From Nocardia ninae NBRC 108245 (GTDB taxonomy: Bacteria > Actinomycetota > Actinomycetes > Mycobacteriales > Mycobacteriaceae), in NCBI RefSeq assembly GCF_007990755.1, contig NZ_BJXA01000003.1, forward strand, positions 62,001 to 126,000: DNA of 64,000 bases, in the 5' to 3' direction. Below are positions 1 to 64,000 of this stretch, piece after piece. A program made the translations under genes and the position numbers. Position 1 is the first letter of the stretch, and the number at the start of each line of letters is the position of its first letter. Below the pieces are notes generated by a model, which did no database searches, had not been told where the DNA came from, and was given only the letters and a program-made list of their open reading frames with translations.

Positions 1-260
1 CCGCCGCTCCGGACGCCATTTTCATCGGCGGCGGACTTACTCGGCATGGCCTGTTCGAGACATGCTGGTCGCAGCTGCGACAGGGCGGCAGGCTCGTCGT
101 GAACGCGGTGACCGCCGAGTCCGAATCGCTGCTGCTCAGCTGGGCGGCCAGCCATGGCGGCACATTGCGGAAGTACCAGATCTACCGGGCGGAGTCGCTG
201 GGATCCTTCACGACTTGGCGTCCGCAGCTCCCGGTCACGCAGTGGTTCGTTGTGAAATAG
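1..260 (+). CDS. cobL: CobL C-terminal fragment (precorrin-6Y methyltransferase/decarboxylase)
   Basis: The reading frame is open from the window edge to TAG at 258-260, giving the last 85 residues of a protein that starts outside. The fragment reads DAIFIGGGLT near its start and then GGRLVVNAVTAESES, which is the pattern of the CbiT-like C-terminal domain of CobL, the S-adenosylmethionine-dependent enzyme that decarboxylates and methylates precorrin-6Y at C15. The identity rests on this motif and on the precorrin-6A reductase (cobK) downstream on the same strand; in mycobacteria the two are also close. The usual tight coupling is lost here because a secreted protein gene lies between them. 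Confidence 0.8.
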   Translation, partial: AAPDAIFIGGGLTRHGLFETCWSQLRQGGRLVVNAVTAESESLLLSWAASHGGTLRKYQIYRAESLGSFTTWRPQLPVTQWFVVK

Positions 261-333
261 CACAAAGCGGAGCCGCGAAATGAGGTCCGCGAGTGAAACG
301 AGTTCTGTCCAGCGGGTAGGGTCGGGGCCGAGA

Positions 334-349
334 TCCGATCATGATCGGA
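334..349. promoter_or_regulatory. Perfect 16-bp palindrome
   Basis: TCCGATCATGATCGGA is its own reverse complement. It lies in the 114-bp gap between cobL and the secreted protein gene, 26 bp before that start codon. Placement fits an operator, but no cognate regulator can be named from sequence. Confidence 0.45.
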
Positions 350-374
350 AATCCGGTTCCTGATGGGGAGATAG

Positions 375-992
375 ATGAAATACAAGAAGTTTGCCGCCAC
401 CGCACTTTTGGCCATCGCCGCCACCGGCGTCGCCGCGGGTACCGCGTATGCCGCGCCGGTACCGCCCGCGGTGCAGGATCAGGCCACTGCCGCGCAGACC
501 GTCAAGGGCACCGACCAGGGTGTCAGCTACGCGCTGCAGCTGGCCGACGCCGGCAAGTCCGTCGTCACCAGCGTCACCGGCGGTGCGTTCAGCCTGGCCG
601 CCGACAAGCAGTCGGTGACCCTGACCAACGCCGCGGGCGAGGCCGTCACCAGCATTCCGCTCACCGCGACCGCCAAGGGCGAGCAGGTGGAGATCGCCGC
701 CGCCATCGCCGACGACGCCAAGCAGCTGACGCTGACCCCGAAGGTCGCGCCGTCCGCGAACGCGCCGGTCGCCGCCGAGTTCATCGGCGCGCAGGAGTGG
801 TTCTTCGCCGAACTGCAGCGTGCGTCGCTCGGTGCCGCGGTCGGTGGATTGATCGGCGCCGCTATCGGTTTCCTGTTCTTCGGTGTCGGGATCCTGCCCG
901 GTGCCGTGCTCGGCGCGCTCATCGGTCTCGCCGTCGCGGGCGGGCCGTCGCTGCTGAACGCGGGCATCGCCTACTTCAGCGGCCAGCCCTGA
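375..992 (+). CDS. Secreted or membrane-anchored glycine-rich protein, copy 1
   Basis: A 205-residue protein of unknown function. It has a Sec signal peptide (KYKK, a hydrophobic stretch, then cleavage near AYA-APV at about 27), a roughly 100-residue domain rich in short beta-type segments, and a C-terminal hydrophobic region (about 150-198) full of GxxxG spacings that could form a membrane hairpin. A GGGGAG ribosome binding site precedes ATG at 375. The protein at 15047-15574 has the same layout, with shared DxGVxY, LTLTP and FIG blocks, so the two are paralogues. Its stop overlaps the apparent start of cobK by four bases, which suggests translational coupling although the product has no obvious cobalamin role. 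Confidence 0.85.
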   Translation: MKYKKFAATALLAIAATGVAAGTAYAAPVPPAVQDQATAAQTVKGTDQGVSYALQLADAGKSVVTSVTGGAFSLAADKQSVTLTNAAGEAVTSIPLTATAKGEQVEIAAAIADDAKQLTLTPKVAPSANAPVAAEFIGAQEWFFAELQRASLGAAVGGLIGAAIGFLFFGVGILPGAVLGALIGLAVAGGPSLLNAGIAYFSGQP

Positions 993-1729
993 AAACCCTC
1001 CTTTTAGGCGGCACCCGGGAAGCCCGGGAACTCGCCCACATCGCTTCCGGCGAGCAAGGATTCGATATCGTCTCCTCGCTCGCCGGTCGCGTTCGTGACC
1101 CCCTGTTGCCGGTCGGCGAAGTGCGTGTCGGCGGGTTCGGTGGGGTCGAGGGCCTGCGGGACTGGTTGGTGGCCAACGAAATCGACACCGTGGTCGACGC
1201 TACTCATCCGTTCGCGGGTGTCATCAGTGCGAATGCCGCTGCGGCTGCGGCCGATCTGGGCCTGCCGCTCGTCCATCTGCGGCGACCCGGCTGGTTACCG
1301 CAAGATGGCGACAAGTGGATCCGGGTAGTGGATCTGGCCTATGCCGCGAAGACCGTCGGTGATCTGGGCGAACGCATCTTTCTGACTATTGGCCGTCAGG
1401 GTGTCGGCGCTTTTGCCGGACTGACCGAGCCCTGGTTTCTGATCCGCGCTATCGATCCACCCGAGGGCGCGCTCCCGCCACGGCACGAACTATTGCTCGC
1501 TCGTGGCCCTTTCACCGTCGAGGACGAAACCCGGTTGCTGGCGGACCGGCGCATCGATGTGCTCGTCACCAAGGACAGTGGCGGCGATCAGACGGATGCG
1601 AAGTTGGCCGCTGCCCGTGCGGCAGGGTTGCCGGTTGTCATGATCGATCGACCTGCGCTGCCTGAAGGCGCGGTGGTCATGGAAAACGTTGCCCAAGTAT
1701 GGGATTGGCTCCGGTCAGCGGCCGAGTAG
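989..1729 (+). CDS. cobK: Precorrin-6A reductase CobK, apparent CTG start
   Basis: The product reads LLLGGTREARELA at its N terminus (the nucleotide-binding loop of CobK), then DATHPFA near 70 and LVTKDSGG near 195, all diagnostic of precorrin-6A reductase, which makes precorrin-6Y with NADPH. The family normally starts one or two residues before LLLGG. Here that position is CTG (989-991), overlapping the TGA of the upstream gene, and no ATG, GTG or TTG lies close upstream in this frame. Starting at CTG gives 246 residues, the usual CobK length; the first internal GTG would remove the Rossmann loop. The last 15 bases overlap the convergent PadR gene. Confidence 0.85.
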   Translation: MKTLLLGGTREARELAHIASGEQGFDIVSSLAGRVRDPLLPVGEVRVGGFGGVEGLRDWLVANEIDTVVDATHPFAGVISANAAAAAADLGLPLVHLRRPGWLPQDGDKWIRVVDLAYAAKTVGDLGERIFLTIGRQGVGAFAGLTEPWFLIRAIDPPEGALPPRHELLLARGPFTVEDETRLLADRRIDVLVTKDSGGDQTDAKLAAARAAGLPVVMIDRPALPEGAVVMENVAQVWDWLRSAAE

Positions 1730-2245
1730 TTCGGGCAGGCGGTCGAACCAATCGAGCACCGCGCGTTCGTATCGGATGCCGAAGTCCAGCGTGGCGCGGG
1801 CGTAGGGCGGCAGATCGGTCGGGTCGTCGCCGAGGTATTTGGTGAGTCGAGTCTGGTGAATCTCCCTGTTGGCGGCGATGATTCGGTCCAGATGTGCGCG
1901 GTCGAGATGATGGCCGAAGGACAGCGTGAGCAATAGTGGGAAGCGGATGTTTTCGCCGCCCGGGTCGCGAGCGATCCACTCCAGGAAGGCTTCCCGTCCC
2001 GCGTCGGTGATCAGGTAGGGCGTGCGTTCCCGTGCGCCCGGTTCCCCCTTCTCCACCAGTCCTGCCGCGTCCATCGCGGCGAGTTCCCGGTAGACCTGGC
2101 TCTGCGTGATCGTCCAGAAGTCGCCGATGCGGTCCTGGGCCTTGGCCACCAGGTCCCAGCCCGACATCGGTCCTTCGTGGAGAAATCCGAGCAGCGACGC
2201 GGCCGTGGAGTTCAACGGCTTGCGGCTGGTCGCGGTCTTCGTCAA
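1715..2245 (-). CDS. PadR-family transcriptional regulator
   Basis: A 176-residue protein with an N-terminal winged helix (LNSTAASLLGFLHEGPMSGWDL, then the recognition region QSQVYRELAAMDAAGLVE) and a C-terminal helical dimerisation part, the layout of PadR/Vir-type regulators. The start is TTG at 2245, preceded by AGGGAG at good spacing. A short inverted repeat upstream (2271-2283) could be its operator. The 3' end overlaps cobK by 15 bases in convergent orientation. The target is not evident; no transporter is next to it. Confidence 0.88.
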   Translation of the reverse strand: MTKTATSRKPLNSTAASLLGFLHEGPMSGWDLVAKAQDRIGDFWTITQSQVYRELAAMDAAGLVEKGEPGARERTPYLITDAGREAFLEWIARDPGGENIRFPLLLTLSFGHHLDRAHLDRIIAANREIHQTRLTKYLGDDPTDLPPYARATLDFGIRYERAVLDWFDRLPELLGR

Positions 2246-2270
2246 CCGACTGCTCCCTTCGCTCTCAACC

Positions 2271-2283
2271 TTCCATAGTGGAA
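2271..2283. promoter_or_regulatory. Inverted repeat upstream of padR
   Basis: TTCCA-tag-TGGAA lies 26-38 bp before the TTG start of the PadR gene, within an AT-richer stretch (GAATGTTATAC) that could be the promoter. Autoregulation is inferred from position only. Confidence 0.35.
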
Positions 2284-2318
2284 TGTTATACGAATGTGCG
2301 CCGGATCGGCGGTGACAC

Positions 2319-2585
2319 CTATTTGCCGGCCAGCTGATCGAGCCTGGCGAGCACCAGCGCCATGCCCTCTTCCAGTCGCGCCTGGCCCAGGCGCAGTTCG
2401 ACGAGGTTTTCCTCGATCTTTTCGGCGCGCCCCTCGATCCGGTCGATACCGTCGAGCGCCTTCCGGGTGAGAGCCGCGAGCTCGCTGAGGACGTCGCCCT
2501 GCTCGTCGAGTGCTTGTTCGCTCGCGGTGGCTCGGGCCTCCAGGGCTCGGGCGCGCAGCGTCAGCTCCGACAGTGTCGCGGCCAA
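2319..2585 (-). CDS. Small coiled-coil protein
   Basis: An 88-residue, almost wholly helical, charged protein (LSELTLRARALEARATASEQ ... LRLGQARLEEGMALVLARLD) with heptad spacing of Leu/Ile/Val, predicted to form one long coiled coil. No signal peptide or membrane segment. The best start is TTG at 2585, close behind a GGAGGG motif. It is the last gene of a minus-strand run cobH-cobIJ-this, 32 bp after cobIJ, so it is probably cotranscribed. No function is recognised. Confidence 0.65.
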   Translation of the reverse strand: MAATLSELTLRARALEARATASEQALDEQGDVLSELAALTRKALDGIDRIEGRAEKIEENLVELRLGQARLEEGMALVLARLDQLAGK

Positions 2586-2617
2586 GATCCCTCCATTCGT
2601 CGGTGCGTCAGCAGATC

Positions 2618-4264
2618 TTACGCGTCGGGGGCGGCCGCGTCGCCGCTGCGGGCGTAGCGTCGCGAGGTGTAAACGCGGACCCCCCGGTCGGTTTCCTGGG
2701 CCGTAGTGGTCGACGCGCCGATGATCAACAGGGTGCGCATGTCGACCTCGGCCGGGTCGAGATCGCCGAGCGAGACCACCCGCACGGACTCCGTCGGGCC
2801 GCCCACGTCGCGGCCGAGCACCACGGGCGTATCCGGCTTGCGGTGCTCCAGCAGCAGGTCGCGCATGGCGCCCACCTGCCAGGTGCGCTGCGATGAGGCC
2901 GGGTTGTACACCGCGATCGCCATGTCGGCGGCGGCGACCGCGGAAAGCCGTTGGGCGACAACTTCCCACGGCTTGAGGCGATCGGAGAGCGAGATCATCG
3001 CGTAGTCGTGCCCGAGCGGCGCACCGACCCGGCTGGCCACCGCGTTGGCCGCGGTGAGTCCGGGGAGCACCCGCACCGGCACATCGCGCCACTGGGGATC
3101 TGCGGCTTCCTCCAGTACCGCTGCGGCCATCGCGAAGACCCCGGGGTCGCCCGACGACACCACCGCGACCCGCGCGCCCCGTCGCGCCAGGTCCAACGCC
3201 ATGGCGGCGCGCTCCGATTCGACGCGATTGTCGCTGGCATGCCTGCGCTGGCCGGGGCGCAACGGGACTCGGTTCAGGTAGGTGGTGTAACCGACGAGAT
3301 CTGTTGCGTCGGCGATGGCTTCGTGTACCTCGGAGGTCGTCCACTCGGCGGCGCCGGGGCCGAGGCCGACGACGACGACCTCACCGGGGCGGTCGGCCGG
3401 ATATCCGTGTGGAGCAGCGTCTTCGGCGTGCCCAGTCGACTGGGCTGCGTGAGTGTTCGGTGAGCGTTGCCGTGCCGCAGCAGGTTTCATGTGGGGGAGC
3501 GAGGTGGTCGGTGTCGGTCCGGGGACGAGCGTGATGGAGAAGTAGGGCACATCCGCGTCGGCTACATCGGCGGCGCGCAAAACCCGCTGACGGGTGCTGC
3601 TGGCGCGCTCGATGTAGTAGGCGTCGGCGAGACGCCCGGAATCCGAAAGAGCCTGGCGCACATTGGGATAGGTGCGTCCGAGCTTCATGATGGCGGCGGC
3701 CTCGGTGTCGCGGAGTCTGCGGGTGAGCTCGTCGACGGGCATGGTGCCGGGCAGAATGGTCAGCACCTGCTCGCCCTCGACCAGCGGGGTACCCAATGCC
3801 GCCGACGCCGCGCTCACCGAGGTGATACCCGGGATGATCTCCGCCTCGAAGCGATCGGCGAGCCGCCGGTGCATATGCATGTAGGAGCTGTAGAACAGCG
3901 GGTCACCCGCGGCCAGCAGCGCGACCGACCGGCCCGCCGCCAAATGCCCAGCGAGCAGTTCTGCGGCCTGCTCGTAGAACTCATCGATCGCACCCTGGTA
4001 TCCGCCGGGATGATCGGTGGTCTCGGTCGTCACCGGATAGACGAGATGCTCCTCGAGCTGCCCGGCCCGCATGTACGGCGCCGCAATACCTCTGGAGATG
4101 CTGCGCCCATGGCGAGCGCTGTGGAACGCGATCACATCGGCCTCGGCGATCACCCGCGCTGCCTTGACCGTAACCAGCTCGGGATCGCCCGGACCGAGCC
4201 CAACGCCCCACAACTTGCCTGGTGCCGTGTGTGATTCAGCTCCGGTCCGCATATCGCCCGTCAT
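2618..4264 (-). CDS. cobIJ: CobI-CobJ fusion (precorrin-2 C20- and precorrin-3B C17-methyltransferase)
   Basis: A 548-residue bifunctional corrin-ring methyltransferase, the fused form known from actinobacteria. The N-terminal CobI half (about 15-245) has [31 protein letters not shown] and [14 protein letters not shown]; a Pro/His/Ala-rich linker (about 250-295) follows; the CobJ half (about 300-530) has [24 protein letters not shown] and [20 protein letters not shown]. Both glycine-rich SAM-binding loops are intact. ATG at 4264 overlaps the cobH stop as ATGA, so the two are translationally coupled. An upstream in-frame extension exists but would run through cobH and is not used. Confidence 0.93.
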
Positions 4265-4896
4265 TCCTGTTCGCTCGCAATCGCATTCAACGCGGACGCG
4301 GTGATGGCACTGCCGCCGCGTCGACCGCGGACGGTGAGGTATTCGATGTCGCCGAACTCGACCAGCGCGTCCTTGGATTCGGCGGCGCCGATGAAGCCGA
4401 CAGGAATGCCGATGATGGCGGCGGGCCTCGGTGCGCCCGCGTCGAGCATGTCGAGCAGGTGGAACAGCGCGGTCGGCGCGTTTCCGATGGCGACGACCGC
4501 GCCGTCGAGGTGCGCGCGCCATAGCTCCAGCGCCGCGGCCGAGCGCGTATTACCCATGCTCGCAGCGAGTTCCGGCACGCGCGGGTCGGTGAGCGTGCAG
4601 ATCACCGCGTTGTCGGCGGGCAGCCGCTTGCGCGTCACACCGGAGGCAACCATGTTCGCATCACACAGAATCGGTGCTCCCGCTCGCAGCGCGGCCCGGG
4701 CCGAAGCCACCACGCCCGGCGAAAACGCCACATCCCCTGCCAGATCCACCTGACCGCACCCGTGGATCATGCGCACCACCACCTGCGCGACCGCCGGCGG
4801 GAACCGATCGAGGTCCGCCTCCGCGCGGATCATCGCGAACGACCGCCGATAGATCTCGGCCCCGTCGGTGAGGTGGCTGGCACGCAAGTCGGACAT
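4261..4896 (-). CDS. cobH: Precorrin-8X methylmutase CobH
   Basis: A 211-residue protein matching CobH/CbiC, which moves the C11 methyl group to C12 to give hydrogenobyrinate. [13 protein letters not shown] contains the conserved catalytic histidine; [37 protein letters not shown] and [13 protein letters not shown] are the other family blocks. ATG at 4896 has a purine-rich GGGTGGA upstream. It is the first gene of the minus-strand cobH-cobIJ unit. In M. tuberculosis cobG sits directly before cobH; here cobG is about 1.9 kb away, beyond an Lrp/DdaH pair. Confidence 0.94.
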
Positions 4897-4949
4897 GGCG
4901 TCCACCCTAAGAGGTGCCTTCCCCCCAGGTCGGCGCGGGTAGTCGGGGG

Positions 4950-5387
4950 TCAGGTGCGGGGGCGTTCGAGAATGCGGGACATCACGATGGAGCTGCGGGT
5001 GCGCCCGACGCGCGCGTTCTCCCGGATGCGTTCGACGGTCACCTCGATCTCGGCCATGTCGGTGGCCATCACGTGGACGAGCGCGTCGGCCTCGCCCGCG
5101 ATGGTCCACACGCCGACGACCTGCGGAATAGGTTCGAGACTGCGGCGAAGTTCGGCCGGAGATATGTTGTCGCGGTAGTACACCTCGACGTAAGCCTCGG
5201 TCTTCCAGCCCATCGCGGCCGGGTTCACCAACGCCGTGAAACCGGTGATCTGTTTGCTCGCGACCATCTTGTCCACGCGCCGCTTCACCGCGGGCGCGGT
5301 CAGGCCGACGGCGCTGCCGATTTCCTGGAACGAGGCGCGGGCCTGTCTGAGCAGGTGCTCCAATATCCGCCGATCGATGTCGTCCAC
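4950..5387 (-). CDS. Lrp/AsnC-family transcriptional regulator
   Basis: A 145-residue protein with an N-terminal AsnC helix-turn-helix ([34 protein letters not shown]) and a C-terminal RAM ligand-sensing domain (about 65-135). Start is GTG at 5387, behind a GAAGGG ribosome binding site. It is divergent from the DdaH gene, an arrangement also seen in mycobacteria where an AsnC-type regulator faces ddaH and ornithine/arginine catabolic genes. It probably controls ddaH and itself through the repeats in the shared promoter, with an amino acid such as arginine or ornithine as effector (inference). Confidence 0.92.
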
Positions 5388-5406
5388 GTCACAGCCCTTC
5401 CGCTAT

Positions 5407-5457
5407 TGCGCAATTATTCGATGTTCTAGGGCCGAAATGCGCAACGATTCGATGTTC
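5407..5457. promoter_or_regulatory. Two direct repeats, probable Lrp operator
   Basis: TGCGCAA-NN-ATTCGATGTTC occurs at 5407-5426 and again at 5438-5457, 18 of 20 bases identical, with a 31-bp period (about three helical turns, so the same DNA face). A partial third GCGCAAT follows at 5461. It lies in the divergent lrp/ddaH promoter, where Lrp/AsnC octamers usually bind in-phase sites. Confidence 0.65.
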
Positions 5458-5524
5458 CTGGCGCAATACTAGGCGAATTACGGTCGTGTCAGCCGCAAGA
5501 TCGCGCCGACCTCCGGGAGACACG

Positions 5525-6367
5525 TTGACGTCTGTAGCCACCCTCCGTGCCGAGACCACCGTTCGTAAGCCGTCGCCGCGACGGTTCGTCATGTGCCGTC
5601 CCGACTACTTCGACGTCACCTACTGCATCAATCCGTGGATGGATCCGGAAGCCCCGGTCGACCGCGCCCTCGCCCTGCTCCAGTGGGAAACCCTGCGCGC
5701 CACCTACGAGGAGTACGGCCACAAGGTCGACGTGGTGCCCGGCGTGCCCGGCCTGCCCGACATGGTGTTCGCGGCCAACGGCGGCCTCGTCGTCGGCGAC
5801 CGGGCGATGTCGGCCCGGTTCACCCACGTCCAGCGGGCGGCCGAGGGTCCCGCGTACCACAACTGGTTCGCCCAGCACGGCCTCGCCGGACTGGTCGACG
5901 CCAAGGAGATCAACGAGGGCGAGGGCGATTTCCTCCTGGTCGGTGACCGCATGCTCGCCGGCATGGGGTTCCGCAGCTCGCTCGCGGCGCATCGCGAAGT
6001 GGCACAGCACTTTTCCCGGCCCGTGCTGTCGCTCGAGCTGGTCGATCCGCGCTTCTACCACCTCGATACCGTGCTGCTGCCGCTCGATGACAACACCATC
6101 GCCTACTTCCCGCCCGCCTTCAGTGCGGAAAGCCAGGCGGTGCTCGCCGAGCTGTTCCCCGACGCCATCGTCGCCACGGACGCGGACGCGGAGGTTCTCG
6201 GGTTGAACGGTGTCTCCGACGGGTTGAACGTCTTTCTCAGTGACAAGGCCGGCGCGCTCAGCGAAGCGCTGCGTGCCCGCGGCTACAACCCGATCGGCAT
6301 CGACATGTCCGAGCTGCTCAAGGCCGGCGGCAGCGTCAAGTGCTGCACGTTGGAGATTCACGAGTAG
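5525..6367 (+). CDS. ddaH: Dimethylarginine dimethylaminohydrolase-like amidinotransferase
   Basis: A 280-residue protein of the amidinotransferase/DDAH fold. The segment FVMCRPDYFDVTYCINPWM is typical of the actinobacterial DdaH group, FYHLDTVLLPLDD carries the catalytic histidine, and SVKCCTLEIHE at the C terminus holds the catalytic cysteine. The family hydrolyses methylated arginine, arginine or related guanidino compounds to citrulline-type products. TTG at 5525 with GGGAGA six bases upstream is preferred over an earlier in-frame start at 5486 that lacks one. In mycobacteria ddaH is followed by ornithine aminotransferase (rocD); none follows here. The substrate is uncertain. Confidence 0.85.
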   Translation: MTSVATLRAETTVRKPSPRRFVMCRPDYFDVTYCINPWMDPEAPVDRALALLQWETLRATYEEYGHKVDVVPGVPGLPDMVFAANGGLVVGDRAMSARFTHVQRAAEGPAYHNWFAQHGLAGLVDAKEINEGEGDFLLVGDRMLAGMGFRSSLAAHREVAQHFSRPVLSLELVDPRFYHLDTVLLPLDDNTIAYFPPAFSAESQAVLAELFPDAIVATDADAEVLGLNGVSDGLNVFLSDKAGALSEALRARGYNPIGIDMSELLKAGGSVKCCTLEIHE

Positions 6368-6469
6368 TCGACGGCTTCGAGATCAACGGCACTGGTGGTT
6401 GGCTGCTTTCGAGCGATGCCGCCGCCAGGGCCGTTTGTCGTGAACGACGTGGTTTCGAGCGGGCCAGTG

Positions 6470-6775
6470 TGGTCGTGGAAGCAGGACTGTGGTCTTCAAA
6501 TTGGGACTGCGTGGGTCTCGAATTCGTACCGCACGGTCTTGAAGGTGAGCTCGCACAGCCCTGAAGGCGCGACAACGCGGTTTGCGGACGGGAATCGCGC
6601 GGTCTTTTAGGCGTGGCAGCGCGGTTCGACGGCGAGATCGGACGGTCTTGGAGGCGCGACTGTGCGGTTTGGCGGGGACTGCGCGGCTCTCGGGTGGGGA
6701 CAGCGTGGTCGTGATGGCGGGGCCGTGTGGGTCAGGGGCAGCGTGGTCCGGGGCCAGGCCGCAAGATCCAAGGCG
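6470..6775. repeat. Degenerate tandem repeat array R1 (about 20-24 bp units)
   Basis: The 418-bp gap between the convergent ddaH and cobG genes holds no credible gene. Most of it consists of eroded copies of a unit like GCGGTCTTGGAGGCGCGAC, seen for example at 6534-6550, 6599-6615 and 6641-6660, with lengths drifting between 20 and 24 bp. No copy is exact and there are no unique spacers, so this is not a CRISPR array. Confidence 0.6.
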
Positions 6776-6785
6776 GACCCGACCG

Positions 6786-7979
6786 TCAGTCGATCCGGTA
6801 TCCGGTCTCGGTGGCGACGATGTCGGTGACCGTGCCTCGTGGGCGGCCACAGCGCCGGTCGCAGCCGGACCAGTGCTGGCGACCCGCGACGGTTACCTCA
6901 TCTGCGTCGATTACCGGCATACCTTGGTGCATAGGCTGATTCGCCTCAGCGGGATGAACCCGGTCGGACTCGACCGCAGCGGTGACGTCGGCGCGGACGT
7001 CAGTGAGCGACTTCGCGCAACCCGGCCGGCCCGCGCACGCGCTGACCTGAAGCCAAGGGGAGTTGGCGTCGAAGATGAGGTCCATCGGGGCCAGCACGCG
7101 GACAACTTGCTCGGCAGCCCATTCCGCCAAGTCGGTGATGACCAGGCTGCGCCACGGGGTAACGAATACGGGACGCTCGATGGCGGCAATGAATTCGGCG
7201 GTCCGGGCGGGCAGCGAGCCCAGGCGGACACCGGCGCCGAGGCTGACCAAGCCGTCGTCCTGATCGAGCCAGCCGATCGGAACATCCTGAGACGCACCGA
7301 TTACCAGTCGATCGGTGCCGCGTCGGAGGGCGAGCAATTCAGCGACCCGCTCGGCACCGTTATCGATCTCGTGCAGCCGCCATTGTCCCGCGTCACCACC
7401 GCGCAGGTCGAGAAACCCGTGCGCGGCGGCGAGCATGACATCCACCGCGTCGGCGACCGAGACCCGGATACCGGTGTCGCGTCCCGCCAGTAGCAGCGCG
7501 AATTCCTCGGTGCCCGTTGCGTGTACGCCGATATCGCCGCCGAGCACGCTGACATCGCCACGCCCGTCATCCAGCGTGAACAGCACGCGCCCAGGAAGTT
7601 CGGCAAGCCGCGGCGCGGCCAGCAACCCGGCGTCGAGCGCCGGAACCAGCGCCTGCACATCCGCGATACCACCGATCCGACCGGACAGCGGCGAAGCGAC
7701 AATATTGCGCACCCGCTCATGCGTCTGACTGGGCAACAAGCCAGCCGCCGCCAGCCGCCCGGTCAGCTCCTCCGCATCCCGCACCTGCCGCAGCTGCACG
7801 TTCCCCCGCGACGTCAGCTCGATATTCCCGTCCCCGACCTCCCGCGCCGCCTCCGCCAACACCTGCAACTGCCCCGGCTCCACCCGCCCACCAGGCAGCC
7901 TCACCCGCGCCAGCGGCCCATCCGCCGCCTCGTGCAGCCGCAACACGCCGGGACAGGAATCCGGAACACCTCGAGTCAT
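6786..7979 (-). CDS. cobG: Precorrin-3B synthase CobG
   Basis: A 397-residue member of the sulfite/nitrite reductase-like family; CobG uses siroheme-type iron-sulfur chemistry and oxygen to make precorrin-3B, the ring-contraction substrate of the aerobic pathway. Visible features are the ferredoxin-like half-domain (GDGNIELTSRGNVQLR), a second copy further on, and the cluster ligands CAGRPGC (Cx5C) plus CDRRC (Cx3C) near the C terminus. ATG at 7979 gives MTRGVPDSCPGVLRLHEA, the usual family start; the upstream extension is repeat-derived and rejected. It is separated from cobH by the Lrp/DdaH pair and array R1. Confidence 0.92.
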   Translation of the reverse strand: MTRGVPDSCPGVLRLHEAADGPLARVRLPGGRVEPGQLQVLAEAAREVGDGNIELTSRGNVQLRQVRDAEELTGRLAAAGLLPSQTHERVRNIVASPLSGRIGGIADVQALVPALDAGLLAAPRLAELPGRVLFTLDDGRGDVSVLGGDIGVHATGTEEFALLLAGRDTGIRVSVADAVDVMLAAAHGFLDLRGGDAGQWRLHEIDNGAERVAELLALRRGTDRLVIGASQDVPIGWLDQDDGLVSLGAGVRLGSLPARTAEFIAAIERPVFVTPWRSLVITDLAEWAAEQVVRVLAPMDLIFDANSPWLQVSACAGRPGCAKSLTDVRADVTAAVESDRVHPAEANQPMHQGMPVIDADEVTVAGRQHWSGCDRRCGRPRGTVTDIVATETGYRID

Positions 7980-8065
7980 AGTCCGTCCAGGGTACGTACC
8001 CGAGCCGACCGGCCTACCAGGGAGGAGACGCTCCAGCCCACTGCCGCGCAGCCGCGCCAGCCCCG

Positions 8066-8122
8066 CCGAGCCCGTCTGGTGTGGCCGAGCCCGACCGGCG
8101 TGGCACAGCCTGACTGGCGTGG
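8066..8122. repeat. Tandem repeat R2, three 19-bp units
   Basis: Three head-to-tail 19-bp units (8066-8084, 8085-8103, 8104-8122) of the form CCGAGCCCGACCGGCGTGG, with weaker related text on both sides (about 8040-8220). The gap 7980-8342 separates the divergent cobG and SnoaL-like genes and must hold their promoters; no further gene is seen in it. Confidence 0.65.
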
Positions 8123-8342
8123 CCCGGCAGCGCAACCAGCCCAACTAGCGCTGCTCAGCCGCGCGCTGGTCCTGCCGAGCCGCGCTAGCAACGCTGCTCT
8201 GTCCCGGCAGCGGCACCGTCCCGGTCGGCCAGCCAGCCCACGTGGGCTCGACGGGCATGCGCAACGTCGGCGACAGATTCGCCCAATGCCACCGGTGACG
8301 GTCGTCGAGCAACTGATCGCGAGGATCGCTAGGGTGTGCCAT

Positions 8343-8783
8343 ATGTCCGAAATCTCTACCCTTGCAGACCGTCTCGCGATCGTCGACGTGATCACCCGGT
8401 TGTTCGTCTACACCGATCAGGGGCGGTGGGATGATCTTGCCACCGCTGTCTTCACCCCGAAGGTGGACTTCGATGGCGGCTTCGGCGGTCCGGTCGGCGA
8501 GCGTGCGGCGGCGGACATCGTCGAGGACTGGCGGGTGGGGCTGGCCGAGCTGGATGCGGTTCATCATCAGTCCGGGAACCATCTGATCGAGCTGGCGGAC
8601 GATACGGCGACCGTGCATGCCGACGCGATCGCGGTGCATGTGAAGAACTCCGCGACCAACGGCAAGACCCGCACCTTCGTGGGCAGCTACGCCCTCGGCA
8701 CCGAACGGACTCCGGATGGCTGGCGGGTCAACCGATTCCACTACCACCTCAAAGTCGTCGACGGAAGTGCCGATCTGACGTAG
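8343..8783 (+). CDS. SnoaL-like (NTF2-fold) protein
   Basis: A 146-residue protein of the SnoaL/NTF2 fold: an N-terminal helix pair (LADRLAIVDVITRLFVYTDQ), a WDDLATAVFTPKVDFD segment typical of the family, a central HHQSGNHLIEL strand and a C-terminal RVNRFHYHLKVVDG strand. Such proteins are small cone-shaped cyclases, dehydratases, isomerases or merely ligand binders. The function here cannot be assigned. ATG at 8343 is chosen because the longer frame upstream is repeat sequence. It ends 13 bp before the convergent MFS gene. Confidence 0.85.
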   Translation: MSEISTLADRLAIVDVITRLFVYTDQGRWDDLATAVFTPKVDFDGGFGGPVGERAAADIVEDWRVGLAELDAVHHQSGNHLIELADDTATVHADAIAVHVKNSATNGKTRTFVGSYALGTERTPDGWRVNRFHYHLKVVDGSADLT

Positions 8784-8796
8784 CCGGCAGCAGGTA

Positions 8797-10347
8797 TCAA
8801 ATGTGCACCGGGGTGCGCTCCGGATCCGGGGTGACCGTGGTCTTCCGCGACCGCCCCGGCGCCCAGACCCCTACGACAACAGCGGCGCCGAATGCCAAAT
8901 AGCCGAGGGCGAGGCAGGATTGGTGCGCCCCGTGCATGAAGGCGCTCTCGGCGAACTCGATCAGCGGCTGAGCTTGCGGTCCGGCCCGTTCGGCAACCTG
9001 GAGCGCCGCGGCGAGTGAGTCACCGACCGGCCCGCGCGCAGGCTCCGGCAGCTGGGGGAGTGCGGGAGCGATACGAGCGGTGTACCCGGCGGCAAGAATG
9101 CTCCCCGCCACCGCGATACCGATCGCCGCCCCGACCTCGCGGGCCGCGTCGTTGACCGCCGCTGCGACACCGTGCTTTTCGACCGGCGTCCCGGCGATGA
9201 TGGCGGCAGTCGCAGGCGCGGAACACAATCCGAGCCCGGCGCTCATCACCAGCAGCGGCCACAGCAGATCGAGATAGGTGCTGTCGACCGTCAATCGAGA
9301 GACCGCGACCAACCCCCCACCGAGGATCACAAGTCCGGCGAACGTCGGCAAGCGCAACCCGACCCGGTCGGCCAGCCACGGCGCGACCGCCGAAATCGCC
9401 ACCATGGGAACGACCATCGGCGCCATCGCCAGCGCCGATATCAACGGCGAGTAGCCGAGAATCAGTTGCAGGAACTGCACCAGCAGCATGAAAACCCCGA
9501 AGCTGACGAGGAATTGGACGCTCACCGACATCGTGCCCGCGGCGAACCCGCGCTTGGCGAACAGTCGCACATCCAAAAGCGGATGCGGCATCCGCAATTC
9601 GACCAGTGTGAAGATCGCCGCCGCCAGCACACCACCCACGAACATCGCGATCACCAGCGGATCCAGCCACCCCCGCGCGGGCGCCTCGATCGCCGCCACC
9701 ACGATCAGCCCCACGGCAGCGGCCGAGGTGACAGCGCCCCACGGATCCATCGCAGGCCGCGCCTGATCCACCGATTCGGGAATCGTGCACCCGGCGACCA
9801 TGAGCAGCGCTCCCGCCACCGCCATGGCGAGAAAAACCGACAGCCACGACCAACGCTCCAGCAGCAGACCGGATCCGAGGATTCCGAGCACCGCTCCCGC
9901 TCCCGCGACACCGGCCCACAACCCGACCGCATTGCCGCGCCGAGCCTCCGGAAACCCGGCGGTCAGCAGCGACAGCGTCGACGGCATCACCAACGCGGCA
10001 CCGACTCCGGCGACGGCGCGAGCGGCGATCAACGAGGTCGGACTGTCGAACAGCAGGGGCGCTGCGGACGCCACCGCGAACACGAACAAACCGACGACCA
10101 GAACGATCCGCCGTCCGTACCGGTCACCGAGCGCACCCGCGGGCAGCACCAGACAGGCCAGCGCCAACGTGTATCCATCGACGATCCAGGTCAACTGCAA
10201 CTGGGTTGCCCCGGTAGCGGTCGCGAGCTCCGGCAAGGCCGTGTACAGCGCCGCCATCGACGCGACGACCAACGCCACCGCCGAGCAGGACAGCGCCAAC
10301 ATCCAGCGCTGAGCGACAGACAGTTGCACATGGTCGGTGGATTTCAT
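8797..10347 (-). CDS. MFS transporter, DHA2 (14-TM drug:H+ antiporter) type
   Basis: A 516-residue membrane protein with about 14 hydrophobic segments. DGYTLALACLVLPAGALGDRYGRR is the loop 2-3 signature of the major facilitator superfamily, and the motif C-like stretch GLWAGVAGAGAVLGILGSGLLLE marks drug:H+ antiporters. ATG at 10347 faces a TetR-family regulator across a 92-bp shared promoter, the standard arrangement for a repressor-controlled efflux pump. The exported compound is unknown. The C-terminal tail (RSRKTTVTPDPER) is hydrophilic. Confidence 0.92.
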   Translation of the reverse strand: MKSTDHVQLSVAQRWMLALSCSAVALVVASMAALYTALPELATATGATQLQLTWIVDGYTLALACLVLPAGALGDRYGRRIVLVVGLFVFAVASAAPLLFDSPTSLIAARAVAGVGAALVMPSTLSLLTAGFPEARRGNAVGLWAGVAGAGAVLGILGSGLLLERWSWLSVFLAMAVAGALLMVAGCTIPESVDQARPAMDPWGAVTSAAAVGLIVVAAIEAPARGWLDPLVIAMFVGGVLAAAIFTLVELRMPHPLLDVRLFAKRGFAAGTMSVSVQFLVSFGVFMLLVQFLQLILGYSPLISALAMAPMVVPMVAISAVAPWLADRVGLRLPTFAGLVILGGGLVAVSRLTVDSTYLDLLWPLLVMSAGLGLCSAPATAAIIAGTPVEKHGVAAAVNDAAREVGAAIGIAVAGSILAAGYTARIAPALPQLPEPARGPVGDSLAAALQVAERAGPQAQPLIEFAESAFMHGAHQSCLALGYLAFGAAVVVGVWAPGRSRKTTVTPDPERTPVHI

Positions 10348-10385
10348 CGGGCCTCCCGACGTAACAGAACTAGCGGTATCGCTAC

Positions 10386-10400
10386 GCTACTATCAGTAGC
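10386..10400. promoter_or_regulatory. TetR operator-like inverted repeat
   Basis: GCTACT-ATC-AGTAGC is a perfect 6-bp-arm palindrome in the divergent MFS/TetR promoter; related half-sites (GCTAC at 10381, AAGTAGC at 10403) flank it. The likely ligand is the adjacent TetR protein. Confidence 0.6.
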
Positions 10401-10439
10401 ATAAGTAGCTCGACTGGCGATAGCCCCCGCGGAACAGGA

Positions 10440-11048
10440 ATGCTGCAACACATGACCCCGGCAGATGACGACACTGTCGACCCGCGCAAGGTGCGCTCCC
10501 GCGCGCGCCTGCTGGACGCCGCGGCTTCCTTGCTGAAAACCGGTGGCGTCGAGGCGGTGACGGTCGAAGCGGTGACCCGCTTGTCCAAGGTCGCCCGGAC
10601 CACGCTGTACCGGCATTTCGACAACGCCGTGCACCTGCGCGCCGCCACCCTCGAACGCCTGCTGCCCCCGGTCATCGAGGCGCCACCGGCCGGCCCGCTG
10701 CGGGACCGGCTGGTCGAATTGCTCACCAGGCAAGCCGAAGTCGTCAACGAGGCCCCGCTGCAACTGTCCACGCTCGCCTGGCTGGCCACCGGCACCGAGC
10801 ACGGCGAGGGCGCGCCTGCCTTGTCGTCGCTGCGGCATCGACTGCTCCAGCAGTACCGCCAGCCGTTCGACGAACTGCTCGATACCCCGGAAGTCCGCGC
10901 CGAACTCGGTGAATTCGACCTCGAGCTGGCCCTGACCCAACTCGTCGGCCCGATCGCCTTCGCGAAACTGATCGGCATCGAACACGCCACCCCGGCCGAC
11001 TGCGCGCGCATCGTGGACGACTTCCTGGCCGCCCGCGCGGCGAGCTGA
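10440..11048 (+). CDS. TetR-family transcriptional regulator
   Basis: A 202-residue regulator. VRSRARLLDAAASLLKTGGVEAVTVEAVTRLSKVARTTLYRHFDN is the canonical TetR helix-turn-helix, with TTLYRHF as recognition helix; the rest is a helical ligand-binding domain. Two starts are possible, ATG at 10440 (MLQHMTPADD) or ATG at 10452; a GGAACAGGA motif abuts the first. It most likely represses the divergent DHA2 exporter and itself, released by the transported compound (inference). Confidence 0.9.
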   Translation: MLQHMTPADDDTVDPRKVRSRARLLDAAASLLKTGGVEAVTVEAVTRLSKVARTTLYRHFDNAVHLRAATLERLLPPVIEAPPAGPLRDRLVELLTRQAEVVNEAPLQLSTLAWLATGTEHGEGAPALSSLRHRLLQQYRQPFDELLDTPEVRAELGEFDLELALTQLVGPIAFAKLIGIEHATPADCARIVDDFLAARAAS

Positions 11049-11071
11049 CGCCGACCGCCGAGCCGAACCCG

Positions 11072-11240
11072 GTGGTACGGCAGGTAGCATCTGCCGTGCT
11101 CGGCGGGTGACGAGGAAACCGGTGGAAATCCGGTGCGGTCGCGCCACTGTGAATAGCCAGACCCTCTGGGCTCACCCACCCCGCTGGCCGCCGACCCCGG
11201 CGGCGAGCAGCAACCGATGGGCGCGTAACCCGAGGAAGGC
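11072..11240 (+). ncRNA. Cobalamin (B12) riboswitch
   Basis: The 5' leader of cobN contains the conserved aptamer blocks: GAGGAAACCGGTGGAAATCC (from 11111), GCGCCACTGTGA (11141-11151) and the AGCCAGACC segment that follows. A GC hairpin (GCCGCC at 11187, GGCGGC at 11199) and the AGGAAGG ribosome binding site (11233-11239) lie downstream and could form the expression platform. Cobalamin binding is expected to shut off cobN translation. The boundaries are approximate. Confidence 0.88.
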
Positions 11241-11248
11241 CGTCACCT

Positions 11249-14200
11249 GTGATTCTGCTGCTGTCCACGTCCGACACCGATCTGCTGAGCGCCCGCGCGA
11301 GCGGCGCCGAGTACCGGTGGGGCAACCCCGCCCGGCTGCTGGTGGACGACCTGCCCGCGCTGCTCGACGGCGCCGATCTGGTGATCGTGCGCATCCTCGG
11401 CGGCAAGCGCGCCTGGGAGGACGGCCTCGACGCGATCCGGGCCAGCGGCGTGCCGATGGTGGCGCTGGGCGGCGAGATCGCGCCGGACGCGGAACTGATG
11501 GAGTGCTCGACCGTGCCCGGCGGTGTCGCCGCCGACGCGCACAACTACCTCGCCGCGGGTGGGTCGGAAAACCTGCGGCAGCTGCACAATTTCCTCTCCG
11601 ACACGGTGCTGCTCACCGGCCACGGCTTCGAGCCGCCGGTGCAGCTGCCGAGCTGGGGTGTGCTGGAACGGGATTCGACCGCCGCCGACGACGAGCGGCC
11701 CACGGTCGCGGTGATCTATTACCGCGCACAGCATCTCGCCGGAAACACCGGTTACATCGACGCACTCTGCGGGGCGATCGAAGACGCGGGCGCACGCGCG
11801 CTGCCGCTCTACTGTGCCTCGCTGCGCACCGCAGAGCCCGAACTACTTGCGACACTGCGCCAGGCCGACACCCTCGTGGTCACCGTGCTCGCCGCGGGCG
11901 GCACGAAACCGGCCACCGCCTCCGCAGGCGGGGAGGACGAGGCCTGGGACGTCGGCGCGCTCGCCGACCTGGATGTGCCCATCCTGCAAGGCTTGTGCCT
12001 GACCAGCGGCCGGGCCCAGTGGGCGGCCAACGACGACGGGCTGTCGCCGCTGGACGTCGCCACCCAGGTCGCCGTCCCCGAGTTCGACGGCCGGATCATC
12101 ACGGTTCCGTTCTCCTTCAAGGAGTTCGACGCCGACGGCCTGTCCACCTACGTCCCGGACGCCGAACGCGCGGCCAGGGTCGCGGGCATCGCGGTGCGCT
12201 ACGCGCGGCTGCGGCACATCCCGGCCGAGCGCAAGCGCGTCGCGCTGATGCTGTCCGCCTACCCGACCAAGCACGCCCGCATCGGCAACGCGGTCGGCCT
12301 GGACACACCCGCGAGCGCGATTCGCCTGCTCACCGAGATGCGCAGCGCCGGATACGATCTCGGCGAGCCGGGTGCGGTTCCCGGCCTAGATGAGCAAGAC
12401 GGCGACACCCTCATCCACGCCCTCATCGCGGCGGGCGGCCAGGATCCGGACTGGCTCACCGCGGAACAGCTGGAGGGCAACCCGATTCGGATCACCGCGG
12501 CGGCGTACACCGCGTGGTTCGACACGCTGCCCGAAGACCTGCGCGAGGCCATCGTCGAGGCGTGGGGACCGCCGCCCGGCGAGCTCTACGTCGACCGCTC
12601 CGCCGACCCGCACGGTGAGATCGTCATCGCCGCCTTGCGTTTCGGCAATGTGGTGCTGATGGTGCAGCCGCCCCGTGGTTTCGGTGAGAACCCGGTCGCC
12701 ATCTACCACGACCCCGACCTGCCGCCCAGCCACCATTACCTCGCCGCGTACCGATGGCTCAGCTCCGCCGAGGGTTTCGGCGCCGACGCGATGGTGCACC
12801 TCGGCAAGCACGGCAACCTGGAGTGGCTGCCCGGCAAGACCCTCGGCATGTCCGCCTCCTGCGGCACCGACGCCGCCCTCGGCGACCTGCCGCTGATCTA
12901 CCCGTTCCTCGTCAACGATCCCGGTGAAGGCACCCAGGCCAAGCGGCGCGCGCACGCGACCCTGGTCGATCACCTGATCCCGCCGATGGCCCGCGCCGAA
13001 AGCTACGGCGATATCTCCCGTTTGGAGCAGCTGCTCGACGAGCACGCCAATATCTCCACCCTCGACCCGGCCAAACTGCCCGCCATCCGCCAGCAGATCT
13101 GGACGCTGATGCGCGCGGCCAAGATGGACCACGACCTCGGCCTCGCCGAACGCCCCGACGAGGACGTCTTCGACGACATGCTGCTGCACGTCGACGGCTG
13201 GCTGTGCGAGATCAAGGACGTGCAGATCCGCGACGGCCTGCACATCCTCGGCCAGGCGCCCGCGGGGGAGAGCGAGGTCGACCTGGTGCTGGCCATGCTG
13301 CGCGCCCGTCAGCTCTGGGGCGGTGAGCGCAATGTGCCCGGACTGCGGGAAGCCTTGGGCCTGGACGAATCCGGCACCGAGGCGCGTGGCCGGGTCGACG
13401 TGGTGGAGGAGCAGGCGCGCGGCTTGGTCGCCGCGTTGCAGGCCGCCGACTGGTCCGCCGACGCGGTCGACAGGCTGGTCGACGAGTTCGCCGCCTCGCT
13501 GCTTGCCGGTCCGTCCGCGGATCCGGAACTCACCGCAGTGCGTTCCGTGCTCCGCTTCGCCGCGACCGAAGTCGTTCCGCGCCTGCGGCAAACCGGCATC
13601 GAGATCGATCGCGTACTGCACGCCCTCAACGGCGGCTTCATCCCCGCGGGCCCCAGCGGCTCGCCCCTGCGCGGCCTGATCAATGTCTTGCCGACCGGCC
13701 GCAACTTCTACTCCGTCGACCCGAAGGCCGTCCCGTCCCGGCTGGCCTGGGAAACCGGTCAGGCCATGGCGGATTCGCTGCTGGCGCGGTACCTGGCCGA
13801 TCACGGCGAGTACCCGCGCTCGGTGGGCCTCTCGGTGTGGGGCACCTCGGCCATGCGCACCTCCGGCGACGACATCGCCGAAGTCCTTGCCCTGCTGGGT
13901 GTCCGGCCGGTGTGGGACGAGGCGAGCCGCCGCGTCACCACGCTGGAGGTGATCTCGCTCGAGGAATTGGCCCGTCCCCGTGTCGATGTGACGGTGCGCA
14001 TCAGCGGTTTCTTCCGCGACGCCTTCCCGCACGTGCTGGCGCTGCTCGACGACGCGGTGCGGATGGTCGCCGAACTCGACGAGCCCGCGGAGTCGAATTA
14101 TGTTCGCGCGCATGCCGAAGCCGACCTGGCCGAGCACGGCGACGCCCGCCGCGCCACCACCCGCATCTTCGGTTCCAAGCCCGGCACCTACGGTGCGGGC

Positions 14201-14872
14201 CTGCTGCAACTGATCGATTCGAAGAGCTGGCGCACCGACGACGACCTGGCACAGGTGTACACCACCTGGGGTGGTTACGCCTACGGTCGCGATCTCGACG
14301 GCGCACCCGCCGCCGACGACATGCGCACCGCGTATCGCCGAATCGCGGTGGCGGCCAAGAACACCGACACCCGCGAGCACGACATCGCCGACTCCGACGA
14401 CTACTTCCAGTTCCACGGCGGCATGGTCGCCACCGTGCGCGCGCTCACCGGCAAGAACCCCGAGGCCTACATCGGCGACAGCACCCGGCCCGACGCGGTG
14501 CGCACCCGCACGCTCTCCGAGGAGACCTCGCGGGTGTTCCGGGCTCGCGTGGTGAACCCGCGCTGGCTCGAGGCGATGCGCAGGCACGGGTACAAGGGCG
14601 CGTTCGAGATGGCGGCGACCGTCGACTACCTGTTCGGCTACGACGCCACCACCAACGTCGTCGCCGACTGGATGTACGAGAAGCTCGCGGAGAGCTACGT
14701 TTTCGATGACGTGAACCGCAAGTTCATGGAGCAGTCCAACCCGTGGGCGCTGCACGGCATTGCCGAGCGGCTGCTGGAAGCCGCCGAACGGGACTTGTGG
14801 GAGCACCCGGAGCAGGCGACACTGGATCGACTGCGCCAGGTCTACTTGGAGACCGAAGGGGAATTGGAATAG
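11249..14872 (+). CDS. cobN: Cobaltochelatase subunit CobN
   Basis: A 1,207-residue protein, the usual length for CobN/magnesium-chelatase H-type large subunits, which insert cobalt into hydrogenobyrinate a,c-diamide in the aerobic route. Family blocks include VIYYRAQHLAGNTGYIDAL, MVHLGKHGNLEWLPGKTLGM, VLPTGRNFYSVDPKAVPS, GTSAMRTSGDDIAEVLALLG and the C-terminal SYVFDDVNRKFMEQSNPWAL. The start is GTG at 11249, nine bases after AGGAAGG. The gene is controlled by the cobalamin riboswitch just upstream. The partner ATPase subunits (CobS/CobT or ChlI/ChlD type) are not in this window. Confidence 0.97.
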   Translation: MILLLSTSDTDLLSARASGAEYRWGNPARLLVDDLPALLDGADLVIVRILGGKRAWEDGLDAIRASGVPMVALGGEIAPDAELMECSTVPGGVAADAHNYLAAGGSENLRQLHNFLSDTVLLTGHGFEPPVQLPSWGVLERDSTAADDERPTVAVIYYRAQHLAGNTGYIDALCGAIEDAGARALPLYCASLRTAEPELLATLRQADTLVVTVLAAGGTKPATASAGGEDEAWDVGALADLDVPILQGLCLTSGRAQWAANDDGLSPLDVATQVAVPEFDGRIITVPFSFKEFDADGLSTYVPDAERAARVAGIAVRYARLRHIPAERKRVALMLSAYPTKHARIGNAVGLDTPASAIRLLTEMRSAGYDLGEPGAVPGLDEQDGDTLIHALIAAGGQDPDWLTAEQLEGNPIRITAAAYTAWFDTLPEDLREAIVEAWGPPPGELYVDRSADPHGEIVIAALRFGNVVLMVQPPRGFGENPVAIYHDPDLPPSHHYLAAYRWLSSAEGFGADAMVHLGKHGNLEWLPGKTLGMSASCGTDAALGDLPLIYPFLVNDPGEGTQAKRRAHATLVDHLIPPMARAESYGDISRLEQLLDEHANISTLDPAKLPAIRQQIWTLMRAAKMDHDLGLAERPDEDVFDDMLLHVDGWLCEIKDVQIRDGLHILGQAPAGESEVDLVLAMLRARQLWGGERNVPGLREALGLDESGTEARGRVDVVEEQARGLVAALQAADWSADAVDRLVDEFAASLLAGPSADPELTAVRSVLRFAATEVVPRLRQTGIEIDRVLHALNGGFIPAGPSGSPLRGLINVLPTGRNFYSVDPKAVPSRLAWETGQAMADSLLARYLADHGEYPRSVGLSVWGTSAMRTSGDDIAEVLALLGVRPVWDEASRRVTTLEVISLEELARPRVDVTVRISGFFRDAFPHVLALLDDAVRMVAELDEPAESNYVRAHAEADLAEHGDARRATTRIFGSKPGTYGAGLLQLIDSKSWRTDDDLAQVYTTWGGYAYGRDLDGAPAADDMRTAYRRIAVAAKNTDTREHDIADSDDYFQFHGGMVATVRALTGKNPEAYIGDSTRPDAVRTRTLSEETSRVFRARVVNPRWLEAMRRHGYKGAFEMAATVDYLFGYDATTNVVADWMYEKLAESYVFDDVNRKFMEQSNPWALHGIAERLLEAAERDLWEHPEQATLDRLRQVYLETEGELE

Positions 14873-14947
14873 CGCGAAAATCAACCCCCCAATTTCATGG
14901 GGAAGCGCGAAATGTGTGATCTTGCAAGGTAATTCAATCTGCCCGTT

Positions 14948-14974
14948 TCTCTCGACAATCCTGTTGTCGAGAGA
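14948..14974. terminator. Perfect 11-bp-arm hairpin after cobN
   Basis: TCTCTCGACAA-tcctg-TTGTCGAGAGA forms an 11-bp stem with a 5-nt loop, 75 bp past the cobN stop and 73 bp before the next start. There is no U tract, so it may be an intrinsic-like terminator without U run, as is common in actinobacteria, or an operator for the secreted protein gene. Confidence 0.5.
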
Positions 14975-15046
14975 GCATGATCGATGGTGTTCCACGGCCG
15001 TTTCCGGGAAACGCCAATCGAATCGGCTAGATGATTGGAAAGCCTT

Positions 15047-15574
15047 ATGAATATCAGGAAAATGCTCGCTACCGCAGCGCTCACCGTGGCCGCGACCGGT
15101 GTCGCCGCGGCGACCGCGCACGGTGAAGTGCAGGTGGCCGACGCGATCAGCGGGGTCGATCGAGGCGTCGCCTACACGGCCGCCGTCGCGCCGGACCGCT
15201 CGAACGCGACGGTGACGCTTGCCTCCGGCAAGTTCGTACTGACGCCCGATCAGGGCATCTCCGTGCTGGCGCCGGACGGATCGGTGGTCGCCAACGTGCC
15301 GACGACCCTCCAGTCGGTGGCGGGTCAGCAGGTGCGGGTCGCGCCGCAAGTCGATGCCAGCGCAACCACTTTGACGTTGACGCCGGTCGGAGCTGCGGTC
15401 CCGGAGGCCGGGGCGCCGCAGTTCATCGGTGATGCGGGTACCACCGTCGCCGGTGTGTTGATCGGGTGCGCCATCGGTTTCTTGATCGGCTTGATCTTCG
15501 CCATTATCGGTGCCATCCCCGGCTGCATCATCGGTGGAATCATCGGTGGTATCGCGGGTGCCAACCAGCCCTGA
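15047..15574 (+). CDS. Secreted or membrane-anchored glycine-rich protein, copy 2
   Basis: A 175-residue paralogue of the protein at 375-992: signal peptide (NIRKMLATAALTVAATGVAAATAHG), a roughly 100-residue domain with DRGVAYT and ATTLTLTP blocks, then FIGDAG and a hydrophobic, strongly GxxxG-patterned C terminus ending GGIIGGIAGANQP. ATG at 15047 is preferred over ATG at 15035 because the signal peptide then starts normally. It follows cobN on the same strand. Both copies sit beside cobalamin genes; a role in the cell envelope is likely, but any connection with cobalt or corrinoid is speculative. Confidence 0.82.
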   Translation: MNIRKMLATAALTVAATGVAAATAHGEVQVADAISGVDRGVAYTAAVAPDRSNATVTLASGKFVLTPDQGISVLAPDGSVVANVPTTLQSVAGQQVRVAPQVDASATTLTLTPVGAAVPEAGAPQFIGDAGTTVAGVLIGCAIGFLIGLIFAIIGAIPGCIIGGIIGGIAGANQP

Positions 15575-15594
15575 CGGGAATCGAGAACAGTGCC

Positions 15595-15635
15595 AGCCCA
15601 GCCTGTTCGGTGCTTTATGCCGGACCGGCTGGGCT
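15595..15635. terminator. Bidirectional terminator hairpin
   Basis: AGCCCAGCC (15595-15603) pairs perfectly with GGCTGGGCT (15627-15635) across a 23-nt loop. It lies between the convergent secreted-protein and WYL-regulator genes, so it can serve both. Confidence 0.6.
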
Positions 15636-15670
15636 CACCCGTTAATCGCCTAATTCCGGTACGTAAACGT

Positions 15671-16630
15671 TTATCGGTGCCCGGCCGCCTTGCGGAATCG
15701 CTCGGCGGTCGCCAGCAGCTGCTCCGCGAGCTCGGCACCCTCGAGTATCTCGAAATCGACATCGACGGAACCGAGATAGAACGCGAGCATCCGCGGTGAA
15801 TCCGAACCCGCCCGCACCACACAGTGATCCGGCCCGTCCGGCTCGACGGACACCGCGGGCGGCAGCTGGGCCCGCATCCGCTCGGCGGGCGCGGCCATGC
15901 GCACCGTCGCGCGATAGCGCCAGGTCGCCGCGCCGACACCGCGCCGAACGCGCTCGGCGATATCGTCTTCGGACACTTCGCGCGGCGTGAACCGCGGCCC
16001 GTTCGGCGTCTTCGGCACGATCCGGTCGACCCGGAAGGTGCGCCAGTCGTCGCGGCCCGGATCCCACGCGACCAGATACCAGCGCCCGCGCCAATGCACC
16101 AGCCGGTGCGGCTCGACATCGCGACGTGACGGCGCACCCGAATGTGCCGCGTAGTCGAAGCGCAACCGCTCGCTCGCCCGGATCGCGCCGGCCACCGCGG
16201 TGAGCACCTCGGCATCGACGGTGTTCCGGCCGATATCCGGCGCGTGCACGGTGGCCGAGGTCAGTGCCGCCACGCGGGCGCGCAGCCGCGCGGGCAACAC
16301 CTGCTGCAACTTCGCGAGCGCGCGCACCGAGGTCTCCTCGATGCCGGTGACGGCTCCGTTGGCCGCGGTGGCCAAACCGACCGCGACCGCCACTGCCTCC
16401 TCGTCGTCGAGCAGCAGCGGCGGCAGCGCCGAGCCCGCGCCCAATCGATAGCCGCCCGCGACACCCGGCGTGGCGTGCACCGGATAGCCCAGGGACCGCA
16501 GTCGCTCGATGTCGGTGCGCACCGTGCGCGTGGACACCCCGAGTCGCTCGGCGAGCACCGGTCCGGGCCAATCCCGGTGCAGCTGTAGCAGCGACAGCAG
16601 GCGAAGTAGCCGCGCGGAGGTCTCCAACAT
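15671..16630 (-). CDS. WYL-domain (YafY-type) transcriptional regulator
   Basis: A 319-residue regulator with an N-terminal DeoR-like winged helix (RLLRLLSLLQLHRDWPGPVLAERLGVSTRTVRTDIERLRSLGYPV; recognition helix TRTVRTDIERL), a central WYL domain (RWYLVAWDPGRDDWRTFRVDRI, where WYL itself is visible) and a C-terminal WCX extension. These proteins sense small ligands or nucleic acid and often control stress genes. ATG at 16630 sits 18 bp from a perfect 12-bp-arm palindrome that is probably its own operator; a near-identical palindrome occurs before the epoxide hydrolase gene at 22379. Confidence 0.93.
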   Translation of the reverse strand: MLETSARLLRLLSLLQLHRDWPGPVLAERLGVSTRTVRTDIERLRSLGYPVHATPGVAGGYRLGAGSALPPLLLDDEEAVAVAVGLATAANGAVTGIEETSVRALAKLQQVLPARLRARVAALTSATVHAPDIGRNTVDAEVLTAVAGAIRASERLRFDYAAHSGAPSRRDVEPHRLVHWRGRWYLVAWDPGRDDWRTFRVDRIVPKTPNGPRFTPREVSEDDIAERVRRGVGAATWRYRATVRMAAPAERMRAQLPPAVSVEPDGPDHCVVRAGSDSPRMLAFYLGSVDVDFEILEGAELAEQLLATAERFRKAAGHR

Positions 16631-16647
16631 GGGTCGATCATCGCAGG

Positions 16648-16674
16648 AATCGCGGAAGGTTGCCTTCCGCGATT
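16648..16674. promoter_or_regulatory. WYL regulator operator (12-bp arms)
   Basis: AATCGCGGAAGG-TTG-CCTTCCGCGATT, a perfect palindrome with a 3-bp centre, 18 bp upstream of the WYL gene start. The core GCGGAAG-N5-CTTCCGC recurs at 22338-22356. Confidence 0.7.
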
Positions 16675-16955
16675 GGGGCCACTATTCCGCGTGGCTCGGC
16701 TCGGATCGAGCTCGCCGCGCTGGTCGCCTTGTCGGTCGGCGGGTGGTTGGCGGTTGGCAGAGCCGGGCTGCGAGCGGTCTGTCCGGTGTGCCCTTGCCTG
16801 TGATCGGAGAGCTGGCAGGCGAACGGGTTAGCCGGGTTGCGATCCGAGTCGACAAGGCCGGTGATCGAGGTGGCCGGTGCGCTCGAGAAGGGCAATCGCG
16901 ATCGAGTTGGCGTCCTCCGCTCGAGTCGACCGGGCTGTCTTCCTGCGGCGTCCGC
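16675..16955. other. Gene-free stretch
   Basis: About 280 bp between the WYL operator and the next minus-strand gene. No credible reading frame or RNA was found. It contains several loosely similar GTCGACC/TCGAGT segments but no clear array. Confidence 0.5.
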
Positions 16956-17234
16956 TCAGCCGACCACCGCATTCATGATGGTCCCCGCACTCGTGGCGAC
17001 AACGCCGCCGATCATGCCGCCTGCGATCATCTTCGGCGAGTCGAGCGGACCGCCCTGCCACTTCTCCCAGGCGAATCGTCCACCCGCGAAGGTGATTCCG
17101 CAGACACCGGACAGCAGCACCAGCCAGGTGAGGTAGCGGACCATCTGCAAAATCTTGTCCGAGACCGGCGGCGGTTCCGGGGTCGGATTGCCGATCTGCG
17201 CGAGGAGGGCGTCGTGCACAGCGATGATGACCAT
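16956..17234 (-). CDS. Small two-TM membrane protein, pilin-like topology
   Basis: A 92-residue protein with a short N-terminal helix, a Pro-rich turn (GNPTPEPPPVSD), a first membrane segment (MVRYLTWLVLLSGVCGITFAGG), a polar loop (RFAWEKWQGGPLDSPK) and a second glycine-rich membrane segment (MIAGGMIGGVVATSAGTIMNAVV). The size and topology resemble small integral proteins found in actinobacterial conjugation loci and VirB2/TrbC-type subunits, but no other conjugation gene is present here. The similarity is by layout only; function unassigned. ATG at 17234 is the best start. Confidence 0.6.
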   Translation of the reverse strand: MVIIAVHDALLAQIGNPTPEPPPVSDKILQMVRYLTWLVLLSGVCGITFAGGRFAWEKWQGGPLDSPKMIAGGMIGGVVATSAGTIMNAVVG

Positions 17235-17380
17235 GAATACGCTCGCTTCGGGGTCGGCGTGACACCTACCGTAGGCGCCACGGGCGCGTTGTCTGGGTGA
17301 TAGCCATGCTTGTACCGGACAGTATGTGCGGCGCTGACCATTTCGTGGAGCGTACGAAAAAACCTGTCCGAAATGTCCGA

Positions 17381-18355
17381 TCAGGGATGCGGGTGCACTG
17401 CTGCGGATCGGGGCACGTCCGGCGAGTCGGCCTCGGAAAGGTGCGCGACCAGGAAGGGAACCGCCACCGTTTCGAAACCTTGCGGAACGTCCAGCACCGG
17501 ATGCACATTCACCTCGAAGACCACGCCGCCGTTCTCGGGCACCAGATCGACACCGCCGAACGGTAGCCCGACCGATGCTGTCGCCCGGATCGCGAGCTCG
17601 TGCAGGCGCCGGGGCAGGGCGTTGAGGGGGAGCACGGTGGACACCGCGCCCTGTGCCTCGTTGCATGGAGCATCCGGGTCGGTCTGCACGTGCTCGCAGA
17701 CCCGCAGCACCCGTCGGCCGAGCACGACCACTCGATATTGGTGACGTCGCCCGCGCTCGTCGAAGTTCTGTGCGTCGCGGGTGAGCAGCCAACTCGTGCC
17801 GGTCTTTCGGTAGAGCTCGCGCGCGGCGTGGAGTTGCGCCTCGGTGGTCGCGTGGAATACATCGCGTCCACCGAAGCCGATCGCTGGCCGGGTCCAGACG
17901 TCGTGCCCGAGCCGTTCAAAAGCCGCCAATGCGGCGCTCGGAGTGGGATCGTCCAGGACGAGCGACTCCTCCTGACGGATACCTCCGGCCCGGAATCGTT
18001 CGACTGTGCGACGCTTGTCGGTCGCGTTTCGCCAAGCCTGCGCGTCGGCCCCGAGGCAAGGGATACCGCTGCGGGCGACGGCCGCTTGGAACCGGGTGAA
18101 TCGATGCCGGTCGATCGGCGGAATTTCATAGACGACGAGCGCGCTCGGCTGGACCTCGATGTGTTCGGACGGCACCGCCAGCGTCGGTAACCCGTCGACC
18201 CGCAGCACTCCCTCGCCGCCGTCGTAGAAATGTCTCGCGTCCAGCACCAGTGGTGCAGCGTCGGTGACCCATTCGACGGCGCGGGCGAGCAGGGCGGAGC
18301 TGCCCTCGGTCGAGCTGTGATCGGTCAGTACGACAATCGGGCCGGTGTTTCTCAT
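17381..18355 (-). CDS. ATP-grasp family ligase, RimK-like
   Basis: A 324-residue protein with an ATP-grasp fold: a pre-ATP-grasp Rossmann-like part (1-100), the nucleotide-binding region (NATDKRRTVERFRAGGIRQEESLVLDD; VWTRPAIGFGGRDVFH) and a C-terminal metal-site strand GGVDLVPENGGVVFEVNVHPVLD whose Glu and Asn match the Mg-ATP ligands of RimK-type enzymes. These ligate a carboxylate to an amine (amino acids, peptides or ribosomal protein S6). The substrate is unknown. It stands alone, next to a gtrA-SUMF1 pair in the same orientation but separated from it by 218 bp. Confidence 0.85.
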   Translation of the reverse strand: MRNTGPIVVLTDHSSTEGSSALLARAVEWVTDAAPLVLDARHFYDGGEGVLRVDGLPTLAVPSEHIEVQPSALVVYEIPPIDRHRFTRFQAAVARSGIPCLGADAQAWRNATDKRRTVERFRAGGIRQEESLVLDDPTPSAALAAFERLGHDVWTRPAIGFGGRDVFHATTEAQLHAARELYRKTGTSWLLTRDAQNFDERGRRHQYRVVVLGRRVLRVCEHVQTDPDAPCNEAQGAVSTVLPLNALPRRLHELAIRATASVGLPFGGVDLVPENGGVVFEVNVHPVLDVPQGFETVAVPFLVAHLSEADSPDVPRSAAVHPHP

Positions 18356-18573
18356 CGCGCACCACCGTTCTGTAGTACGGGTGAATCCACAATCGCGACA
18401 GCGTCACTGGGGTCGGTTCGGCTGCTCGAACCCGGTTCCGCGCAGGGGCGCCGGGTCGATTCGACAGCCGAAGCCGCCGACCTGCTCGGTACGTTACCGG
18501 ATCGCGGTGCGGCAAGGTCGGTGAATGCTCCACGGCCACAACAGATTCGCTGGTCGCGGCAGTCCGCGGAGAA

Positions 18574-19221
18574 TCAAGAACGCCGCGAGCGCGCGACGCG
18601 GAAGCCTACGTCATCCAAGCGCAGGGACGGATGGCTGCGGCGGCGCACCGAGGCGCGGCAGCTCCAGTGTTCGTCGAACCAGCCGCCGCCGCGCAGCACC
18701 CGGTAGGAGTCGTAGATTTCGGCGTCGTAGATGTCCCAGCACCAGTCCCAGGTGTTGCCGAGCATGTCGTACAGGCCCCACGCATTGGGTCGCTTGCCGC
18801 CGACGTCGTGCATGTGCTCGGCCGAATTGCCCCGGTACCAGGCGATTTCGTCGAGTTCGCCGTAGCGCGGGCCGGTGCTGCCCGCGCGGCACGCGTGCTC
18901 CCATTCGGCCTCGGTCGGCAGGCGGTAGCCGTCGGCTTCGGTGTTCCAGTCGACGTTCTCGTCAGCGATCCAGTACGCGGGTGTCAGCTCTTCCCGGATC
19001 GACCGTGCGTTGCAGTACAACAGCGCATCCCACCACGAGACGCTGTCGACGGGCCGCCGGTCGCCGCGCCCGCTGCTCGGTCGCAGCTCGGTGACCTGCT
19101 CGTACTCCGCCTGAGTGACCGGGACCGTCGCCAGCTCGAACGGCGCGACCTCGACCGGCCAGCTGCGCTGGGTTCGCCGATCCGACAGCGTCACCGTGCC
19201 CGCCGGAATGGCAACCAGCAC
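18574..19221 (-). CDS. SUMF1/formylglycine-generating-enzyme-like protein
   Basis: A 215-residue SUMF1 (C-type lectin fold) domain: VAIPAGTVTLS and ELATVPVTQAEYEQV at the start, RPVDSVSWWDALLYCNARS, YRLPTEAEWEHACRAGS, WGLYDMLGNTWDWCWD and YRVLRGGGWFDEHWSCRASVR ... DVGFRVAR. True sulfatase-activating enzymes carry two cysteines five residues apart in the region matching GGGWFDEHWSC; only one is seen here, so activity as a formylglycine-generating enzyme is doubtful. GTG at 19221 starts two bases after the gtrA stop, implying coupling. No sulfatase gene is nearby. Confidence 0.85.
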   Translation of the reverse strand: MLVAIPAGTVTLSDRRTQRSWPVEVAPFELATVPVTQAEYEQVTELRPSSGRGDRRPVDSVSWWDALLYCNARSIREELTPAYWIADENVDWNTEADGYRLPTEAEWEHACRAGSTGPRYGELDEIAWYRGNSAEHMHDVGGKRPNAWGLYDMLGNTWDWCWDIYDAEIYDSYRVLRGGGWFDEHWSCRASVRRRSHPSLRLDDVGFRVARSRRS

Positions 19222-19223
19222 GG

Positions 19224-19754
19224 TCAGGCTCGTGTCTCGGAGACCGGTTCGTCCAGTTCCAGGTCGGGTCGGACCGGGTCGAGGAACACGAATTTGCGCA
19301 TGGCCCACCAGCGGAACACCGTGGCGAGCAGGGTGCCGATGATGGTCGCGCTGACGAAGTCGGCGATGTTCTCCGCCAGGACCGAGACGTGCGGTGTGCG
19401 GAGCTGGAAGAGGTAGCTCGACACCGCCAGCGGCAGCTGGTTGATCACCATGCCGACACCGGCCACCAGGAAGAACAGGGCCGCTTCGTGCCTGCGCGCA
19501 CGTCCACCGCGCGCGGTGAACGCCCACTCGCTGTTCAACACATAGGAGACCACGGTCGCGATCAGCACGGCGACCACGTTCGCGGTGACCGGTTTGCCCT
19601 CCAGCACAGTCCATTTCAGGCCGAAGAAGAGCACCGAGGTGGTCACGAAGGCGATCGCGCCGACGGTCAGGAACTTCAGCAACTCGGCGTTGCGGACGAA
19701 CACGGACAGCATTCGGCTCGGTACCCGAGCGGCGACGATCTGGGCCAGGAACAT
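19224..19754 (-). CDS. GtrA-family membrane protein
   Basis: A 176-residue protein with four hydrophobic segments: FLTVGAIAFVTTSVLFFGL, VVAVLIATVVSYVLNSEWAF, ALFFLVAGVGMVINQLPLAV and ADFVSATIIGTLLATVFRWWAMRKFVF. YVLNSEWAFTARGG and the final FRWWAMRKFVF are GtrA signatures. GtrA-type proteins are thought to flip polyprenyl-linked sugars in cell-wall glycan synthesis. It is the first gene of a two-gene unit with the SUMF1-like protein. No glycosyltransferase partner is visible in the window. Confidence 0.9.
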   Translation of the reverse strand: MFLAQIVAARVPSRMLSVFVRNAELLKFLTVGAIAFVTTSVLFFGLKWTVLEGKPVTANVVAVLIATVVSYVLNSEWAFTARGGRARRHEAALFFLVAGVGMVINQLPLAVSSYLFQLRTPHVSVLAENIADFVSATIIGTLLATVFRWWAMRKFVFLDPVRPDLELDEPVSETRA

Positions 19755-20090
19755 CGGGACAGGTTATCCGAGCGACCTTTCGGCACCGGCGGGCGGACCA
19801 TGGCCGCCTGGCGACTCCCCGGCGAATTCTCGAGGGGCGGTAGGTAACGGCGAGCGGAACAGTTCGAGCACGGTTGCCGGGCGTTGTTGCTATTTCGTTA
19901 TCTGCGAACGGCTTTCGCGCGGTGATTCGAGTGGAAGCTCGGCGCCGCATTGCTCGTACAGATGCACGGGCACGCATCTGCGCCGGTCGCGCCCGCGCTC
20001 GGTGCGCCGAATATCAGCAAGTATGAGAGTCTTCTGTATCGAGGCCGGGGCCCAGAGGAAATCACTCGGACACTGGTCGGCACGACCGCA
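19755..20090. other. Gene-free stretch upstream of gtrA
   Basis: About 335 bp without a supported gene. It contains the probable minus-strand promoter of gtrA and an AT-richer patch (19885-19905, TTGTTGCTATTTCGTTATC). A short minus-strand frame at 19898-20167 lacks coding character. Confidence 0.45.
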
Positions 20091-20117
20091 GGGGCCTCAG
20101 CGATGTGCTGAGGCCCC
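20091..20117 (-). terminator. Terminator of the lipase gene
   Basis: GGGGCCTCAGC-gatgt-GCTGAGGCCCC is an 11-bp perfect stem with a 5-nt loop, beginning 17 bp after the lipase stop codon on the minus strand. No U run follows. Confidence 0.7.
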
Positions 20118-20133
20118 CGCAGTGCGTTTCGGG

Positions 20134-21069
20134 CTAGACACCGGGTGGCGCCTGCGATGGCGCGCAAGGGATCTGACGCGCGGTGCTCGGATCGAGGGCT
20201 TGCAGGGCCAGTGCGGTGACCGTGGGATCGACCGAGACGGAGAGATGGCCGGACAAGTTCACCGGGCAGATGTCTTGCAGCACAATGTTCGTCGCGTTCG
20301 GCGCGACCCGCACGCCGCTGGTGTAGGGCTGCACCTGGATGTCGGTGGTGGTCACGATGTTGGTGTAGTGGACTTCCGGCGCGTAGACGCCACTGGCTTG
20401 CAGCCGATTGATGAAGTCGGATCCGGTCCGCAGCTCCGCGCAGGCGGCGCAGGTGGGATCCAGCGACTGGTACAGATCGCCGTGCAGGCCCAGCAACGTC
20501 AGCGGTGAGTCCAGGGGATCGGTGATGGCGGTGCCGGCCCAGATCGGCGCGAGATTGATCGCCTTGTCGACGGCCGCCGCACCATCCAGGTATTGCAGGT
20601 ATGCCGCGCTGACCAGGGTGCCCTCGGACCAGCTGAGCAGATCCACGCGATCGGTGCGCGTCGCGGTGCGTACCCGGTCGACGAATCGCCGCAATTCGGA
20701 ACTGGATTCATCGATGGGTGCGCGGCCGCCGATGCCCGCGACGATGCCACGATCCTGCGGATAGACGCCGTAGGTCAGCGCGTAGACGCAGTACCCTTCG
20801 TTCGCCAGCAGCGGAGCGAAAGTCTGCCAACTGTTTTCGCCGTTGCCGCTGAGGCCGTGCACCAGGACGACCGGTGTCGGGTGCGCCTTCGAGGGGACGC
20901 AGCCCCAGTCGTTCGCGCCGGGTGGTGCGCCCGGTGGCTCGATGGTCAGGCTCTCGGTAACCATGGCCGCCAACGAATATGGCACCGGCAGCGGGGCGGC
21001 GGACGCGTTGCCGAGGGCCAGGGGGACGGCGGCGGCCACCGCCGCGGTGAGGACCATGAGTCGACGCAT
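20134..21069 (-). CDS. Secreted lipase/esterase, alpha/beta hydrolase
   Basis: A 311-residue exported protein: signal peptide with cleavage near ASA-APL at about 25, then an alpha/beta hydrolase domain. VVLVHGLSGNGENSWQTF supplies the HG oxyanion motif, followed by a family-typical DPTCAACAELRTGSDF segment with a likely disulfide, and GHLSVSVDPTV with the candidate catalytic histidine. The nucleophile elbow reads LLSWSEGT, so the usual GHSxG is altered to SWSEG while the serine is kept. Actinobacterial extracellular lipases of this type act on lipids or surface esters. AAAGGAAG precedes ATG at 21069. A strong hairpin terminator follows. Confidence 0.87.
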   Translation of the reverse strand: MRRLMVLTAAVAAAVPLALGNASAAPLPVPYSLAAMVTESLTIEPPGAPPGANDWGCVPSKAHPTPVVLVHGLSGNGENSWQTFAPLLANEGYCVYALTYGVYPQDRGIVAGIGGRAPIDESSSELRRFVDRVRTATRTDRVDLLSWSEGTLVSAAYLQYLDGAAAVDKAINLAPIWAGTAITDPLDSPLTLLGLHGDLYQSLDPTCAACAELRTGSDFINRLQASGVYAPEVHYTNIVTTTDIQVQPYTSGVRVAPNATNIVLQDICPVNLSGHLSVSVDPTVTALALQALDPSTARQIPCAPSQAPPGV

Positions 21070-21108
21070 TGCTGCTTACTTCCTTTCGCTGACTGCCGTA
21101 CCCGGCGC

Positions 21109-21501
21109 TCAGCTGTATTCGACCGGCGCGCCGATCTCGACGATCGCGCCGTTGGGGTCGCGGATCACCGCGATCCGCTGCCCCCACGGGCGGGTCGTCG
21201 GCTCCAGGGCGCCGTGCCCGCCCGCGGCGAGTGCGTTCTGGTATGCGTCGTCCACGTCCGCGGTCTCGAGGAAGACTCGAAAAGCGTTGGCGGGGCCGGG
21301 TTCCGCGAAGTCCTCGATCTTCTTCCAGTGTTCGATCGTGAGACTCGCGGTCGACGGTCCCGGGGACCAGACGCCCTTACCCAGCACGACGAAGGTGCCG
21401 TCGGGGTCGGCGAATACCTTGTCGAGTCCGAAAGCTTGCTCGTAGAAGGTCGCTGTCGCGTCCACGTCGTTCACCATCAGGGTCATTCCACCGAAGTGCA
21501 T
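21109..21501 (-). CDS. VOC-superfamily (glyoxalase/bleomycin-resistance fold) protein
   Basis: A 130-residue single-domain VOC protein with paired beta-alpha-beta-beta-beta units: MHFGGMTLMVNDVDATATFYEQAFGLDKVF, then a second half with FRVFLETADVDDAYQNALAAGG and IAVIRDPNGAIVEIGAPVE. Conserved metal-site positions (H2, E126-like) are plausible. Such proteins are dioxygenases, epimerases or binding proteins; no specific role can be assigned. A near-consensus AGGAGGAG sits before ATG at 21501. It is upstream of the lipase gene on the same strand with a 39-bp gap. Confidence 0.88.
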   Translation of the reverse strand: MHFGGMTLMVNDVDATATFYEQAFGLDKVFADPDGTFVVLGKGVWSPGPSTASLTIEHWKKIEDFAEPGPANAFRVFLETADVDDAYQNALAAGGHGALEPTTRPWGQRIAVIRDPNGAIVEIGAPVEYS

Positions 21502-21528
21502 GCGTCTCCTCCTCTGGGTAACTTCCAG

Positions 21529-21556
21529 CTATTTGGTAAGAAGGATTACCATATAG
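21529..21556. promoter_or_regulatory. Inverted repeat in the VOC-gene promoter
   Basis: CTATTTGGTAA-gaagga-TTACCATATAG: 11-bp arms with one mismatch, 28 bp before the VOC start codon, inside an AT-rich island. An operator is likely, but no regulator gene is adjacent. Confidence 0.55.
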
Positions 21557-21749
21557 TAGCTAGCGTGAGATTCCTAGAGATCCGCTCAGGAAATTTGTGG
21601 AATTTGCCCAGGCGGCCCGCTGGGGGCGCCGTTTTACCGACTCGTGGAGATCGAATCAGCTAATGATTGGCGAATGACACTGGTCTGCAGGTCGGGCTGA
21701 GGCGGCTCCCGCGCCGACAGCGGCGCTGGAATACCGGTTGGGGCCAGTA

Positions 21750-22181
21750 CTATTCGTGATCCATCAGCATCGGGAAGGTCTGGGCGCATCCTCTCCCGCT
21801 GTCGGTGACCTCGATCTCGATGGTCTGCTCGCCGCCGTCGATCGGCACGGCGTCGGCGCCGATCGCCACGGCGTGCAGTATGTGCAAACCGGGGTAGTGC
21901 GGCGTCCACCTCGCGATGACGTCACCGCTGCCGTCGGCTTTGATCGCGTTGGGTGGATCGAACTGGCCGCTCTGGCTGTCGAAGAAAACGATGTAGGCGC
22001 CGGGCTCGGTCGTCACCCGCGCCGGGTAAGCGCAGTCCGTGACGAAGGTCGGCGGATCCCCCGGCGTAACTTCGAAAGCCGTGGTCGCGGCAGGTGCGGC
22101 GGAACTCGTCAGCACCAGCGCGGCAGTCATCGCGCCCATCGCCGATATCGCGACCGCGGCGGACCTATGTGATCGGAGCAT
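21750..22181 (-). CDS. Small secreted protein of unknown function
   Basis: A 143-residue exported protein. A signal peptide (RSHRSAAVAISAMGAMTAALVLTSSAAPAA) precedes a mature domain of about 110 residues with several beta-type strands (TVIVFF-like AYIVFFDSQSG, DVIARWTPHYPGLHILHAVA, QTIEIEVTDSG) and two cysteines (FVTDCAY, SGRGCAQ) that could form a disulfide. The strand pattern suggests an immunoglobulin-like fold. AAAGGA lies five bases before ATG at 22181. No family recognised. Confidence 0.78.
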   Translation of the reverse strand: MLRSHRSAAVAISAMGAMTAALVLTSSAAPAATTAFEVTPGDPPTFVTDCAYPARVTTEPGAYIVFFDSQSGQFDPPNAIKADGSGDVIARWTPHYPGLHILHAVAIGADAVPIDGGEQTIEIEVTDSGRGCAQTFPMLMDHE

Positions 22182-22334
22182 GAGGAGTCCTTTCGAGTCA
22201 CAACGAATTGTGGCCGTCGCCCGAGCCTATCGATGGGGCCGCTCTCCTGGGAGCGCCGTTTGTGGGGGCAGCCGTTGGCAGTCGCTCTGAGGTTTCGCTT
22301 TGGCCGAACCTCGAAGAATCTGACTGAATTTTGT

Positions 22335-22359
22335 ATTGCGGAAGCAAGTCTTCCGCAAT
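22335..22359. promoter_or_regulatory. Palindrome upstream of epoxide hydrolase, matches the WYL operator
   Basis: ATTGCGGAAG-caagt-CTTCCGCAAT, perfect 10-bp arms with a 5-bp spacer, 19 bp before the start codon. Arm sequence and spacing match the palindrome in front of the WYL regulator (16649-16673) at 18 of 20 arm positions. Confidence 0.7.
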
Positions 22360-22378
22360 GCCCGCGAGGGTAGTTCCC

Positions 22379-23542
22379 ATGACGAACACAGACATCCGCC
22401 CCTTCCGTATCGACATCCCCCAGGCCGAGCTCGAGGAACTGCGCGACCGGCTGGCGCACGCACGGATCCCGCATCCGGTGCCGGGGACCGAAAACGATTG
22501 GCGCCGCGGCATCGCGCCCGCCTACCTGGCGGAGTTGGCGCAGTACTGGCGCGACGGCTTCGACTGGCGGGCGCAGGAAGCGAAGCTGAACGCGCACGAC
22601 CAGTTCACCACCGAGATCGACGGGCAGACAATTCATTTCATTCATGTGCGCTCGGCGGAAGTGGAAGCGGTGCCGCTGCTGATCACGCACGGTTACCCGG
22701 GATCGGTGGTCGAGTTCCTGGACCTGATCGGGCCGTTGACGGACCCGGTTGCGCACGGCGGTGATTCGGCGGATGCGTTCCATGTGGTGATTCCGTCGCT
22801 GCCGGGGTTCGGGTTCTCGACGCCGCTGGCTGCGGCAGGGTGGGAGTTGGCGCGGACCACGGAGGCGTTCGCGGAGTTGATGACTCGGCTCGGATACGAG
22901 AAATTCGTCGCGCAAGGCGGGGATGTGGGTGCCGGGGTGACCGGGCGGTTGGCCGCTCTCTACCCGGAGCGGGTGCTCGCCACGCACGTCAACAGCGATC
23001 AAGGTTCGCTCGGACTCGTCGGTGAGCAGCTGCCGATTCCGGCCGGCCTGACCGACGAGGAACTGTCGGAGATCCATGCCGCGCAAGCGCAATGGGCGGA
23101 GCAGAAGGGCTACCTGGTGCTGCAATCGACCCAGCCCAATGCCATCGCCGCCGCCTTGACCGACTCGCCGATCGCGCAGTTGGCGTGGATCGCCGAGAAG
23201 TTCCAGGTCTGGACCGATCCGGCGCGCCCCGCCGGCGAAGCGGTCGACCGCGACGCCCTGCTGACCAACATCAGCATCTACTGGTTCACCCGAAGCGGTG
23301 CCTCGGCCGCCCAGTTCCTCTGGGAGACAGCGCATTCAGGGATGGGGTGGACGATGCCGTCCGGCGTCCCGCAGGGTATGGCGGTGTTCAACACGAGTCC
23401 GCTGATGCGCCGAGTCATGAACCCGGAGGGCAACATCGAGCACTTCACCGAGTACGCCGAGGGCGGACATTTCGCGGCGTTGGAACAGCCGAAGCTGTTT
23501 CTCGAAGATGTGCGGACGTTCTTCCGCAAGTATCGAGGGTGA
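22379..23542 (+). CDS. Epoxide hydrolase (alpha/beta hydrolase with EHN domain)
   Basis: A 387-residue protein. The N-terminal EHN region (FRIDIPQAELEELRDRLAHARIPHPV ... WRRGIAPAYLAELAQYWRDGFDWRAQEAKLNAHDQF) is the microsomal-type epoxide hydrolase signature; LLITHGYPGSVVEFLDLI gives the HGYPG oxyanion motif; FVAQGGDVGAGVTGRLA carries the nucleophile Asp (GGDxGA); YAEGGHFAALEQP carries the catalytic His. It opens epoxides to diols, in detoxification or secondary metabolism. ATG at 22379 with GCGAGGG upstream is preferred to the longer frame. A palindrome identical in design to the WYL-regulator operator lies 19 bp upstream. Confidence 0.93.
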   Translation: MTNTDIRPFRIDIPQAELEELRDRLAHARIPHPVPGTENDWRRGIAPAYLAELAQYWRDGFDWRAQEAKLNAHDQFTTEIDGQTIHFIHVRSAEVEAVPLLITHGYPGSVVEFLDLIGPLTDPVAHGGDSADAFHVVIPSLPGFGFSTPLAAAGWELARTTEAFAELMTRLGYEKFVAQGGDVGAGVTGRLAALYPERVLATHVNSDQGSLGLVGEQLPIPAGLTDEELSEIHAAQAQWAEQKGYLVLQSTQPNAIAAALTDSPIAQLAWIAEKFQVWTDPARPAGEAVDRDALLTNISIYWFTRSGASAAQFLWETAHSGMGWTMPSGVPQGMAVFNTSPLMRRVMNPEGNIEHFTEYAEGGHFAALEQPKLFLEDVRTFFRKYRG

Positions 23543-23791
23543 GTCGTGGGGCGGGGTGCGCGGCCCGGCGCACCCCGCTCGCGTGGGGCGTTCGGCGGGC
23601 GCGGGTGCGTACAGCGCACCAGGAGCGCTCGGCGCCGAAATGCGTCAGCCTGTCGTGGCGGGTCGCGCGTTGGGGCGCTCCGCTGGTGGTTGTATCCCGG
23701 CTTCCGGCGCAGCGATACGTCGCCGCGCGTACGACGGAATTCTGCCTGTGGGCGGATGTCGCGCCCGGCTCGGCGGCCTACTGTTTTCGCT

Positions 23792-24178
23792 ATGACATGG
23801 AAAGAGCTGGGGGCGAGCAGGTTCGCGCTGCTGACCACCTATAAGAAGGACGGCACGCCGGTGGGGACGCCCGTGTGGGTGGCGCCGGACGGCGACCGGA
23901 TCGTCGTATGGACCAACTCGAAGACGTGGAAGGTCAAGCGCATCAGACGCAATGCCGACGTGACGTTGCAGCAGTCCGATGGGCGTGGTCGTCCGAAAGG
24001 CGACGAGGTGCTCGCGGGGACCGCGACGATCCTGGACGCCGAGGACACTCAACGCGTACGTGACCTGGTTTCCCGCAAGTACGGCATCATCGGCACGCTG
24101 GCCGTCAAGTCGCACAAGCTGTTCCGCGGGGCCGAGGCATCTGTTGGACTCGCCATCACCCCTCGACCCGGCGAGTAG
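23792..24178 (+). CDS. PPOX-class F420-dependent protein, copy 1
   Basis: A 128-residue split-barrel flavin/deazaflavin-binding protein. FALLTTYKKDGTPVGTPVWVAPDGDRIVVWTNSKTWKVKRIRRNADVTLQ is typical of the actinobacterial PPOX/F420 family, which reduces or binds substrates with cofactor F420. ATG at 23792 is used; upstream codons are not conserved-looking. A clear paralogue lies at 27097-27480, with the same TPVGTPVW and WKVKR(I/L)RRN blocks. The substrate is unknown. Confidence 0.88.
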   Translation: MTWKELGASRFALLTTYKKDGTPVGTPVWVAPDGDRIVVWTNSKTWKVKRIRRNADVTLQQSDGRGRPKGDEVLAGTATILDAEDTQRVRDLVSRKYGIIGTLAVKSHKLFRGAEASVGLAITPRPGE

Positions 24179-24330
24179 TGCTTGACCCGTGGCACGGCGG
24201 GGATCTACCGCCACCACGTCCCGTAATCGTTGGATACCGTGCCTCGAGGGGACATGGGGGCGGGCTCACTCGAATTTTGGCGCCACCGTGTCCCGTTGAT
24301 CATGAAACCTGTCGGGGGACGGGACCTGGG

Positions 24331-24594
24331 TCAGGCGGATTCGGCTAGGCCGGCGGCGCGCCATGTGTCGGCCAGGTCTTGGAGGGGGAGATCCAGGACG
24401 AGGCTCAGGGCGACGACGGTGCCGAAGGCGGGGGAGGGGAGGCGGCCCGTCTCGATCTTGCGGAGGGTTTCCGGTGAGATACCTGCCGCGCGGGCGACTT
24501 CGGTGAGGTCGCGATCGGCGCGGGCCGCGCGCAGGGCGGTGCCGAGGCGGCGGCCGGCGTCGATTTGAGCCGGAGTCAACGGGAGACGGACCAT
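24331..24594 (-). CDS. XRE-family helix-turn-helix regulator
   Basis: An 87-residue protein that is almost entirely a lambda-repressor-type HTH: RRLGTALRAARADRDLTEVARAAGISPETLRKIETGRLPSPAFGTVVALSLVLDL. ATG at 24594 gives a normal N terminus; the longer frame reaches into the promoter. It is divergent from a methionine aminopeptidase gene, and three copies of a GGTATT-N2-AATACC palindrome occupy the intervening 200 bp, one in front of this gene and two in front of map. Repression of both genes by this protein is the simplest reading. Confidence 0.9.
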   Translation of the reverse strand: MVRLPLTPAQIDAGRRLGTALRAARADRDLTEVARAAGISPETLRKIETGRLPSPAFGTVVALSLVLDLPLQDLADTWRAAGLAESA

Positions 24595-24611
24595 GTGGGA
24601 CAGGGTAGAGA

Positions 24612-24627
24612 CGGTATTTAAATACCG
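24612..24627. promoter_or_regulatory. XRE operator O1
   Basis: CGGTATTTAAATACCG, a perfect 16-bp palindrome 17 bp upstream of the XRE start codon; shares GGTATT-N2-AATACC with O2 and O3. Confidence 0.75.
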
Positions 24628-24737
24628 CAAGACTTCAATGAGGCATGTTCCTACGTAGATATGCGCATCTAACAATGTTCTCACCCGGATTGGGGCACCC
24701 CGCTCGAGATGGGAAGAACAGCAACGACGGGCGAGTT

Positions 24738-24779
24738 GGTATTAAAATACCGAATACGTTAGGGTGGTATTAAAATACC
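24738..24779. promoter_or_regulatory. XRE operators O2 and O3 before map
   Basis: GGTATTAAAATACC occurs at 24738-24751 and 24766-24779 with a 28-bp period; both are followed by CGA. O3 ends 17 bp before the map start codon, the same distance as O1 from the XRE start. Confidence 0.75.
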
Positions 24780-24796
24780 GAGATTGGGGTTTGTTG

Positions 24797-25567
24797 ATGG
24801 TGGAGTTGAAGACGTCGGGTGAGATCGATCGCATGCTGGTGACGGGCCAGTTCGTGGCCGAGGTGCTGGGGGAGTTGCGCGACCGCGCCCGCATCGGCGT
24901 GAACCTGCTGGAGCTGGAAGCCCATGTGCGCGAGAAGATTCGACAGCGCGGCGCGCAGTCGTGCTACTGGGACTACTCGCCGTCCTTCGGCCGCGGCCCG
25001 TTCCGCAACACCGTCTGCCTCTCGGTCAACGATGCTGTGCTGCACGGACTTCCGTTCGATTACGCGCTCCGCGACGGCGACGTACTGACCATGGACCTCG
25101 CCGTCGGCATCGACGGCTGGGTGGCCGACTCGGCGACCACCATCGCGGTCGGCACGGCCACCCCGGAAGACCTCCGCCTGATCCGCGCAACGGAGGAAGC
25201 CCTCACCGCCGCGATCGCCGTCGCGCTGCCGGGCAACCGCATCGGCGACATCTCCGCCGCGATCTCCGCCGTCGCCCACGACTACGGCTACCCGGTGAAC
25301 ACCGAGTTCGGCGGCCACGGCCTGGGCCGCACCATGCACGAGGACCCGCACATCCCCAACGCGGGCAAGCCGGGCCGCGGCTATCGCCTGCGCCCCGGCC
25401 TCACCATCGCCATCGAACCCTGGTTCGCCCGCACCACCGATCGCATCGTCACCGACCCGGACGGCTGGACCCTGCGCTCCGCCGACGGCTCCCGCACCGC
25501 CCACTCCGAACACACCATCGCCATCACTGAAGATGTTCCCAAGGTGCTGACCCGCCTCGGAGGCTGA
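24797..25567 (+). CDS. map: Methionine aminopeptidase-like M24 metallopeptidase
   Basis: A 256-residue type I methionine aminopeptidase. SVNDAVLHGLPFDYALRDGDVLTMDLAVGIDGWVADSATT contains the substrate His and the two metal-binding Asp residues; GHGLGRTMHEDPHIPN the metal His and substrate His; LTIAIEPWF and SEHTIAITED the two metal Glu positions. All five metal ligands are present. It removes initiator methionine. ATG at 24797 is preferred to the TTG/ATG region upstream, which would run through operator O3. A regulated accessory copy is unusual, since the housekeeping map is normally in a ribosomal protein cluster. Confidence 0.92.
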   Translation: MVELKTSGEIDRMLVTGQFVAEVLGELRDRARIGVNLLELEAHVREKIRQRGAQSCYWDYSPSFGRGPFRNTVCLSVNDAVLHGLPFDYALRDGDVLTMDLAVGIDGWVADSATTIAVGTATPEDLRLIRATEEALTAAIAVALPGNRIGDISAAISAVAHDYGYPVNTEFGGHGLGRTMHEDPHIPNAGKPGRGYRLRPGLTIAIEPWFARTTDRIVTDPDGWTLRSADGSRTAHSEHTIAITEDVPKVLTRLGG

Positions 25568-25692
25568 CGCCCCGACCCCTCGACGGCCGCGCCGCGCCCT
25601 TGTCGGCCCTCGATGGCCGACGCGATTACTCGGTGGCCCGATGCCACCCGGTGGCCGGCACGCGCCACGCCGACCACCGGCGCCGATCCCGA

Positions 25693-26415
25693 CTACTCGG
25701 CGTCAGCCAACCACTGCTCCAAGTCGGCCGCGATCTGGAGATGCTCCGCGATCTCGGCACGCTCTTCGTCGGACAACTCCAGTCCCGCTATCTCGCTGCG
25801 CAATTCGGCCGCCCGCTCCGGATTGCCCATCGCCACAGCGAGTTCGGTGAGCTCGGCCATCGCGTGCGCCTTGTCGAGCACCGAAGCGGTGGCGGCGAAG
25901 CGGCGTAGTCCGGATTCGAGTGTCTTGCGGGCCGCCTCGTCGTCCTCTTTGGAGAATCGCAGGATTCGCGCGTTGTCCAGAACCCGTTGCAGCCCTTGTA
26001 GTTCCCGTGATCCGCCGTACTCGAAGTCGGGCTCGTCGCGTTGTATATAGGTGACACTGTTGCCGCTCGGATCGGTGACGCTGAAGCGCGTCTGGCCGGG
26101 ACGGAATCGGCTGATGTGCGGTATGCCCTTGATCGGAATGCGGCCGAGGTGCTCGCGGAGCGCGGCGCTGAACTGCTTGTGCAGGGGCGCTACCTCGTCG
26201 ACCATGACCAGGCAGCCTGCCGCCTCGATGTCTTCCGCGCTGCGCGTGTCTTTCGCGTCGCAGTAGAAGTTCAAATCGTAGCCGTTGCGTTCCACCGCGC
26301 CGAAGGCGTAGGGCTTGGTCTGCTCGTAGGTCACCTTGTATCCCAAGGCTTGATAGAACGCCAGCGTCTCGGCCAAGTTGCCGCCCCACATCACCGGTAC
26401 TGCCGTGTCGCCCAT
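25693..26415 (-). CDS. VOC-domain protein with C-terminal helical extension
   Basis: A 240-residue protein. Residues 1-125 are a VOC/bleomycin-resistance-type domain (VPVMWGGNLAETLAFYQALGYKVTYEQTKP ... FSVTDPSGNSVTYIQRDEP). Residues 130-240 are a separate, highly helical and charged part (ARILRFSKEDDEAARKTLESGL; AHAMAELTELAVAMGNPERA; IAGLELSDEERAEIAEHL) that looks like two or three TPR-like hairpins. It is divergent from a PadR regulator with paired palindromes between them, as for inducible resistance genes. The bound compound is unknown. Confidence 0.88.
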   Translation of the reverse strand: MGDTAVPVMWGGNLAETLAFYQALGYKVTYEQTKPYAFGAVERNGYDLNFYCDAKDTRSAEDIEAAGCLVMVDEVAPLHKQFSAALREHLGRIPIKGIPHISRFRPGQTRFSVTDPSGNSVTYIQRDEPDFEYGGSRELQGLQRVLDNARILRFSKEDDEAARKTLESGLRRFAATASVLDKAHAMAELTELAVAMGNPERAAELRSEIAGLELSDEERAEIAEHLQIAADLEQWLADAE

Positions 26416-26440
26416 GAAAGCCTCCCACTACCTGCGGTAA

Positions 26441-26495
26441 TCAATTTTGACTACTCAAGGTTAGGGCGGTCACGAGGCGGAAGTCAAGTTTGACT
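26441..26495. promoter_or_regulatory. Paired operator sites between VOC and padR genes
   Basis: TCAATTTTGACTACT at 26441 and TCAAGTTTGACTACT at 26484 are direct repeats with a 43-bp period (about four turns). The second is palindromic, AGTCAA-gt-TTGACT (26482-26495). They straddle the divergent promoters and are probable PadR binding sites. Confidence 0.7.
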
Positions 26496-26529
26496 ACTGT
26501 AGAAAATTCCTATCTGAAGGAGGTCGCCG

Positions 26530-27078
26530 ATGTCGGCTGTGCGCCTGTTGGTGCTGGGGGTGATGCGCCTGCGTCAGCCCACCTACGGCTACGCCGTGCG
26601 GCGCGAATTGCTGTCCTGGCGTGCGGAAACGTGGACGAACGTGAAGCCGGGCTCGATCTATCACGCGCTGAAACAGCTGACCCAGGAAGGCAAGTTGAGC
26701 GCCTACGGCACCGAGGGCAGCAGCCAAGGCCCCGGCCGCACGCTGTTCCAGCTGACCGACGAGGGCGAGGCCGAGTTCCGCAAGTTGATGGACGAGGCGT
26801 TGGTCAGCATCGACATGGAGGAACTCGGTGCGGGCATCGCGTTCATGGACGCGCTGCCCCGCGCGCACGTCATCGAGAAGCTGCGCGAACAGCGCCGCCG
26901 CAGCGAGGAGGTCCGCACCGGCCTGCTCGAGATGATCCCCGACTTCCCGGGCCGCGGCGAGCCGCCGCACGCGACGGACCTGCTCGAACTGTGGAGCAGC
27001 GTCTTCGGCAACCTCGCGGGCTGGACCGACGGTATGGTGGCACGCCTCGAAGCGGGCGAATACCGAATGTCCGAATAG
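26530..27078 (+). CDS. PadR-family transcriptional regulator
   Basis: A 182-residue PadR protein: winged helix (VRLLVLGVMRLRQPTYGYAVRRELLSW ... KPGSIYHALKQLTQEGKLSAY; GRTLFQLTDEGEAEF) followed by a Vir-type C-terminal helical domain with IEKLREQRRRSEEVRTGLL. A perfect AAGGAGGT precedes ATG at 26530. It faces the VOC gene at 26415 and should repress it through the paired sites at 26441-26495. It is followed 18 bp later by a PPOX/F420 gene in the same direction, likely in one transcript. Confidence 0.92.
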   Translation: MSAVRLLVLGVMRLRQPTYGYAVRRELLSWRAETWTNVKPGSIYHALKQLTQEGKLSAYGTEGSSQGPGRTLFQLTDEGEAEFRKLMDEALVSIDMEELGAGIAFMDALPRAHVIEKLREQRRRSEEVRTGLLEMIPDFPGRGEPPHATDLLELWSSVFGNLAGWTDGMVARLEAGEYRMSE

Positions 27079-27096
27079 AACGCCTACGCTGCGTGC

Positions 27097-27480
27097 ATGA
27101 CCAACACGCTCGGGGCCGTCGGCACCTCCGATTACGTTCTGCTGACCACGTTCCGCAAGGACGGCACGCCGGTCGGCACACCGGTGTGGGCGGTCGCCGA
27201 CGGCGACAAGCTCTACGTCTGGACGGTCACCGACAGCTGGAAGGTGAAGCGGCTGCGCCGCAACCCTGACGTCACCGTGCAGCCGTGCAACGTGCGCGGC
27301 AAGCCGCACGGCGAGGTGGTCACGGGCACCGGGCGCATCCTCGACCAGGCCGGCACCGATCGCGTGCGCAAGTTGCTCATGCGCAAGTACTGGCTGATGG
27401 GTCCGATCACCATCCTCGGCAGCAACCTGCGCCGCGGCAAGAAGGGCACCGTCGCCGTCGAGATCACCTTCCCCGGTTGA
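27097..27480 (+). CDS. PPOX-class F420-dependent protein, copy 2
   Basis: A 127-residue split-barrel protein, paralogue of 23792-24178: YVLLTTFRKDGTPVGTPVWAVADGDKLYVWTVTDSWKVKRLRRNPDVTVQPCNVRGKP. Probably cotranscribed with the upstream PadR regulator (18-bp gap) and therefore perhaps part of the same response. It ends three bases before the convergent tldE gene. Confidence 0.88.
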   Translation: MTNTLGAVGTSDYVLLTTFRKDGTPVGTPVWAVADGDKLYVWTVTDSWKVKRLRRNPDVTVQPCNVRGKPHGEVVTGTGRILDQAGTDRVRKLLMRKYWLMGPITILGSNLRRGKKGTVAVEITFPG

Positions 27481-27483
27481 TCG

Positions 27484-28869
27484 TCAGGTCGCCTGGCTGA
27501 CCGAGGACATGTGGAAGTCGGGGATGCGCAAGGGCGGCATGGCCGTTCGGGTGAACCAGTCCTTCCACTCGCGCGGCAACGTGACCTGGGTGGCGCCCGC
27601 TTCGGTGACCCGGCGCAGCAGATCCAGCGGACTCTCGTTGAACCGGAAGTTGTTGACCGCCGCGGTAACTTCACCGTTCTCGACGAGATAGACGCCGTCT
27701 CGGGTCAGCCCCGTGAGTAGCAGGCTGGCCGGGTCGACCTCGCGGATGTACCAGAGCGTGGTGAGCAGCAGGCCGCGCTCGGTGCGCGCGATCATCTCGT
27801 CGAGCGTGGCGCCGGAACCGCCGGTGAGTAGCAGGTTGTCGCCGGGAACCGTAGGGGCGGTGCCGAATTCGGCGGCGGCGGCACGCGGGTAGACCAGCGA
27901 CTGGATGACGCCCTCGCGCACCCAGTCGACCCGATCCGCGGACATGCCGTTGTCGAAGACCGAGACCGCTTGGGACGACGAGGATGTCGCGACGAACGGG
28001 CAGTACTCGAGTCCGGTGGCCTTCGGGTCGGAGTGCAGCGTCAGCGGAATGTCGGTGAGCCGCTCGCCGATTCGGGTGCCGCCGGCCCGGGAGAACGCGG
28101 TGTGGCCTTCGTGCGCGCCGCGACCCTCCATCTCCCAGTGCATGTAGATCATCAAATCGGCGACGGTCGAGGGCGGCATCAAGGTCTCGTAGCGGCCGGC
28201 GGGCAGCTCGACCTTGCGCTTGGCCCAGTCCAGTCGCCGGGACAGCTCGGTGAGCAGGCCCGGCACGTCGACATCGGTGAAGTCCGCGGTGCCGACGCCG
28301 ACCCAGGCGCTGGCGAGATCGGTTCCCGTACCACGCTTTCCGTTGATCTCGACCGAACCGGTGGGCTGCACGAAGCGACGCCGGAGACCGGTCGAGGAAC
28401 CCAGCCAGATCGTCTGCACGGTGTGGTGGGCGAAACCGTAGAGGCGGTCGCCGCCGTCGAAACCGGCGGACAGGTCGCGGGCGAGATCGGTGAACACCTC
28501 GATGTCGGTGCTACCGGGGGCGGTGGCCCAATCGTCGGCGGGGACGTCCGAATCCAGCAGCGGCATCGCGTCGCGGGCGGGTTCGGCGGTGCGTGCCGCC
28601 GTTTCGCTCTTGCGCACGACTGCTTCGATCTCGGCCGGGTCGACGCTGGTCGAGCCGATGGTGCCGACGCGCGCGGCGCCGGCCTCGTCGCGGAAGATCG
28701 AGACAACGGACCACCCACGCGACACCGAGGATCCGTTGGTGGTCATCGAGTTTCCGGCCCAGCGCAGCGACGCGTCGTGCGAATCGGTGACGAGCACGAT
28801 CGCCTCGTCGGCCTGGGACAGGGCGAGCGCGCGTTCGACGACCTCGCCCGCGGGGATAAGGGTGGTCAC
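27484..28869 (-). CDS. tldE: TldE/PmbA-family protein
   Basis: A 461-residue member of the TldD/TldE family, the non-catalytic partner that forms a heterodimer with TldD to cleave unfolded peptides (microcin processing and CcdA degradation in enterobacteria). Family blocks seen: SLRWAGNSMTTNG, RRFVQPTGSVEINGKRGTGTDLASAWVG, YETLMPPSTVADLMIYMHWEMEGRGAHEG, and VYLVENGEVTAAVNNFRFNESPLDLL at the C terminus. As expected for TldE it lacks HExxxH. Start is GTG at 28869, overlapping the tldD stop as GTGA. Its partner gene appears broken. Confidence 0.9.
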   Translation of the reverse strand: MTTLIPAGEVVERALALSQADEAIVLVTDSHDASLRWAGNSMTTNGSSVSRGWSVVSIFRDEAGAARVGTIGSTSVDPAEIEAVVRKSETAARTAEPARDAMPLLDSDVPADDWATAPGSTDIEVFTDLARDLSAGFDGGDRLYGFAHHTVQTIWLGSSTGLRRRFVQPTGSVEINGKRGTGTDLASAWVGVGTADFTDVDVPGLLTELSRRLDWAKRKVELPAGRYETLMPPSTVADLMIYMHWEMEGRGAHEGHTAFSRAGGTRIGERLTDIPLTLHSDPKATGLEYCPFVATSSSSQAVSVFDNGMSADRVDWVREGVIQSLVYPRAAAAEFGTAPTVPGDNLLLTGGSGATLDEMIARTERGLLLTTLWYIREVDPASLLLTGLTRDGVYLVENGEVTAAVNNFRFNESPLDLLRRVTEAGATQVTLPREWKDWFTRTAMPPLRIPDFHMSSVSQAT

Positions 28870-30324
28870 TGTCCCGCCTCCGTCCGGGTATTGAGAATGT
28901 TGATGCCGCGCACCAGCACCGACGGACAGCCGTGGCTCACCGCCGCGACCTGGCCGGGTTGGGCCTTACCGCAGTTGGCCGCGCCGCCGAGCTGCCAGGT
29001 GGACGGTCCGCCGACGGCTTCCATGGCACCCCAGAAGTCGGTGGTGGTGGCCTGGTAGGCGACGTCGCGCAGCTGGCCGTCGAGCTTGCCGTCGCGGATG
29101 CGGAAGAAGCGCTGGCCGGTGAACTGGAAGTTGTAGCGCTGCATGTCGATCGACCACGACTTGTCGCCGACGATGTAGATGCCGTTGTCGACCCGGGAGA
29201 TGAGTTCGGCGGTGCTGGTGTCGCGTTCGGGGTCGGGTTGCAGCGAGACGTTCGCCATCCGCTGGATCGGCACGTGGTGCGCGGAGTCGGCGTAGGAGCA
29301 GCCGTTGGAGCGGTCCAGGCCCAGGCGTGGCGCGAAGACCCGGTCCAGCTGATAGCCGACCAGGATGCCGTCGCGCACCAGGTCCCAGCGTTGCCCGGCG
29401 ACGCCTTCGTCGTCGTAGCCGATGCTGGCGAGGCCGTGCGCCTCGGTGCGGTCGCCGGTGACGTGCATGATCGGCGTGCCGTACTGGAGCTTGCCGAGCT
29501 TGTCCGGTGTGGCGAACGAGGTGCCCGCGTAGGCGGATTCGTAGCCGATGGCCCGGTCGTATTCGGTGGCGTGGCCGATGGATTCGTGGATGGTCAGCCA
29601 CAGGTTGGTCGGGTCGATCACGAGATCGGTCGGGCCGGGGGTGACCGTCGGCGCCCGTGACGTACTCCCAGCCGCGACCCACCGGTGCCGCCAGCGTGCG
29701 CATGGTCTCGAACACGCCCGCCGAGGAATCGACGGTGGTCGCCTCCAACTGCGGGTGCAACCGGACCCGCTGCTGGGTGATGGACGAGCCCGCGGTGTCG
29801 GCGTAGAAGGTCTGCTCCTTCACCTGCAGCACCGACGCGGTGACGTGGTCGACGCCGTCCGCGCTGGACAGGCGGCCCGAATAGTCTTGCAGCAGATCGA
29901 CCTTGTCGGCGGTCGGCACCGTGAACGGATCCAGGTCGTAGGCCGATACCCAGCGCACGTTGTCGTAGATCGGCTCGTCGGCGAGCTCGACTCGCTCGCG
30001 GTTGAGCGCGCGCAAGGTCGTCGCCACCGTCACCGCGCGGCGGGCCACCTCCACCGCCGTCGCGGGGGTCAGTGCGGCATGGGAGGCGAAGCCCCACGTG
30101 CCGTCGACGATCACCCGGACCGCCAAGCCGAGCTCGGCGTTGTCGGTGATCGACTCGACCCGCCCGTCGCGCAGCCGGATCGACTGGGTGACCAGCCGAT
30201 GCACCCGCAGGTCGGCGTGGTGGGCGCCGGCCGCCTTCGCCGCGGTCAACGCGGCCTCGGCCAGCGCGGCCAGTGGAAGGTCGAGGAACTCGGCGTCCAC
30301 ATCCTTGGAAGTCGCGATGCTCAC
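28866..30324 (-). pseudogene. tldD: tldD with internal deletion and frameshift
   Basis: The N-terminal half (GTG at 30324, or ATG at 30348, down to about 29656) and the C-terminal half (about 29654 to 28866) are in different frames. The first ends at GRGWEYVTG; the second resumes at APTVTPGPTDLVIDPTNLW and contains the zinc motif HESIGH, then SWSIDMQRYNFQFTGQRFF and TTTDFWGAMEAVGG, all intact TldD. In related TldD proteins roughly 20 residues lie between these blocks, so a deletion that is not a multiple of three is inferred near 29652-29657. The C-terminal part could be reinitiated at GTG 29621. A sequencing error or real decay cannot be separated here. Confidence 0.8.
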
Positions 30325-30522
30325 CCGGTCCAACCTAGTCGGTTCCATCCGAGAGGACTTGCGCCTACCGGGATTACACGCCGTGCGAGTTTGCAGCGCA
30401 TGCAAACCAGCACGTAATGCACAGTGGCGCAGCGTGAAAGAACGGAGGGTGGGCGGCGGCAACGGCACGCGCGAAACCAGCGCCTACCGCGTCTGCCTCG
30501 CGAAATGCCGTACTGTGCCCGC

Positions 30523-31167
30523 GTGCCGCCATCCGCCCTTCGTGACCGTAAACGCGAACGTACCCGCCGAGCGCTGCTCGAGGCAGCCGTACAGCTGTTC
30601 GAGACGAGAGGCTATGAAGAAACTACGGTGGCCGACATCGCCGCGGTAGCCGATGTCGGGACCCGCACCTTCTTCAACTACTTCGCCAGCAAGGAAGAGC
30701 TACTTTTCCCGGAGACGGACGAGCGCGTGCGGGCCGCGGTGGCTGCGATCGGCAGCAGGCGACCGGGGGAGCGCCCGGTCGAGGTGTTGCTGCGAGCCTT
30801 GCGTGCGGCCGGTGACAACCCTGGCGAGCATCTCGTCGACGATCTGAACGCACGGATCGCCGCGCTGCGCGCGCAAGTGTCGCGCACGGTGCCCTCGGTG
30901 AGTGGTCGGGCCGCGCACGCGCAGCTGGTCGCGCAGCGCGAGATCGCCCGTCAGCTACACGTGGCGTTTCCGGCCGAACTGGACGAGGTCGGGGCCGCGG
31001 CGCTGGTCGGCGCGGTCGTCGGTGCCGTCTCGGGTGCGCTCACCGTGCTGTTCCAGCAGCCGTTGAACGGCGCCGAGGACGGCGAGCGGCTGCACCGGCG
31101 CATCCACGAGACGACCTCGCGGGTGCTCAAGCCGTGGCTCGCCTCCCAGGTCGAAACTCGGGGTTGA
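30523..31167 (+). CDS. TetR-family transcriptional regulator
   Basis: A 214-residue regulator: RDRKRERTRRALLEAAVQLFETRGYEETTVADIAAVADVGTRTFFNYFASKEELLF is a canonical TetR DNA-binding domain (recognition helix TRTFFNYF), followed by a C-terminal helical ligand domain with ALVGAVVGAVSGALTVLF. GTG at 30523 gives the usual short N terminus and sits close behind TACTGT, a possible -10 of a leaderless transcript; ATG at 30505 is the alternative. The last seven codons lie inside repeat array R3. The target gene is unclear. Confidence 0.88.
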   Translation: MPPSALRDRKRERTRRALLEAAVQLFETRGYEETTVADIAAVADVGTRTFFNYFASKEELLFPETDERVRAAVAAIGSRRPGERPVEVLLRALRAAGDNPGEHLVDDLNARIAALRAQVSRTVPSVSGRAAHAQLVAQREIARQLHVAFPAELDEVGAAALVGAVVGAVSGALTVLFQQPLNGAEDGERLHRRIHETTSRVLKPWLASQVETRG

Positions 31168-31328
31168 TCAGCGGGCCGCTGTCGGCCCATCCGGTTGAAA
31201 CCTGGGGGCTGATCAGCCGGGTTCCTGCCAGCCGAACCGGCTGAAGGCGGGGGTTGATCAGCCGGGTTGCTGCCCGCCGACCCGGTTGAAACCTTGGGCT
31301 GCTCAACCGAACTGCTGCCACCCCAACC
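31149..31328. repeat. Tandem array R3, four units of about 45 bp
   Basis: Four head-to-tail units (31149-31192, 31193-31238, 31239-31283, 31284-31328), each starting GGTTGAAACC or close, then GGGGTTGATCAGCCGGG, a GCTGCC core and CCGAACC. Unit 1 overlaps the 3' end of the TetR gene and unit 4 the 3' end of the convergent TauE gene. The TGATCA in the unit reads as a stop on either strand: TetR stops at TGA in unit 1 and TauE at the corresponding TCA of unit 4. Confidence 0.8.
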
Positions 31329-32100
31329 GGATCACCATCCCGACGACCACCACCAGCAGCACGACGCGAACGAACTTCGCGCCGTTGCGCAACGCCATGT
31401 GCGAGCCGACGATCGCGCCCGCCACATTGCCGACCGCCATGGCCGCGCCGAGTGCCCACAGGATGTTGCCGGTGGCGCCGAAGAAGATCAGCGCGCCGAC
31501 ATTGGAACCGCAGTTGATCACCTTCGCCATCGCGGCGGCCCGGACGAACTCGGTGCCGAGCAGGGTGGCGAAGGTGATGATGAGGAAGGTGCCGGTGCCG
31601 GGACCGAGCAGGCCGTCGTAGAGGCCGACCAGGCCGGCGGCCAGCGCGATGGTGAGGATGAACTTGCGGCGCGTCGGCGGGTGCGTGGCGAGGGTGACAC
31701 CGATCGACGGGCGCAGCGTGACGAACACGGCGACGGCGACGAGCACCACCATCACGATGGGGATGAACAGCTCACGGTCGATCAGTGACACCGCGGCGGC
31801 GCCGATAGCTGCGGTGACCGCGGCGATCACGGCCGCGGGCAGGAGCACTCGCCAGCGCAACGGCACTTTCCTGGCGAAGGTCACCACCGAGGCGCCGGTG
31901 CCCGCGACCGCCGCCAGCTTGTTGGTGCCGAGCGCAGTTTGCGGTGTGATGGTCGGCGCGACCAGGAACAGCGTCGGCAGGATGATCAGTCCGCCGCCAC
32001 CGACTACCGCATCCACCCAGCCCGCGGCCGTCGCTGCCGTCAAAAGAACTGCCCAATCACCGATCTGCACGTCGGTGAGCCAACCAGATCGGATATCCAA
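31303..32100 (-). CDS. TauE/SafE-family sulfite exporter-like permease
   Basis: A 265-residue membrane protein with about eight hydrophobic segments. AAGWVDAVVGGGGLIILPTLFLVAPTITPQTALGTNKLAAVAGT and the second-half repeat AGLVGLYDGLLGPGTGTFLIITFATLLGTEFVRAAAMAKVINCGSNVGAL are the two TauE inverted-repeat signatures. The family exports sulfite, sulfoacetate or related anions. The start is uncertain: TTG at 32100 keeps the long N terminus, GTG at 32070 is also possible. Its C terminus (GWQQFG) is encoded within the last unit of array R3. Confidence 0.9.
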   Translation of the reverse strand: MDIRSGWLTDVQIGDWAVLLTAATAAGWVDAVVGGGGLIILPTLFLVAPTITPQTALGTNKLAAVAGTGASVVTFARKVPLRWRVLLPAAVIAAVTAAIGAAAVSLIDRELFIPIVMVVLVAVAVFVTLRPSIGVTLATHPPTRRKFILTIALAAGLVGLYDGLLGPGTGTFLIITFATLLGTEFVRAAAMAKVINCGSNVGALIFFGATGNILWALGAAMAVGNVAGAIVGSHMALRNGAKFVRVVLLVVVVGMVIRLGWQQFG

Positions 32101-32255
32101 GACCAGTGAGCAGTCCAGTGTGCGGCTCGGCGAGGCGGCCGACTCGGCTCGGGCCGCCCCGAGCGGAGGTTCCGCGGCGTGGTGCGCCCGGCTCCGGACC
32201 GCGTCGCGCGGGGCGGGTGCCAGGCGAAACCGCGCGGTCGACCTAGGCTGAGGGC

Positions 32256-33431
32256 GTGCGCCGGTTCAGTCTGTGGCTTCGTGGGAAGCCCATCGTTGCG
32301 GATTCGATGCTGGCGATTGTCCTGTTGGTGCTCGAGATCCTCGGCGCCGCCAACGCGGAGCACAAGGTCGCCTCGCTCGCTATCGGGTTGTTCTTGCCGG
32401 TTCCGGTGGTGTTCCGGCGGGTGTATCCGCGGGCGATGGCGGTGGCGTCGTTGCTGCTGTCGTTCACCGCGAGCGCGGTGCAGTACGTGGTCGGCGACGA
32501 AAAGGTCGAGCACATCACGTTGTTCAGCCTCGGCATCATGCTGTACACGCTGGTCGCCTATGTCGGGCGGCGCGAGGGGCTGTGGTTTGCGGCGGGTCTG
32601 GTCGCGGACACGGTGCTGTCGTACTCGGCCGACATTCTCAAGCCTGCCAGCGACATCATCTTCACGATCATGTTCTTCGCGTTGTGCTGGACGCTGGCCG
32701 AATTCATCGGGGCGCGGCACGCCTACGACACCGAGGTCGCGGCGCGGCTGGCGGTCGCCGACTACGACAAGGAACGACGCGCCCACGACGCCGTCTCCGC
32801 CGAGCGCACCCGGATCGCGCGGGAACTGCACGACGTGGTCGCACATGCGGTGAGCGTGATCATCGTGCAGGCGGACGGAGCCCGCTACGCGTTGCGCCGC
32901 GATCCCGACGCGGCCGAGCAAGCCCTCAGCACCATCGCGAGCACAGGTCGAGAGGCGCTGCGCGAATTACGCAGAACCGTCGCGCTTTTGCGCACCGAAC
33001 ACGCGCCCGACCAGTTGCCGCAGCACGGGACCGCAGGCCTGGCGCGGGTGGTCGAGATGATGCGCGGCACCGGCCTGGCCGTGGAGCTCGAGCTGACCGG
33101 TGAACTCGACGACATCGCGCCCGAAGTCAGCCTCGGCGTTCATCGCATCGTGCAGGAATCACTCACCAACACGCTGCGGCACGCGGGCCCGCACCCCAAG
33201 GCCTGGGTGCAGATTCGCCGCCGCGACACCGACGTGACCATCGACATCAGCGACACCGGCGGTGTCCCGCTCGACGAGCCGTCCATGCGGATCAAAGGCG
33301 GCGGCATGGGGCTGGTCGGCATGCGCGAACGCATCGCGGTCCTCGGCGGCACCTTGGAAACCGGCCGCGCCGCCGACGGTGCCTGGCGGGTGCACGCGAC
33401 CATCCCGCTGGAGCCCGGCCTGCCGGAGTAG
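32256..33431 (+). CDS. Sensor histidine kinase (NarL-partner, HisKA_3 type)
   Basis: A 391-residue kinase. Five or six membrane segments occupy residues 15-155, then a HisKA_3 dimerisation domain with the phospho-acceptor in ERTRIARELHDVVAHAVSVIIVQ, and an HATPase_c domain with GVHRIVQESLTNTLRHAG (N box), DISDTGG (G1) and GGGMGLVGMRERI (G2). It resembles the Streptomyces/mycobacterial integral-membrane sensors without a large extracellular loop. GTG at 32256 is the start. The response regulator follows 167 bp downstream. Confidence 0.93.
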   Translation: MRRFSLWLRGKPIVADSMLAIVLLVLEILGAANAEHKVASLAIGLFLPVPVVFRRVYPRAMAVASLLLSFTASAVQYVVGDEKVEHITLFSLGIMLYTLVAYVGRREGLWFAAGLVADTVLSYSADILKPASDIIFTIMFFALCWTLAEFIGARHAYDTEVAARLAVADYDKERRAHDAVSAERTRIARELHDVVAHAVSVIIVQADGARYALRRDPDAAEQALSTIASTGREALRELRRTVALLRTEHAPDQLPQHGTAGLARVVEMMRGTGLAVELELTGELDDIAPEVSLGVHRIVQESLTNTLRHAGPHPKAWVQIRRRDTDVTIDISDTGGVPLDEPSMRIKGGGMGLVGMRERIAVLGGTLETGRAADGAWRVHATIPLEPGLPE

Positions 33432-33598
33432 TTGCGGCGCGCTGCCTTCCGCTCGTTACGCGACCAGCCGGGCCGCCGCGCCCGTCGGGCACAGGATTGC
33501 CCGCCGCTCGTGAAACTGCCGCCAGATTTGGGTGCGCCGGGCGGAACCGTACGCGGCGGGCGAGCGGGTGCGTGGTCGTGGCACGTTAGATTGGGGGC

Positions 33599-34258
33599 GT
33601 GCCGATCACCGTTCTCGTTGTGGATGACCAGGAACTCATGCGTATGGGGCTGAAGATGGTGCTCGGTGCGCACCCCGACATCGAGGTGATCGGGGAGGCG
33701 GCGAACGGTGCGGCCGCGGTGAGCCGGGCGGCGGAGTTGCGGCCCGATGTGGTGTTGATGGATGTGCGGATGCCCGTGGTGGACGGGGTGACCGCGACCG
33801 CGCGGATCGTCGACGCGGGCCACGGCTGCCGGGTGCTGGTGATGACCACCTTCGATCTCGACGAGCACGCCCTCGGTGCGCTGCGCGCGGGGGCCAGCGG
33901 ATTCCTGCTGAAGGACACGCCGCCGGAGGATCTCATCTCCGCCATCCGCAGTGTCGCCGGCGGTGACGCGGTGGTGTCGCCGAAAGTGACCAAGCGCCTG
34001 CTGGATCGGCTCATCGCCGAGGACCCGGCGCGGATGCGCGACCCCGGTGTCCTGGAGGTGCTCACCGCGCGCGAACGCGAGGTGCTCGAGCAGATCGCCG
34101 CGGGCCGTTCGAATGCCGAAATTGCCGAGCAGCTCTTCCTTTCCGAGGCCACGGTGAAAACTCATGTCGGCCGGGTGCTCACGAAACTCGGTCTGCGCGA
34201 CCGGGTTCAGGCTGTGGTGCTGGCTTATGAAACCGGATTGGTGCGCCCCGGCGGCTGA
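33599..34258 (+). CDS. NarL/FixJ-family response regulator
   Basis: A 219-residue regulator: receiver domain with the acidic pocket in VLVVDDQELMR, the phosphorylation Asp in RPDVVLMDVRMPVVDG, the conserved Thr (VLVMTTFDLDEH) and Lys (GFLLKDTPPEDL), then a LuxR-type HTH (LTAREREVLEQIAAGRSNAEIAEQLFLSEATVKTHVGRVLTKLGLRDRVQAVV). It forms a two-component system with the kinase upstream. GTG at 33599 is the start. Targets are unknown; the haloperoxidase-like gene 105 bp downstream is a candidate by position only. Confidence 0.95.
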   Translation: MPITVLVVDDQELMRMGLKMVLGAHPDIEVIGEAANGAAAVSRAAELRPDVVLMDVRMPVVDGVTATARIVDAGHGCRVLVMTTFDLDEHALGALRAGASGFLLKDTPPEDLISAIRSVAGGDAVVSPKVTKRLLDRLIAEDPARMRDPGVLEVLTAREREVLEQIAAGRSNAEIAEQLFLSEATVKTHVGRVLTKLGLRDRVQAVVLAYETGLVRPGG

Positions 34259-34362
34259 TGCTCAGAACTCCGTAGCAAAACGCACGATGCCCCGACCATT
34301 TCGGGCTGTCCCCGGAAGTCTTCGAGTGCTGGACTGAACAGTACAAACTTCAGGGGGAAGTC

Positions 34363-35778
34363 ATGGATTCTATTCTTTATTGGAATGCCGTCGCGCTGGA
34401 AGCGAATCGCATCAGCCACAGCAACGGCTTCAACGAACAGACGGGCCCGCCGCTCAGTGCACGGGCGTTGGGGATCGTGCATCTGGCGATGTACGACGGT
34501 TATATCGGTGTGCTCGGCGACAGCGCGCAATACCCGCCGTACCTCCCGGATCTACCGCCCGCGCCACCGGGCGCGAATGCCGATGCCGCGGTGGCCGGTG
34601 CGGCGCATGCGACGTTGACGTCGTTGTTCCCGCGTCAGCGCGAGGCCTTTGATCAGGCGCGGGACGAGGCGGGCCTCAGCGGTCCTGGCGTCGCCGAAGG
34701 ACTGGCGTTCGGCCGCCTCGTCGCCGAACGGATCCTGGCCGACCGCGCCGACGACCCCGACGCGAGCGGCACCGGATACCAGCCCTCGCCTGAGCGCTTC
34801 CACCATCGGGTGGACCCGTTCAATCCTGGTCAGGGCTTCCACGGCCCGTTCTACGGCGCACGATCCAAGCTGTTCTCCGCCACCGAACGGCACCGGAACG
34901 CGCCACCGCCCGACGGCGACGGCGCGGAGTACCTCGAGACACAACGGATTGTCCGAGTCACCGGGATCGCCCCCGACCTGCTGGGCACCCTGCCCTCGTT
35001 CCTCATCGAGGGCCTCCCGCCGGACCGTCGGCGCCGCACCGAGGAGCGGACGCTGATCGGCCTGTTCTGGGCCTACGACGGAGCGAACGGTATCGGCACA
35101 CCGCCGCGTCTCTACAACCAGATCGTGCGCACGGTCGCCGAAAACCGGAACAATTCGACGCAGGAGAACGCGCGATTGTTCGCGCTGGTCAATGTCGCCA
35201 TGGCCGACGCGGGAATCCTTTCGTGGGAACAGAAATACCTGTACGACCTGTGGCGCCCCGTGGTCGGCATTCGGGAACACGCCCCGGCGATGGGGCCGGG
35301 TGCCGTCGAAGGCGACAATGGCATCGGCACCGATACTCAGCTGGATTGGTTGCCGATGGGCGCACCGGCGTCGAATTCGACCAATCGGAATTTCACACCG
35401 AATTTTCCCGCCTATCCCTCCGGGCATGCGACATTCGGTGCGGCCGCGCTGCACATCACGCGGCGGTTCTACGACATCGCCGAGGACGACCGGAATCCGG
35501 ACGATCTCGCCGACGGCCTCACGTTCGTCTCCGACGAGTTGAACGGCGTCACCACCGACAACACCGGCACCGTGCGCCCGCGCCACGTCCGCAGCTTCCC
35601 CGAAGGCCTCTGGCAGCTGATCGTGGAGAACGGACGCAGCCGGGTCTGGCTCGGCGTGCACTGGGAATTCGATTTCGCGCCGCGCCTGTTCGGCATCGGC
35701 GGTCTGTCCCTCGGACTCGACATCGCCAACGACATCTACAACACCGGGATGCGTAAGTCGACGGCCGGCCCGGAGTGA
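34363..35778 (+). CDS. Vanadium-dependent haloperoxidase / PAP2-like enzyme
   Basis: A 471-residue protein without a signal peptide. The three vanadate/phosphate-pocket motifs are all visible: KYLYDLWRP (Kx6RP), PAYPSGHATFGAA (PSGH) and SRVWLGVHWEFD (SRx5HxxxD). This is the arrangement of vanadium chloro/bromoperoxidases and their acid-phosphatase relatives, and the length fits the bacterial VHPO group. Whether it binds vanadate and halogenates or acts as a phosphatase cannot be read from these motifs. ATG at 34363 follows GGGGGAAG. It stands alone after the two-component system. Confidence 0.9.
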   Translation: MDSILYWNAVALEANRISHSNGFNEQTGPPLSARALGIVHLAMYDGYIGVLGDSAQYPPYLPDLPPAPPGANADAAVAGAAHATLTSLFPRQREAFDQARDEAGLSGPGVAEGLAFGRLVAERILADRADDPDASGTGYQPSPERFHHRVDPFNPGQGFHGPFYGARSKLFSATERHRNAPPPDGDGAEYLETQRIVRVTGIAPDLLGTLPSFLIEGLPPDRRRRTEERTLIGLFWAYDGANGIGTPPRLYNQIVRTVAENRNNSTQENARLFALVNVAMADAGILSWEQKYLYDLWRPVVGIREHAPAMGPGAVEGDNGIGTDTQLDWLPMGAPASNSTNRNFTPNFPAYPSGHATFGAAALHITRRFYDIAEDDRNPDDLADGLTFVSDELNGVTTDNTGTVRPRHVRSFPEGLWQLIVENGRSRVWLGVHWEFDFAPRLFGIGGLSLGLDIANDIYNTGMRKSTAGPE

Positions 35779-35871
35779 CCCGAACCGGATCTCAGCGGGC
35801 TCTCAGGCGGATCCGGGAGAAAAATTGAGCCGTCGGACGTTGCAACCAGTAGATCGTCCGAAAGGATCGCC

Positions 35872-36354
35872 ATGCCCGTCCTGGTATTCGTGCTCTACGT
35901 GGTCACCGAGATCGCCGCGCTGGTCGCCGTCGGCCAGTGGCTCGGCGTGATTCCCGCCATCCTGCTGCTGATCGCCGGGTCGACGGCGGGCATGCTGCTC
36001 GTCGGCGCGCAGGGACGGCGGGTGTTCGAACAGTTCCGCCGGGCCGGGCGCGGCGAGATCGCGCCGGGTACCGCGGTCGCCGACGGCGCGCTCGTCGCGA
36101 CGGGCGGGGTGCTGATGTTCGTGCCCGGACTGGTCACCTCGCTGTTCGGCTTGCTGCTGCTGTTGCCGCCGACCCGGATGCTGGTGCGTCCGCTGCTCAC
36201 CGCGTTCGCCGCTCGCCGGTTCGCCAAGCTGGCGGCCGCGGCTCCGTATCGCGGCGTGGTGATCGACGGCGATCAGGTGGTCGACGGCGTCGTGGTGCAG
36301 CAGTGGTACGACGACGGGCAAGGCAACGCGCACCGCGCGATTACCAAGTCCTAG
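35872..36354 (+). CDS. fxsA: FxsA-family membrane protein
   Basis: A 160-residue protein with hydrophobic segments VLVFVLYVVTEIAALVAVGQWLG, IPAILLLIAGSTAGMLLV and GALVATGGVLMFVPGLVTSLFGLLLLLPPTR; LVATGGVLMFVPGLVTSLFGLLLLLPPTR is the FxsA signature. FxsA is an inner-membrane protein whose overproduction affects F-plasmid exclusion of phage T7 in E. coli; its normal role is unknown. GAAAGGATCGCC precedes ATG at 35872. In mycobacteria fxsA lies near ppm1/lnt and rbpA, and the same neighbourhood is recognisable here. Confidence 0.93.
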   Translation: MPVLVFVLYVVTEIAALVAVGQWLGVIPAILLLIAGSTAGMLLVGAQGRRVFEQFRRAGRGEIAPGTAVADGALVATGGVLMFVPGLVTSLFGLLLLLPPTRMLVRPLLTAFAARRFAKLAAAAPYRGVVIDGDQVVDGVVVQQWYDDGQGNAHRAITKS

Positions 36355-36430
36355 TCTCGCGATTACCAACGGGTAGTAAAGGCACGCCAGCGCGCTAGGG
36401 ATCCGCGCGAAACAGGGCTATGGTGGCGCG

Positions 36431-36673
36431 ATGGCCACCGAGCAACTCACCATCACGGTGAGCGAGGAGCTAGCCGCAGCGGTCAAGAAAGCTGCGGTTG
36501 CTGCCGGACAGTCGATCTCCGGGTTCACCGCCGCCGCCTTGCGGCTGGAACTGATCGCCATCGAAGCGGGGTGTCGATCCGGCTCGAATCCAGGGCCGTC
36601 GCGCTTCGCCGAAGTGATGACGGTGCTGGCGTGCCCCGAGGACACGGTGCCGCACCCCGTACTGAACGGCTGA
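36431..36673 (+). CDS. Small ribbon-helix-helix-like protein
   Basis: An 80-residue protein. Residues 5-45 (QLTITVSEELAAAVKKAAVAAGQSISGFTAAALRLEL) read as a beta strand followed by two helices with the spacing of a CopG/Arc ribbon-helix-helix; the rest looks unstructured. Such proteins are DNA-binding antitoxins or autoregulators, but no toxin gene is next to it. It sits between fxsA and an amidohydrolase on the same strand. ATG at 36431; weak ribosome binding site. Confidence 0.72.
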   Translation: MATEQLTITVSEELAAAVKKAAVAAGQSISGFTAAALRLELIAIEAGCRSGSNPGPSRFAEVMTVLACPEDTVPHPVLNG

Positions 36674-36713
36674 CCTGAACGCCTGAAACAGGCATACGGC
36701 AGACTGGTGCCTC

Positions 36714-38309
36714 GTGAATACCCAGTTGCTGATCGGCGGTCGCTTCTACAGCTCCAGTTCCCCGGACGCGACCGCGATGGCGGTCACCGACGGAACCGTG
36801 GTCTGGCTGGGCGCCGAACAGCCGGGCCGCGCACTGCACCCGGACGCCGAGGTCATCGACCTGGACGGCGCGTTCGTGGCACCGGCCTTCGTCGATCCGC
36901 ACGTGCACGTCACCGCGCTGGGACTGAAGCTCACCGGACTCGACCTGTCCGCGGCCCGCTCGCTCGAGCACTGCCTGATACTGCTGAGCGACTTCGCCGC
37001 AGCGCAGCCCACCGGTGCGATCCTCGGCGACGGCTGGGACGAAACCACCTGGCCGGAGGGGCGCCCGCCCACCATCGCGGAGATCGATAAGGCCGCAGGC
37101 GCACGGCACGTGTACCTGTCCAGGGTGGACGCGCACTCGGCCGTGGTGTCCTCCGCTTTGCTCGACACCTTGCCTCAGGTCACCGCCGCCGACGGCTTCA
37201 CCCGGGGCGAGCCGGTGCGGGCCACCGCCCACCACCTGGTGCGCGCCGCGGTGCTCGCGGAACTCGATCGGGCACAACGAGATCGGGCCAGGACCGCGGC
37301 GCTGGACCACGCGGCCGCGCACGGCGTCGTCGCAGTGCACGAATGCGGGGGACCGGAAATCGCGGGCCGCACCGACATTCGCGAACTGCTCGACTTCCAG
37401 CACGGCGTGGAAGTGCGGGCGTACTGGGGCGAAGCGGTCGCCGGCGCGGACGAGGCTCGCGCGCTGGTCGCCGAACTCGGGGTGCACGCCCTCGGCGGAG
37501 ATCTGTTCGTAGACGGCTCTTTCGGATCCCACACGGCCTGGCTACGCGACCCCTACACCGATGACCCGGGCACCGGCCGCGCCTACCTCGACGCCGACAC
37601 CATCACCGCCCACCTGCGCGCCTGCACCGAGGCGGGCATCCAAGCCGGCTTCCACGTGATCGGCGACGCCGCCATGGACGCGATCATCACCGGATTCGAC
37701 CGCGTGGTCAGCGAATTCGGCGGCCCCGCCGTCGCCGCCCGCGGCCACCGCGTCGAACACGCCGAACTCCTCGCCCCCGATCAGATCGCCAAGCTCGCTT
37801 CCTGGGGCGTAATCGCCAGCGTCCAACCAGGATTCGACGCGGCATGGGGCGGCACCGACGGTATGTACGCCGCCCGCCTCGGCGCCGAACGCGCCGCCGC
37901 CTTGAACCCGTTCGCCGCCATGGCCGCCGCGGGCATCTCCCTGGCCATCGGCTCGGACGCCCCCGTCACCGCGCTGGACCCCTGGGCCGCCATCCGCGCC
38001 GCGGTCAACCACCGCACTCCCGGCCACGGCCTGTCTCCCCGCGCCGCCTTCGCTGCTGCTACCAGGGGCGCCTGGCGTGCGGGCGGTGTCCGCGACGGCA
38101 TCGCAGGCACCCTAGTCCCCGGAGCTCCCGCCTCCTACGCGGTATGGGACGCCGACGAACTCGTCGTCGCGGCCGCCGCCGACACCGTCCAACGCTGGTC
38201 CACCGACCCCAGATCCCGTGTCCCCGGCCTGCCACCCCTGGGCCCGGACGCCCCCTTGCCGAACTGCCTGCGCACCGTGCACCGCGGAGTCGTCATCCAT
38301 GAGTCGTGA
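36714..38309 (+). CDS. Amidohydrolase, YtcJ-like (Amidohydro_3)
   Basis: A 531-residue metal-dependent hydrolase of the amidohydrolase superfamily. PAFVDPHVHVTALG has the HxH metal motif, FHVIGDAAMDAII and HRVEHAELL the later histidines, and IGSDAPVTALDPW the catalytic Asp. Enzymes of this group hydrolyse amide or ester bonds in unknown exo-type substrates. GTG at 36714 is the start. A homologous gene commonly lies next to lnt/ppm1 in actinobacteria, so this is probably core sequence. A 223-bp gap separates it from lnt. Confidence 0.9.
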   Translation: MNTQLLIGGRFYSSSSPDATAMAVTDGTVVWLGAEQPGRALHPDAEVIDLDGAFVAPAFVDPHVHVTALGLKLTGLDLSAARSLEHCLILLSDFAAAQPTGAILGDGWDETTWPEGRPPTIAEIDKAAGARHVYLSRVDAHSAVVSSALLDTLPQVTAADGFTRGEPVRATAHHLVRAAVLAELDRAQRDRARTAALDHAAAHGVVAVHECGGPEIAGRTDIRELLDFQHGVEVRAYWGEAVAGADEARALVAELGVHALGGDLFVDGSFGSHTAWLRDPYTDDPGTGRAYLDADTITAHLRACTEAGIQAGFHVIGDAAMDAIITGFDRVVSEFGGPAVAARGHRVEHAELLAPDQIAKLASWGVIASVQPGFDAAWGGTDGMYAARLGAERAAALNPFAAMAAAGISLAIGSDAPVTALDPWAAIRAAVNHRTPGHGLSPRAAFAAATRGAWRAGGVRDGIAGTLVPGAPASYAVWDADELVVAAAADTVQRWSTDPRSRVPGLPPLGPDAPLPNCLRTVHRGVVIHES

Positions 38310-38559
38310 ACGCGCCGTGCTGGTTTCGCCGCCGTGGCCTGATGCCGCTGCCTCCTGGAGGTGCGGCTTCAAGCAGGGATGCGTGGCGCTGACCTCCCTG
38401 TCGCGGTGTAGGGCGCTGGGTCCAGCATGAAGCGTGAATTCGCAGCGCGGATCGTGCGGCGTGCGGCGACCACATCCTGCGCGCCCGGGATGACATCAGA
38501 CCATCGAGCTAACGCAGCGGGGCTCGCCTCCGGTGTTCCGCAGCGAAAGGCAACCACCC

Positions 38560-40287
38560 GTGGTGCGTGAACGACTCTCGGCTGCGCTGGATCGGTACCC
38601 CGTGCTGTGGCGGTCGGTGTCGGCGATCCTGGCGGGGCTGTTGCTGTTCGGCAGCTTTCCGCCCCGACCGTGGTGGTTCCTTGCGCCGCTCGGCATTACG
38701 GTGCTCACGTTGACGGTGCGCGGTAGCGGGCGGCTGCGCGGTGGGTTCGGGTACGGGCTCCTGGCCGGTCTCGCGTTTTTCGTGCCGCTGTTGCCGTGGA
38801 CCGGGATCTACGTCGGACCGCTGCCGTGGCTGGCGCTTTCGACGGTATGTGCGGTGTACATCGGGCTGTTCGGGCTGATGGCGCGGCTTCTGGGAAGAAT
38901 GCCCGGCTGGCCGCTGTGGGTGGCGCTGGCGTGGGCGACCGCGGAGTGGGCGCGGTCCAGCTTTCCGTTCGGTGGATTCCCCTGGGGCCGTTTGGCCTTC
39001 GGGCAGGCCGACGGATGGTTCTTGTCCCTGGCCTCGCTCGGTGGCGCACCGCTGGTCAGCTTCGCCGTAGCCCTCACCGGAACCGGTGCTGCGGCGCTGG
39101 TTTCGGCTGTGTGGTCGACACGGCAACCGCGTCACTTCACGACCGGTTCGGATGATGTTCGCCTGGAGTCGAATAACGCCGCGTCGGCCGAAGGCGTTTC
39201 CGCGCGCAGCTCTGACATCGCGAGCCATTCCCCCGACCAGACCTCGAAGATTGCAGACACTCCTAGCGCTCGCACCGCAGTGATCACGGCCGCGGCCACA
39301 TCGGTCCTCATGCCGGTCGCCGGTCTGCTCCTCAGCTCCGCACTACCCGACCCGGATCGCGGCGACCGCACCATCACCGTCGCCGCGATCCAGGGCAGCG
39401 TCCCGCGCCTCGGACTCGACTTCAACGCGCAACGTCGCGCCGTCCTCGACAACCACGTCCGCCGCACGAAAGAACTGGCACGCGCGGTCGAGGCGGGGCA
39501 GGCGAAGAAGCCGGATGTGGTGATCTGGCCGGAGAACTCCTCCGATATCGACCCGCTGCGCAATGCCGACGCCGCGACGCTGATCACCGAGGCGTCCGAG
39601 CAGATCGGCGCGCCGATCCTGGTGGGTGCGGTGCTGGTGAACGGCGATCGCACCACGACCAACTCGGTGATCGTGTGGAACGGCGTGGCGGGCCCGGGGG
39701 AGCGGCACGACAAGAAGATCATCCAGCCGTTCGGCGAGTACCTGCCGATGCGCTCGTTCTTCCGGCTGTTCTCCGAATACGCCGACCGTGCCGGATATTT
39801 CGTGCCGGGCCACGGCGACGGCGTGGTGCACGCCGCAGGCATCGATATCGGCGTCGCGACCTGCTACGAGGTCGCCTTCGACCGCGCCTTCGAGGACGCG
39901 ATGCGCGCGGGCGCCCAGCTGCTCACCGTGCCGACGAACAACGCGACCTTCGGCGACAGCGAGATGACCTACCAGCAGCTGGCCATGTCGCGCATCCGCG
40001 CGGTGGAGCACGGCCGCGCCCTTGTCGTCGCGGCGACCTCCGGGGTGAGCGCGATCATCGCCGCCGACGGCAGCGTGCGGCAGGAGACCCCGCAGTTCGT
40101 GCCCGCCGCCTTGGTCGCCGATCTACCGTTGCGAACCAGCAACACGCTCGCGACTCGCGTCGGTCCCGCGCCGGAGGTCGTCTTCGTCGTGCTGACCGCC
40201 GCCGCCCTCGTAACCGCCGTGGTTCGGCGTCGGCGGGCGCACACCGCGGCTGCCCCGCGCCCCGGGATCGGGCAGCCCGTTTCCTGA
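38560..40287 (+). CDS. lnt: Apolipoprotein N-acyltransferase Lnt
   Basis: A 575-residue membrane enzyme that N-acylates the lipid-modified cysteine of lipoproteins. Six to eight hydrophobic segments surround a nitrilase-like periplasmic domain with the triad Glu (VIWPENSSD), Lys (ERHDKKIIQPFGEYLPM) and Cys (GVATCYEVAFD). GTG at 38560 is preferred because AAAGG lies nine bases upstream; GTG at 38533 is the alternative. An Asn/Ser-rich hydrophilic stretch of about 50 residues (roughly 185-240) interrupts the membrane region, longer than usual. No polyprenol-phosphate mannosyltransferase (Ppm/Dpm) domain or gene follows, unlike in mycobacteria. Confidence 0.92.
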   Translation: MVRERLSAALDRYPVLWRSVSAILAGLLLFGSFPPRPWWFLAPLGITVLTLTVRGSGRLRGGFGYGLLAGLAFFVPLLPWTGIYVGPLPWLALSTVCAVYIGLFGLMARLLGRMPGWPLWVALAWATAEWARSSFPFGGFPWGRLAFGQADGWFLSLASLGGAPLVSFAVALTGTGAAALVSAVWSTRQPRHFTTGSDDVRLESNNAASAEGVSARSSDIASHSPDQTSKIADTPSARTAVITAAATSVLMPVAGLLLSSALPDPDRGDRTITVAAIQGSVPRLGLDFNAQRRAVLDNHVRRTKELARAVEAGQAKKPDVVIWPENSSDIDPLRNADAATLITEASEQIGAPILVGAVLVNGDRTTTNSVIVWNGVAGPGERHDKKIIQPFGEYLPMRSFFRLFSEYADRAGYFVPGHGDGVVHAAGIDIGVATCYEVAFDRAFEDAMRAGAQLLTVPTNNATFGDSEMTYQQLAMSRIRAVEHGRALVVAATSGVSAIIAADGSVRQETPQFVPAALVADLPLRTSNTLATRVGPAPEVVFVVLTAAALVTAVVRRRRAHTAAAPRPGIGQPVS

Positions 40288-40647
40288 CCGGGCCGAATAC
40301 AGACCGAACACTCGGTATTTTCTGTGGCAGCTGTAGCCATATTGTGATGTAGCGCATCATTCGCCGAAACCGGTGGGGTACGCGGCCGTTTTCTTGTCGC
40401 GTCACCTATCTTCCTGGCCTTTTTCCGAGGCGCGTGCCCCAATCGCCCGGTTCGCGAGGATGTAGCTAGTCAAAGTCACGGTGTGCCAACGGCGTTGGAT
40501 GTGAAACAAATCCAACACGGCGGCAATCCGCCCGTTCCGACGCTCCGAATCATCTGTCGTGGATCCCGTCCATGATCGGCGCCTGCGCGCCGGTCGTGCG
40601 GCGGTTGCTAGGGGAGTTGCGTCAACAGAGGCAGAACGGAGTGATTG
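40288..40647. other. Upstream region of the NRPS gene
   Basis: A 360-bp gap without a supported gene. It should contain the promoter of the NRPS-exporter cassette. It is AT-richer than its surroundings in 40310-40400 and ends with a good GGAG ribosome binding site (40638-40641). No strong palindrome or hairpin was found. Confidence 0.5.
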
Positions 40648-43600
40648 ATGAGTTCATTGGCCACGGACCGCGTCGACCAATGTTCATCCGGCGAATTTTC
40701 GGCACAACCGTTCGCTTTGTCGCCGGCGCAAACGGCGCTCTGGTACGCGCAGCGGATCCGCCCGGATGTGCCGCTGACCATCGCCCAGTATGTGGAGATC
40801 CACGGTGACCTGGATGTCGGGCGGCTGCTCTACGCGATCGAGCGCTTCGGCGCCGAGACTCAGGTCGGCCAGATACGGCTGCTGGAGATCGATGGCATCC
40901 CGCATCAGCGCGTCGACAACACCCGCCGCCCCGGCTGGGCCCGGCTGGACCTGCGCGCCGAGGCCGATCCGAAGGCGGCGGCGCTGCGCTGGATGAACGA
41001 GCACGCCAGCTCGCCGATCGATCTGGAGCACGATCCGCTCACCACCAATGTGGTGCTGCGGACCGGAGATTCGGACTACATCTGGTACGCCCGTGCCCAT
41101 CACATCGTGATCGACGGCTACGGCGCGATGAACGCGCTCACCCGCACCGCCGAGATCTACACCGCGGTGGAGAACCACACCGAGCCGGTGGCCTCGCGGG
41201 CCACCCCGCTGGTCGAGATGTACGCCGACGAACTGCGCTACCGCGATTCCAGCCGGTTCCGCGCCGACCGGGACTACTGGCTCGAGCAGCTGGCGGGCGC
41301 GGGCGAGCCGATGAGCCTCAGCGGCGCCACCGTCACCGCCGCGACGCACGAGGCGGGCAGGCGCACCGCCACCGGTGTGCTCGACGACCGGTGCCAGTCC
41401 GCGATGAACGAGGCGACCGCCGCCTTCGGCACTGCCAACTCGGCACTGTTCGTCGCCGCGCTCGGCACCTATGTGCGGTCGGTGACCGGCAATCCGGATG
41501 TGGTGCTGAGCCTGCCGGTCTCCGCGCGCACCACCGTGTCGCTGCGGCGCTCGGCCGGTGTGGTGTCCAATGTGGTGCCGATCCGGCTGAAGTTCACCGC
41601 CGACACCACCGTCGCCGACGTGGTGAAGGCCACCGAACTGCAGATCACCGGCGCGTTGAGACATCAGCGCTACCGCCACGACGACATCCGCCGCGACTGC
41701 GGCTACTCCCGCGACGCGCGCGGCTTCTTCGGCCCGATGGTCAACATCATGTTGTTCCACAACGAGCTGAAATTCGGCAGCCTGGTCGGCTCGCTGAATG
41801 TGCTGGCCACCGGCCCGGTCGAGGACCTGTCGATCAACCTGTACAACGGCGTCGGCAACCGCATCCACGTCGACTTCGAGGCCAACGCGCGGCTCTACAG
41901 CGAGACCGAGGTGGCCACCCACCACGACCGCTACCTCGATTTCCTCACCCGCTTCCTCACCGCCGCGCCGGACACCCGCGCGGAGACGCTCACCGCGATC
42001 ACCGCGGCCGAACGCAGCCGGGTCCTCGCCGACTGGAACGCCACCGAGACCCCGCCGCACCTCGGCACGCTCGCGAGCCTGTTCGCCGAGCGGGCCGTGA
42101 GCTGCCCCGACGCCGTCGCCCTCGAATTCGGCGACGAGACAGTTACTTACGCCCAGCTCGACGACCGCGCCAACCGGCTGGCCCGGCTGCTGATCACCCG
42201 CGGCGCGGGCCCGGAGACGTCGGTCGCGCTGTGCCTGCGGCGCAGCATCGAACTCGTCGTCGGCATGTACGCGATCGTCAAGTCCGGCGCGGCCTACCTG
42301 CCGCTGGACCCCGAGCACCCGGCCGAGCGCATCGAGCAGATCGTGCGCCAGGCCGCACCGGTCTGCGTGCTCACCGCGGACCGTGACGCGCTGGCCCTGT
42401 CCGTGGGCAGCCTCGCCATCGACGCGGTCGACCTGTCGGGCTTCGACGGTGCCCCGATCACCGACGCGGACCGCATCGCCGCCCTGCGGGCCGACCACCT
42501 CGCCTACGTCATCTTCACCTCCGGGTCGACCGGAAAACCCAAGGGCGTCGGCGTAACCCACGCCGCGATCGTCAACCGGTTGCGCTGGATGCAGCACGAG
42601 TACCCGCTCGACCACACCGATGCGGTATTGCAGAAGACCCCGGCGACTTTCGACGTCTCGGTGTGGGAGTTCTTCTGGCCCTTGCAGGTCGGCGCGCGGC
42701 TCGTCGTCGCCGAGCACGACGGGCACCGGGACCCCGGCTATCTGGCCCGGCTCATCACCGAAAAGCACATCACCACAGCGCATTTCGTGCCGTCCATGCT
42801 GTCGGTGTTCGTCACCGACACCGATGTGCGCGGCTGCACGGCGCTGCGTCAGGTGTTCTGTAGCGGCGAGGCGCTGCCCGCCGCGACGGTCCGCGACTTC
42901 TACGCCGCGCTGCGTTCGCACACACCGCACGCTGCCGACCCCAAACACCATCCCGCGCTGCACAACCTCTACGGCCCGACCGAAGCCGCGGTCGACGTCA
43001 CCTACTGGCCCTGCCCGGCCGACCCGGCGAGCGTGCCGATCGGTTCGCCCGTCTGGAACACCCAGACCTACGTGCTGGACGCCCGGCTGCGGCCGGTGCC
43101 GCCCGGCGTCGTCGGCGAGCTGTATCTGGCCGGCGTGCAGCTGGCCCGCGGCTACCTCGGCCAGCCACGCCTCACCGCCGACCGCTTCGTGGCCAACCCG
43201 TTCACCCCGGGCGCCCGGATGTATCGCACTGGCGACCTGGCCCGCTGGCAGCTCTCGGCCGAGCGCCCCGGAGTGCTGGAGTACATGGGCCGCAGCGACT
43301 TCCAGGTGAAGATCCGCGGCTTGCGCATCGAACTCGGCGAGATCGAGGCGGCGCTGCTGGCCGACGACCGGGTGGCCAGGGCGGTCTGCGTGGCACATAC
43401 CGGGCGCAACGGCGACGAACTGGTCGCCTACGTCGTCGCGACCCCGGACGCCGAGGAGTATCGCCCGCCGACCCCGTCGGCCAGCGCACCGCATCCGGTG
43501 TCCCGGATCGACACGGCCGCGCTGCTGACCGCGCTGCGTCGCACCCTGCCCGCGTACATGGTGCCGTCCGCGCTGATGGAGCTCGACGAGCTGCCGCTCA

Positions 43601-46600
43601 GTGCCAACGGCAAGATCGACCGCAAGGCGCTGCCCGCCCCCGTGGTGGGCTCGCGCTCGGCAAGCAGGTCGACCGCCGAGCCGCGCACCGAGGTGGAGCG
43701 GGTACTCGCGGGCATCTTCGCCGAAGTGCTGGGCACCGACGACTTCGGTGTCGAGGACAGCTTCTTCGACCTCGGCGGCAACTCGCTGATCGCGGCCCGC
43801 GCGGTGGCCAGGATCAATGCCGCGCTCGGCACCGGTCTCACCATCCGCGACCTGTTCGAGGCCTCGACCATCGCCGCGCTCACCGAGTGCTTCGCCACGC
43901 ACACCACCGACGTCGCCTCGCCGAAACTGGTTGCGGGCGAACGGCCGGAACGGATTCCGCTGTCGCTCGCCCAGCAGCGCCTGTGGATCCTGAACCGGTT
44001 CGCCGAACACGCAGCGGCATACAACATGCCGTTGGCCGTCCGGATCGAGGGCGCCCTCGACGTCGACGCATTGCGCGCCGCGCTGATCGACGTGATCGAA
44101 CGGCACGAGAGCCTGCGCACCACCTTCCCGGAGGCCGCCGACGGACCGTGCCAGCTGATCCATCCGGCCGCCGAGATCCCGCTCACGCTCGACCCGATCG
44201 ACGCCACCGGCGCCGACGTCGCGGCGCTGGCCACCGAGTTCGCCGGCTACGGTTTCGATCTGCGCATCCAGGCGCCGATCCGGGTGGCGCTCTACACCAC
44301 CGGGCCGGACCAGTGGGTGTTTCTCCTTGTGCTGCACCACATCTGCGGTGACGGCTGGTCGATCGCGCCGCTGGCCCGGGATCTGATGACCGCGGTCTCG
44401 GCGCGTACCGAGGGTGCCGCGCCGAAGTGGACACCGCTGCCGGTGCAGTACGCCGATTTCGCGCTGTGGCAGCGCGAACTGCTCGGCAACGAGGCCGATC
44501 CGGCCAGTGCGCTGAGTGCCCAACTGACCCACTGGCGTTCGGCGCTGGCCGGGCTGCCGGACCAGCTCGACCTGCCGCTGGACCGCCCGCGCCCGCTGCG
44601 TCGCTCCACCACCGGCGCCCGGGTCGAGTTCACCATCGCCCCGGAGATCCGGCGCGCCGCAGGCGAACTCGCGGCCTCCCGCGGCGTGAGCATGTTCATG
44701 GTGCTGCACGCCGCGCTGGCGACGCTGCTTTCCCGGCTGTGCGCGAGCACCGACATCGCCATCGGCACACCGATCGCGGGCCGCTCCGATCCGGCGCTCG
44801 ACGAGCTGGTCGGCATGTTCGTCAACACGCTGGTACTGCGCACCGAGGTGGACCCCGCCGCCGGCTTCGACCGCATGCTCGACGTGGTGCGCGAGGCCGA
44901 CCTCAACGCCTTCGCCAACGCCGACGTGCCGTTCGAGCGGCTGGTCGAGGTCGTCAACCCGGAACGCTCCGCCGCCAGGCATCCCCTGTTCCAGGTGATG
45001 CTGTCCTACGACCGCGCACCAGACCTGCGCGTAGAGCTGTCCGGCCTGCGCGCCGAGGTACTGCCCATCGTCTCCGACATCGCCAAGTTCGACCTGCAAC
45101 TGGTGGTGCACGACGACATCTCCGACGGGCCGCTCACCGCCGAATTCGGTTATGCCACCGATATTTTCGACAAGTCGACGGTCGAGTCCTTCGCCCGCCG
45201 CTTCGTCGCCGTACTCAACGCGGTGGTCGCGGCACCTAGCCTGCCGATCGGCGACCTGACCATCCTGGACCGTCGCGAACTGGCCAACCTGGTGCCGATC
45301 GCGGGCTCGCCCGCCGAGCCGTTCAGCACGCTGGCCCAGCTGCTCACCGACACCGCCGAACGGCTGCCGGACGCGGTGGCGGTGCGCTACCTCGGCACCG
45401 ACACCACCTACCGCGAGCTCGACGAGACGTCGAACACGCTGGCGCGCGCCCTGATCGAGCACGGCGCGGGCCCCGAGGTGGTCGTCGCGATCGCGCTGCC
45501 ACGCGGCTTGGACGCCATCACCGCGGTGTGGGCCGTCGCGAAAACCGGTGCGGCCTATGTGCCGATCGATCCGGGCTACCCCGGCGAGCGGATCGCGCAC
45601 ATGATCAGCGACTCCGGCGCCATGCTGGGCTTGACCGACGCGAAATGCCTTGCGGCCATGCCCGAATGGCCCGCGCCGCGCGGTAAGCACCGCAAGCACT
45701 CGGTCGATTGGCTGGTGCTCGGCTCCGCGGAGCTGGCCGAAGAATCGCTGAACTACACCAGCGCGCCGATCACCGACGCCGACCGGCATCTTCCGCTGTG
45801 CACGGTGCATCCGGCGTACCTGATCTACACCTCGGGCTCGACCGGCACGCCGAAGGCCGTGGTGATCACTCACGCCGGGCTCGCCTCGCTGGCGAACGAG
45901 CAGATGCATCTGTTCGGCGTCTCGGATTCGGCACGGACACTGCACTTCTCGTCGCCGAGCTTCGACGCGTCGGTGTTGGAGCTGCTGCTCGGGTTCGCCG
46001 CGGGCGCGACCATCGTCGTCGCCCCGGCCGACCTGTACGGCGGCACCGAGCTCGCGGCGTTCCTGCGGGCGGAACGGGTCACCCACGCCTTCATCACCCC
46101 CGCGGCGCTGGCCACCGTGCCCACCGAGGGCCTCGAAGAGCTCGAAGCGGTCATCGTCGGCGGCGAGGCGTGCGCCGAGGAACTGGTGGAGACCTGGTCG
46201 GTCGAGCACCGCATGCACAACATGTACGGGCCGTCCGAGGCGACCGTCGCGGCCACCGCGACCGGGCCGCTGGTGCCGGGACGCCCGGTGCCGCTGGGCA
46301 GGCCGATCCGCGGCATGCGGTTGTTCGTGCTGGACGGGCGGCTGCACCCGGTGCCGCCGGGGACGCCGGGCGAGCTGTACCTGTCCGGCCCCGGCCTGGC
46401 GCGCGGCTACCACGGCCGCTACAGCCTGACCGCGCAACGCTTCCCGGCCAACCCGCACGGCAGGCGGGGCGAGCGCATGTACCGCACCGGCGACCTGGTG
46501 GTCGTCGAGCCGGGCGGGCAGCTGCGCTTCCTCGGCCGCGCCGACGACCAGATCAAGATCCGCGGCTTCCGCATCGAGCTGCGCGAGATCGACCATGTGC

Positions 46601-49600
46601 TGCGCGCCCATCCCGGGGTGAGTTTCGCGCTCACCGTGGTGCACACCGACGAGCAGGGCCAGCCGCGGCTCGCGTCGTACGTGACCGCGGACGAGCCGGT
46701 GACGGCGGCGGAGGTGGTCGAGACCGCGCGCCAGCGGTTGCCCGGATACATGGTGCCCGCCTCGGTCACCGTGCTGGACGAGCTGCCGGTCACCCCGGCG
46801 GGCAAGCTGGACCGAAAGGCGTTCCCGGAGCCCGTTTTCGCCGCCATCGGCTCCTCCCGTGCACCGAGCACGGAGCTGGAGTTGCGTGTCGCGGCGGTGT
46901 TCGGCGACATCCTCGGCCGCCCGGTCACCGGCGCGGAGGACAGCTTCTTCGACGTCGGCGGTAACTCGCTGCTGGCCACCCGGCTCGCCGCGGCACTGCA
47001 CGCGGAGTTCGGGGTCGACCTGCCGGTGCGGGCGATCTTCGAGGCGCCGACCGTCGCGGGCGTCGCCGAGCGGCTCACGGAAGCGCCCCGGACGCAGCGG
47101 TTGGCGCTGGCTGTGCAGACCACGCGTCCGGGACGCATTCCATTGTCGCTGCCGCAGCAGCGACTGTGGTTCCTCAATCGATATTCTCCCGAATCGAGCG
47201 CATATAACATCGCTTTCGTTATCCGAATCTCCGGCGATCTGGATGTGCCCGCGCTGCGTGCGGCGCTCACCGACCTGGTGGAGCGGCACGAGGTGCTGCG
47301 CACGGTGTTCCCGGAGGACAACGGCGGGGCGCAGCAGTCGGTGCTGCCGACCGCTCGCGCGCTGCCGACGGTCGAGCCGATCGACACCGACGACGCCGGC
47401 GCGGTGGCCGCGTTGCGCACCCTCGCGCACACCGGCTTCGATCTCGTCCGCGACACCCCGCTGCGAACGACATTGCTGCGCACCGGCTCCGAGCGCTACC
47501 TGCTCGGCATCGTGGTGCATCACATCGCCGCCGACGGCTGGTCGCTCGGCCCGCTGACCAGGGACCTGGCCGCCGCGTACGTGGCAAGACACGAGGGCTC
47601 CGCCCCCGGCTGGGCGCCACTTCCGGTGCAGTACGCCGACTTCGGGCTGTGGCAGCGCGCCTGCCTCGGCGACGAGAACGACCCGGGCAGCCTCGCAGGC
47701 AACCAACTCGAGTACTGGCGGACCGCGCTGGCCGACCTGCCTGCGGAACTGCCGCTGCCCTACGACCGCCCGCGGCCCGCGGAGCCGACTCAGCAGGCGG
47801 GCGCGGTGAAATTCACCGTGCCGGAACCGGTTCAGCACGCCCTCGCCGAACTGGGCAGGGATCAGGGCGTCAGCATGTTCATGGTGCTGCGCTCGGCACT
47901 CGCCGTGTTGCTGCGCGCGGTGACCGGCGGCCGCGACATCGTGATCGGCACGCCGGTCGCGGGCCGCACCGACACCAAACTCGACGAGTTGGTCGGCATG
48001 TTCGTGAATACGCTGGTGCTGCGCTCCGATGTCGATCCGGACCGCACGTTCGCCGGCCTGCTGCGCGCCGATCGGGACACCGAGCTGGCCGCGATGGCGC
48101 ACGCCGACATTCCGTTCGAGCGCATCGTGGAGGAGTTGGGCGGGGAGACACGCAGTTCCGGGCGGCACCCACTGTTCCAGGTGGCGCTGAGCGTGCAGGA
48201 CGGACCCGTCCCGACGTTGGAGTTGCCCGGTCTCGCACTGCGCGCCGAGGAACTCGACATCGCGCTGGCCAAGTTCGACCTGGAGTTGCGGGTCGCCCAC
48301 ATCGGCTGTGACGCGGGGCCCGGCGAGCCCGGACAGGCCTTCGAATTCGTCTACGCCGCAGAGCTGTTCGACGAATCGACGATCCACACGCTGGCCGACC
48401 GGTTCCTGCGGGTGCTCGCGGCGGTCACCGCCGATCCGCGCGTCCTGGTGCGCGACATCGACACTCGCACCGAGCGGGAACGGCGCCTGTTCGCACCGGC
48501 GACCGGCGGCGCGACCATGCCGCAGTGCACGCTGCCCGCGTACTTCACGGCGACCGCGCACATGCACCCGCATCGCACCGCCCTGCGGTCGGGCACCACC
48601 ACGCTGACCTACGCCGAGGTGGACCGCCGCTCGAACCGGTTGGCGCGTGCTCTCATCGCGCGGGACATCGGCTCGGGTGACCGGGTCGCGCTCGGGCTCA
48701 CCCGCTCGATCGAGTCGGTTCTCACCGTGCTCGCGGTGGTCAAGACCGGCGCCGCGTTCGTACCGGTCGACCCGACCTACCCGACGGACCGGATCCGGCA
48801 CATGCTCACCGACGCGGGCTGCTGGGTCGGCGTTACCGTCGCCGCGCATGCCGAGCAGCTGCACGCGGCCGCCTCGGAAGGCCCGGTGACCGACTGGGTG
48901 CTGCTGGACGATCCCGACTTCGCCGCCGAACTGGACAGCCACGACGACGCGCTGGTCGACGACCTCGACCGGTTGTGCACCATCGAGGTGGACGATCTGG
49001 CCTACCTGATCTACACCTCCGGTTCGACCGGAAAGCCCAAGGGCGTCGCGGTCACCCACGCGGGGCTGTCCAATTTCGCGGACGAGCTGCGCGACCGGAT
49101 GCGGGTCGACCGCGAATCGCGCACGCTGCACTTCTCCTCGCCCAGCTTCGACGCAGCGGTGCTGGACCTGCTGCTCGCGGTGGGTTCCGGTGCGGCCATG
49201 GTGATCTGCCCGCCCGGGATCTACGGCGGCGACGAGCTGGCCGCGCTGCTGGAACGGGAGCGGATCACGCACACCTTCCTGACCCCGGCCGCGCTGTCCA
49301 CCATCGACCGGGACCGCTGGCCGCTGCCGCAGCTGCGTGCGCTGATGGTCGGCGGGGAGGCGTGCTCGCCCGATCTGGTTGCGCGCTGGGCGCCGGGCCG
49401 GGCCATGCTCAACGGTTACGGGCCGACCGAGATGACGGTGGTCGCGAGCATCGCGTCGCTGACCGCCGACCGGCCCGTCACCATCGGCACGCTGGTCCGC
49501 GGGGCGCGGGCGCTGGTCCTCGACGAGCGGCTGCGTCCGGTGCCGGTGGGCGTGCCCGGCGACCTGTACCTCGGTGGGCACGGCGTGGCCCGTGGTTACT

Positions 49601-52600
49601 TCGACCGATTCGGGCTCACCGCAACGCGTTTCGTCGCCGACCCGTTCGGCCCGGCCGGCGCGCGGATCTACCGCACCGGTGACGTGGTGCGCTGGAACAA
49701 CGCGGGCGAGCTCTACTATCTCGGCCGCAGCGATCATCAGGTGAAGGTGCGCGGTTTCCGTATCGAGCTCGGCGAGATCACCGCCGCGCTCGGCGAGCAT
49801 CCCGGCGTGCGGTTCGCGCACACCGAGGTGCGGCAGATCGCGGGCGTGGATCGGATCGTGTCGTTCGTGCAGCCCTCCGACGAGCACTCAGGTGTGGATG
49901 TGGAGGCGGTGCGCGCCCATGTGGGCGCGCTGTTGCCGTCGCACATGGTGCCTGCGAGTATCACTGTGCTGGAACACATCCCGCTGACCCCGGTGGGCAA
50001 GCTGGATACCGCCGCGCTGCCCGAACCCCGGCTCGTCGCGGACGTCGCGTCGCGTGCGCCGGAGACCGCATCGGAGCTGCTGGTCGCCGAGGTGATGGCG
50101 GAGCTGGTCGGCGTCGACGCGGTGCACGCCGACGACAGCTTCTTCGACATCGGCGGAAACTCGCTGCTGGCAACGCAACTCGTCGCCCGGCTGGCCGCGG
50201 CGACGAACATCCGGCTCGAGGTGCGCACCGTGTTCGCCGCGCCACGGGTGGCCGAGCTGGCGGCACTGCTCGACTCGGGTCCCGGTGGCGCGGAGGCGCG
50301 CCCGGCCTTGGTGCGTTGCCATCGTCCCGAGCGGATTCCGTTGTCGGCGGCGCAGCGTCGGCTGTGGTTCCTGAACCGGTTCAACGGATCCGGTGAGGCG
50401 GCCGAGCAGACGGCGGGCGCGTACAACGTGCCGGTCGTGCTGCGGATGAACGGCAAGCTCGACGTGGACGCGTTGGTCATGGCGCTGCACGCGGTGCAGG
50501 CCAGGCACGAGACGCTGCGCACCGTGTTCCCCGAGACCAACGGCGAACCGGCCCAGCAGGTGCTCGATCTGGCCGCCGCCGCGATCACGCTGTTCGTCGC
50601 GACGGTTACCCCGGGCGAGGTCGACGATGCCGTACGTCGTTTCGCCGCACCGGGATTCGACCTGGCGGGCATGGTGCCGATGCGGGCCGCGCTGATCTCG
50701 GTGTCGCCCTACGGTGACACCGGCGTGCAGAACCCGGCCGAGGTGTCCGACGAGCACGTGCTCGTGCTGGTGGTGCACCACATCGCGATTGACGGCTGGT
50801 CGCTCGAGCCGCTGGCGCTCGATGTGGCGACCGCCTACCGGGCGGCCTGCGCGGGGCGGACACCCGAGTGGACCGAGCTCACGGTGCAGTACGCGGATTA
50901 CACACTGTGGCAACAGGATGCGCTCGGTGCCGAGCATGATCCCGGCTCGGTGCTGAGCCGCCAGCTCGACTACTGGCGGCGCACCCTGGACGGCAGCCCA
51001 GAGCTGTTGACCGTGCCCGCGGACCGGCGGCGCCCGCCGGTGCCGTCCTACCGAGGCGGGCTGGTCGAATGCGCGGTCGACGCGAACCTGCACCGGGCGC
51101 TGCGGACCGTGGCGACCAGCAACAACGTCAGCATGTTCATGGTGCTGCACGCCGCGCTCGCGGTGCTGCTGCACCGGATGACGGCCAGCGACGACATCAC
51201 CGTCGGCACGCCCATCGCCGGGCGCGGGCACCCCGCGCTGGACGGGCTGATCGGCATGTTCGTCAACACGCTGGTGCTGCGCACCCGGATCGATCCGGAT
51301 GCCAGGTTCACCGATCTGCTGCACACCGTCCGCGACACCGATCTCGATGCGTTCGCGCACGCCGACGTGCCGTTCGAGCGGCTGGTCGAGGTGCTGAATC
51401 CGGCCCGGTCCCAGGCGCATCACCCGTTGTTCCAGGTGATGCTCTCGGTGCAGAACCGGCCGGTGCGCGGGCTCGACCTGCCCGATCTGCGGATCGAGGC
51501 GGCCGATGTGGATACCGGTATCGCGAAGTTCGATCTGCAGTTCACGCTCACCGAAACGCAGACGCCGGAACGGGATCCGGCGGGCATCGCGCTGTCGGTG
51601 AACTACGCGAGCGATCTGTTCGACGAACAGACGGCATTGCGGCTCGGCAAGCGGCTCACCAGGTTGCTCGCCGCGGTCGCCGCGAATCCGACTACGGCCG
51701 TCGGTGATCTGGAGCTGCTGGATCCCGCCGAATGGTCCGGGCTCGCCCCGGTCCGCGGTGCGGAGCCGGACCGGCCGATCACCTTCCCGGAGGTGTTCGA
51801 GGCGGCGGTGAACGTCGACCGCACGGCGATCGCGTTGCGCGCCGAGGACACTCAGGTGAGCTACGACGCGCTCGATCGATGGACGAACCGGTTGGCTCGG
51901 GTGCTCATCCGGCAGGGTGTCGGGCCGGAAACACTGGTGGCGCTGGGTATTCCGCGATCGGTCGAGTCGGTGGCCACCGTGCTCGCGGTGGCCAAGGCGG
52001 GTGCCGCGTTCGTGCCCGTCGACCCGCTGTACCCGGCACACCGGATCGAGCACATGCTGTCGGATTCCGGTGCGCGACTGGGCATCACGCTCGGTGACTA
52101 CCGGGAAGAGCTGCCCGACGGTGTGGAGTGGATCGTGCTGGACGACGCGCACTTCCGCGGGGTCGTGCTCGACACGGCGGATGCGCCGATCACCGCGGCG
52201 GAGCGCATTGCGCCGCTGCGGGTGGACAATCCGGCGTACGTGATCTACACGTCCGGTTCCACCGGGACCCCGAAGGGGGTGGTGGTCACCCACGGTGGGC
52301 TGTCCAACTTCGCCGCCGAGACCGCGCAACGGTTCGAGGTCCAACCGGGTTGCCGCGTACTGCATTTCGCGACGCCGAGCTTCGACGCGGCGATGCTGGA
52401 TCTGCTGTTCGCGCTCGGCGGCGCGGCCACGCTGGTGATCACACCGCCCGGTGTGGTCGGCGGGGAAGACCTGGCCAGGGTGTTCATCGAGGAGGCGATC
52501 ACGCACGCCTTCATCACCACCTCGGCGCTGGGCACGGTGGACCCGACCGGGGTCACCTCGCTGCGGCACGTGCTGGTCGGCGGCGAGGCGTTGCCGCCGG

Positions 52601-54468
52601 ACCTTGTGACGCGATGGGCGCCGAACCGCAACCTGTACAACGTGTACGGGCCCACCGAGACGACCATCGTCACGGTGATCGGGCAGCCGTTGACGCCGGG
52701 CGGGCCGATCACCATAGGTGGTCCGATCCGCGGGGTCAATGCGGCGATCCTGGACACGCGTTTGCATCCGGCCCCGGTCGGCGTCACCGGCGAGTTGCAT
52801 CTGGCCGGTGCCGCGCTGGCGCGTGGCTACCTGAATCGGCCGGGGCTCACGGCGCAGCGGTTCGTCGCGAATCCCTATGGCAAGCCGGGGGAGCGGATGT
52901 ATCGGACCGGCGATCTCGTGCGCTGGTGCGCCGGGCAAGCCTCGCTGTCGGCGGGGCGCAGCACGGGCTCGGGCCGGGAGATCGAGTATGTCGGCCGCAC
53001 CGATCATCAGGTCAAGATCCGCGGTTTCCGGATCGAACTCGGCGAGATCGACGCGGCGCTGGCGCGGCACGGGGCGGTGGAGTTCGCCACCACCATCGGG
53101 CATCGCACGCCCGCGGGTACCACCGCGCTGGTGTCGTATGTCAAGGCGCGCAACGGTGTCGAGGTGACGGCGGTCGAGCTCACCGACCACGTCGCCGGGC
53201 TGGTGCCGAATTACATGGTGCCGCAATCGATCATGCTGCTCGACGAGGTACCGCTCAGCCCGGTCGGCAAGCTGGACCGGAAAGCGTTGCCGGAACCGGT
53301 GTTCACCGCCGCCGAGGGGTACCGGGCACCGGCCACGCCGACAGAGGTCGCGCTGTGTGCGGCGTTCGCGGCGGTGCTCGGTTTGGAAGTGGTGGGCGCC
53401 GACGACGGATTCTTCGAGCTCGGCGGCAACTCGCTGCTGGCCACCAAAGTTGTTGCGCAGGTGCGGGCGAACGGCCTGGATCTGCCGGTGCAGTTGATGT
53501 TCGGCGAGGCGACTCCGGCGGCGATCGCCGCGCGTCTCGACGGTTCGGGTGCGGGTATCGCGGCGGCACTGGGGCCGGTGTTGCCGATCCGGCCGACCGG
53601 CACTGCGGCACCGCTGTTCTGCATCCACCCCGCGATCGGGCTGTCCTGGTGCTACTCGGGGCTGCTCGCGCACCTCGGGCCGGACCGTCCGGTGTACGGG
53701 TTGCAGGCGCCGCACGTCGCGGGCGAGGACGGGTTCGCCTCGATCGCCGAGGCCGCGGGACAGTATGTGGCACATATCAAGTCGATCCAGCCGACCGGGC
53801 CCTACCACCTGCTCGGCTGGTCGCTCGGCGGCCTCATCGCGCACGAAGTGGCGGTGCGGTTGCAGGAGTCCGGTGACCAGGTCGCGCTGCTGTCGATGAT
53901 GGACAGCTACCGGCTCTCCGACGCCTGGCTCGAACACGCGATCCCGAGCGTGGCCGAGATCATCGAGGAGTTCGGCAGCGATCAGCTCGACACACCGATC
54001 GATCCGGCAATGAACCTGCGCGACGCGGCGGAGCTGCTGCGTACGCGGCCGGGACCGTTCGCGGCGCTCACCGTCGAGCATCTCGAACGGCTCTACGCGG
54101 GTTACACCAACGGCACTCTGCTCGCGCACAGCTTCCGGCCCCGCGTCTTCGACGGCGACCTGCTGTTCTTCTCCGCCGCCGCGGACGAGATCAACCGGGC
54201 CGACCCGGAGCGCCGCGCTCTCGCTTGGCAGCCGTTCGTTACCGGCGACGTCCACGATCACGAACTCCCGTGCAGGCATTCGGCGATGACCGCACCCGAA
54301 TCGCTCGCCGCGATCGGCCCGGTGCTGCGGCGCCGGCTGGACGGCGAGCCCGAGCACCCGTCCGCCAACGGGTTGCATCCGGTCAACGGGGACGCGAAGC
54401 GGGGCAAGAACGGCTCACGATCCGAGAAACCTGCCATCGGGATCCGAAAGAAGGAGAAGCAAAGGTGA
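40648..54468 (+). CDS. Four-module nonribosomal peptide synthetase with thioesterase
   Basis: A 4,606-residue synthetase, C-A-T-C-A-T-C-A-T-C-A-T-TE. Condensation motifs HHxxxDG start at residues 151, 1230, 2291 and 3377, all intact. Adenylation A3 loops (YTSGSTG-type) lie near 623, 1727, 2789 and 3867. Carrier serines (GGNSL) are 1046, 2107, 3172 and 4262; the thioesterase serine is 4392 (GWSLGG). Pocket residues read DVWHFSLVDK for A1, the known serine code, and DALFIGMVAK, DALFMGGVVK, DALFLGVIVK for A2-A4, which I cannot match to one amino acid but which look non-polar. No epimerase, methyltransferase or cyclisation domain. The N-terminal C domain resembles EntF-type starters, so an acyl or aryl cap on Ser1 is likely. 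Predicted product: acyl-Ser-X-X-X. ATG at 40648 follows GGAG. Confidence 0.95.
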
Positions 54469-54581
54469 GTAGACCGGACTGGATGGTGGGGGGAGTCGTG
54501 AGCGAGGGGCGGCGAGTGAGCCGAGGACCCGGTGCGTCCAGGCGCACGGCGGAGCCGAGTGCTAGCGAGGTGGAGTCGTGA
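54465..54581 (+). CDS. 38-codon reading frame linking NRPS and exporter
   Basis: GTG at 54465 overlaps the NRPS stop (GTGA), has a full AAGGAG eight bases upstream (54451-54456), and its own TGA (54579-54581) overlaps the GTG start of the ABC ATPase (GTGA again). The product begins [20 protein letters not shown] and is polar, rich in Gly, Ser, Arg and Glu, with no signal or membrane segment. It may be a genuine small protein, or a leader whose translation couples exporter synthesis to the NRPS. The string GGAGTCGTGAG occurs twice in it (54489 and 54571), hinting at a local duplication. Confidence 0.55.
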
Positions 54582-55573
54582 GTCTGGCAGTCGAAGTGCT
54601 CGGTCTGGTCAAGAGCTACGGCAAGATCCGGGTGCTGGACAATATCGACCTGCAGATTCCGGCGGGCACCGTGATGGGTCTGCTCGGGCCGAACGGCGCG
54701 GGTAAGACGACCACGGTCCGCATCGTCACCACGCTGCTGCGCCCGGACAACGGGTCGGTGCGGGTGGCCGGGGTGGACGTGCTGCGGAATCCGGGTGCGG
54801 CACGGCGGCGGATCGGGTTGTCCGGCCAGTACGCCGCGGTCGACGCGAACCTGTCCGGGTACGAGAACCTGCGCATGGTCGCGCGGCTCTACGGCATGTC
54901 GCACAGTGCGGCCACCAGCCGGGCCGAGGAACTGTTGAGCGCGTTCGGGTTGGACCACGCCGCGCACCGCCGGGCAGGCACCTACTCCGGTGGTATGGCG
55001 CGGCGACTCGACCTGGCTGGTGCGCTCGTCGCGCGGCCCGCGGTGGTGGTGCTCGACGAACCGACCACCGGACTCGATCCACGCGGCAGGCTCGACATGT
55101 GGCGCGTCATCGGCGATCTCGTCGACGACGGCACCACCGTGTTGCTCACCACCCAGTACCTGGAAGAGGCCGATCTGCTCGCGGACCGGATCACCGTCAT
55201 CGATCGCGGACGGGTCATCGCTCGCGGCTCTGCGGACGAGTTGAAGATGTCCATCGGCGGCGACCGGCTCACCGTCACCCTCGCCGCAGGACAGGACGTC
55301 AAGCCCGCCTTGACCGTGCTCGCGCAGGTCGGCATCGGCGAGCCCAGTCACGAGGCGGGCACCGACGAGGCGTCGATCGTGGTCGGCGACGGCTCGCGCA
55401 CCATGGTCGAGGCGCTGCGCAGGCTCGACGATGCGGGCGTGTGCGTGGTGGACGCCAACGTGCACCGCCCCAGTCTGGACGACGTATTCCTTTCTCTCAC
55501 CGGCACGCCGGCCCGCGACGGGGCCGACCGCCAGCCAGAAACCGATGACGTACAAGAGGAGATTCTGTCGTGA
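54578..55573 (+). CDS. ABC transporter ATP-binding protein, DrrA-like
   Basis: A 331-residue ATPase: Walker A GLLGPNGAGKTTT, Q-loop region SGQYAAVDANLSGYENL, signature YSGGMARRLDLAGAL, Walker B AVVVLDEPTTGLDPRGR and LLTTQYLEEADLLADRI. The extended C terminus (about 240-331, with VDANVHRPSLDDVFLSLTG) is typical of DrrA/daunorubicin-resistance ATPases. GTG at 54578 follows GGTGGAG and overlaps the small upstream frame. It forms an exporter with the permease that follows and most likely secretes the NRPS product (inference from the operon). Confidence 0.96.
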   Translation: MSLAVEVLGLVKSYGKIRVLDNIDLQIPAGTVMGLLGPNGAGKTTTVRIVTTLLRPDNGSVRVAGVDVLRNPGAARRRIGLSGQYAAVDANLSGYENLRMVARLYGMSHSAATSRAEELLSAFGLDHAAHRRAGTYSGGMARRLDLAGALVARPAVVVLDEPTTGLDPRGRLDMWRVIGDLVDDGTTVLLTTQYLEEADLLADRITVIDRGRVIARGSADELKMSIGGDRLTVTLAAGQDVKPALTVLAQVGIGEPSHEAGTDEASIVVGDGSRTMVEALRRLDDAGVCVVDANVHRPSLDDVFLSLTGTPARDGADRQPETDDVQEEILS

Positions 55574-56418
55574 CTGCGGTGGTCGATACCCCGAAAATGC
55601 CAGCGGTGCAGCTCGATTCGGGGCCGCGGCTGCGGATCTTCCGGGACAGCGCGATCGTCGCCTACCGCAATCTGCTGACCATCCTGCGGGTGCCGACGTT
55701 GCTGGTGACCGCGACGATCCAGCCGCTGATGTTCGTGTTCCTGTTCGCCTATATCTTCGGGGCATCGCTGGGCGGCAGTCAGTACCGCGAGTTCCTGCTC
55801 GCTGGAATCTTCACGCAGACAGTCGCTTTCAATGCGGCGTTCACCACCGTCGGGCTGGCGGGTGACTTGCAGAAGGGCATCATCGATCGGATGCGGACGC
55901 TGCCGATGTCGCGGCTGGCCGTGCTGATGGGTCGCACGCTGTCCGACCTGGTCGTCAATGTGCTCAGCGTCGCGGTGATGGTCGGGTGCGGTTACGTGGT
56001 CGGTTGGCGGATCAACGGCGGAATCGCCGACGCCGCACTGGCTTTCGGCGTGATTCTGCTGTTCGCCTTCGCCATGTCCTGGGTCGGCGCACTCACCGGT
56101 CTGCTGTCACCCACCGTCGAAGTAGCGCAGAGCGCAGGCCTGATCTGGCTGTTCCCCCTGTCTTTCATCTCCTCGGCCTTCATCTCCGCCGAGACCCTCC
56201 CCGGCCCGCTGCGCACGATCGCGGAATGGAACCCGATCACCGCGGTCTCAGCCGCAGGCCGCAAACTCTTCGACAACGACGCACCCCCCACCTTCGCCCC
56301 CGCAACCGGCTGGGCCGCGGATCATTGCGTCGGTTACGCGATCGGCTGTTCTGTTGCCATCCTCGCGGTAGCGGTCCCGCTGGCATTGCTCCGCTACCGG
56401 AAGGTGGCTAGCCGCTAA
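55570..56418 (+). CDS. ABC-2 type permease, DrrB-like
   Basis: A 282-residue integral membrane protein with about six hydrophobic segments (LLVTATIQPLMFVFLFAYIFG; LVVNVLSVAVMVGCGYVVG; LAFGVILLFAFAMSWVGAL; VAQSAGLIWLFPLSFISSAFI; final VGYAIGCSVAILAVAVPLALL). LQKGIIDRMRTLPMSRLAVL and AETLPGPLRTIAEWNPITAV are typical of DrrB/ABC-2 permeases. GTG at 55570 overlaps the ATPase stop as GTGA. The last five codons and stop (VASR-stop) are already in the repeat array R4, so the C terminus is probably repeat-derived. Confidence 0.95.
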   Translation: MTAVVDTPKMPAVQLDSGPRLRIFRDSAIVAYRNLLTILRVPTLLVTATIQPLMFVFLFAYIFGASLGGSQYREFLLAGIFTQTVAFNAAFTTVGLAGDLQKGIIDRMRTLPMSRLAVLMGRTLSDLVVNVLSVAVMVGCGYVVGWRINGGIADAALAFGVILLFAFAMSWVGALTGLLSPTVEVAQSAGLIWLFPLSFISSAFISAETLPGPLRTIAEWNPITAVSAAGRKLFDNDAPPTFAPATGWAADHCVGYAIGCSVAILAVAVPLALLRYRKVASR

Positions 56419-56875
56419 GTCTCTGGAGGACGGCTGGCGGCTGAGTCCGGAGGGTGGCTGGCGGCTGAGTCTGGAGTGGTCGGTGGCTAGGACCGGAGGT
56501 GGCCGGGCCGCTGGGGCCGGAGGTGGCCAGGCTGCTTGGATCGGAAGGTGGTCGGCCGCTGAGCCTGGAGGTGGCCAGGCTGCTAGGTCGGGAGGTGGGT
56601 CGGCCGCTTGAGCCCGGAAGGTGGCCGGCCGCTTGAGCCGGGAGGTGGCCGGCCGCTGAGTCCGAAGTTGGTCGGCGGCTACGACCCAGAGGGGCCAGGC
56701 TGCTTGGATCGGAAGGTGGCTGGCCGCTGAGCCTGGAGGTGGCCAGGCTGCTAGGTCGGGAGGTGGGTCGGCCGCTGAGCCCGAACGTGGTCGGCGGCTA
56801 GGGCCGGAGGTGGCTGGCCGCTGAGTCCGGAGGGCGGCTGGCCGATGAGTCTGCAGGCGGCCAGCCGTTAGGTCC
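56400..56875. repeat. Tandem array R4, about 19 units of 24 bp
   Basis: Degenerate 24-bp units like GGAGGTGGCTGGCCGCTGAG fill the whole gap between the convergent permease and hydrolase genes. An 84-bp block at 56525-56608 recurs at 56693-56776 with about two differences, displaced by 168 bp (seven units), so there was a recent higher-order duplication. The array starts within the permease stop region and ends across the hydrolase stop (TTA at 56868-56870, in CCAGCCGTTAGGTCCGG), both matching the unit. Confidence 0.8.
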
Positions 56876-57797
56876 GGATCGCCCGGTAGATCGTCTCCCG
56901 CGCCGCCGCGCCCTCGGGTGTCGGGCTGGTCGCCCAGATATGAATCATCTGCGGTGCCTCGTGGTAGTCGAGGCGGGTGCCGGTGAAGGTGGGCGCCATG
57001 GCCGCGTAGTTGCGGGCTTGGCAGTTCAGGATGTCGTAGGTGCCGCTGAGGACGAGCAGGCGGCCGAGGTGGTCGTTGTTGCCGAGGATCGGGCTCACCC
57101 GAGGATCGGTCGCCGGCAGGTCGCCGCAGTACAGGCTGCCGAAGTAGCGGCAACCCGCCGGGCTGAGGAACGGGTCGAGCTCATCGAGCTCGGCCATTTC
57201 CGGCTCCTGGTATCGGTTGTCGAGCACCGGCACGATCAGCACGGTCACATGCGGATTCGGCACACCCCGATCGCGCAGGATCTGCGCCGCCGCCAGCGTG
57301 ATGGTCCCGCCGACGGAGTTCCCGACCAGACTCACCTGCCCGGGACCTTCGTCGGCGATCACCTTCGCCACGAGGTCGGCGAGCATGTCCGGCACGACCT
57401 CGCCGGTGCCCTCGGGCGCCAACGGGTACAGCGGAATGATCAGGCGGGCAGCGGTTTCGGTGATCAGCTCCGCGCACAGGTCCCAGCTGGCCTCGGACAT
57501 CCGCAGCACGAAACCGCCGCCGTGGGTGTACACAACGGTCCGCTCGGGCGCCCGATCCCGCTCCGTCGCCGTGTAAATCACCCACTCGTTGCCATGCGGA
57601 TCGGTGGCGAGCTCCGTTTCGACCGCGAACTTCGCCAGGAAATCCGCAGGCGGTTCCTTCGGCATCGGATACTTCCGCGTCAACTCCACCGTGGCTTCGG
57701 CGGCGTCCACCGTCACCACCATCTGCTTGATTCCCGATTTCCAGGTCTCCTCGGCAAACCGCTGTGCTTCCGGACTGACCTCGACGCTCTGCGTCAT
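56868..57797 (-). CDS. Alpha/beta hydrolase, hormone-sensitive-lipase type
   Basis: A 309-residue esterase. TVVYTHGGGFVLRMSEASWD carries the HGGGF oxyanion motif, VSLVGNSVGGTITLAA the nucleophile (GNSVGG in place of the usual GDSAGG), LVLSGTYDILNCQARNYA the acid and YHEAPQMIHIWAT the catalytic His. The family hydrolyses short-chain esters. ATG at 57797 is preferred because a run of G residues (57803-57809 region on this strand) forms a ribosome binding site; an in-frame ATG at 57836 would add 13 residues. The final codons lie in repeat array R4. Not obviously linked to the NRPS. Confidence 0.9.
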   Translation of the reverse strand: MTQSVEVSPEAQRFAEETWKSGIKQMVVTVDAAEATVELTRKYPMPKEPPADFLAKFAVETELATDPHGNEWVIYTATERDRAPERTVVYTHGGGFVLRMSEASWDLCAELITETAARLIIPLYPLAPEGTGEVVPDMLADLVAKVIADEGPGQVSLVGNSVGGTITLAAAQILRDRGVPNPHVTVLIVPVLDNRYQEPEMAELDELDPFLSPAGCRYFGSLYCGDLPATDPRVSPILGNNDHLGRLLVLSGTYDILNCQARNYAAMAPTFTGTRLDYHEAPQMIHIWATSPTPEGAAARETIYRAIRT

Positions 57798-58332
57798 CTG
57801 CGCCCCCCCAAATTTGTTTATCCAGTTTTCCGTCATGCTGAAGGACCAAGTACCCCGCCCGCTCCTGATCGAATCCTTGTCAGCCCAGTGCCTTCAGCGA
57901 AGGTGCGCCTACCCGATAGGTGCTGACAAAGTCTCCCCAGGTGAGCGGTCCATTGAGCTGAAGACCTAGCCAGGTTTTCCCGTGAGTAGTGCTGGGCGCG
58001 TCGGGTGCCGTACCCGGCTTACCTCCGCGGTCAGGTGCGTCGTGGCTGGTTCCAGCGTGGTCATCTGGTTGTGGTTGCGTTTCGGGCGGTCCTGGTGGGG
58101 TGAGAGTGTTGGTGGGGGAGGGTATTCAGAGCATGCACACCGTTCGCAAGTGGTAGACGGTCTGTGAGAGGTGCGCACGGTCTACGGAATCGCCCAGCGC
58201 TGGCGGGGCGCGGTGGTTGCCAGCAAGATCCGCACTAGCTCTCGGGATCCGCACCGACTACGGGGGTCCCAAGTGGGTGCGGATCCAGAGAGAGGCTGCG
58301 GATTTCGCTGGCAGCGGCCCGCTTTCGTGGTC
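57798..58332. other. Gene-free stretch upstream of the hydrolase
   Basis: About 530 bp with no supported reading frame or RNA. It should contain the hydrolase promoter on the minus strand. Several frames open here but lack codon bias and ribosome binding sites. Confidence 0.5.
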
Positions 58333-58500
58333 GACGGGACATGAGGGCGGGAAGCGCGAGTCAGCACGCCATAACGTCCCACTCGAGGCCGGGCCGATCA
58401 CCCAGCGGGACATAGGGGTCGGAAAACGCGAGTAAGTCCACCGTGACGTCCCACTCGGCACCCAGCTGCTCACCCAGCGGGACATAGCGGCGGCGAGCCG
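58333..58500. repeat. Direct repeat of about 73 bp, 2.3 copies
   Basis: The order GCGGGACAT, GCGAGT, ACGTCCCACTCG, CACCCAGCG appears from 58334, again from 58407, and starts a third time near 58480. ACGTCCCACTCG is exact at 58374 and 58446. Within each unit GGGAC and GTCCC can pair. No gene. Confidence 0.6.
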
Positions 58501-58563
58501 CGCGCTCTGGTGCCACTGAGTTCGGTTGATCAGGAACGGAGCGCCAGGGAGGGGGTATGCGAA

Positions 58564-58595
58564 AGGCCGCCTACATCTTTCGATGTAGGCGGCCT
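58564..58595. terminator. Perfect 14-bp-stem hairpin
   Basis: AGGCCGCCTACATC-TTTC-GATGTAGGCGGCCT, a 14-bp perfect stem with a tetraloop, in a gene-free region at the edge of array R5. It could terminate minus-strand transcription of rbpA, whose stop is about 430 bp away on that strand, but the distance makes this uncertain. Confidence 0.5.
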
Positions 58596-59020
58596 CTTCG
58601 TTTACCGAATCTTTCGGCCTACAAGGCCTTTCGGTCAACCAACCTTCCGGCCTGGCGGTAGAACCTTCGACCTGTAGGTGGCCTTTCAGTTACCAACCTT
58701 ATGGCCCGGCAGCGGGTTTTCCGGGCGGTAGGCGGCCATTTCGGTTCACCTACGTCCTGGCCTGGTGGTGAATCCTTCCGGCCCGCAAGGCATTGGGTCT
58801 ATCAACCTTCCGGCCGGGCGTTGGAACCTGCTGGCCCGCAAGATCTTGGGTTTACCAACCTTCCGGCCGGGCGTTGGAACCTGCTGGCCCGCAAGGGCCT
58901 GCTGGGTCTATCAACCTTCCCGGCTGGCGTTGGAACCTCCTGGCCTGCAAGGCCCTTCGGTTAACCAACCTCCCGACCTGAGAGCGAAAACCTTCCGCCC
59001 CGCAGGCGACCCGGCGGAAA
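58596..59020. repeat. Tandem array R5, about 53-57-bp units
   Basis: Seven or eight degenerate copies of a unit whose clearest forms are at about 58814-58866 and 58867-58920: GGCCGGGCGTTGGAACC, TGCTGGCCCGCAAG, then GGGTTTACCAACCTTCC. The copies become more eroded toward rbpA, and the sequence around the rbpA stop still resembles a unit. There are no unique spacers and repeats vary in length, so not CRISPR. Confidence 0.7.
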
Positions 59021-59356
59021 CTAAACCCGGCGACGAGTCTTCAGAAGATCGAGGCGCTCCTTCAGCAGCTCCTCCAGCTCTTCCTTACTACGCCGTTCCA
59101 GCAGCATGTCCCAGTGGGTGCGCGGCGGCTTGACCTTCTTGGTCTCGACGGTGGTGCCTTCGATCAGCATGCCTTCCTGACCGTTGCGGCACAGCCACGT
59201 CGGGGGGATTTCGGCGTCGTCGGCGAACGGGACGTCGAATTCTTCACCGTTGTCGGTGCGGTATCGGGCGATCCGACGCGGAGCCAGGTCGTGGTCGCGA
59301 TCGGTCTCGTAGCTCACCGCTCCGAGCCGACTGCCCCGGAGTACGCGATCTGCCAT
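59021..59356 (-). CDS. rbpA: RNA polymerase-binding protein RbpA
   Basis: A 111-residue protein matching actinobacterial RbpA: MADRVLRGSRLGAVSYETDR (N-terminal tail and SigA-interacting conserved start), the core ARYRTDNGEEFDVPFADDAEIPPTWLCRNG, the basic linker GTTVETKKVKPPRTHWDMLLERR and the sigma-interacting helical domain SKEELEELLKERLDLLKTRR. RbpA stabilises the open promoter complex with the principal sigma factor. ATG at 59356 with GGGAGAGG upstream. In mycobacteria the adjacent gene is ppm1/lnt; here the NRPS cassette and hydrolase lie between lnt and rbpA. Confidence 0.97.
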   Translation of the reverse strand: MADRVLRGSRLGAVSYETDRDHDLAPRRIARYRTDNGEEFDVPFADDAEIPPTWLCRNGQEGMLIEGTTVETKKVKPPRTHWDMLLERRSKEELEELLKERLDLLKTRRRV

Positions 59357-59627
59357 GGTGTGCCTCTCCCTGTGTGCTCGAGTCTTGTTGCTGCGACCGT
59401 ACGAGCGTCTGGTGCTCGCTGGACCTTATGTGCAACGAACGGGCCTGCGCCGATAGTTCCCGACGGGCCACGGAACCGTTCCATTGTAGTGCCATCGGCG
59501 TGCCGACCTCGCCACGCCCGCCATCCGGCGGTTCAAGGGGGTCGTTGAGCGGCTGAGGGCGGTCGAAGCATTAAGGTTCTGCGTCATGTCGAGCCGCTTG
59601 TTGTCCTGCCTGACTTGCCGCTAGGGG

Positions 59628-59972
59628 GTGTGTTCCATCTCTGATCGTCGTCACTCTCGCCAACTGTCCTGCCTGTGGTGTGGGCGAGAGATCGTGGAGT
59701 CGGAGGCCGGGCGTCGCCGCCGGTACTGCCGTCAGTCCTGTCGTCAACGTGCCTACGAACACCGCAACAGCCTCAAGGGCACCGGGATCCCCGACGATTC
59801 CGTCGTCCTGAGCGCCCAAGAGGCCGCCGATCTGGCCGACCGCTGGTTCGCCGCCCGCTGCGCCGCCGAAGACGTCGCCATCGCCATCGAAGAGAACGCC
59901 AGCCCCGAAGAACTGGCAACCCTAGGCAAAACCCTCCTCGAACTAACCCGCGACGCCGAGCGGTTGCGCTGA
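59628..59972 (+). CDS. Small zinc-finger-like protein
   Basis: A 114-residue protein. CLWCGREIVESEAGRRRRYCRQSCRQRAYEHR has a CxxC and CxxxC pair about 15 residues apart, the pattern of a small treble-clef zinc finger; the rest (about 55-114) is helical and acidic. Homologues adjacent to rbpA are familiar in actinobacteria, but the role is unknown. GTG at 59628 is the likely start. The last six codons and stop (DAERLR-stop) form the first unit of array R6: the following 27-bp unit encodes DAERLR-stop again. Confidence 0.78.
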   Translation: MCSISDRRHSRQLSCLWCGREIVESEAGRRRRYCRQSCRQRAYEHRNSLKGTGIPDDSVVLSAQEAADLADRWFAARCAAEDVAIAIEENASPEELATLGKTLLELTRDAERLR

Positions 59973-60640
59973 CCCGCCGACGCCGAACGCCTGCGCTGAC
60001 CTGCCGACGAAGGTAATGCTGGCTGCCCGCCGAAAGCCGGTGCTGACCTGCAACGGCGAGCGCTGCGTTGACCGGCGTGACCGAAAGGCGGTGCTGGTCG
60101 GCCACGGAAAGCCCGTGCTGACTGCGCCGGCGAGCGCCTGATTGATTGGTGACGGCGCGCGTCAACCGTTGACAGCGAGCGCCTGTTCGAGCGGGGGCGA
60201 CGCTGAACGGTTGCGTTGAGCGGCGCTGCGCTGCCAAGTGCAGTGCTGGCCGGCCGCCAAAATCTCGCGCTGACCTGCGACGGCGAGCGCCGTCGGTGGA
60301 CTGGCCGCGTTGCGTGCCGACCGTTGACAGCGAGCGCCTGTTCGAACGAGCGACGTTGACCGGCGCCGTTTAGGGCAGTGCTGTCCGATCCGCCGAATTG
60401 CCCGTGCTGACCTGCGACGGCGAGCGCCTGCAATTGACTGGTGACGGCGCACGCCGATTATCGACAGCGAGCGTCAGTTCGAACGGGGCGGCGCTGAACG
60501 CGTGCGTTGGGCGCCGTCGCCGAAGGGCAGTGCTGCTCGGCTGCGGACAGCGCGGTGCTGACCTGCAATGGTGGGCGCCTGTGTTGACGCGCAACGCCGA
60601 ACGCCTGCGCTGACCTGCGGCGGGCTGGGCCCGCCCGCAA
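59952..60640. repeat. Tandem array R6 with 27-bp and larger units
   Basis: The array begins inside the 3' end of the zinc-finger-like gene: 59952-59978 and 59979-60005 are two 27-bp units with three differences, each containing GCTGACC with the TGA stop. Beyond this, blocks such as TGACCTGCGACGGCGAGCGC (60269-60289, 60407-60427) and TTGACAGCGAGCGCCTGTTC (60169, 60324, degraded at 60460) recur at about 137-155-bp spacing, so larger superunits were duplicated. No gene is supported in the 800-bp gap to 60779. Confidence 0.72.
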
Positions 60641-60674
60641 CGCGACGCCCACGTCGACCGGACCCGCATCGCTG

Positions 60675-60744
60675 ACTTGACGTAAGTTCCGTGCTCTTGA
60701 CTGCTGTTGCAGCATGCGTCAAGAGCACGGAACTTTCGTCAAGT
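60675..60744. repeat. 70-bp near-perfect inverted repeat
   Basis: Arms of 27 bases at 60675-60701 and 60718-60744 are complementary with a single mismatch (T at 60683 against T at 60736). The 16-bp centre itself holds TGCTG-TTG-CAGCA. Both arms contain TTCCGTGCTCTTGAC or its complement. It lies between the convergent zinc-finger-like and membrane-protein genes, 36 bp from the stop of the latter. It could be a bidirectional terminator, a structured RNA or a palindromic mobile repeat. Confidence 0.85.
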
Positions 60745-60779
60745 GGGATGGCTCGGCTTTAGGTCGAACCGCCGGTCGG

Positions 60780-61889
60780 TTAGACCCGAGCGCGGGGGTT
60801 GTGGGTTGCCAGCGGCGGGGTGAGGGGGAGGGGCGTGGTTTCGAGGTCCGCGGTGGGATCGTCTGACTCGGGATGCGTGCGCGCTCGCCAGTAGACGGCG
60901 CCGAGGAGTAGCGCCACACCCGCCGTAAGTCCGGCGAAGGAAGCCAGGGTGGTGGCGTCTGGGTGGATGAGGGACTGGGCGCGCATTGCCTGGGTGAACA
61001 CGATGGCGAGTAGGCCGGTGTAGCCGAGGGCGAGCACGCTGACCACTGCTGCTCTGGTGCGTTCGCTGCGCAGCCAGGGGTAGCGGGGGGCCAGCCAGGC
61101 GAGCACGATGACGGTGAGTAGCAGGATCTGGATGCCGTGTAGGCCGACGAAATGTGGGACGCGGAGGTCGCCGCCGATGGTGCTCCAGTTGGTGATCGGC
61201 ATGCCTGGTGCGGCGTCGCGGGGGGAGAGGTCGCGGCCGGCGGGGTCGATGACGGTGTGGCCGGAGATCAGTTCGATCACTTTGCCGTCGGTGTCATGCA
61301 CCAGTTGCTTACCGGTGTATCCCATCAGATAGCCCATGGCCATGCCTGCGACGGCGAGGGCCAGCCCGAAGTGGATCGCGCGGGCGGTCGGCCGGTCCAC
61401 CAGGCGCTGCCACGACAGGATCACCACGATGACCAGGTTCGCGAGGAAGAGCCCCGGCACGCCGGACATGAAGATGCGCTGACCGATCTCGTTGACGGGA
61501 TCGGTGTCGAAGTTGTTGAAATGACTGAACGTTCCGCGCGCCGCCTGCACGGCGATGAAGCCGACATCGAGGACGCCGGCCACCGCGAACGTCGTGCCCA
61601 GCCACCAGGTCGCGCGACTTCCCTTGTGCGGCAACGACAGTAACCACGCCAGCGTGAGACCGTATAGGGCGAAGGCGAAACCGAACTTCAACGGCTTCAA
61701 CCACACCGACTCGCCGAGCAGCATCCGATCGTCGACGAGCAATCCCACCAGCGAGATGACGGTCAGCGCGGTCATGACCAGCGCCATCCAGGTCAGCGGC
61801 CGATGCAGCCGGGCAACGGAACCGGCGCGGTGGCGATGCCGCACCTGCGCCGACCGGTCGGCGAGCGCGGCGGAATGTGATGTGGGCAT
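60780..61889 (-). CDS. Multi-pass membrane protein of unknown function
   Basis: A 369-residue protein with eight or nine hydrophobic segments, e.g. WMALVMTALTVISLVGLLV, FGFAFALYGLTLAWLLSL, GLFLANLVIVVILSWQRL, AIHFGLALAVAGMAMGYLMGY, GIQILLLTVIVLAWLAP and VVSVLALGYTGLLAIVFTQAM. Conserved-looking polar positions within the membrane part (LKPLKFG, HFVGLHGIQ) include two histidines that might bind heme or metal, which is speculation. The C-terminal tail (about 335-369) is hydrophilic. ATG at 61889. No family recognised with confidence. Confidence 0.82.
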   Translation of the reverse strand: MPTSHSAALADRSAQVRHRHRAGSVARLHRPLTWMALVMTALTVISLVGLLVDDRMLLGESVWLKPLKFGFAFALYGLTLAWLLSLPHKGSRATWWLGTTFAVAGVLDVGFIAVQAARGTFSHFNNFDTDPVNEIGQRIFMSGVPGLFLANLVIVVILSWQRLVDRPTARAIHFGLALAVAGMAMGYLMGYTGKQLVHDTDGKVIELISGHTVIDPAGRDLSPRDAAPGMPITNWSTIGGDLRVPHFVGLHGIQILLLTVIVLAWLAPRYPWLRSERTRAAVVSVLALGYTGLLAIVFTQAMRAQSLIHPDATTLASFAGLTAGVALLLGAVYWRARTHPESDDPTADLETTPLPLTPPLATHNPRARV

Positions 61890-62063
61890 GCATCGAAGGT
61901 AGGAAGCGACACCCTCGGAAGACGTCCCGCCGCAGCATTATTCGCGCCTAGTACCGGGGTACTGAGATGGGTGACAACCCCCGGTGCCGTGGGATGAGCG
62001 TGCCGCTGTCCTGTGGCAAGTCGAGTCCGCGGCCGGACGCCTCTCCGCCCGGCCGCGCAAAAC

Positions 62064-62474
62064 TCAGATGGCGGGCAGGCTGGCGTCGGGGAACGAGTGG
62101 TGTTCGTGCGCCACAATCCACCGCTCGTTTTCCTTGCGCAGGCCGAGGGTGAGGCGGAGCCGTCGGCCCGGGTCTTTGGCGAAGTCCTCGGCCGTCCCGC
62201 ACAGCAGCAGGGCATGGGCGAACGCGACGTCAGCGCCTGCTGTGACGTCTAGCGAGACGATCTCGAACGTCGCCCCCTGCGCCTGCCACTCGAAGAAACC
62301 AGGCCAGGCCGCCTGGTACGCGTCGATGCCGCGCAGACCTTCGTCCGGCGGCGGCACATCGAACATGACGATGTCGGGGGCGTGATCGGCGAGAACGGCG
62401 GCCAGGTCGCCCGCGTGCACGGCGGCAGCCCACCGCTCGATCAGAACCCGGATCGTCTTCTCGTCGTCCGACAT
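62064..62474 (-). CDS. SnoaL/DUF4440-like NTF2-fold protein
   Basis: A 136-residue protein of the YybH/SnoaL-like NTF2 fold: KTIRVLIERWAAAVHAGDLAAVLADHAPDIVMFDVPPPDEGLRGIDAYQAAW is typical of the group, with a C-terminal RLTLGLRKENERWIVAHEHHSFP strand. The function may be a small-molecule isomerase, hydrolase or binder; not assignable. ATG at 62474 follows AGGGACG. It is separate from the SnoaL-like protein at 8343, with little similarity beyond the fold. Confidence 0.87.
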   Translation of the reverse strand: MSDDEKTIRVLIERWAAAVHAGDLAAVLADHAPDIVMFDVPPPDEGLRGIDAYQAAWPGFFEWQAQGATFEIVSLDVTAGADVAFAHALLLCGTAEDFAKDPGRRLRLTLGLRKENERWIVAHEHHSFPDASLPAI

Positions 62475-62798
62475 CGTTCATCGTCCCTTCATACGGCGCC
62501 TCACCAGTACGTTCGGCATGCAGTGAGCCTGCCGGAAAAGACGCATGGGGCGCAATGGATTCCGTGTCTTATGTGAGATATCCCGACCTCTACAGGCCGG
62601 TTTCCGCTGCTAGGGCCGGTGTCGAAGTCCCATCCGGGTGCCGAATCGCCGCCTAGACGCGTCATCGTCGCGACGGGGCGGATCCGACCGCCGACAATCT
62701 GGACGCGGCGGTCTTCGAGGTGGCAGGCATGGTCGTGCTCGGCGCGATCATGTCGATGATCCAGCCCCGGACGCATCCGTCCGGACTACGACACCCGC
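62475..62798. other. Gene-free stretch between permease and SnoaL-like gene
   Basis: A 324-bp gap. It should hold the minus-strand promoter of the SnoaL-like gene and the end of the permease transcript. No credible frame, hairpin or repeat was found. Confidence 0.45.
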
Positions 62799-64000
62799 CT
62801 AGCGGACAGCCACCGGGGCGAGTGTCGAGCGTTTGCGCCCGTATCCGAGGTAAACCGCGACGCCGACCAGCACCCACACCGCGAACCGCACCCAGGTCAA
62901 CCCGTCCAGCGTGGTCGCCAGCAACACGCACCCGACGAGCGCCAGCACCGGAACCACCGGCACGAACGGGGTGCGGAACGGCCGCTCCCGCTCGGGCTCT
63001 GCCTTCCGCAACACCAGCACCCCGATGCACACCACCGCGAACGCGGACAGCGCCCCGATGTTCACCAGCTCCACCACAATGTCGATGGGCAGCAGCCCGG
63101 CGATCGCCGCGCACACCGTGCCGAGCAGCAGCGTCAGCCGCACGGGCGTGGACCGCTTGCCGGTCTGCGCCAACCCGAAGGGCAGCAACCGATCTCGGCA
63201 CATCGCGAAACCCAGCCGCACCTGCGCGTACACGATCATCAGCAGACCCTTGGTCAACGCGATGATCGAGGCGATCACGATGACATTGCCGATCCAGCCG
63301 ATCTTCAACCCGTCGAACGCGGTAGCGATCGGCGCCCCGTTGTTCAGCGTCGCGAACGGCGCCATACCGGTGAGCACGGCGCTGACCAGGGCGTAGAGCA
63401 CGGTCGCGATGAGCACCGTGCCGATGATGGCGAACGGAATGTCTCGGCGCGGGTTGCGCGCCTCCTCCGCCGAGGCGGCGACGACATCGAAGCCGAGGAA
63501 AGCGAAGAACGCGATCGCCGCACCCCCGATGATGCCGCTGACGCCGAACGGCGCGAACGGCGTCCAGTTCTGCACGTCGATGTGCGGGGCGCCGACCGCG
63601 ACCACCAGCACCAGCACGCCGATCGTCACGCCGACCAGCACCTTGGTGATCCGCGCGGTCAGCGACACCTCGCCGACCAGCACCGCGACGATCGCCCCGA
63701 TGATGAGCATCGCGGGCAGGTTCACGATCCCGCCCTCGGTCGGCCCCGCCGCGATGGCCTTCGGAATGGTGATGCCGAACAACGAATCCAGCGCCGACAC
63801 CGTGGTCCCGGACCAGCCGATCGCCACCGCGGCCCCGGCGATCACGAACTCCAGCAACAGATTCCAGCCGACCAGGAACGCGGGCCCCTCACCGAGCGTG
63901 GCATAGGTGTAGGTGTAGGCACTGCCGGACACCGGCACCATCGCCGCCAGCTCGCTATAGCAGAGCGCGACCAGCACACACACGGTTCCGGCCAGCACGA
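62799..64000 (-). CDS. APC-superfamily amino acid permease, N terminus cut
   Basis: At least 400 residues of an amino-acid permease whose start lies beyond the window. About ten hydrophobic segments are present. CYSELAAMVPVSGSAYTYTYATLGEGPAFLVGWNLLLEF and FFAFLGFDVVAASAEEARNPRRDIPFAI are the signatures of the cationic amino acid transporter (CAT/YfnA) subgroup of the APC superfamily; ending RPFRTPFVPVVPVLALVGCVLL then a last segment is also typical. It probably imports arginine, lysine, ornithine or similar. No regulator is visible beside it. Confidence 0.93.
   Translation of the reverse strand, partial: VLAGTVCVLVALCYSELAAMVPVSGSAYTYTYATLGEGPAFLVGWNLLLEFVIAGAAVAIGWSGTTVSALDSLFGITIPKAIAAGPTEGGIVNLPAMLIIGAIVAVLVGEVSLTARITKVLVGVTIGVLVLVVAVGAPHIDVQNWTPFAPFGVSGIIGGAAIAFFAFLGFDVVAASAEEARNPRRDIPFAIIGTVLIATVLYALVSAVLTGMAPFATLNNGAPIATAFDGLKIGWIGNVIVIASIIALTKGLLMIVYAQVRLGFAMCRDRLLPFGLAQTGKRSTPVRLTLLLGTVCAAIAGLLPIDIVVELVNIGALSAFAVVCIGVLVLRKAEPERERPFRTPFVPVVPVLALVGCVLLATTLDGLTWVRFAVWVLVGVAVYLGYGRKRSTLAPVAVR

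Follow-up and report, generated by a model that had tools for sequence, protein, structure and literature searches.

A young minisatellite probably seeded by the touching ends of convergent TetR- and TauE-family genes in Nocardia ninae

Convergent genes can end in stop codons that touch or overlap, in arrangements of the CTAG or TGATCA type. Such touching stops appear to be the ancestral state of the TetR/TauE gene pair considered here, where that junction itself has become the unit of a tandem repeat. The pair lies in a stretch of 64,000 nucleotides from Nocardia ninae NBRC 108245 (contig NZ_BJXA01000003.1, positions 62,001 to 126,000), referred to below as the window, and all positions are those of the window unless stated otherwise. 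The repeat array between the two genes resembles bacterial minisatellites, or VNTRs, in its tandem units of tens of base pairs, its lineage-specific gain and its fast change, and differs from them in that its unit is a former junction of convergent genes, with both stops inside.

The nearest described case that was found is ETR-F/VNTR3239, between rnc and fpg1 of the Mycobacterium tuberculosis complex, in which a spacer of direct repeats, 279-358 bp long, occupies a place where other mycobacteria have only a few base pairs (PMC2734929). The rnc and fpg1 genes are stop-to-start neighbours, however, whereas TetR and TauE meet stop to stop, and the passages that describe the locus do not say that its unit derives from gene ends (PMC2734929). 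The MIRUs of mycobacteria are repeat units of 40-100 bp that lie between genes, and M. tuberculosis H37Rv has them at 41 dispersed places (PMC2734929, PMC4213456). The TetR/TauE unit, in contrast, was found at one place, with the reservation that single diverged units could escape the search, and is local in origin. The tandem repeats of Borgs may begin inside the end of an open reading frame, but their units are perfect and A-rich, whereas those at TetR/TauE are diverged, G+C-rich, bacterial and located at convergent ends (PMC9879509). A literature search, in the portions of the sources that it returned, gave no recognised description of the amplification of a stop-to-stop junction or of such junctions as repeat seeds.

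The array was first pointed out in a reading of the sequence alone, which described four 45-bp tandem units at 31149-31328. Tandem Repeats Finder (TRF) recovers the four units (31149-31330, period 45, 4.0 copies, score 168), although they are diverged and range from 44 to 46 bp rather than being exactly 45 bp throughout (Table 1). An alternative 90-bp TRF reading covers 31160-31330 with a score of 221; when 30900-31600 was shuffled 300 times with its dinucleotides preserved, the top score was 51. The TetR stop, TGA, occupies 31165-31167, at positions 17-19 of unit 1, and the TauE stop, which reads TCA on the plus strand, occupies 31303-31305, at positions 20-22 of unit 4. Both fall within the TGATCA position of their unit. 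As had been noted from the letters, every unit carries this hexamer or a derivative of it: it is intact in units 1-3 and reads TGCTCA in unit 4, which keeps the TauE stop only. By its anatomy, the array is a bacterial minisatellite.

Table 1. The TetR/TauE junction, the four units of its array and two further cases in the window.
Feature	Position	Strand or content	Basis
TetR-family regulator gene, convergent partner A	30424..31167	+	ORF; PF00440 E 8.5e-16; 78 distinct relatives have an ortholog opposite TauE
TauE/SafE-family exporter gene, convergent partner B	31303..32100	-	ORF; PF01925 E 3.5e-40
Unit 1, 44 bp	31149..31192	Left: TetR 3' end, coding; right: decayed copy of TauE 3' end	35/44 match to the N. 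suismassiliense junction
Unit 2, 46 bp	31193..31238	Non-coding copy of the whole junction, TGATCA intact	36/45 match to the N. suismassiliense junction
Unit 3, 45 bp	31239..31283	Non-coding copy of the whole junction, TGATCA intact	32/45 match to the N. suismassiliense junction
Unit 4, 45 bp	31284..31328	Left: decayed copy of TetR 3' end; right: TauE 3' end, coding; core TGCTCA	40/45 match to the N. suismassiliense junction
Second case, 24-bp unit in about 19 copies	56397..56867	ABC2_membrane last codons to Abhydrolase_3 stop	TRF, Pfam
Third case, 27-bp units	59946..60009	Copies of the 3' end of a small plus-strand gene: last codons with stop (59970-59972)	TRF

The gene pair was compared at 138 TauE loci, drawn from genome collections that hold one genome per species; 114 of these loci have both genes, and 78 of the 114 are distinct. 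At the other 24 (L013-L015, L017, L019, L022, L030, L044, L065, L068-L070 and others, including four Rhodococcus loci and that of N. carnea) no TetR neighbour is recognisable in the DNA compared. The four-unit array is absent from all 78 distinct Nocardia relatives that have TetR and TauE. Their spacers measure 0 bp in 24 cases, 1-30 bp in 40 and more than 30 bp in six, with the genes overlapping in the remaining eight, and the TauE protein ends in WQQFG in 66 of them and in WQQFA in nine. A single relative, N. sp. CC227C (L088), has a TRF array at the junction. Its unit is a different one of 17 bp, and the 17-bp duplication holds the TauE stop; the array starts 2 bp before that stop and so does not count as stop-crossing in the survey of loci around TauE described below.

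In a quick two-protein tree with SH-aLRT support, the source sequence is nested in the N. brasiliensis clade. Of the ten other members of this clade that were compared, nine have a spacer of 0 bp, and the tenth (L133) has one of 1 bp. The closest named relative of the source genome is N. suismassiliense, and in strain S-137 of this sister species (G156/L032), whose TetR and TauE orthologs are 99.2% and 99.6% identical, there is one junction with its stops touching, TGA followed by TCA, and a 0-bp spacer. The 45-bp junction of N. suismassiliense is the repeat unit of the array, which is a 135-bp insertion relative to that species in the genome alignment; the copy number is thus four in one genome and one in the other. 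Because the single-copy junction of the relatives is the unit, the gene ends gave the repeat its sequence. By this comparison, the gene ends predate the array and were copied into it.

The sequence-only reading had drawn the opposite conclusion, namely that the repeat supplies the stop codons of both genes and that the C termini ETRG and WQQFG are partly encoded by it. These C termini do lie within the outer units, but relatives share them without an array, and the repeat is not their source. N. suismassiliense has both stops in a single junction, and it has ETRG and WQQFG on either side of a 0-bp spacer; orthologs with the same C termini and no repeats are what that reading had itself named as speaking against it. 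The observation was real, but its causal direction was reversed.

It might be thought that a dispersed or mobile repeat element, similar to a MIRU or REP, was inserted between the genes and happened to provide their stops. Tandem units of 44-46 bp between genes do resemble MIRUs, and the core of the unit is palindromic. However, when the 301 bp of 31100-31400 were used as a query against the source genome, a 9.70 Mb draft, one matching place was obtained (DNA search, E <= 0.001; 40 of 150 candidates were scored, and a single diverged unit could escape). Relatives, moreover, hold exactly one unit, as coding sequence of TetR and TauE, and at other junctions the arrays are built of different units, which match the gene ends found there. 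An inserted element is rejected for the TetR/TauE array on the ground that its unit is the single-copy junction of the relatives, and we regard this origin as highly improbable.

The preferred reading, to which we assign a probability of roughly 0.85 on comparative grounds, is that the array is a young, lineage-specific minisatellite seeded by the touching ends of TetR and TauE. The ancestor would have had the arrangement seen in relatives, with the two genes tail to tail, their stops touching and no spacer between them. A 45-bp piece straddling both stops would then have been tandemly duplicated and amplified to four copies, as the comparison with those relatives indicates. The likeliest route would be slipped-strand or template-switch copying, with GG microhomologies at a distance of 45 bp from each other. 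The GG-to-GG distance in the N. suismassiliense junction is indeed 45 bp, which is the unit length; this arrangement is as expected for slippage or template switching and is weak evidence for it, 2 bp being too short for proof. The outermost half-units, under coding selection, continue to end both proteins, and the inner sequence, once freed, diverged quickly. The outcome would be that a tight 0-bp junction has turned into a 135-bp spacer, which carries spare stops and could form hairpins. Tandem copying across a tail-to-tail junction, over any length, keeps both reading frames whole, because the first copy still terminates gene A and the last one gene B. It follows, as a matter of logic, that stop-to-stop junctions tolerate tandem duplication, and this tolerance fits the recurrence of such duplication at some other convergent ends of the clade. 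The simplest account of the array requires no function.

The age of the array is complicated by the divergence of its copies. Free array positions differ from the N. suismassiliense junction at 33 of 134 sites (25%). Between the window and N. suismassiliense, 10.0% of third codon positions and 7.3% of intergenic DNA are different; at 10% divergence, 13 differing free positions would be expected instead of the 33 observed (P 4e-6). The fastest spacers in the window are two at 21.5% difference, one of which is itself an array. The copies are less clean than a plain recent duplication should leave them, so one has to suppose that they diverged faster or that the array is older: either the mutation rate was raised at the birth or during the evolution of the copies, or the array is older than the species split and was lost elsewhere. 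In the second case the array would have been present in the clade ancestor, and the sister species would have lost it by deletion between the outer units, which would explain why the units have diverged beyond the third-position rate since the split from N. suismassiliense. However, this history needs a clean loss, back to 0-1 bp, in each of the ten other clade members, and units 1 and 4 are alike at only 30 of 44 positions, which is poor for recombination. An old array is thus improbable. An artefact of assembly or sequencing is the least credible explanation of all: the genome is a draft of 204 contigs, but the units are so clearly distinct from one another that short reads resolve them, and the flanking sequence, taken in steps of 100 bp to a distance of about 1 kb on either side, aligns with N. 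suismassiliense at 93-100%.

It may also be that selection keeps the array as a bidirectional terminator or insulator, in which case the hairpins would matter and the copies would be functional. The array folds somewhat more strongly than its shuffles (z -2.5 on the plus strand and -2.2 on the minus strand), and some Nocardia spacers at the TetR/TauE or FabH/SIMPL junction contain hairpin-like sequence when read by eye. Free TGATCA bases are kept at 17 of 18 positions, compared to 84 of 116 elsewhere in the free sequence (p=0.03), although this test is marginal and was chosen after the units were seen. Against such a function, relatives have 0-bp junctions without any array, and the copies diverge fast. 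A scan of 30900-31700 on both strands, which covers terminators of the U-run type (a G+C-rich hairpin followed by a U run), gave 0 sites, and a U-tract terminator is rejected for that interval. Retention of the array by selection is thus unlikely, and its putative role as a bidirectional terminator or as a region of spare stops is possible.

Two further junctions of the window parallel the preferred reading, that gene ends seeded the array. The 24-bp array at 56.4 kb separates the ABC2_membrane stop (56416-56418) from the Abhydrolase_3 stop (56868-56870, minus strand). The spacer at this junction (L186-L188) is 449 bp here, 534 bp in N. suismassiliense, which shares the 24-bp array, and -4 bp in N. 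colli, which has one copy with the stops overlapping at CTAA. On both sides of the overlapping N. colli stops the sequence CCGGA occurs, exactly 24 bp apart, a distance equal to the unit. The 24-bp array is a clearer case of direct-repeat-bounded duplication than the TetR/TauE array. In the third case, further degenerate copies are visible by eye in the spacer beyond the stop at 59972, and this spacer measures 807 bp, compared to 392 bp in N. suismassiliense and -9 bp in N. colli. The small gene concerned has a low coding score (22) and no Pfam match, but there are close orthologs in both of these species, 100% and 97% identical. Six convergent junctions with changed length were read, and the one at 59972 is the only one that clearly repeats a gene end. 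Among the other five, one contains a dispersed palindrome, two are N. suismassiliense arrays untraced to a gene end, and two are without a TRF array.

Several other features of these regions were observed. A palindromic stretch that starts CTTGACGTA and has an inner GCATGC-like core is found in the convergent spacers at 59973-60779 and, elsewhere in the source genome, at G000:C3 136936-137228 (L149). One N. suismassiliense spacer contains several copies, and the palindrome looks like a dispersed hairpin element. A 72-bp repeat region (58335-58572, 57897-58571) has inverted copies, 74-83% similar, elsewhere in the homologous region of N. suismassiliense and looks like a dispersed family, unlike the TetR/TauE array. 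Within 57837-59020, where no gene was called, there is also a 53-bp array of 3.2-3.6 copies (58780-58975). At 40645-54468 a plus-strand frame of 4607 amino acids is present, the first 667 of which match Condensation and AMP-binding; facing it on the minus strand are open frames of 3067 and 1496 amino acids, and 666 amino acids of the latter are without a Pfam match.

Outside the window, the FabH/SIMPL junction was compared in the best-matching 30 of the 144 genomes with a match, 11 from the N. brasiliensis clade and 19 other Nocardia. Stop-crossing arrays, whose units measure 24, 17 and 22-23 bp, occur in five of the 11 clade genomes and in none of the 19 others; a sixth clade genome (L292) has 19-bp units in the spacer. 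The differing unit lengths point to independent births. In N. colli, a 16-bp array read in the sequence runs across the stop of an L262-type gene, where the source genome has 47-bp units.

The sequence-only reading had proposed a test of whether arrays are enriched at convergent gene ends. Junctions of 30-1000 bp were scored in samples of 800 kb from the source genome, the window excluded, and of 1200 kb from N. suismassiliense, the homologous region excluded; genes were called by a simple custom caller. Arrays that cross a stop were found at 6 of 187 convergent and 2 of 659 co-directional junctions (p=0.002; per stop p=0.03), figures to be read with the caution that the two samples may share orthologous junctions and that two of the six convergent cases rest on weak gene calls (gene A of L163, score 13, and gene B of L263, score 16). 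The excess stems mostly from the source genome, with 4/70 convergent and 0/278 co-directional junctions; in the N. suismassiliense sample, with 2/117 and 2/381, it is small. Arrays mostly within spacers are not enriched at convergent junctions (9/187 compared to 26/659 co-directional). An enrichment is thus supported in part, for arrays that cross stops, but a plain enrichment of arrays in convergent spacers is rejected.

A test for copies of gene 3' ends gave a similar picture. In the source genome it was positive at 3 of 70 convergent junctions and at none of the 278 co-directional ones (p=0.008); it was not significant in N. suismassiliense (3/117 compared to 5/381, p=0.28) and reached 6/187 compared to 5/659 when pooled (p=0.018). 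In the homologous region of N. suismassiliense, the 3'-end copy with the highest score (61) is at a co-directional junction. In the named loci around TauE, stop-crossing TRF arrays were found at 0 of 10 convergent junctions in the clade and 0 of 55 others. Spacer lengths also change more often at convergent junctions: between the sister genomes, changes of at least 60 bp affect 11 of 31 convergent spacers and 23 of 146 other junctions (p=0.015), and relative to N. colli the counts are 7 of 14 and 16 of 69 (p=0.047), in a comparison that omits pairs without adjacent orthologs and includes the window. At two loci, 13 non-coding arrays occur in 14.4 kb from the clade and seven in 70.1 kb from other species, but related species are counted here as independent and one of the loci was chosen for its arrays. 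Broad samples hold 2.8 arrays per 10 kb of non-coding DNA in the source genome, 2.4 in N. suismassiliense and 5.3 in N. colli. That the clade is richer in non-coding arrays should be taken as no more than a lead.

The reading of convergent gene ends as places where fast minisatellites repeatedly start is thus well shown at the TetR/TauE locus, is supported at the two neighbouring window junctions and at FabH/SIMPL, and is suggestive as a process common to the N. brasiliensis clade; convergent cases are few, and three are in a window chosen for its repeats. Tentatively, and with somewhat more doubt than confidence, it may be proposed that a lineage-specific process in this clade repeatedly turns tail-to-tail junctions into long, fast-diverging minisatellites, copying the gene ends together with their stops and converting overlapping ends into spacers of 100-800 bp, perhaps through error-prone repair or copying where transcription meets head-on. 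The array had initially been taken for an unfamiliar class of element that both ends and separates convergent genes. No new class is called for; a recurrent process of fast-evolving minisatellites takes its place.

An odd array thereby becomes a mutation for which the ancestral state can be given base by base. With copies that diverge fast and several cases in one clade, it becomes possible to test whether the birth of an array is mutagenic, and why this clade is affected. The general idea is a simple one, that new intergenic DNA can start at a stop-to-stop junction and leave both proteins intact. If the process is true of the whole clade, it would let compact genomes gain new intergenic DNA.
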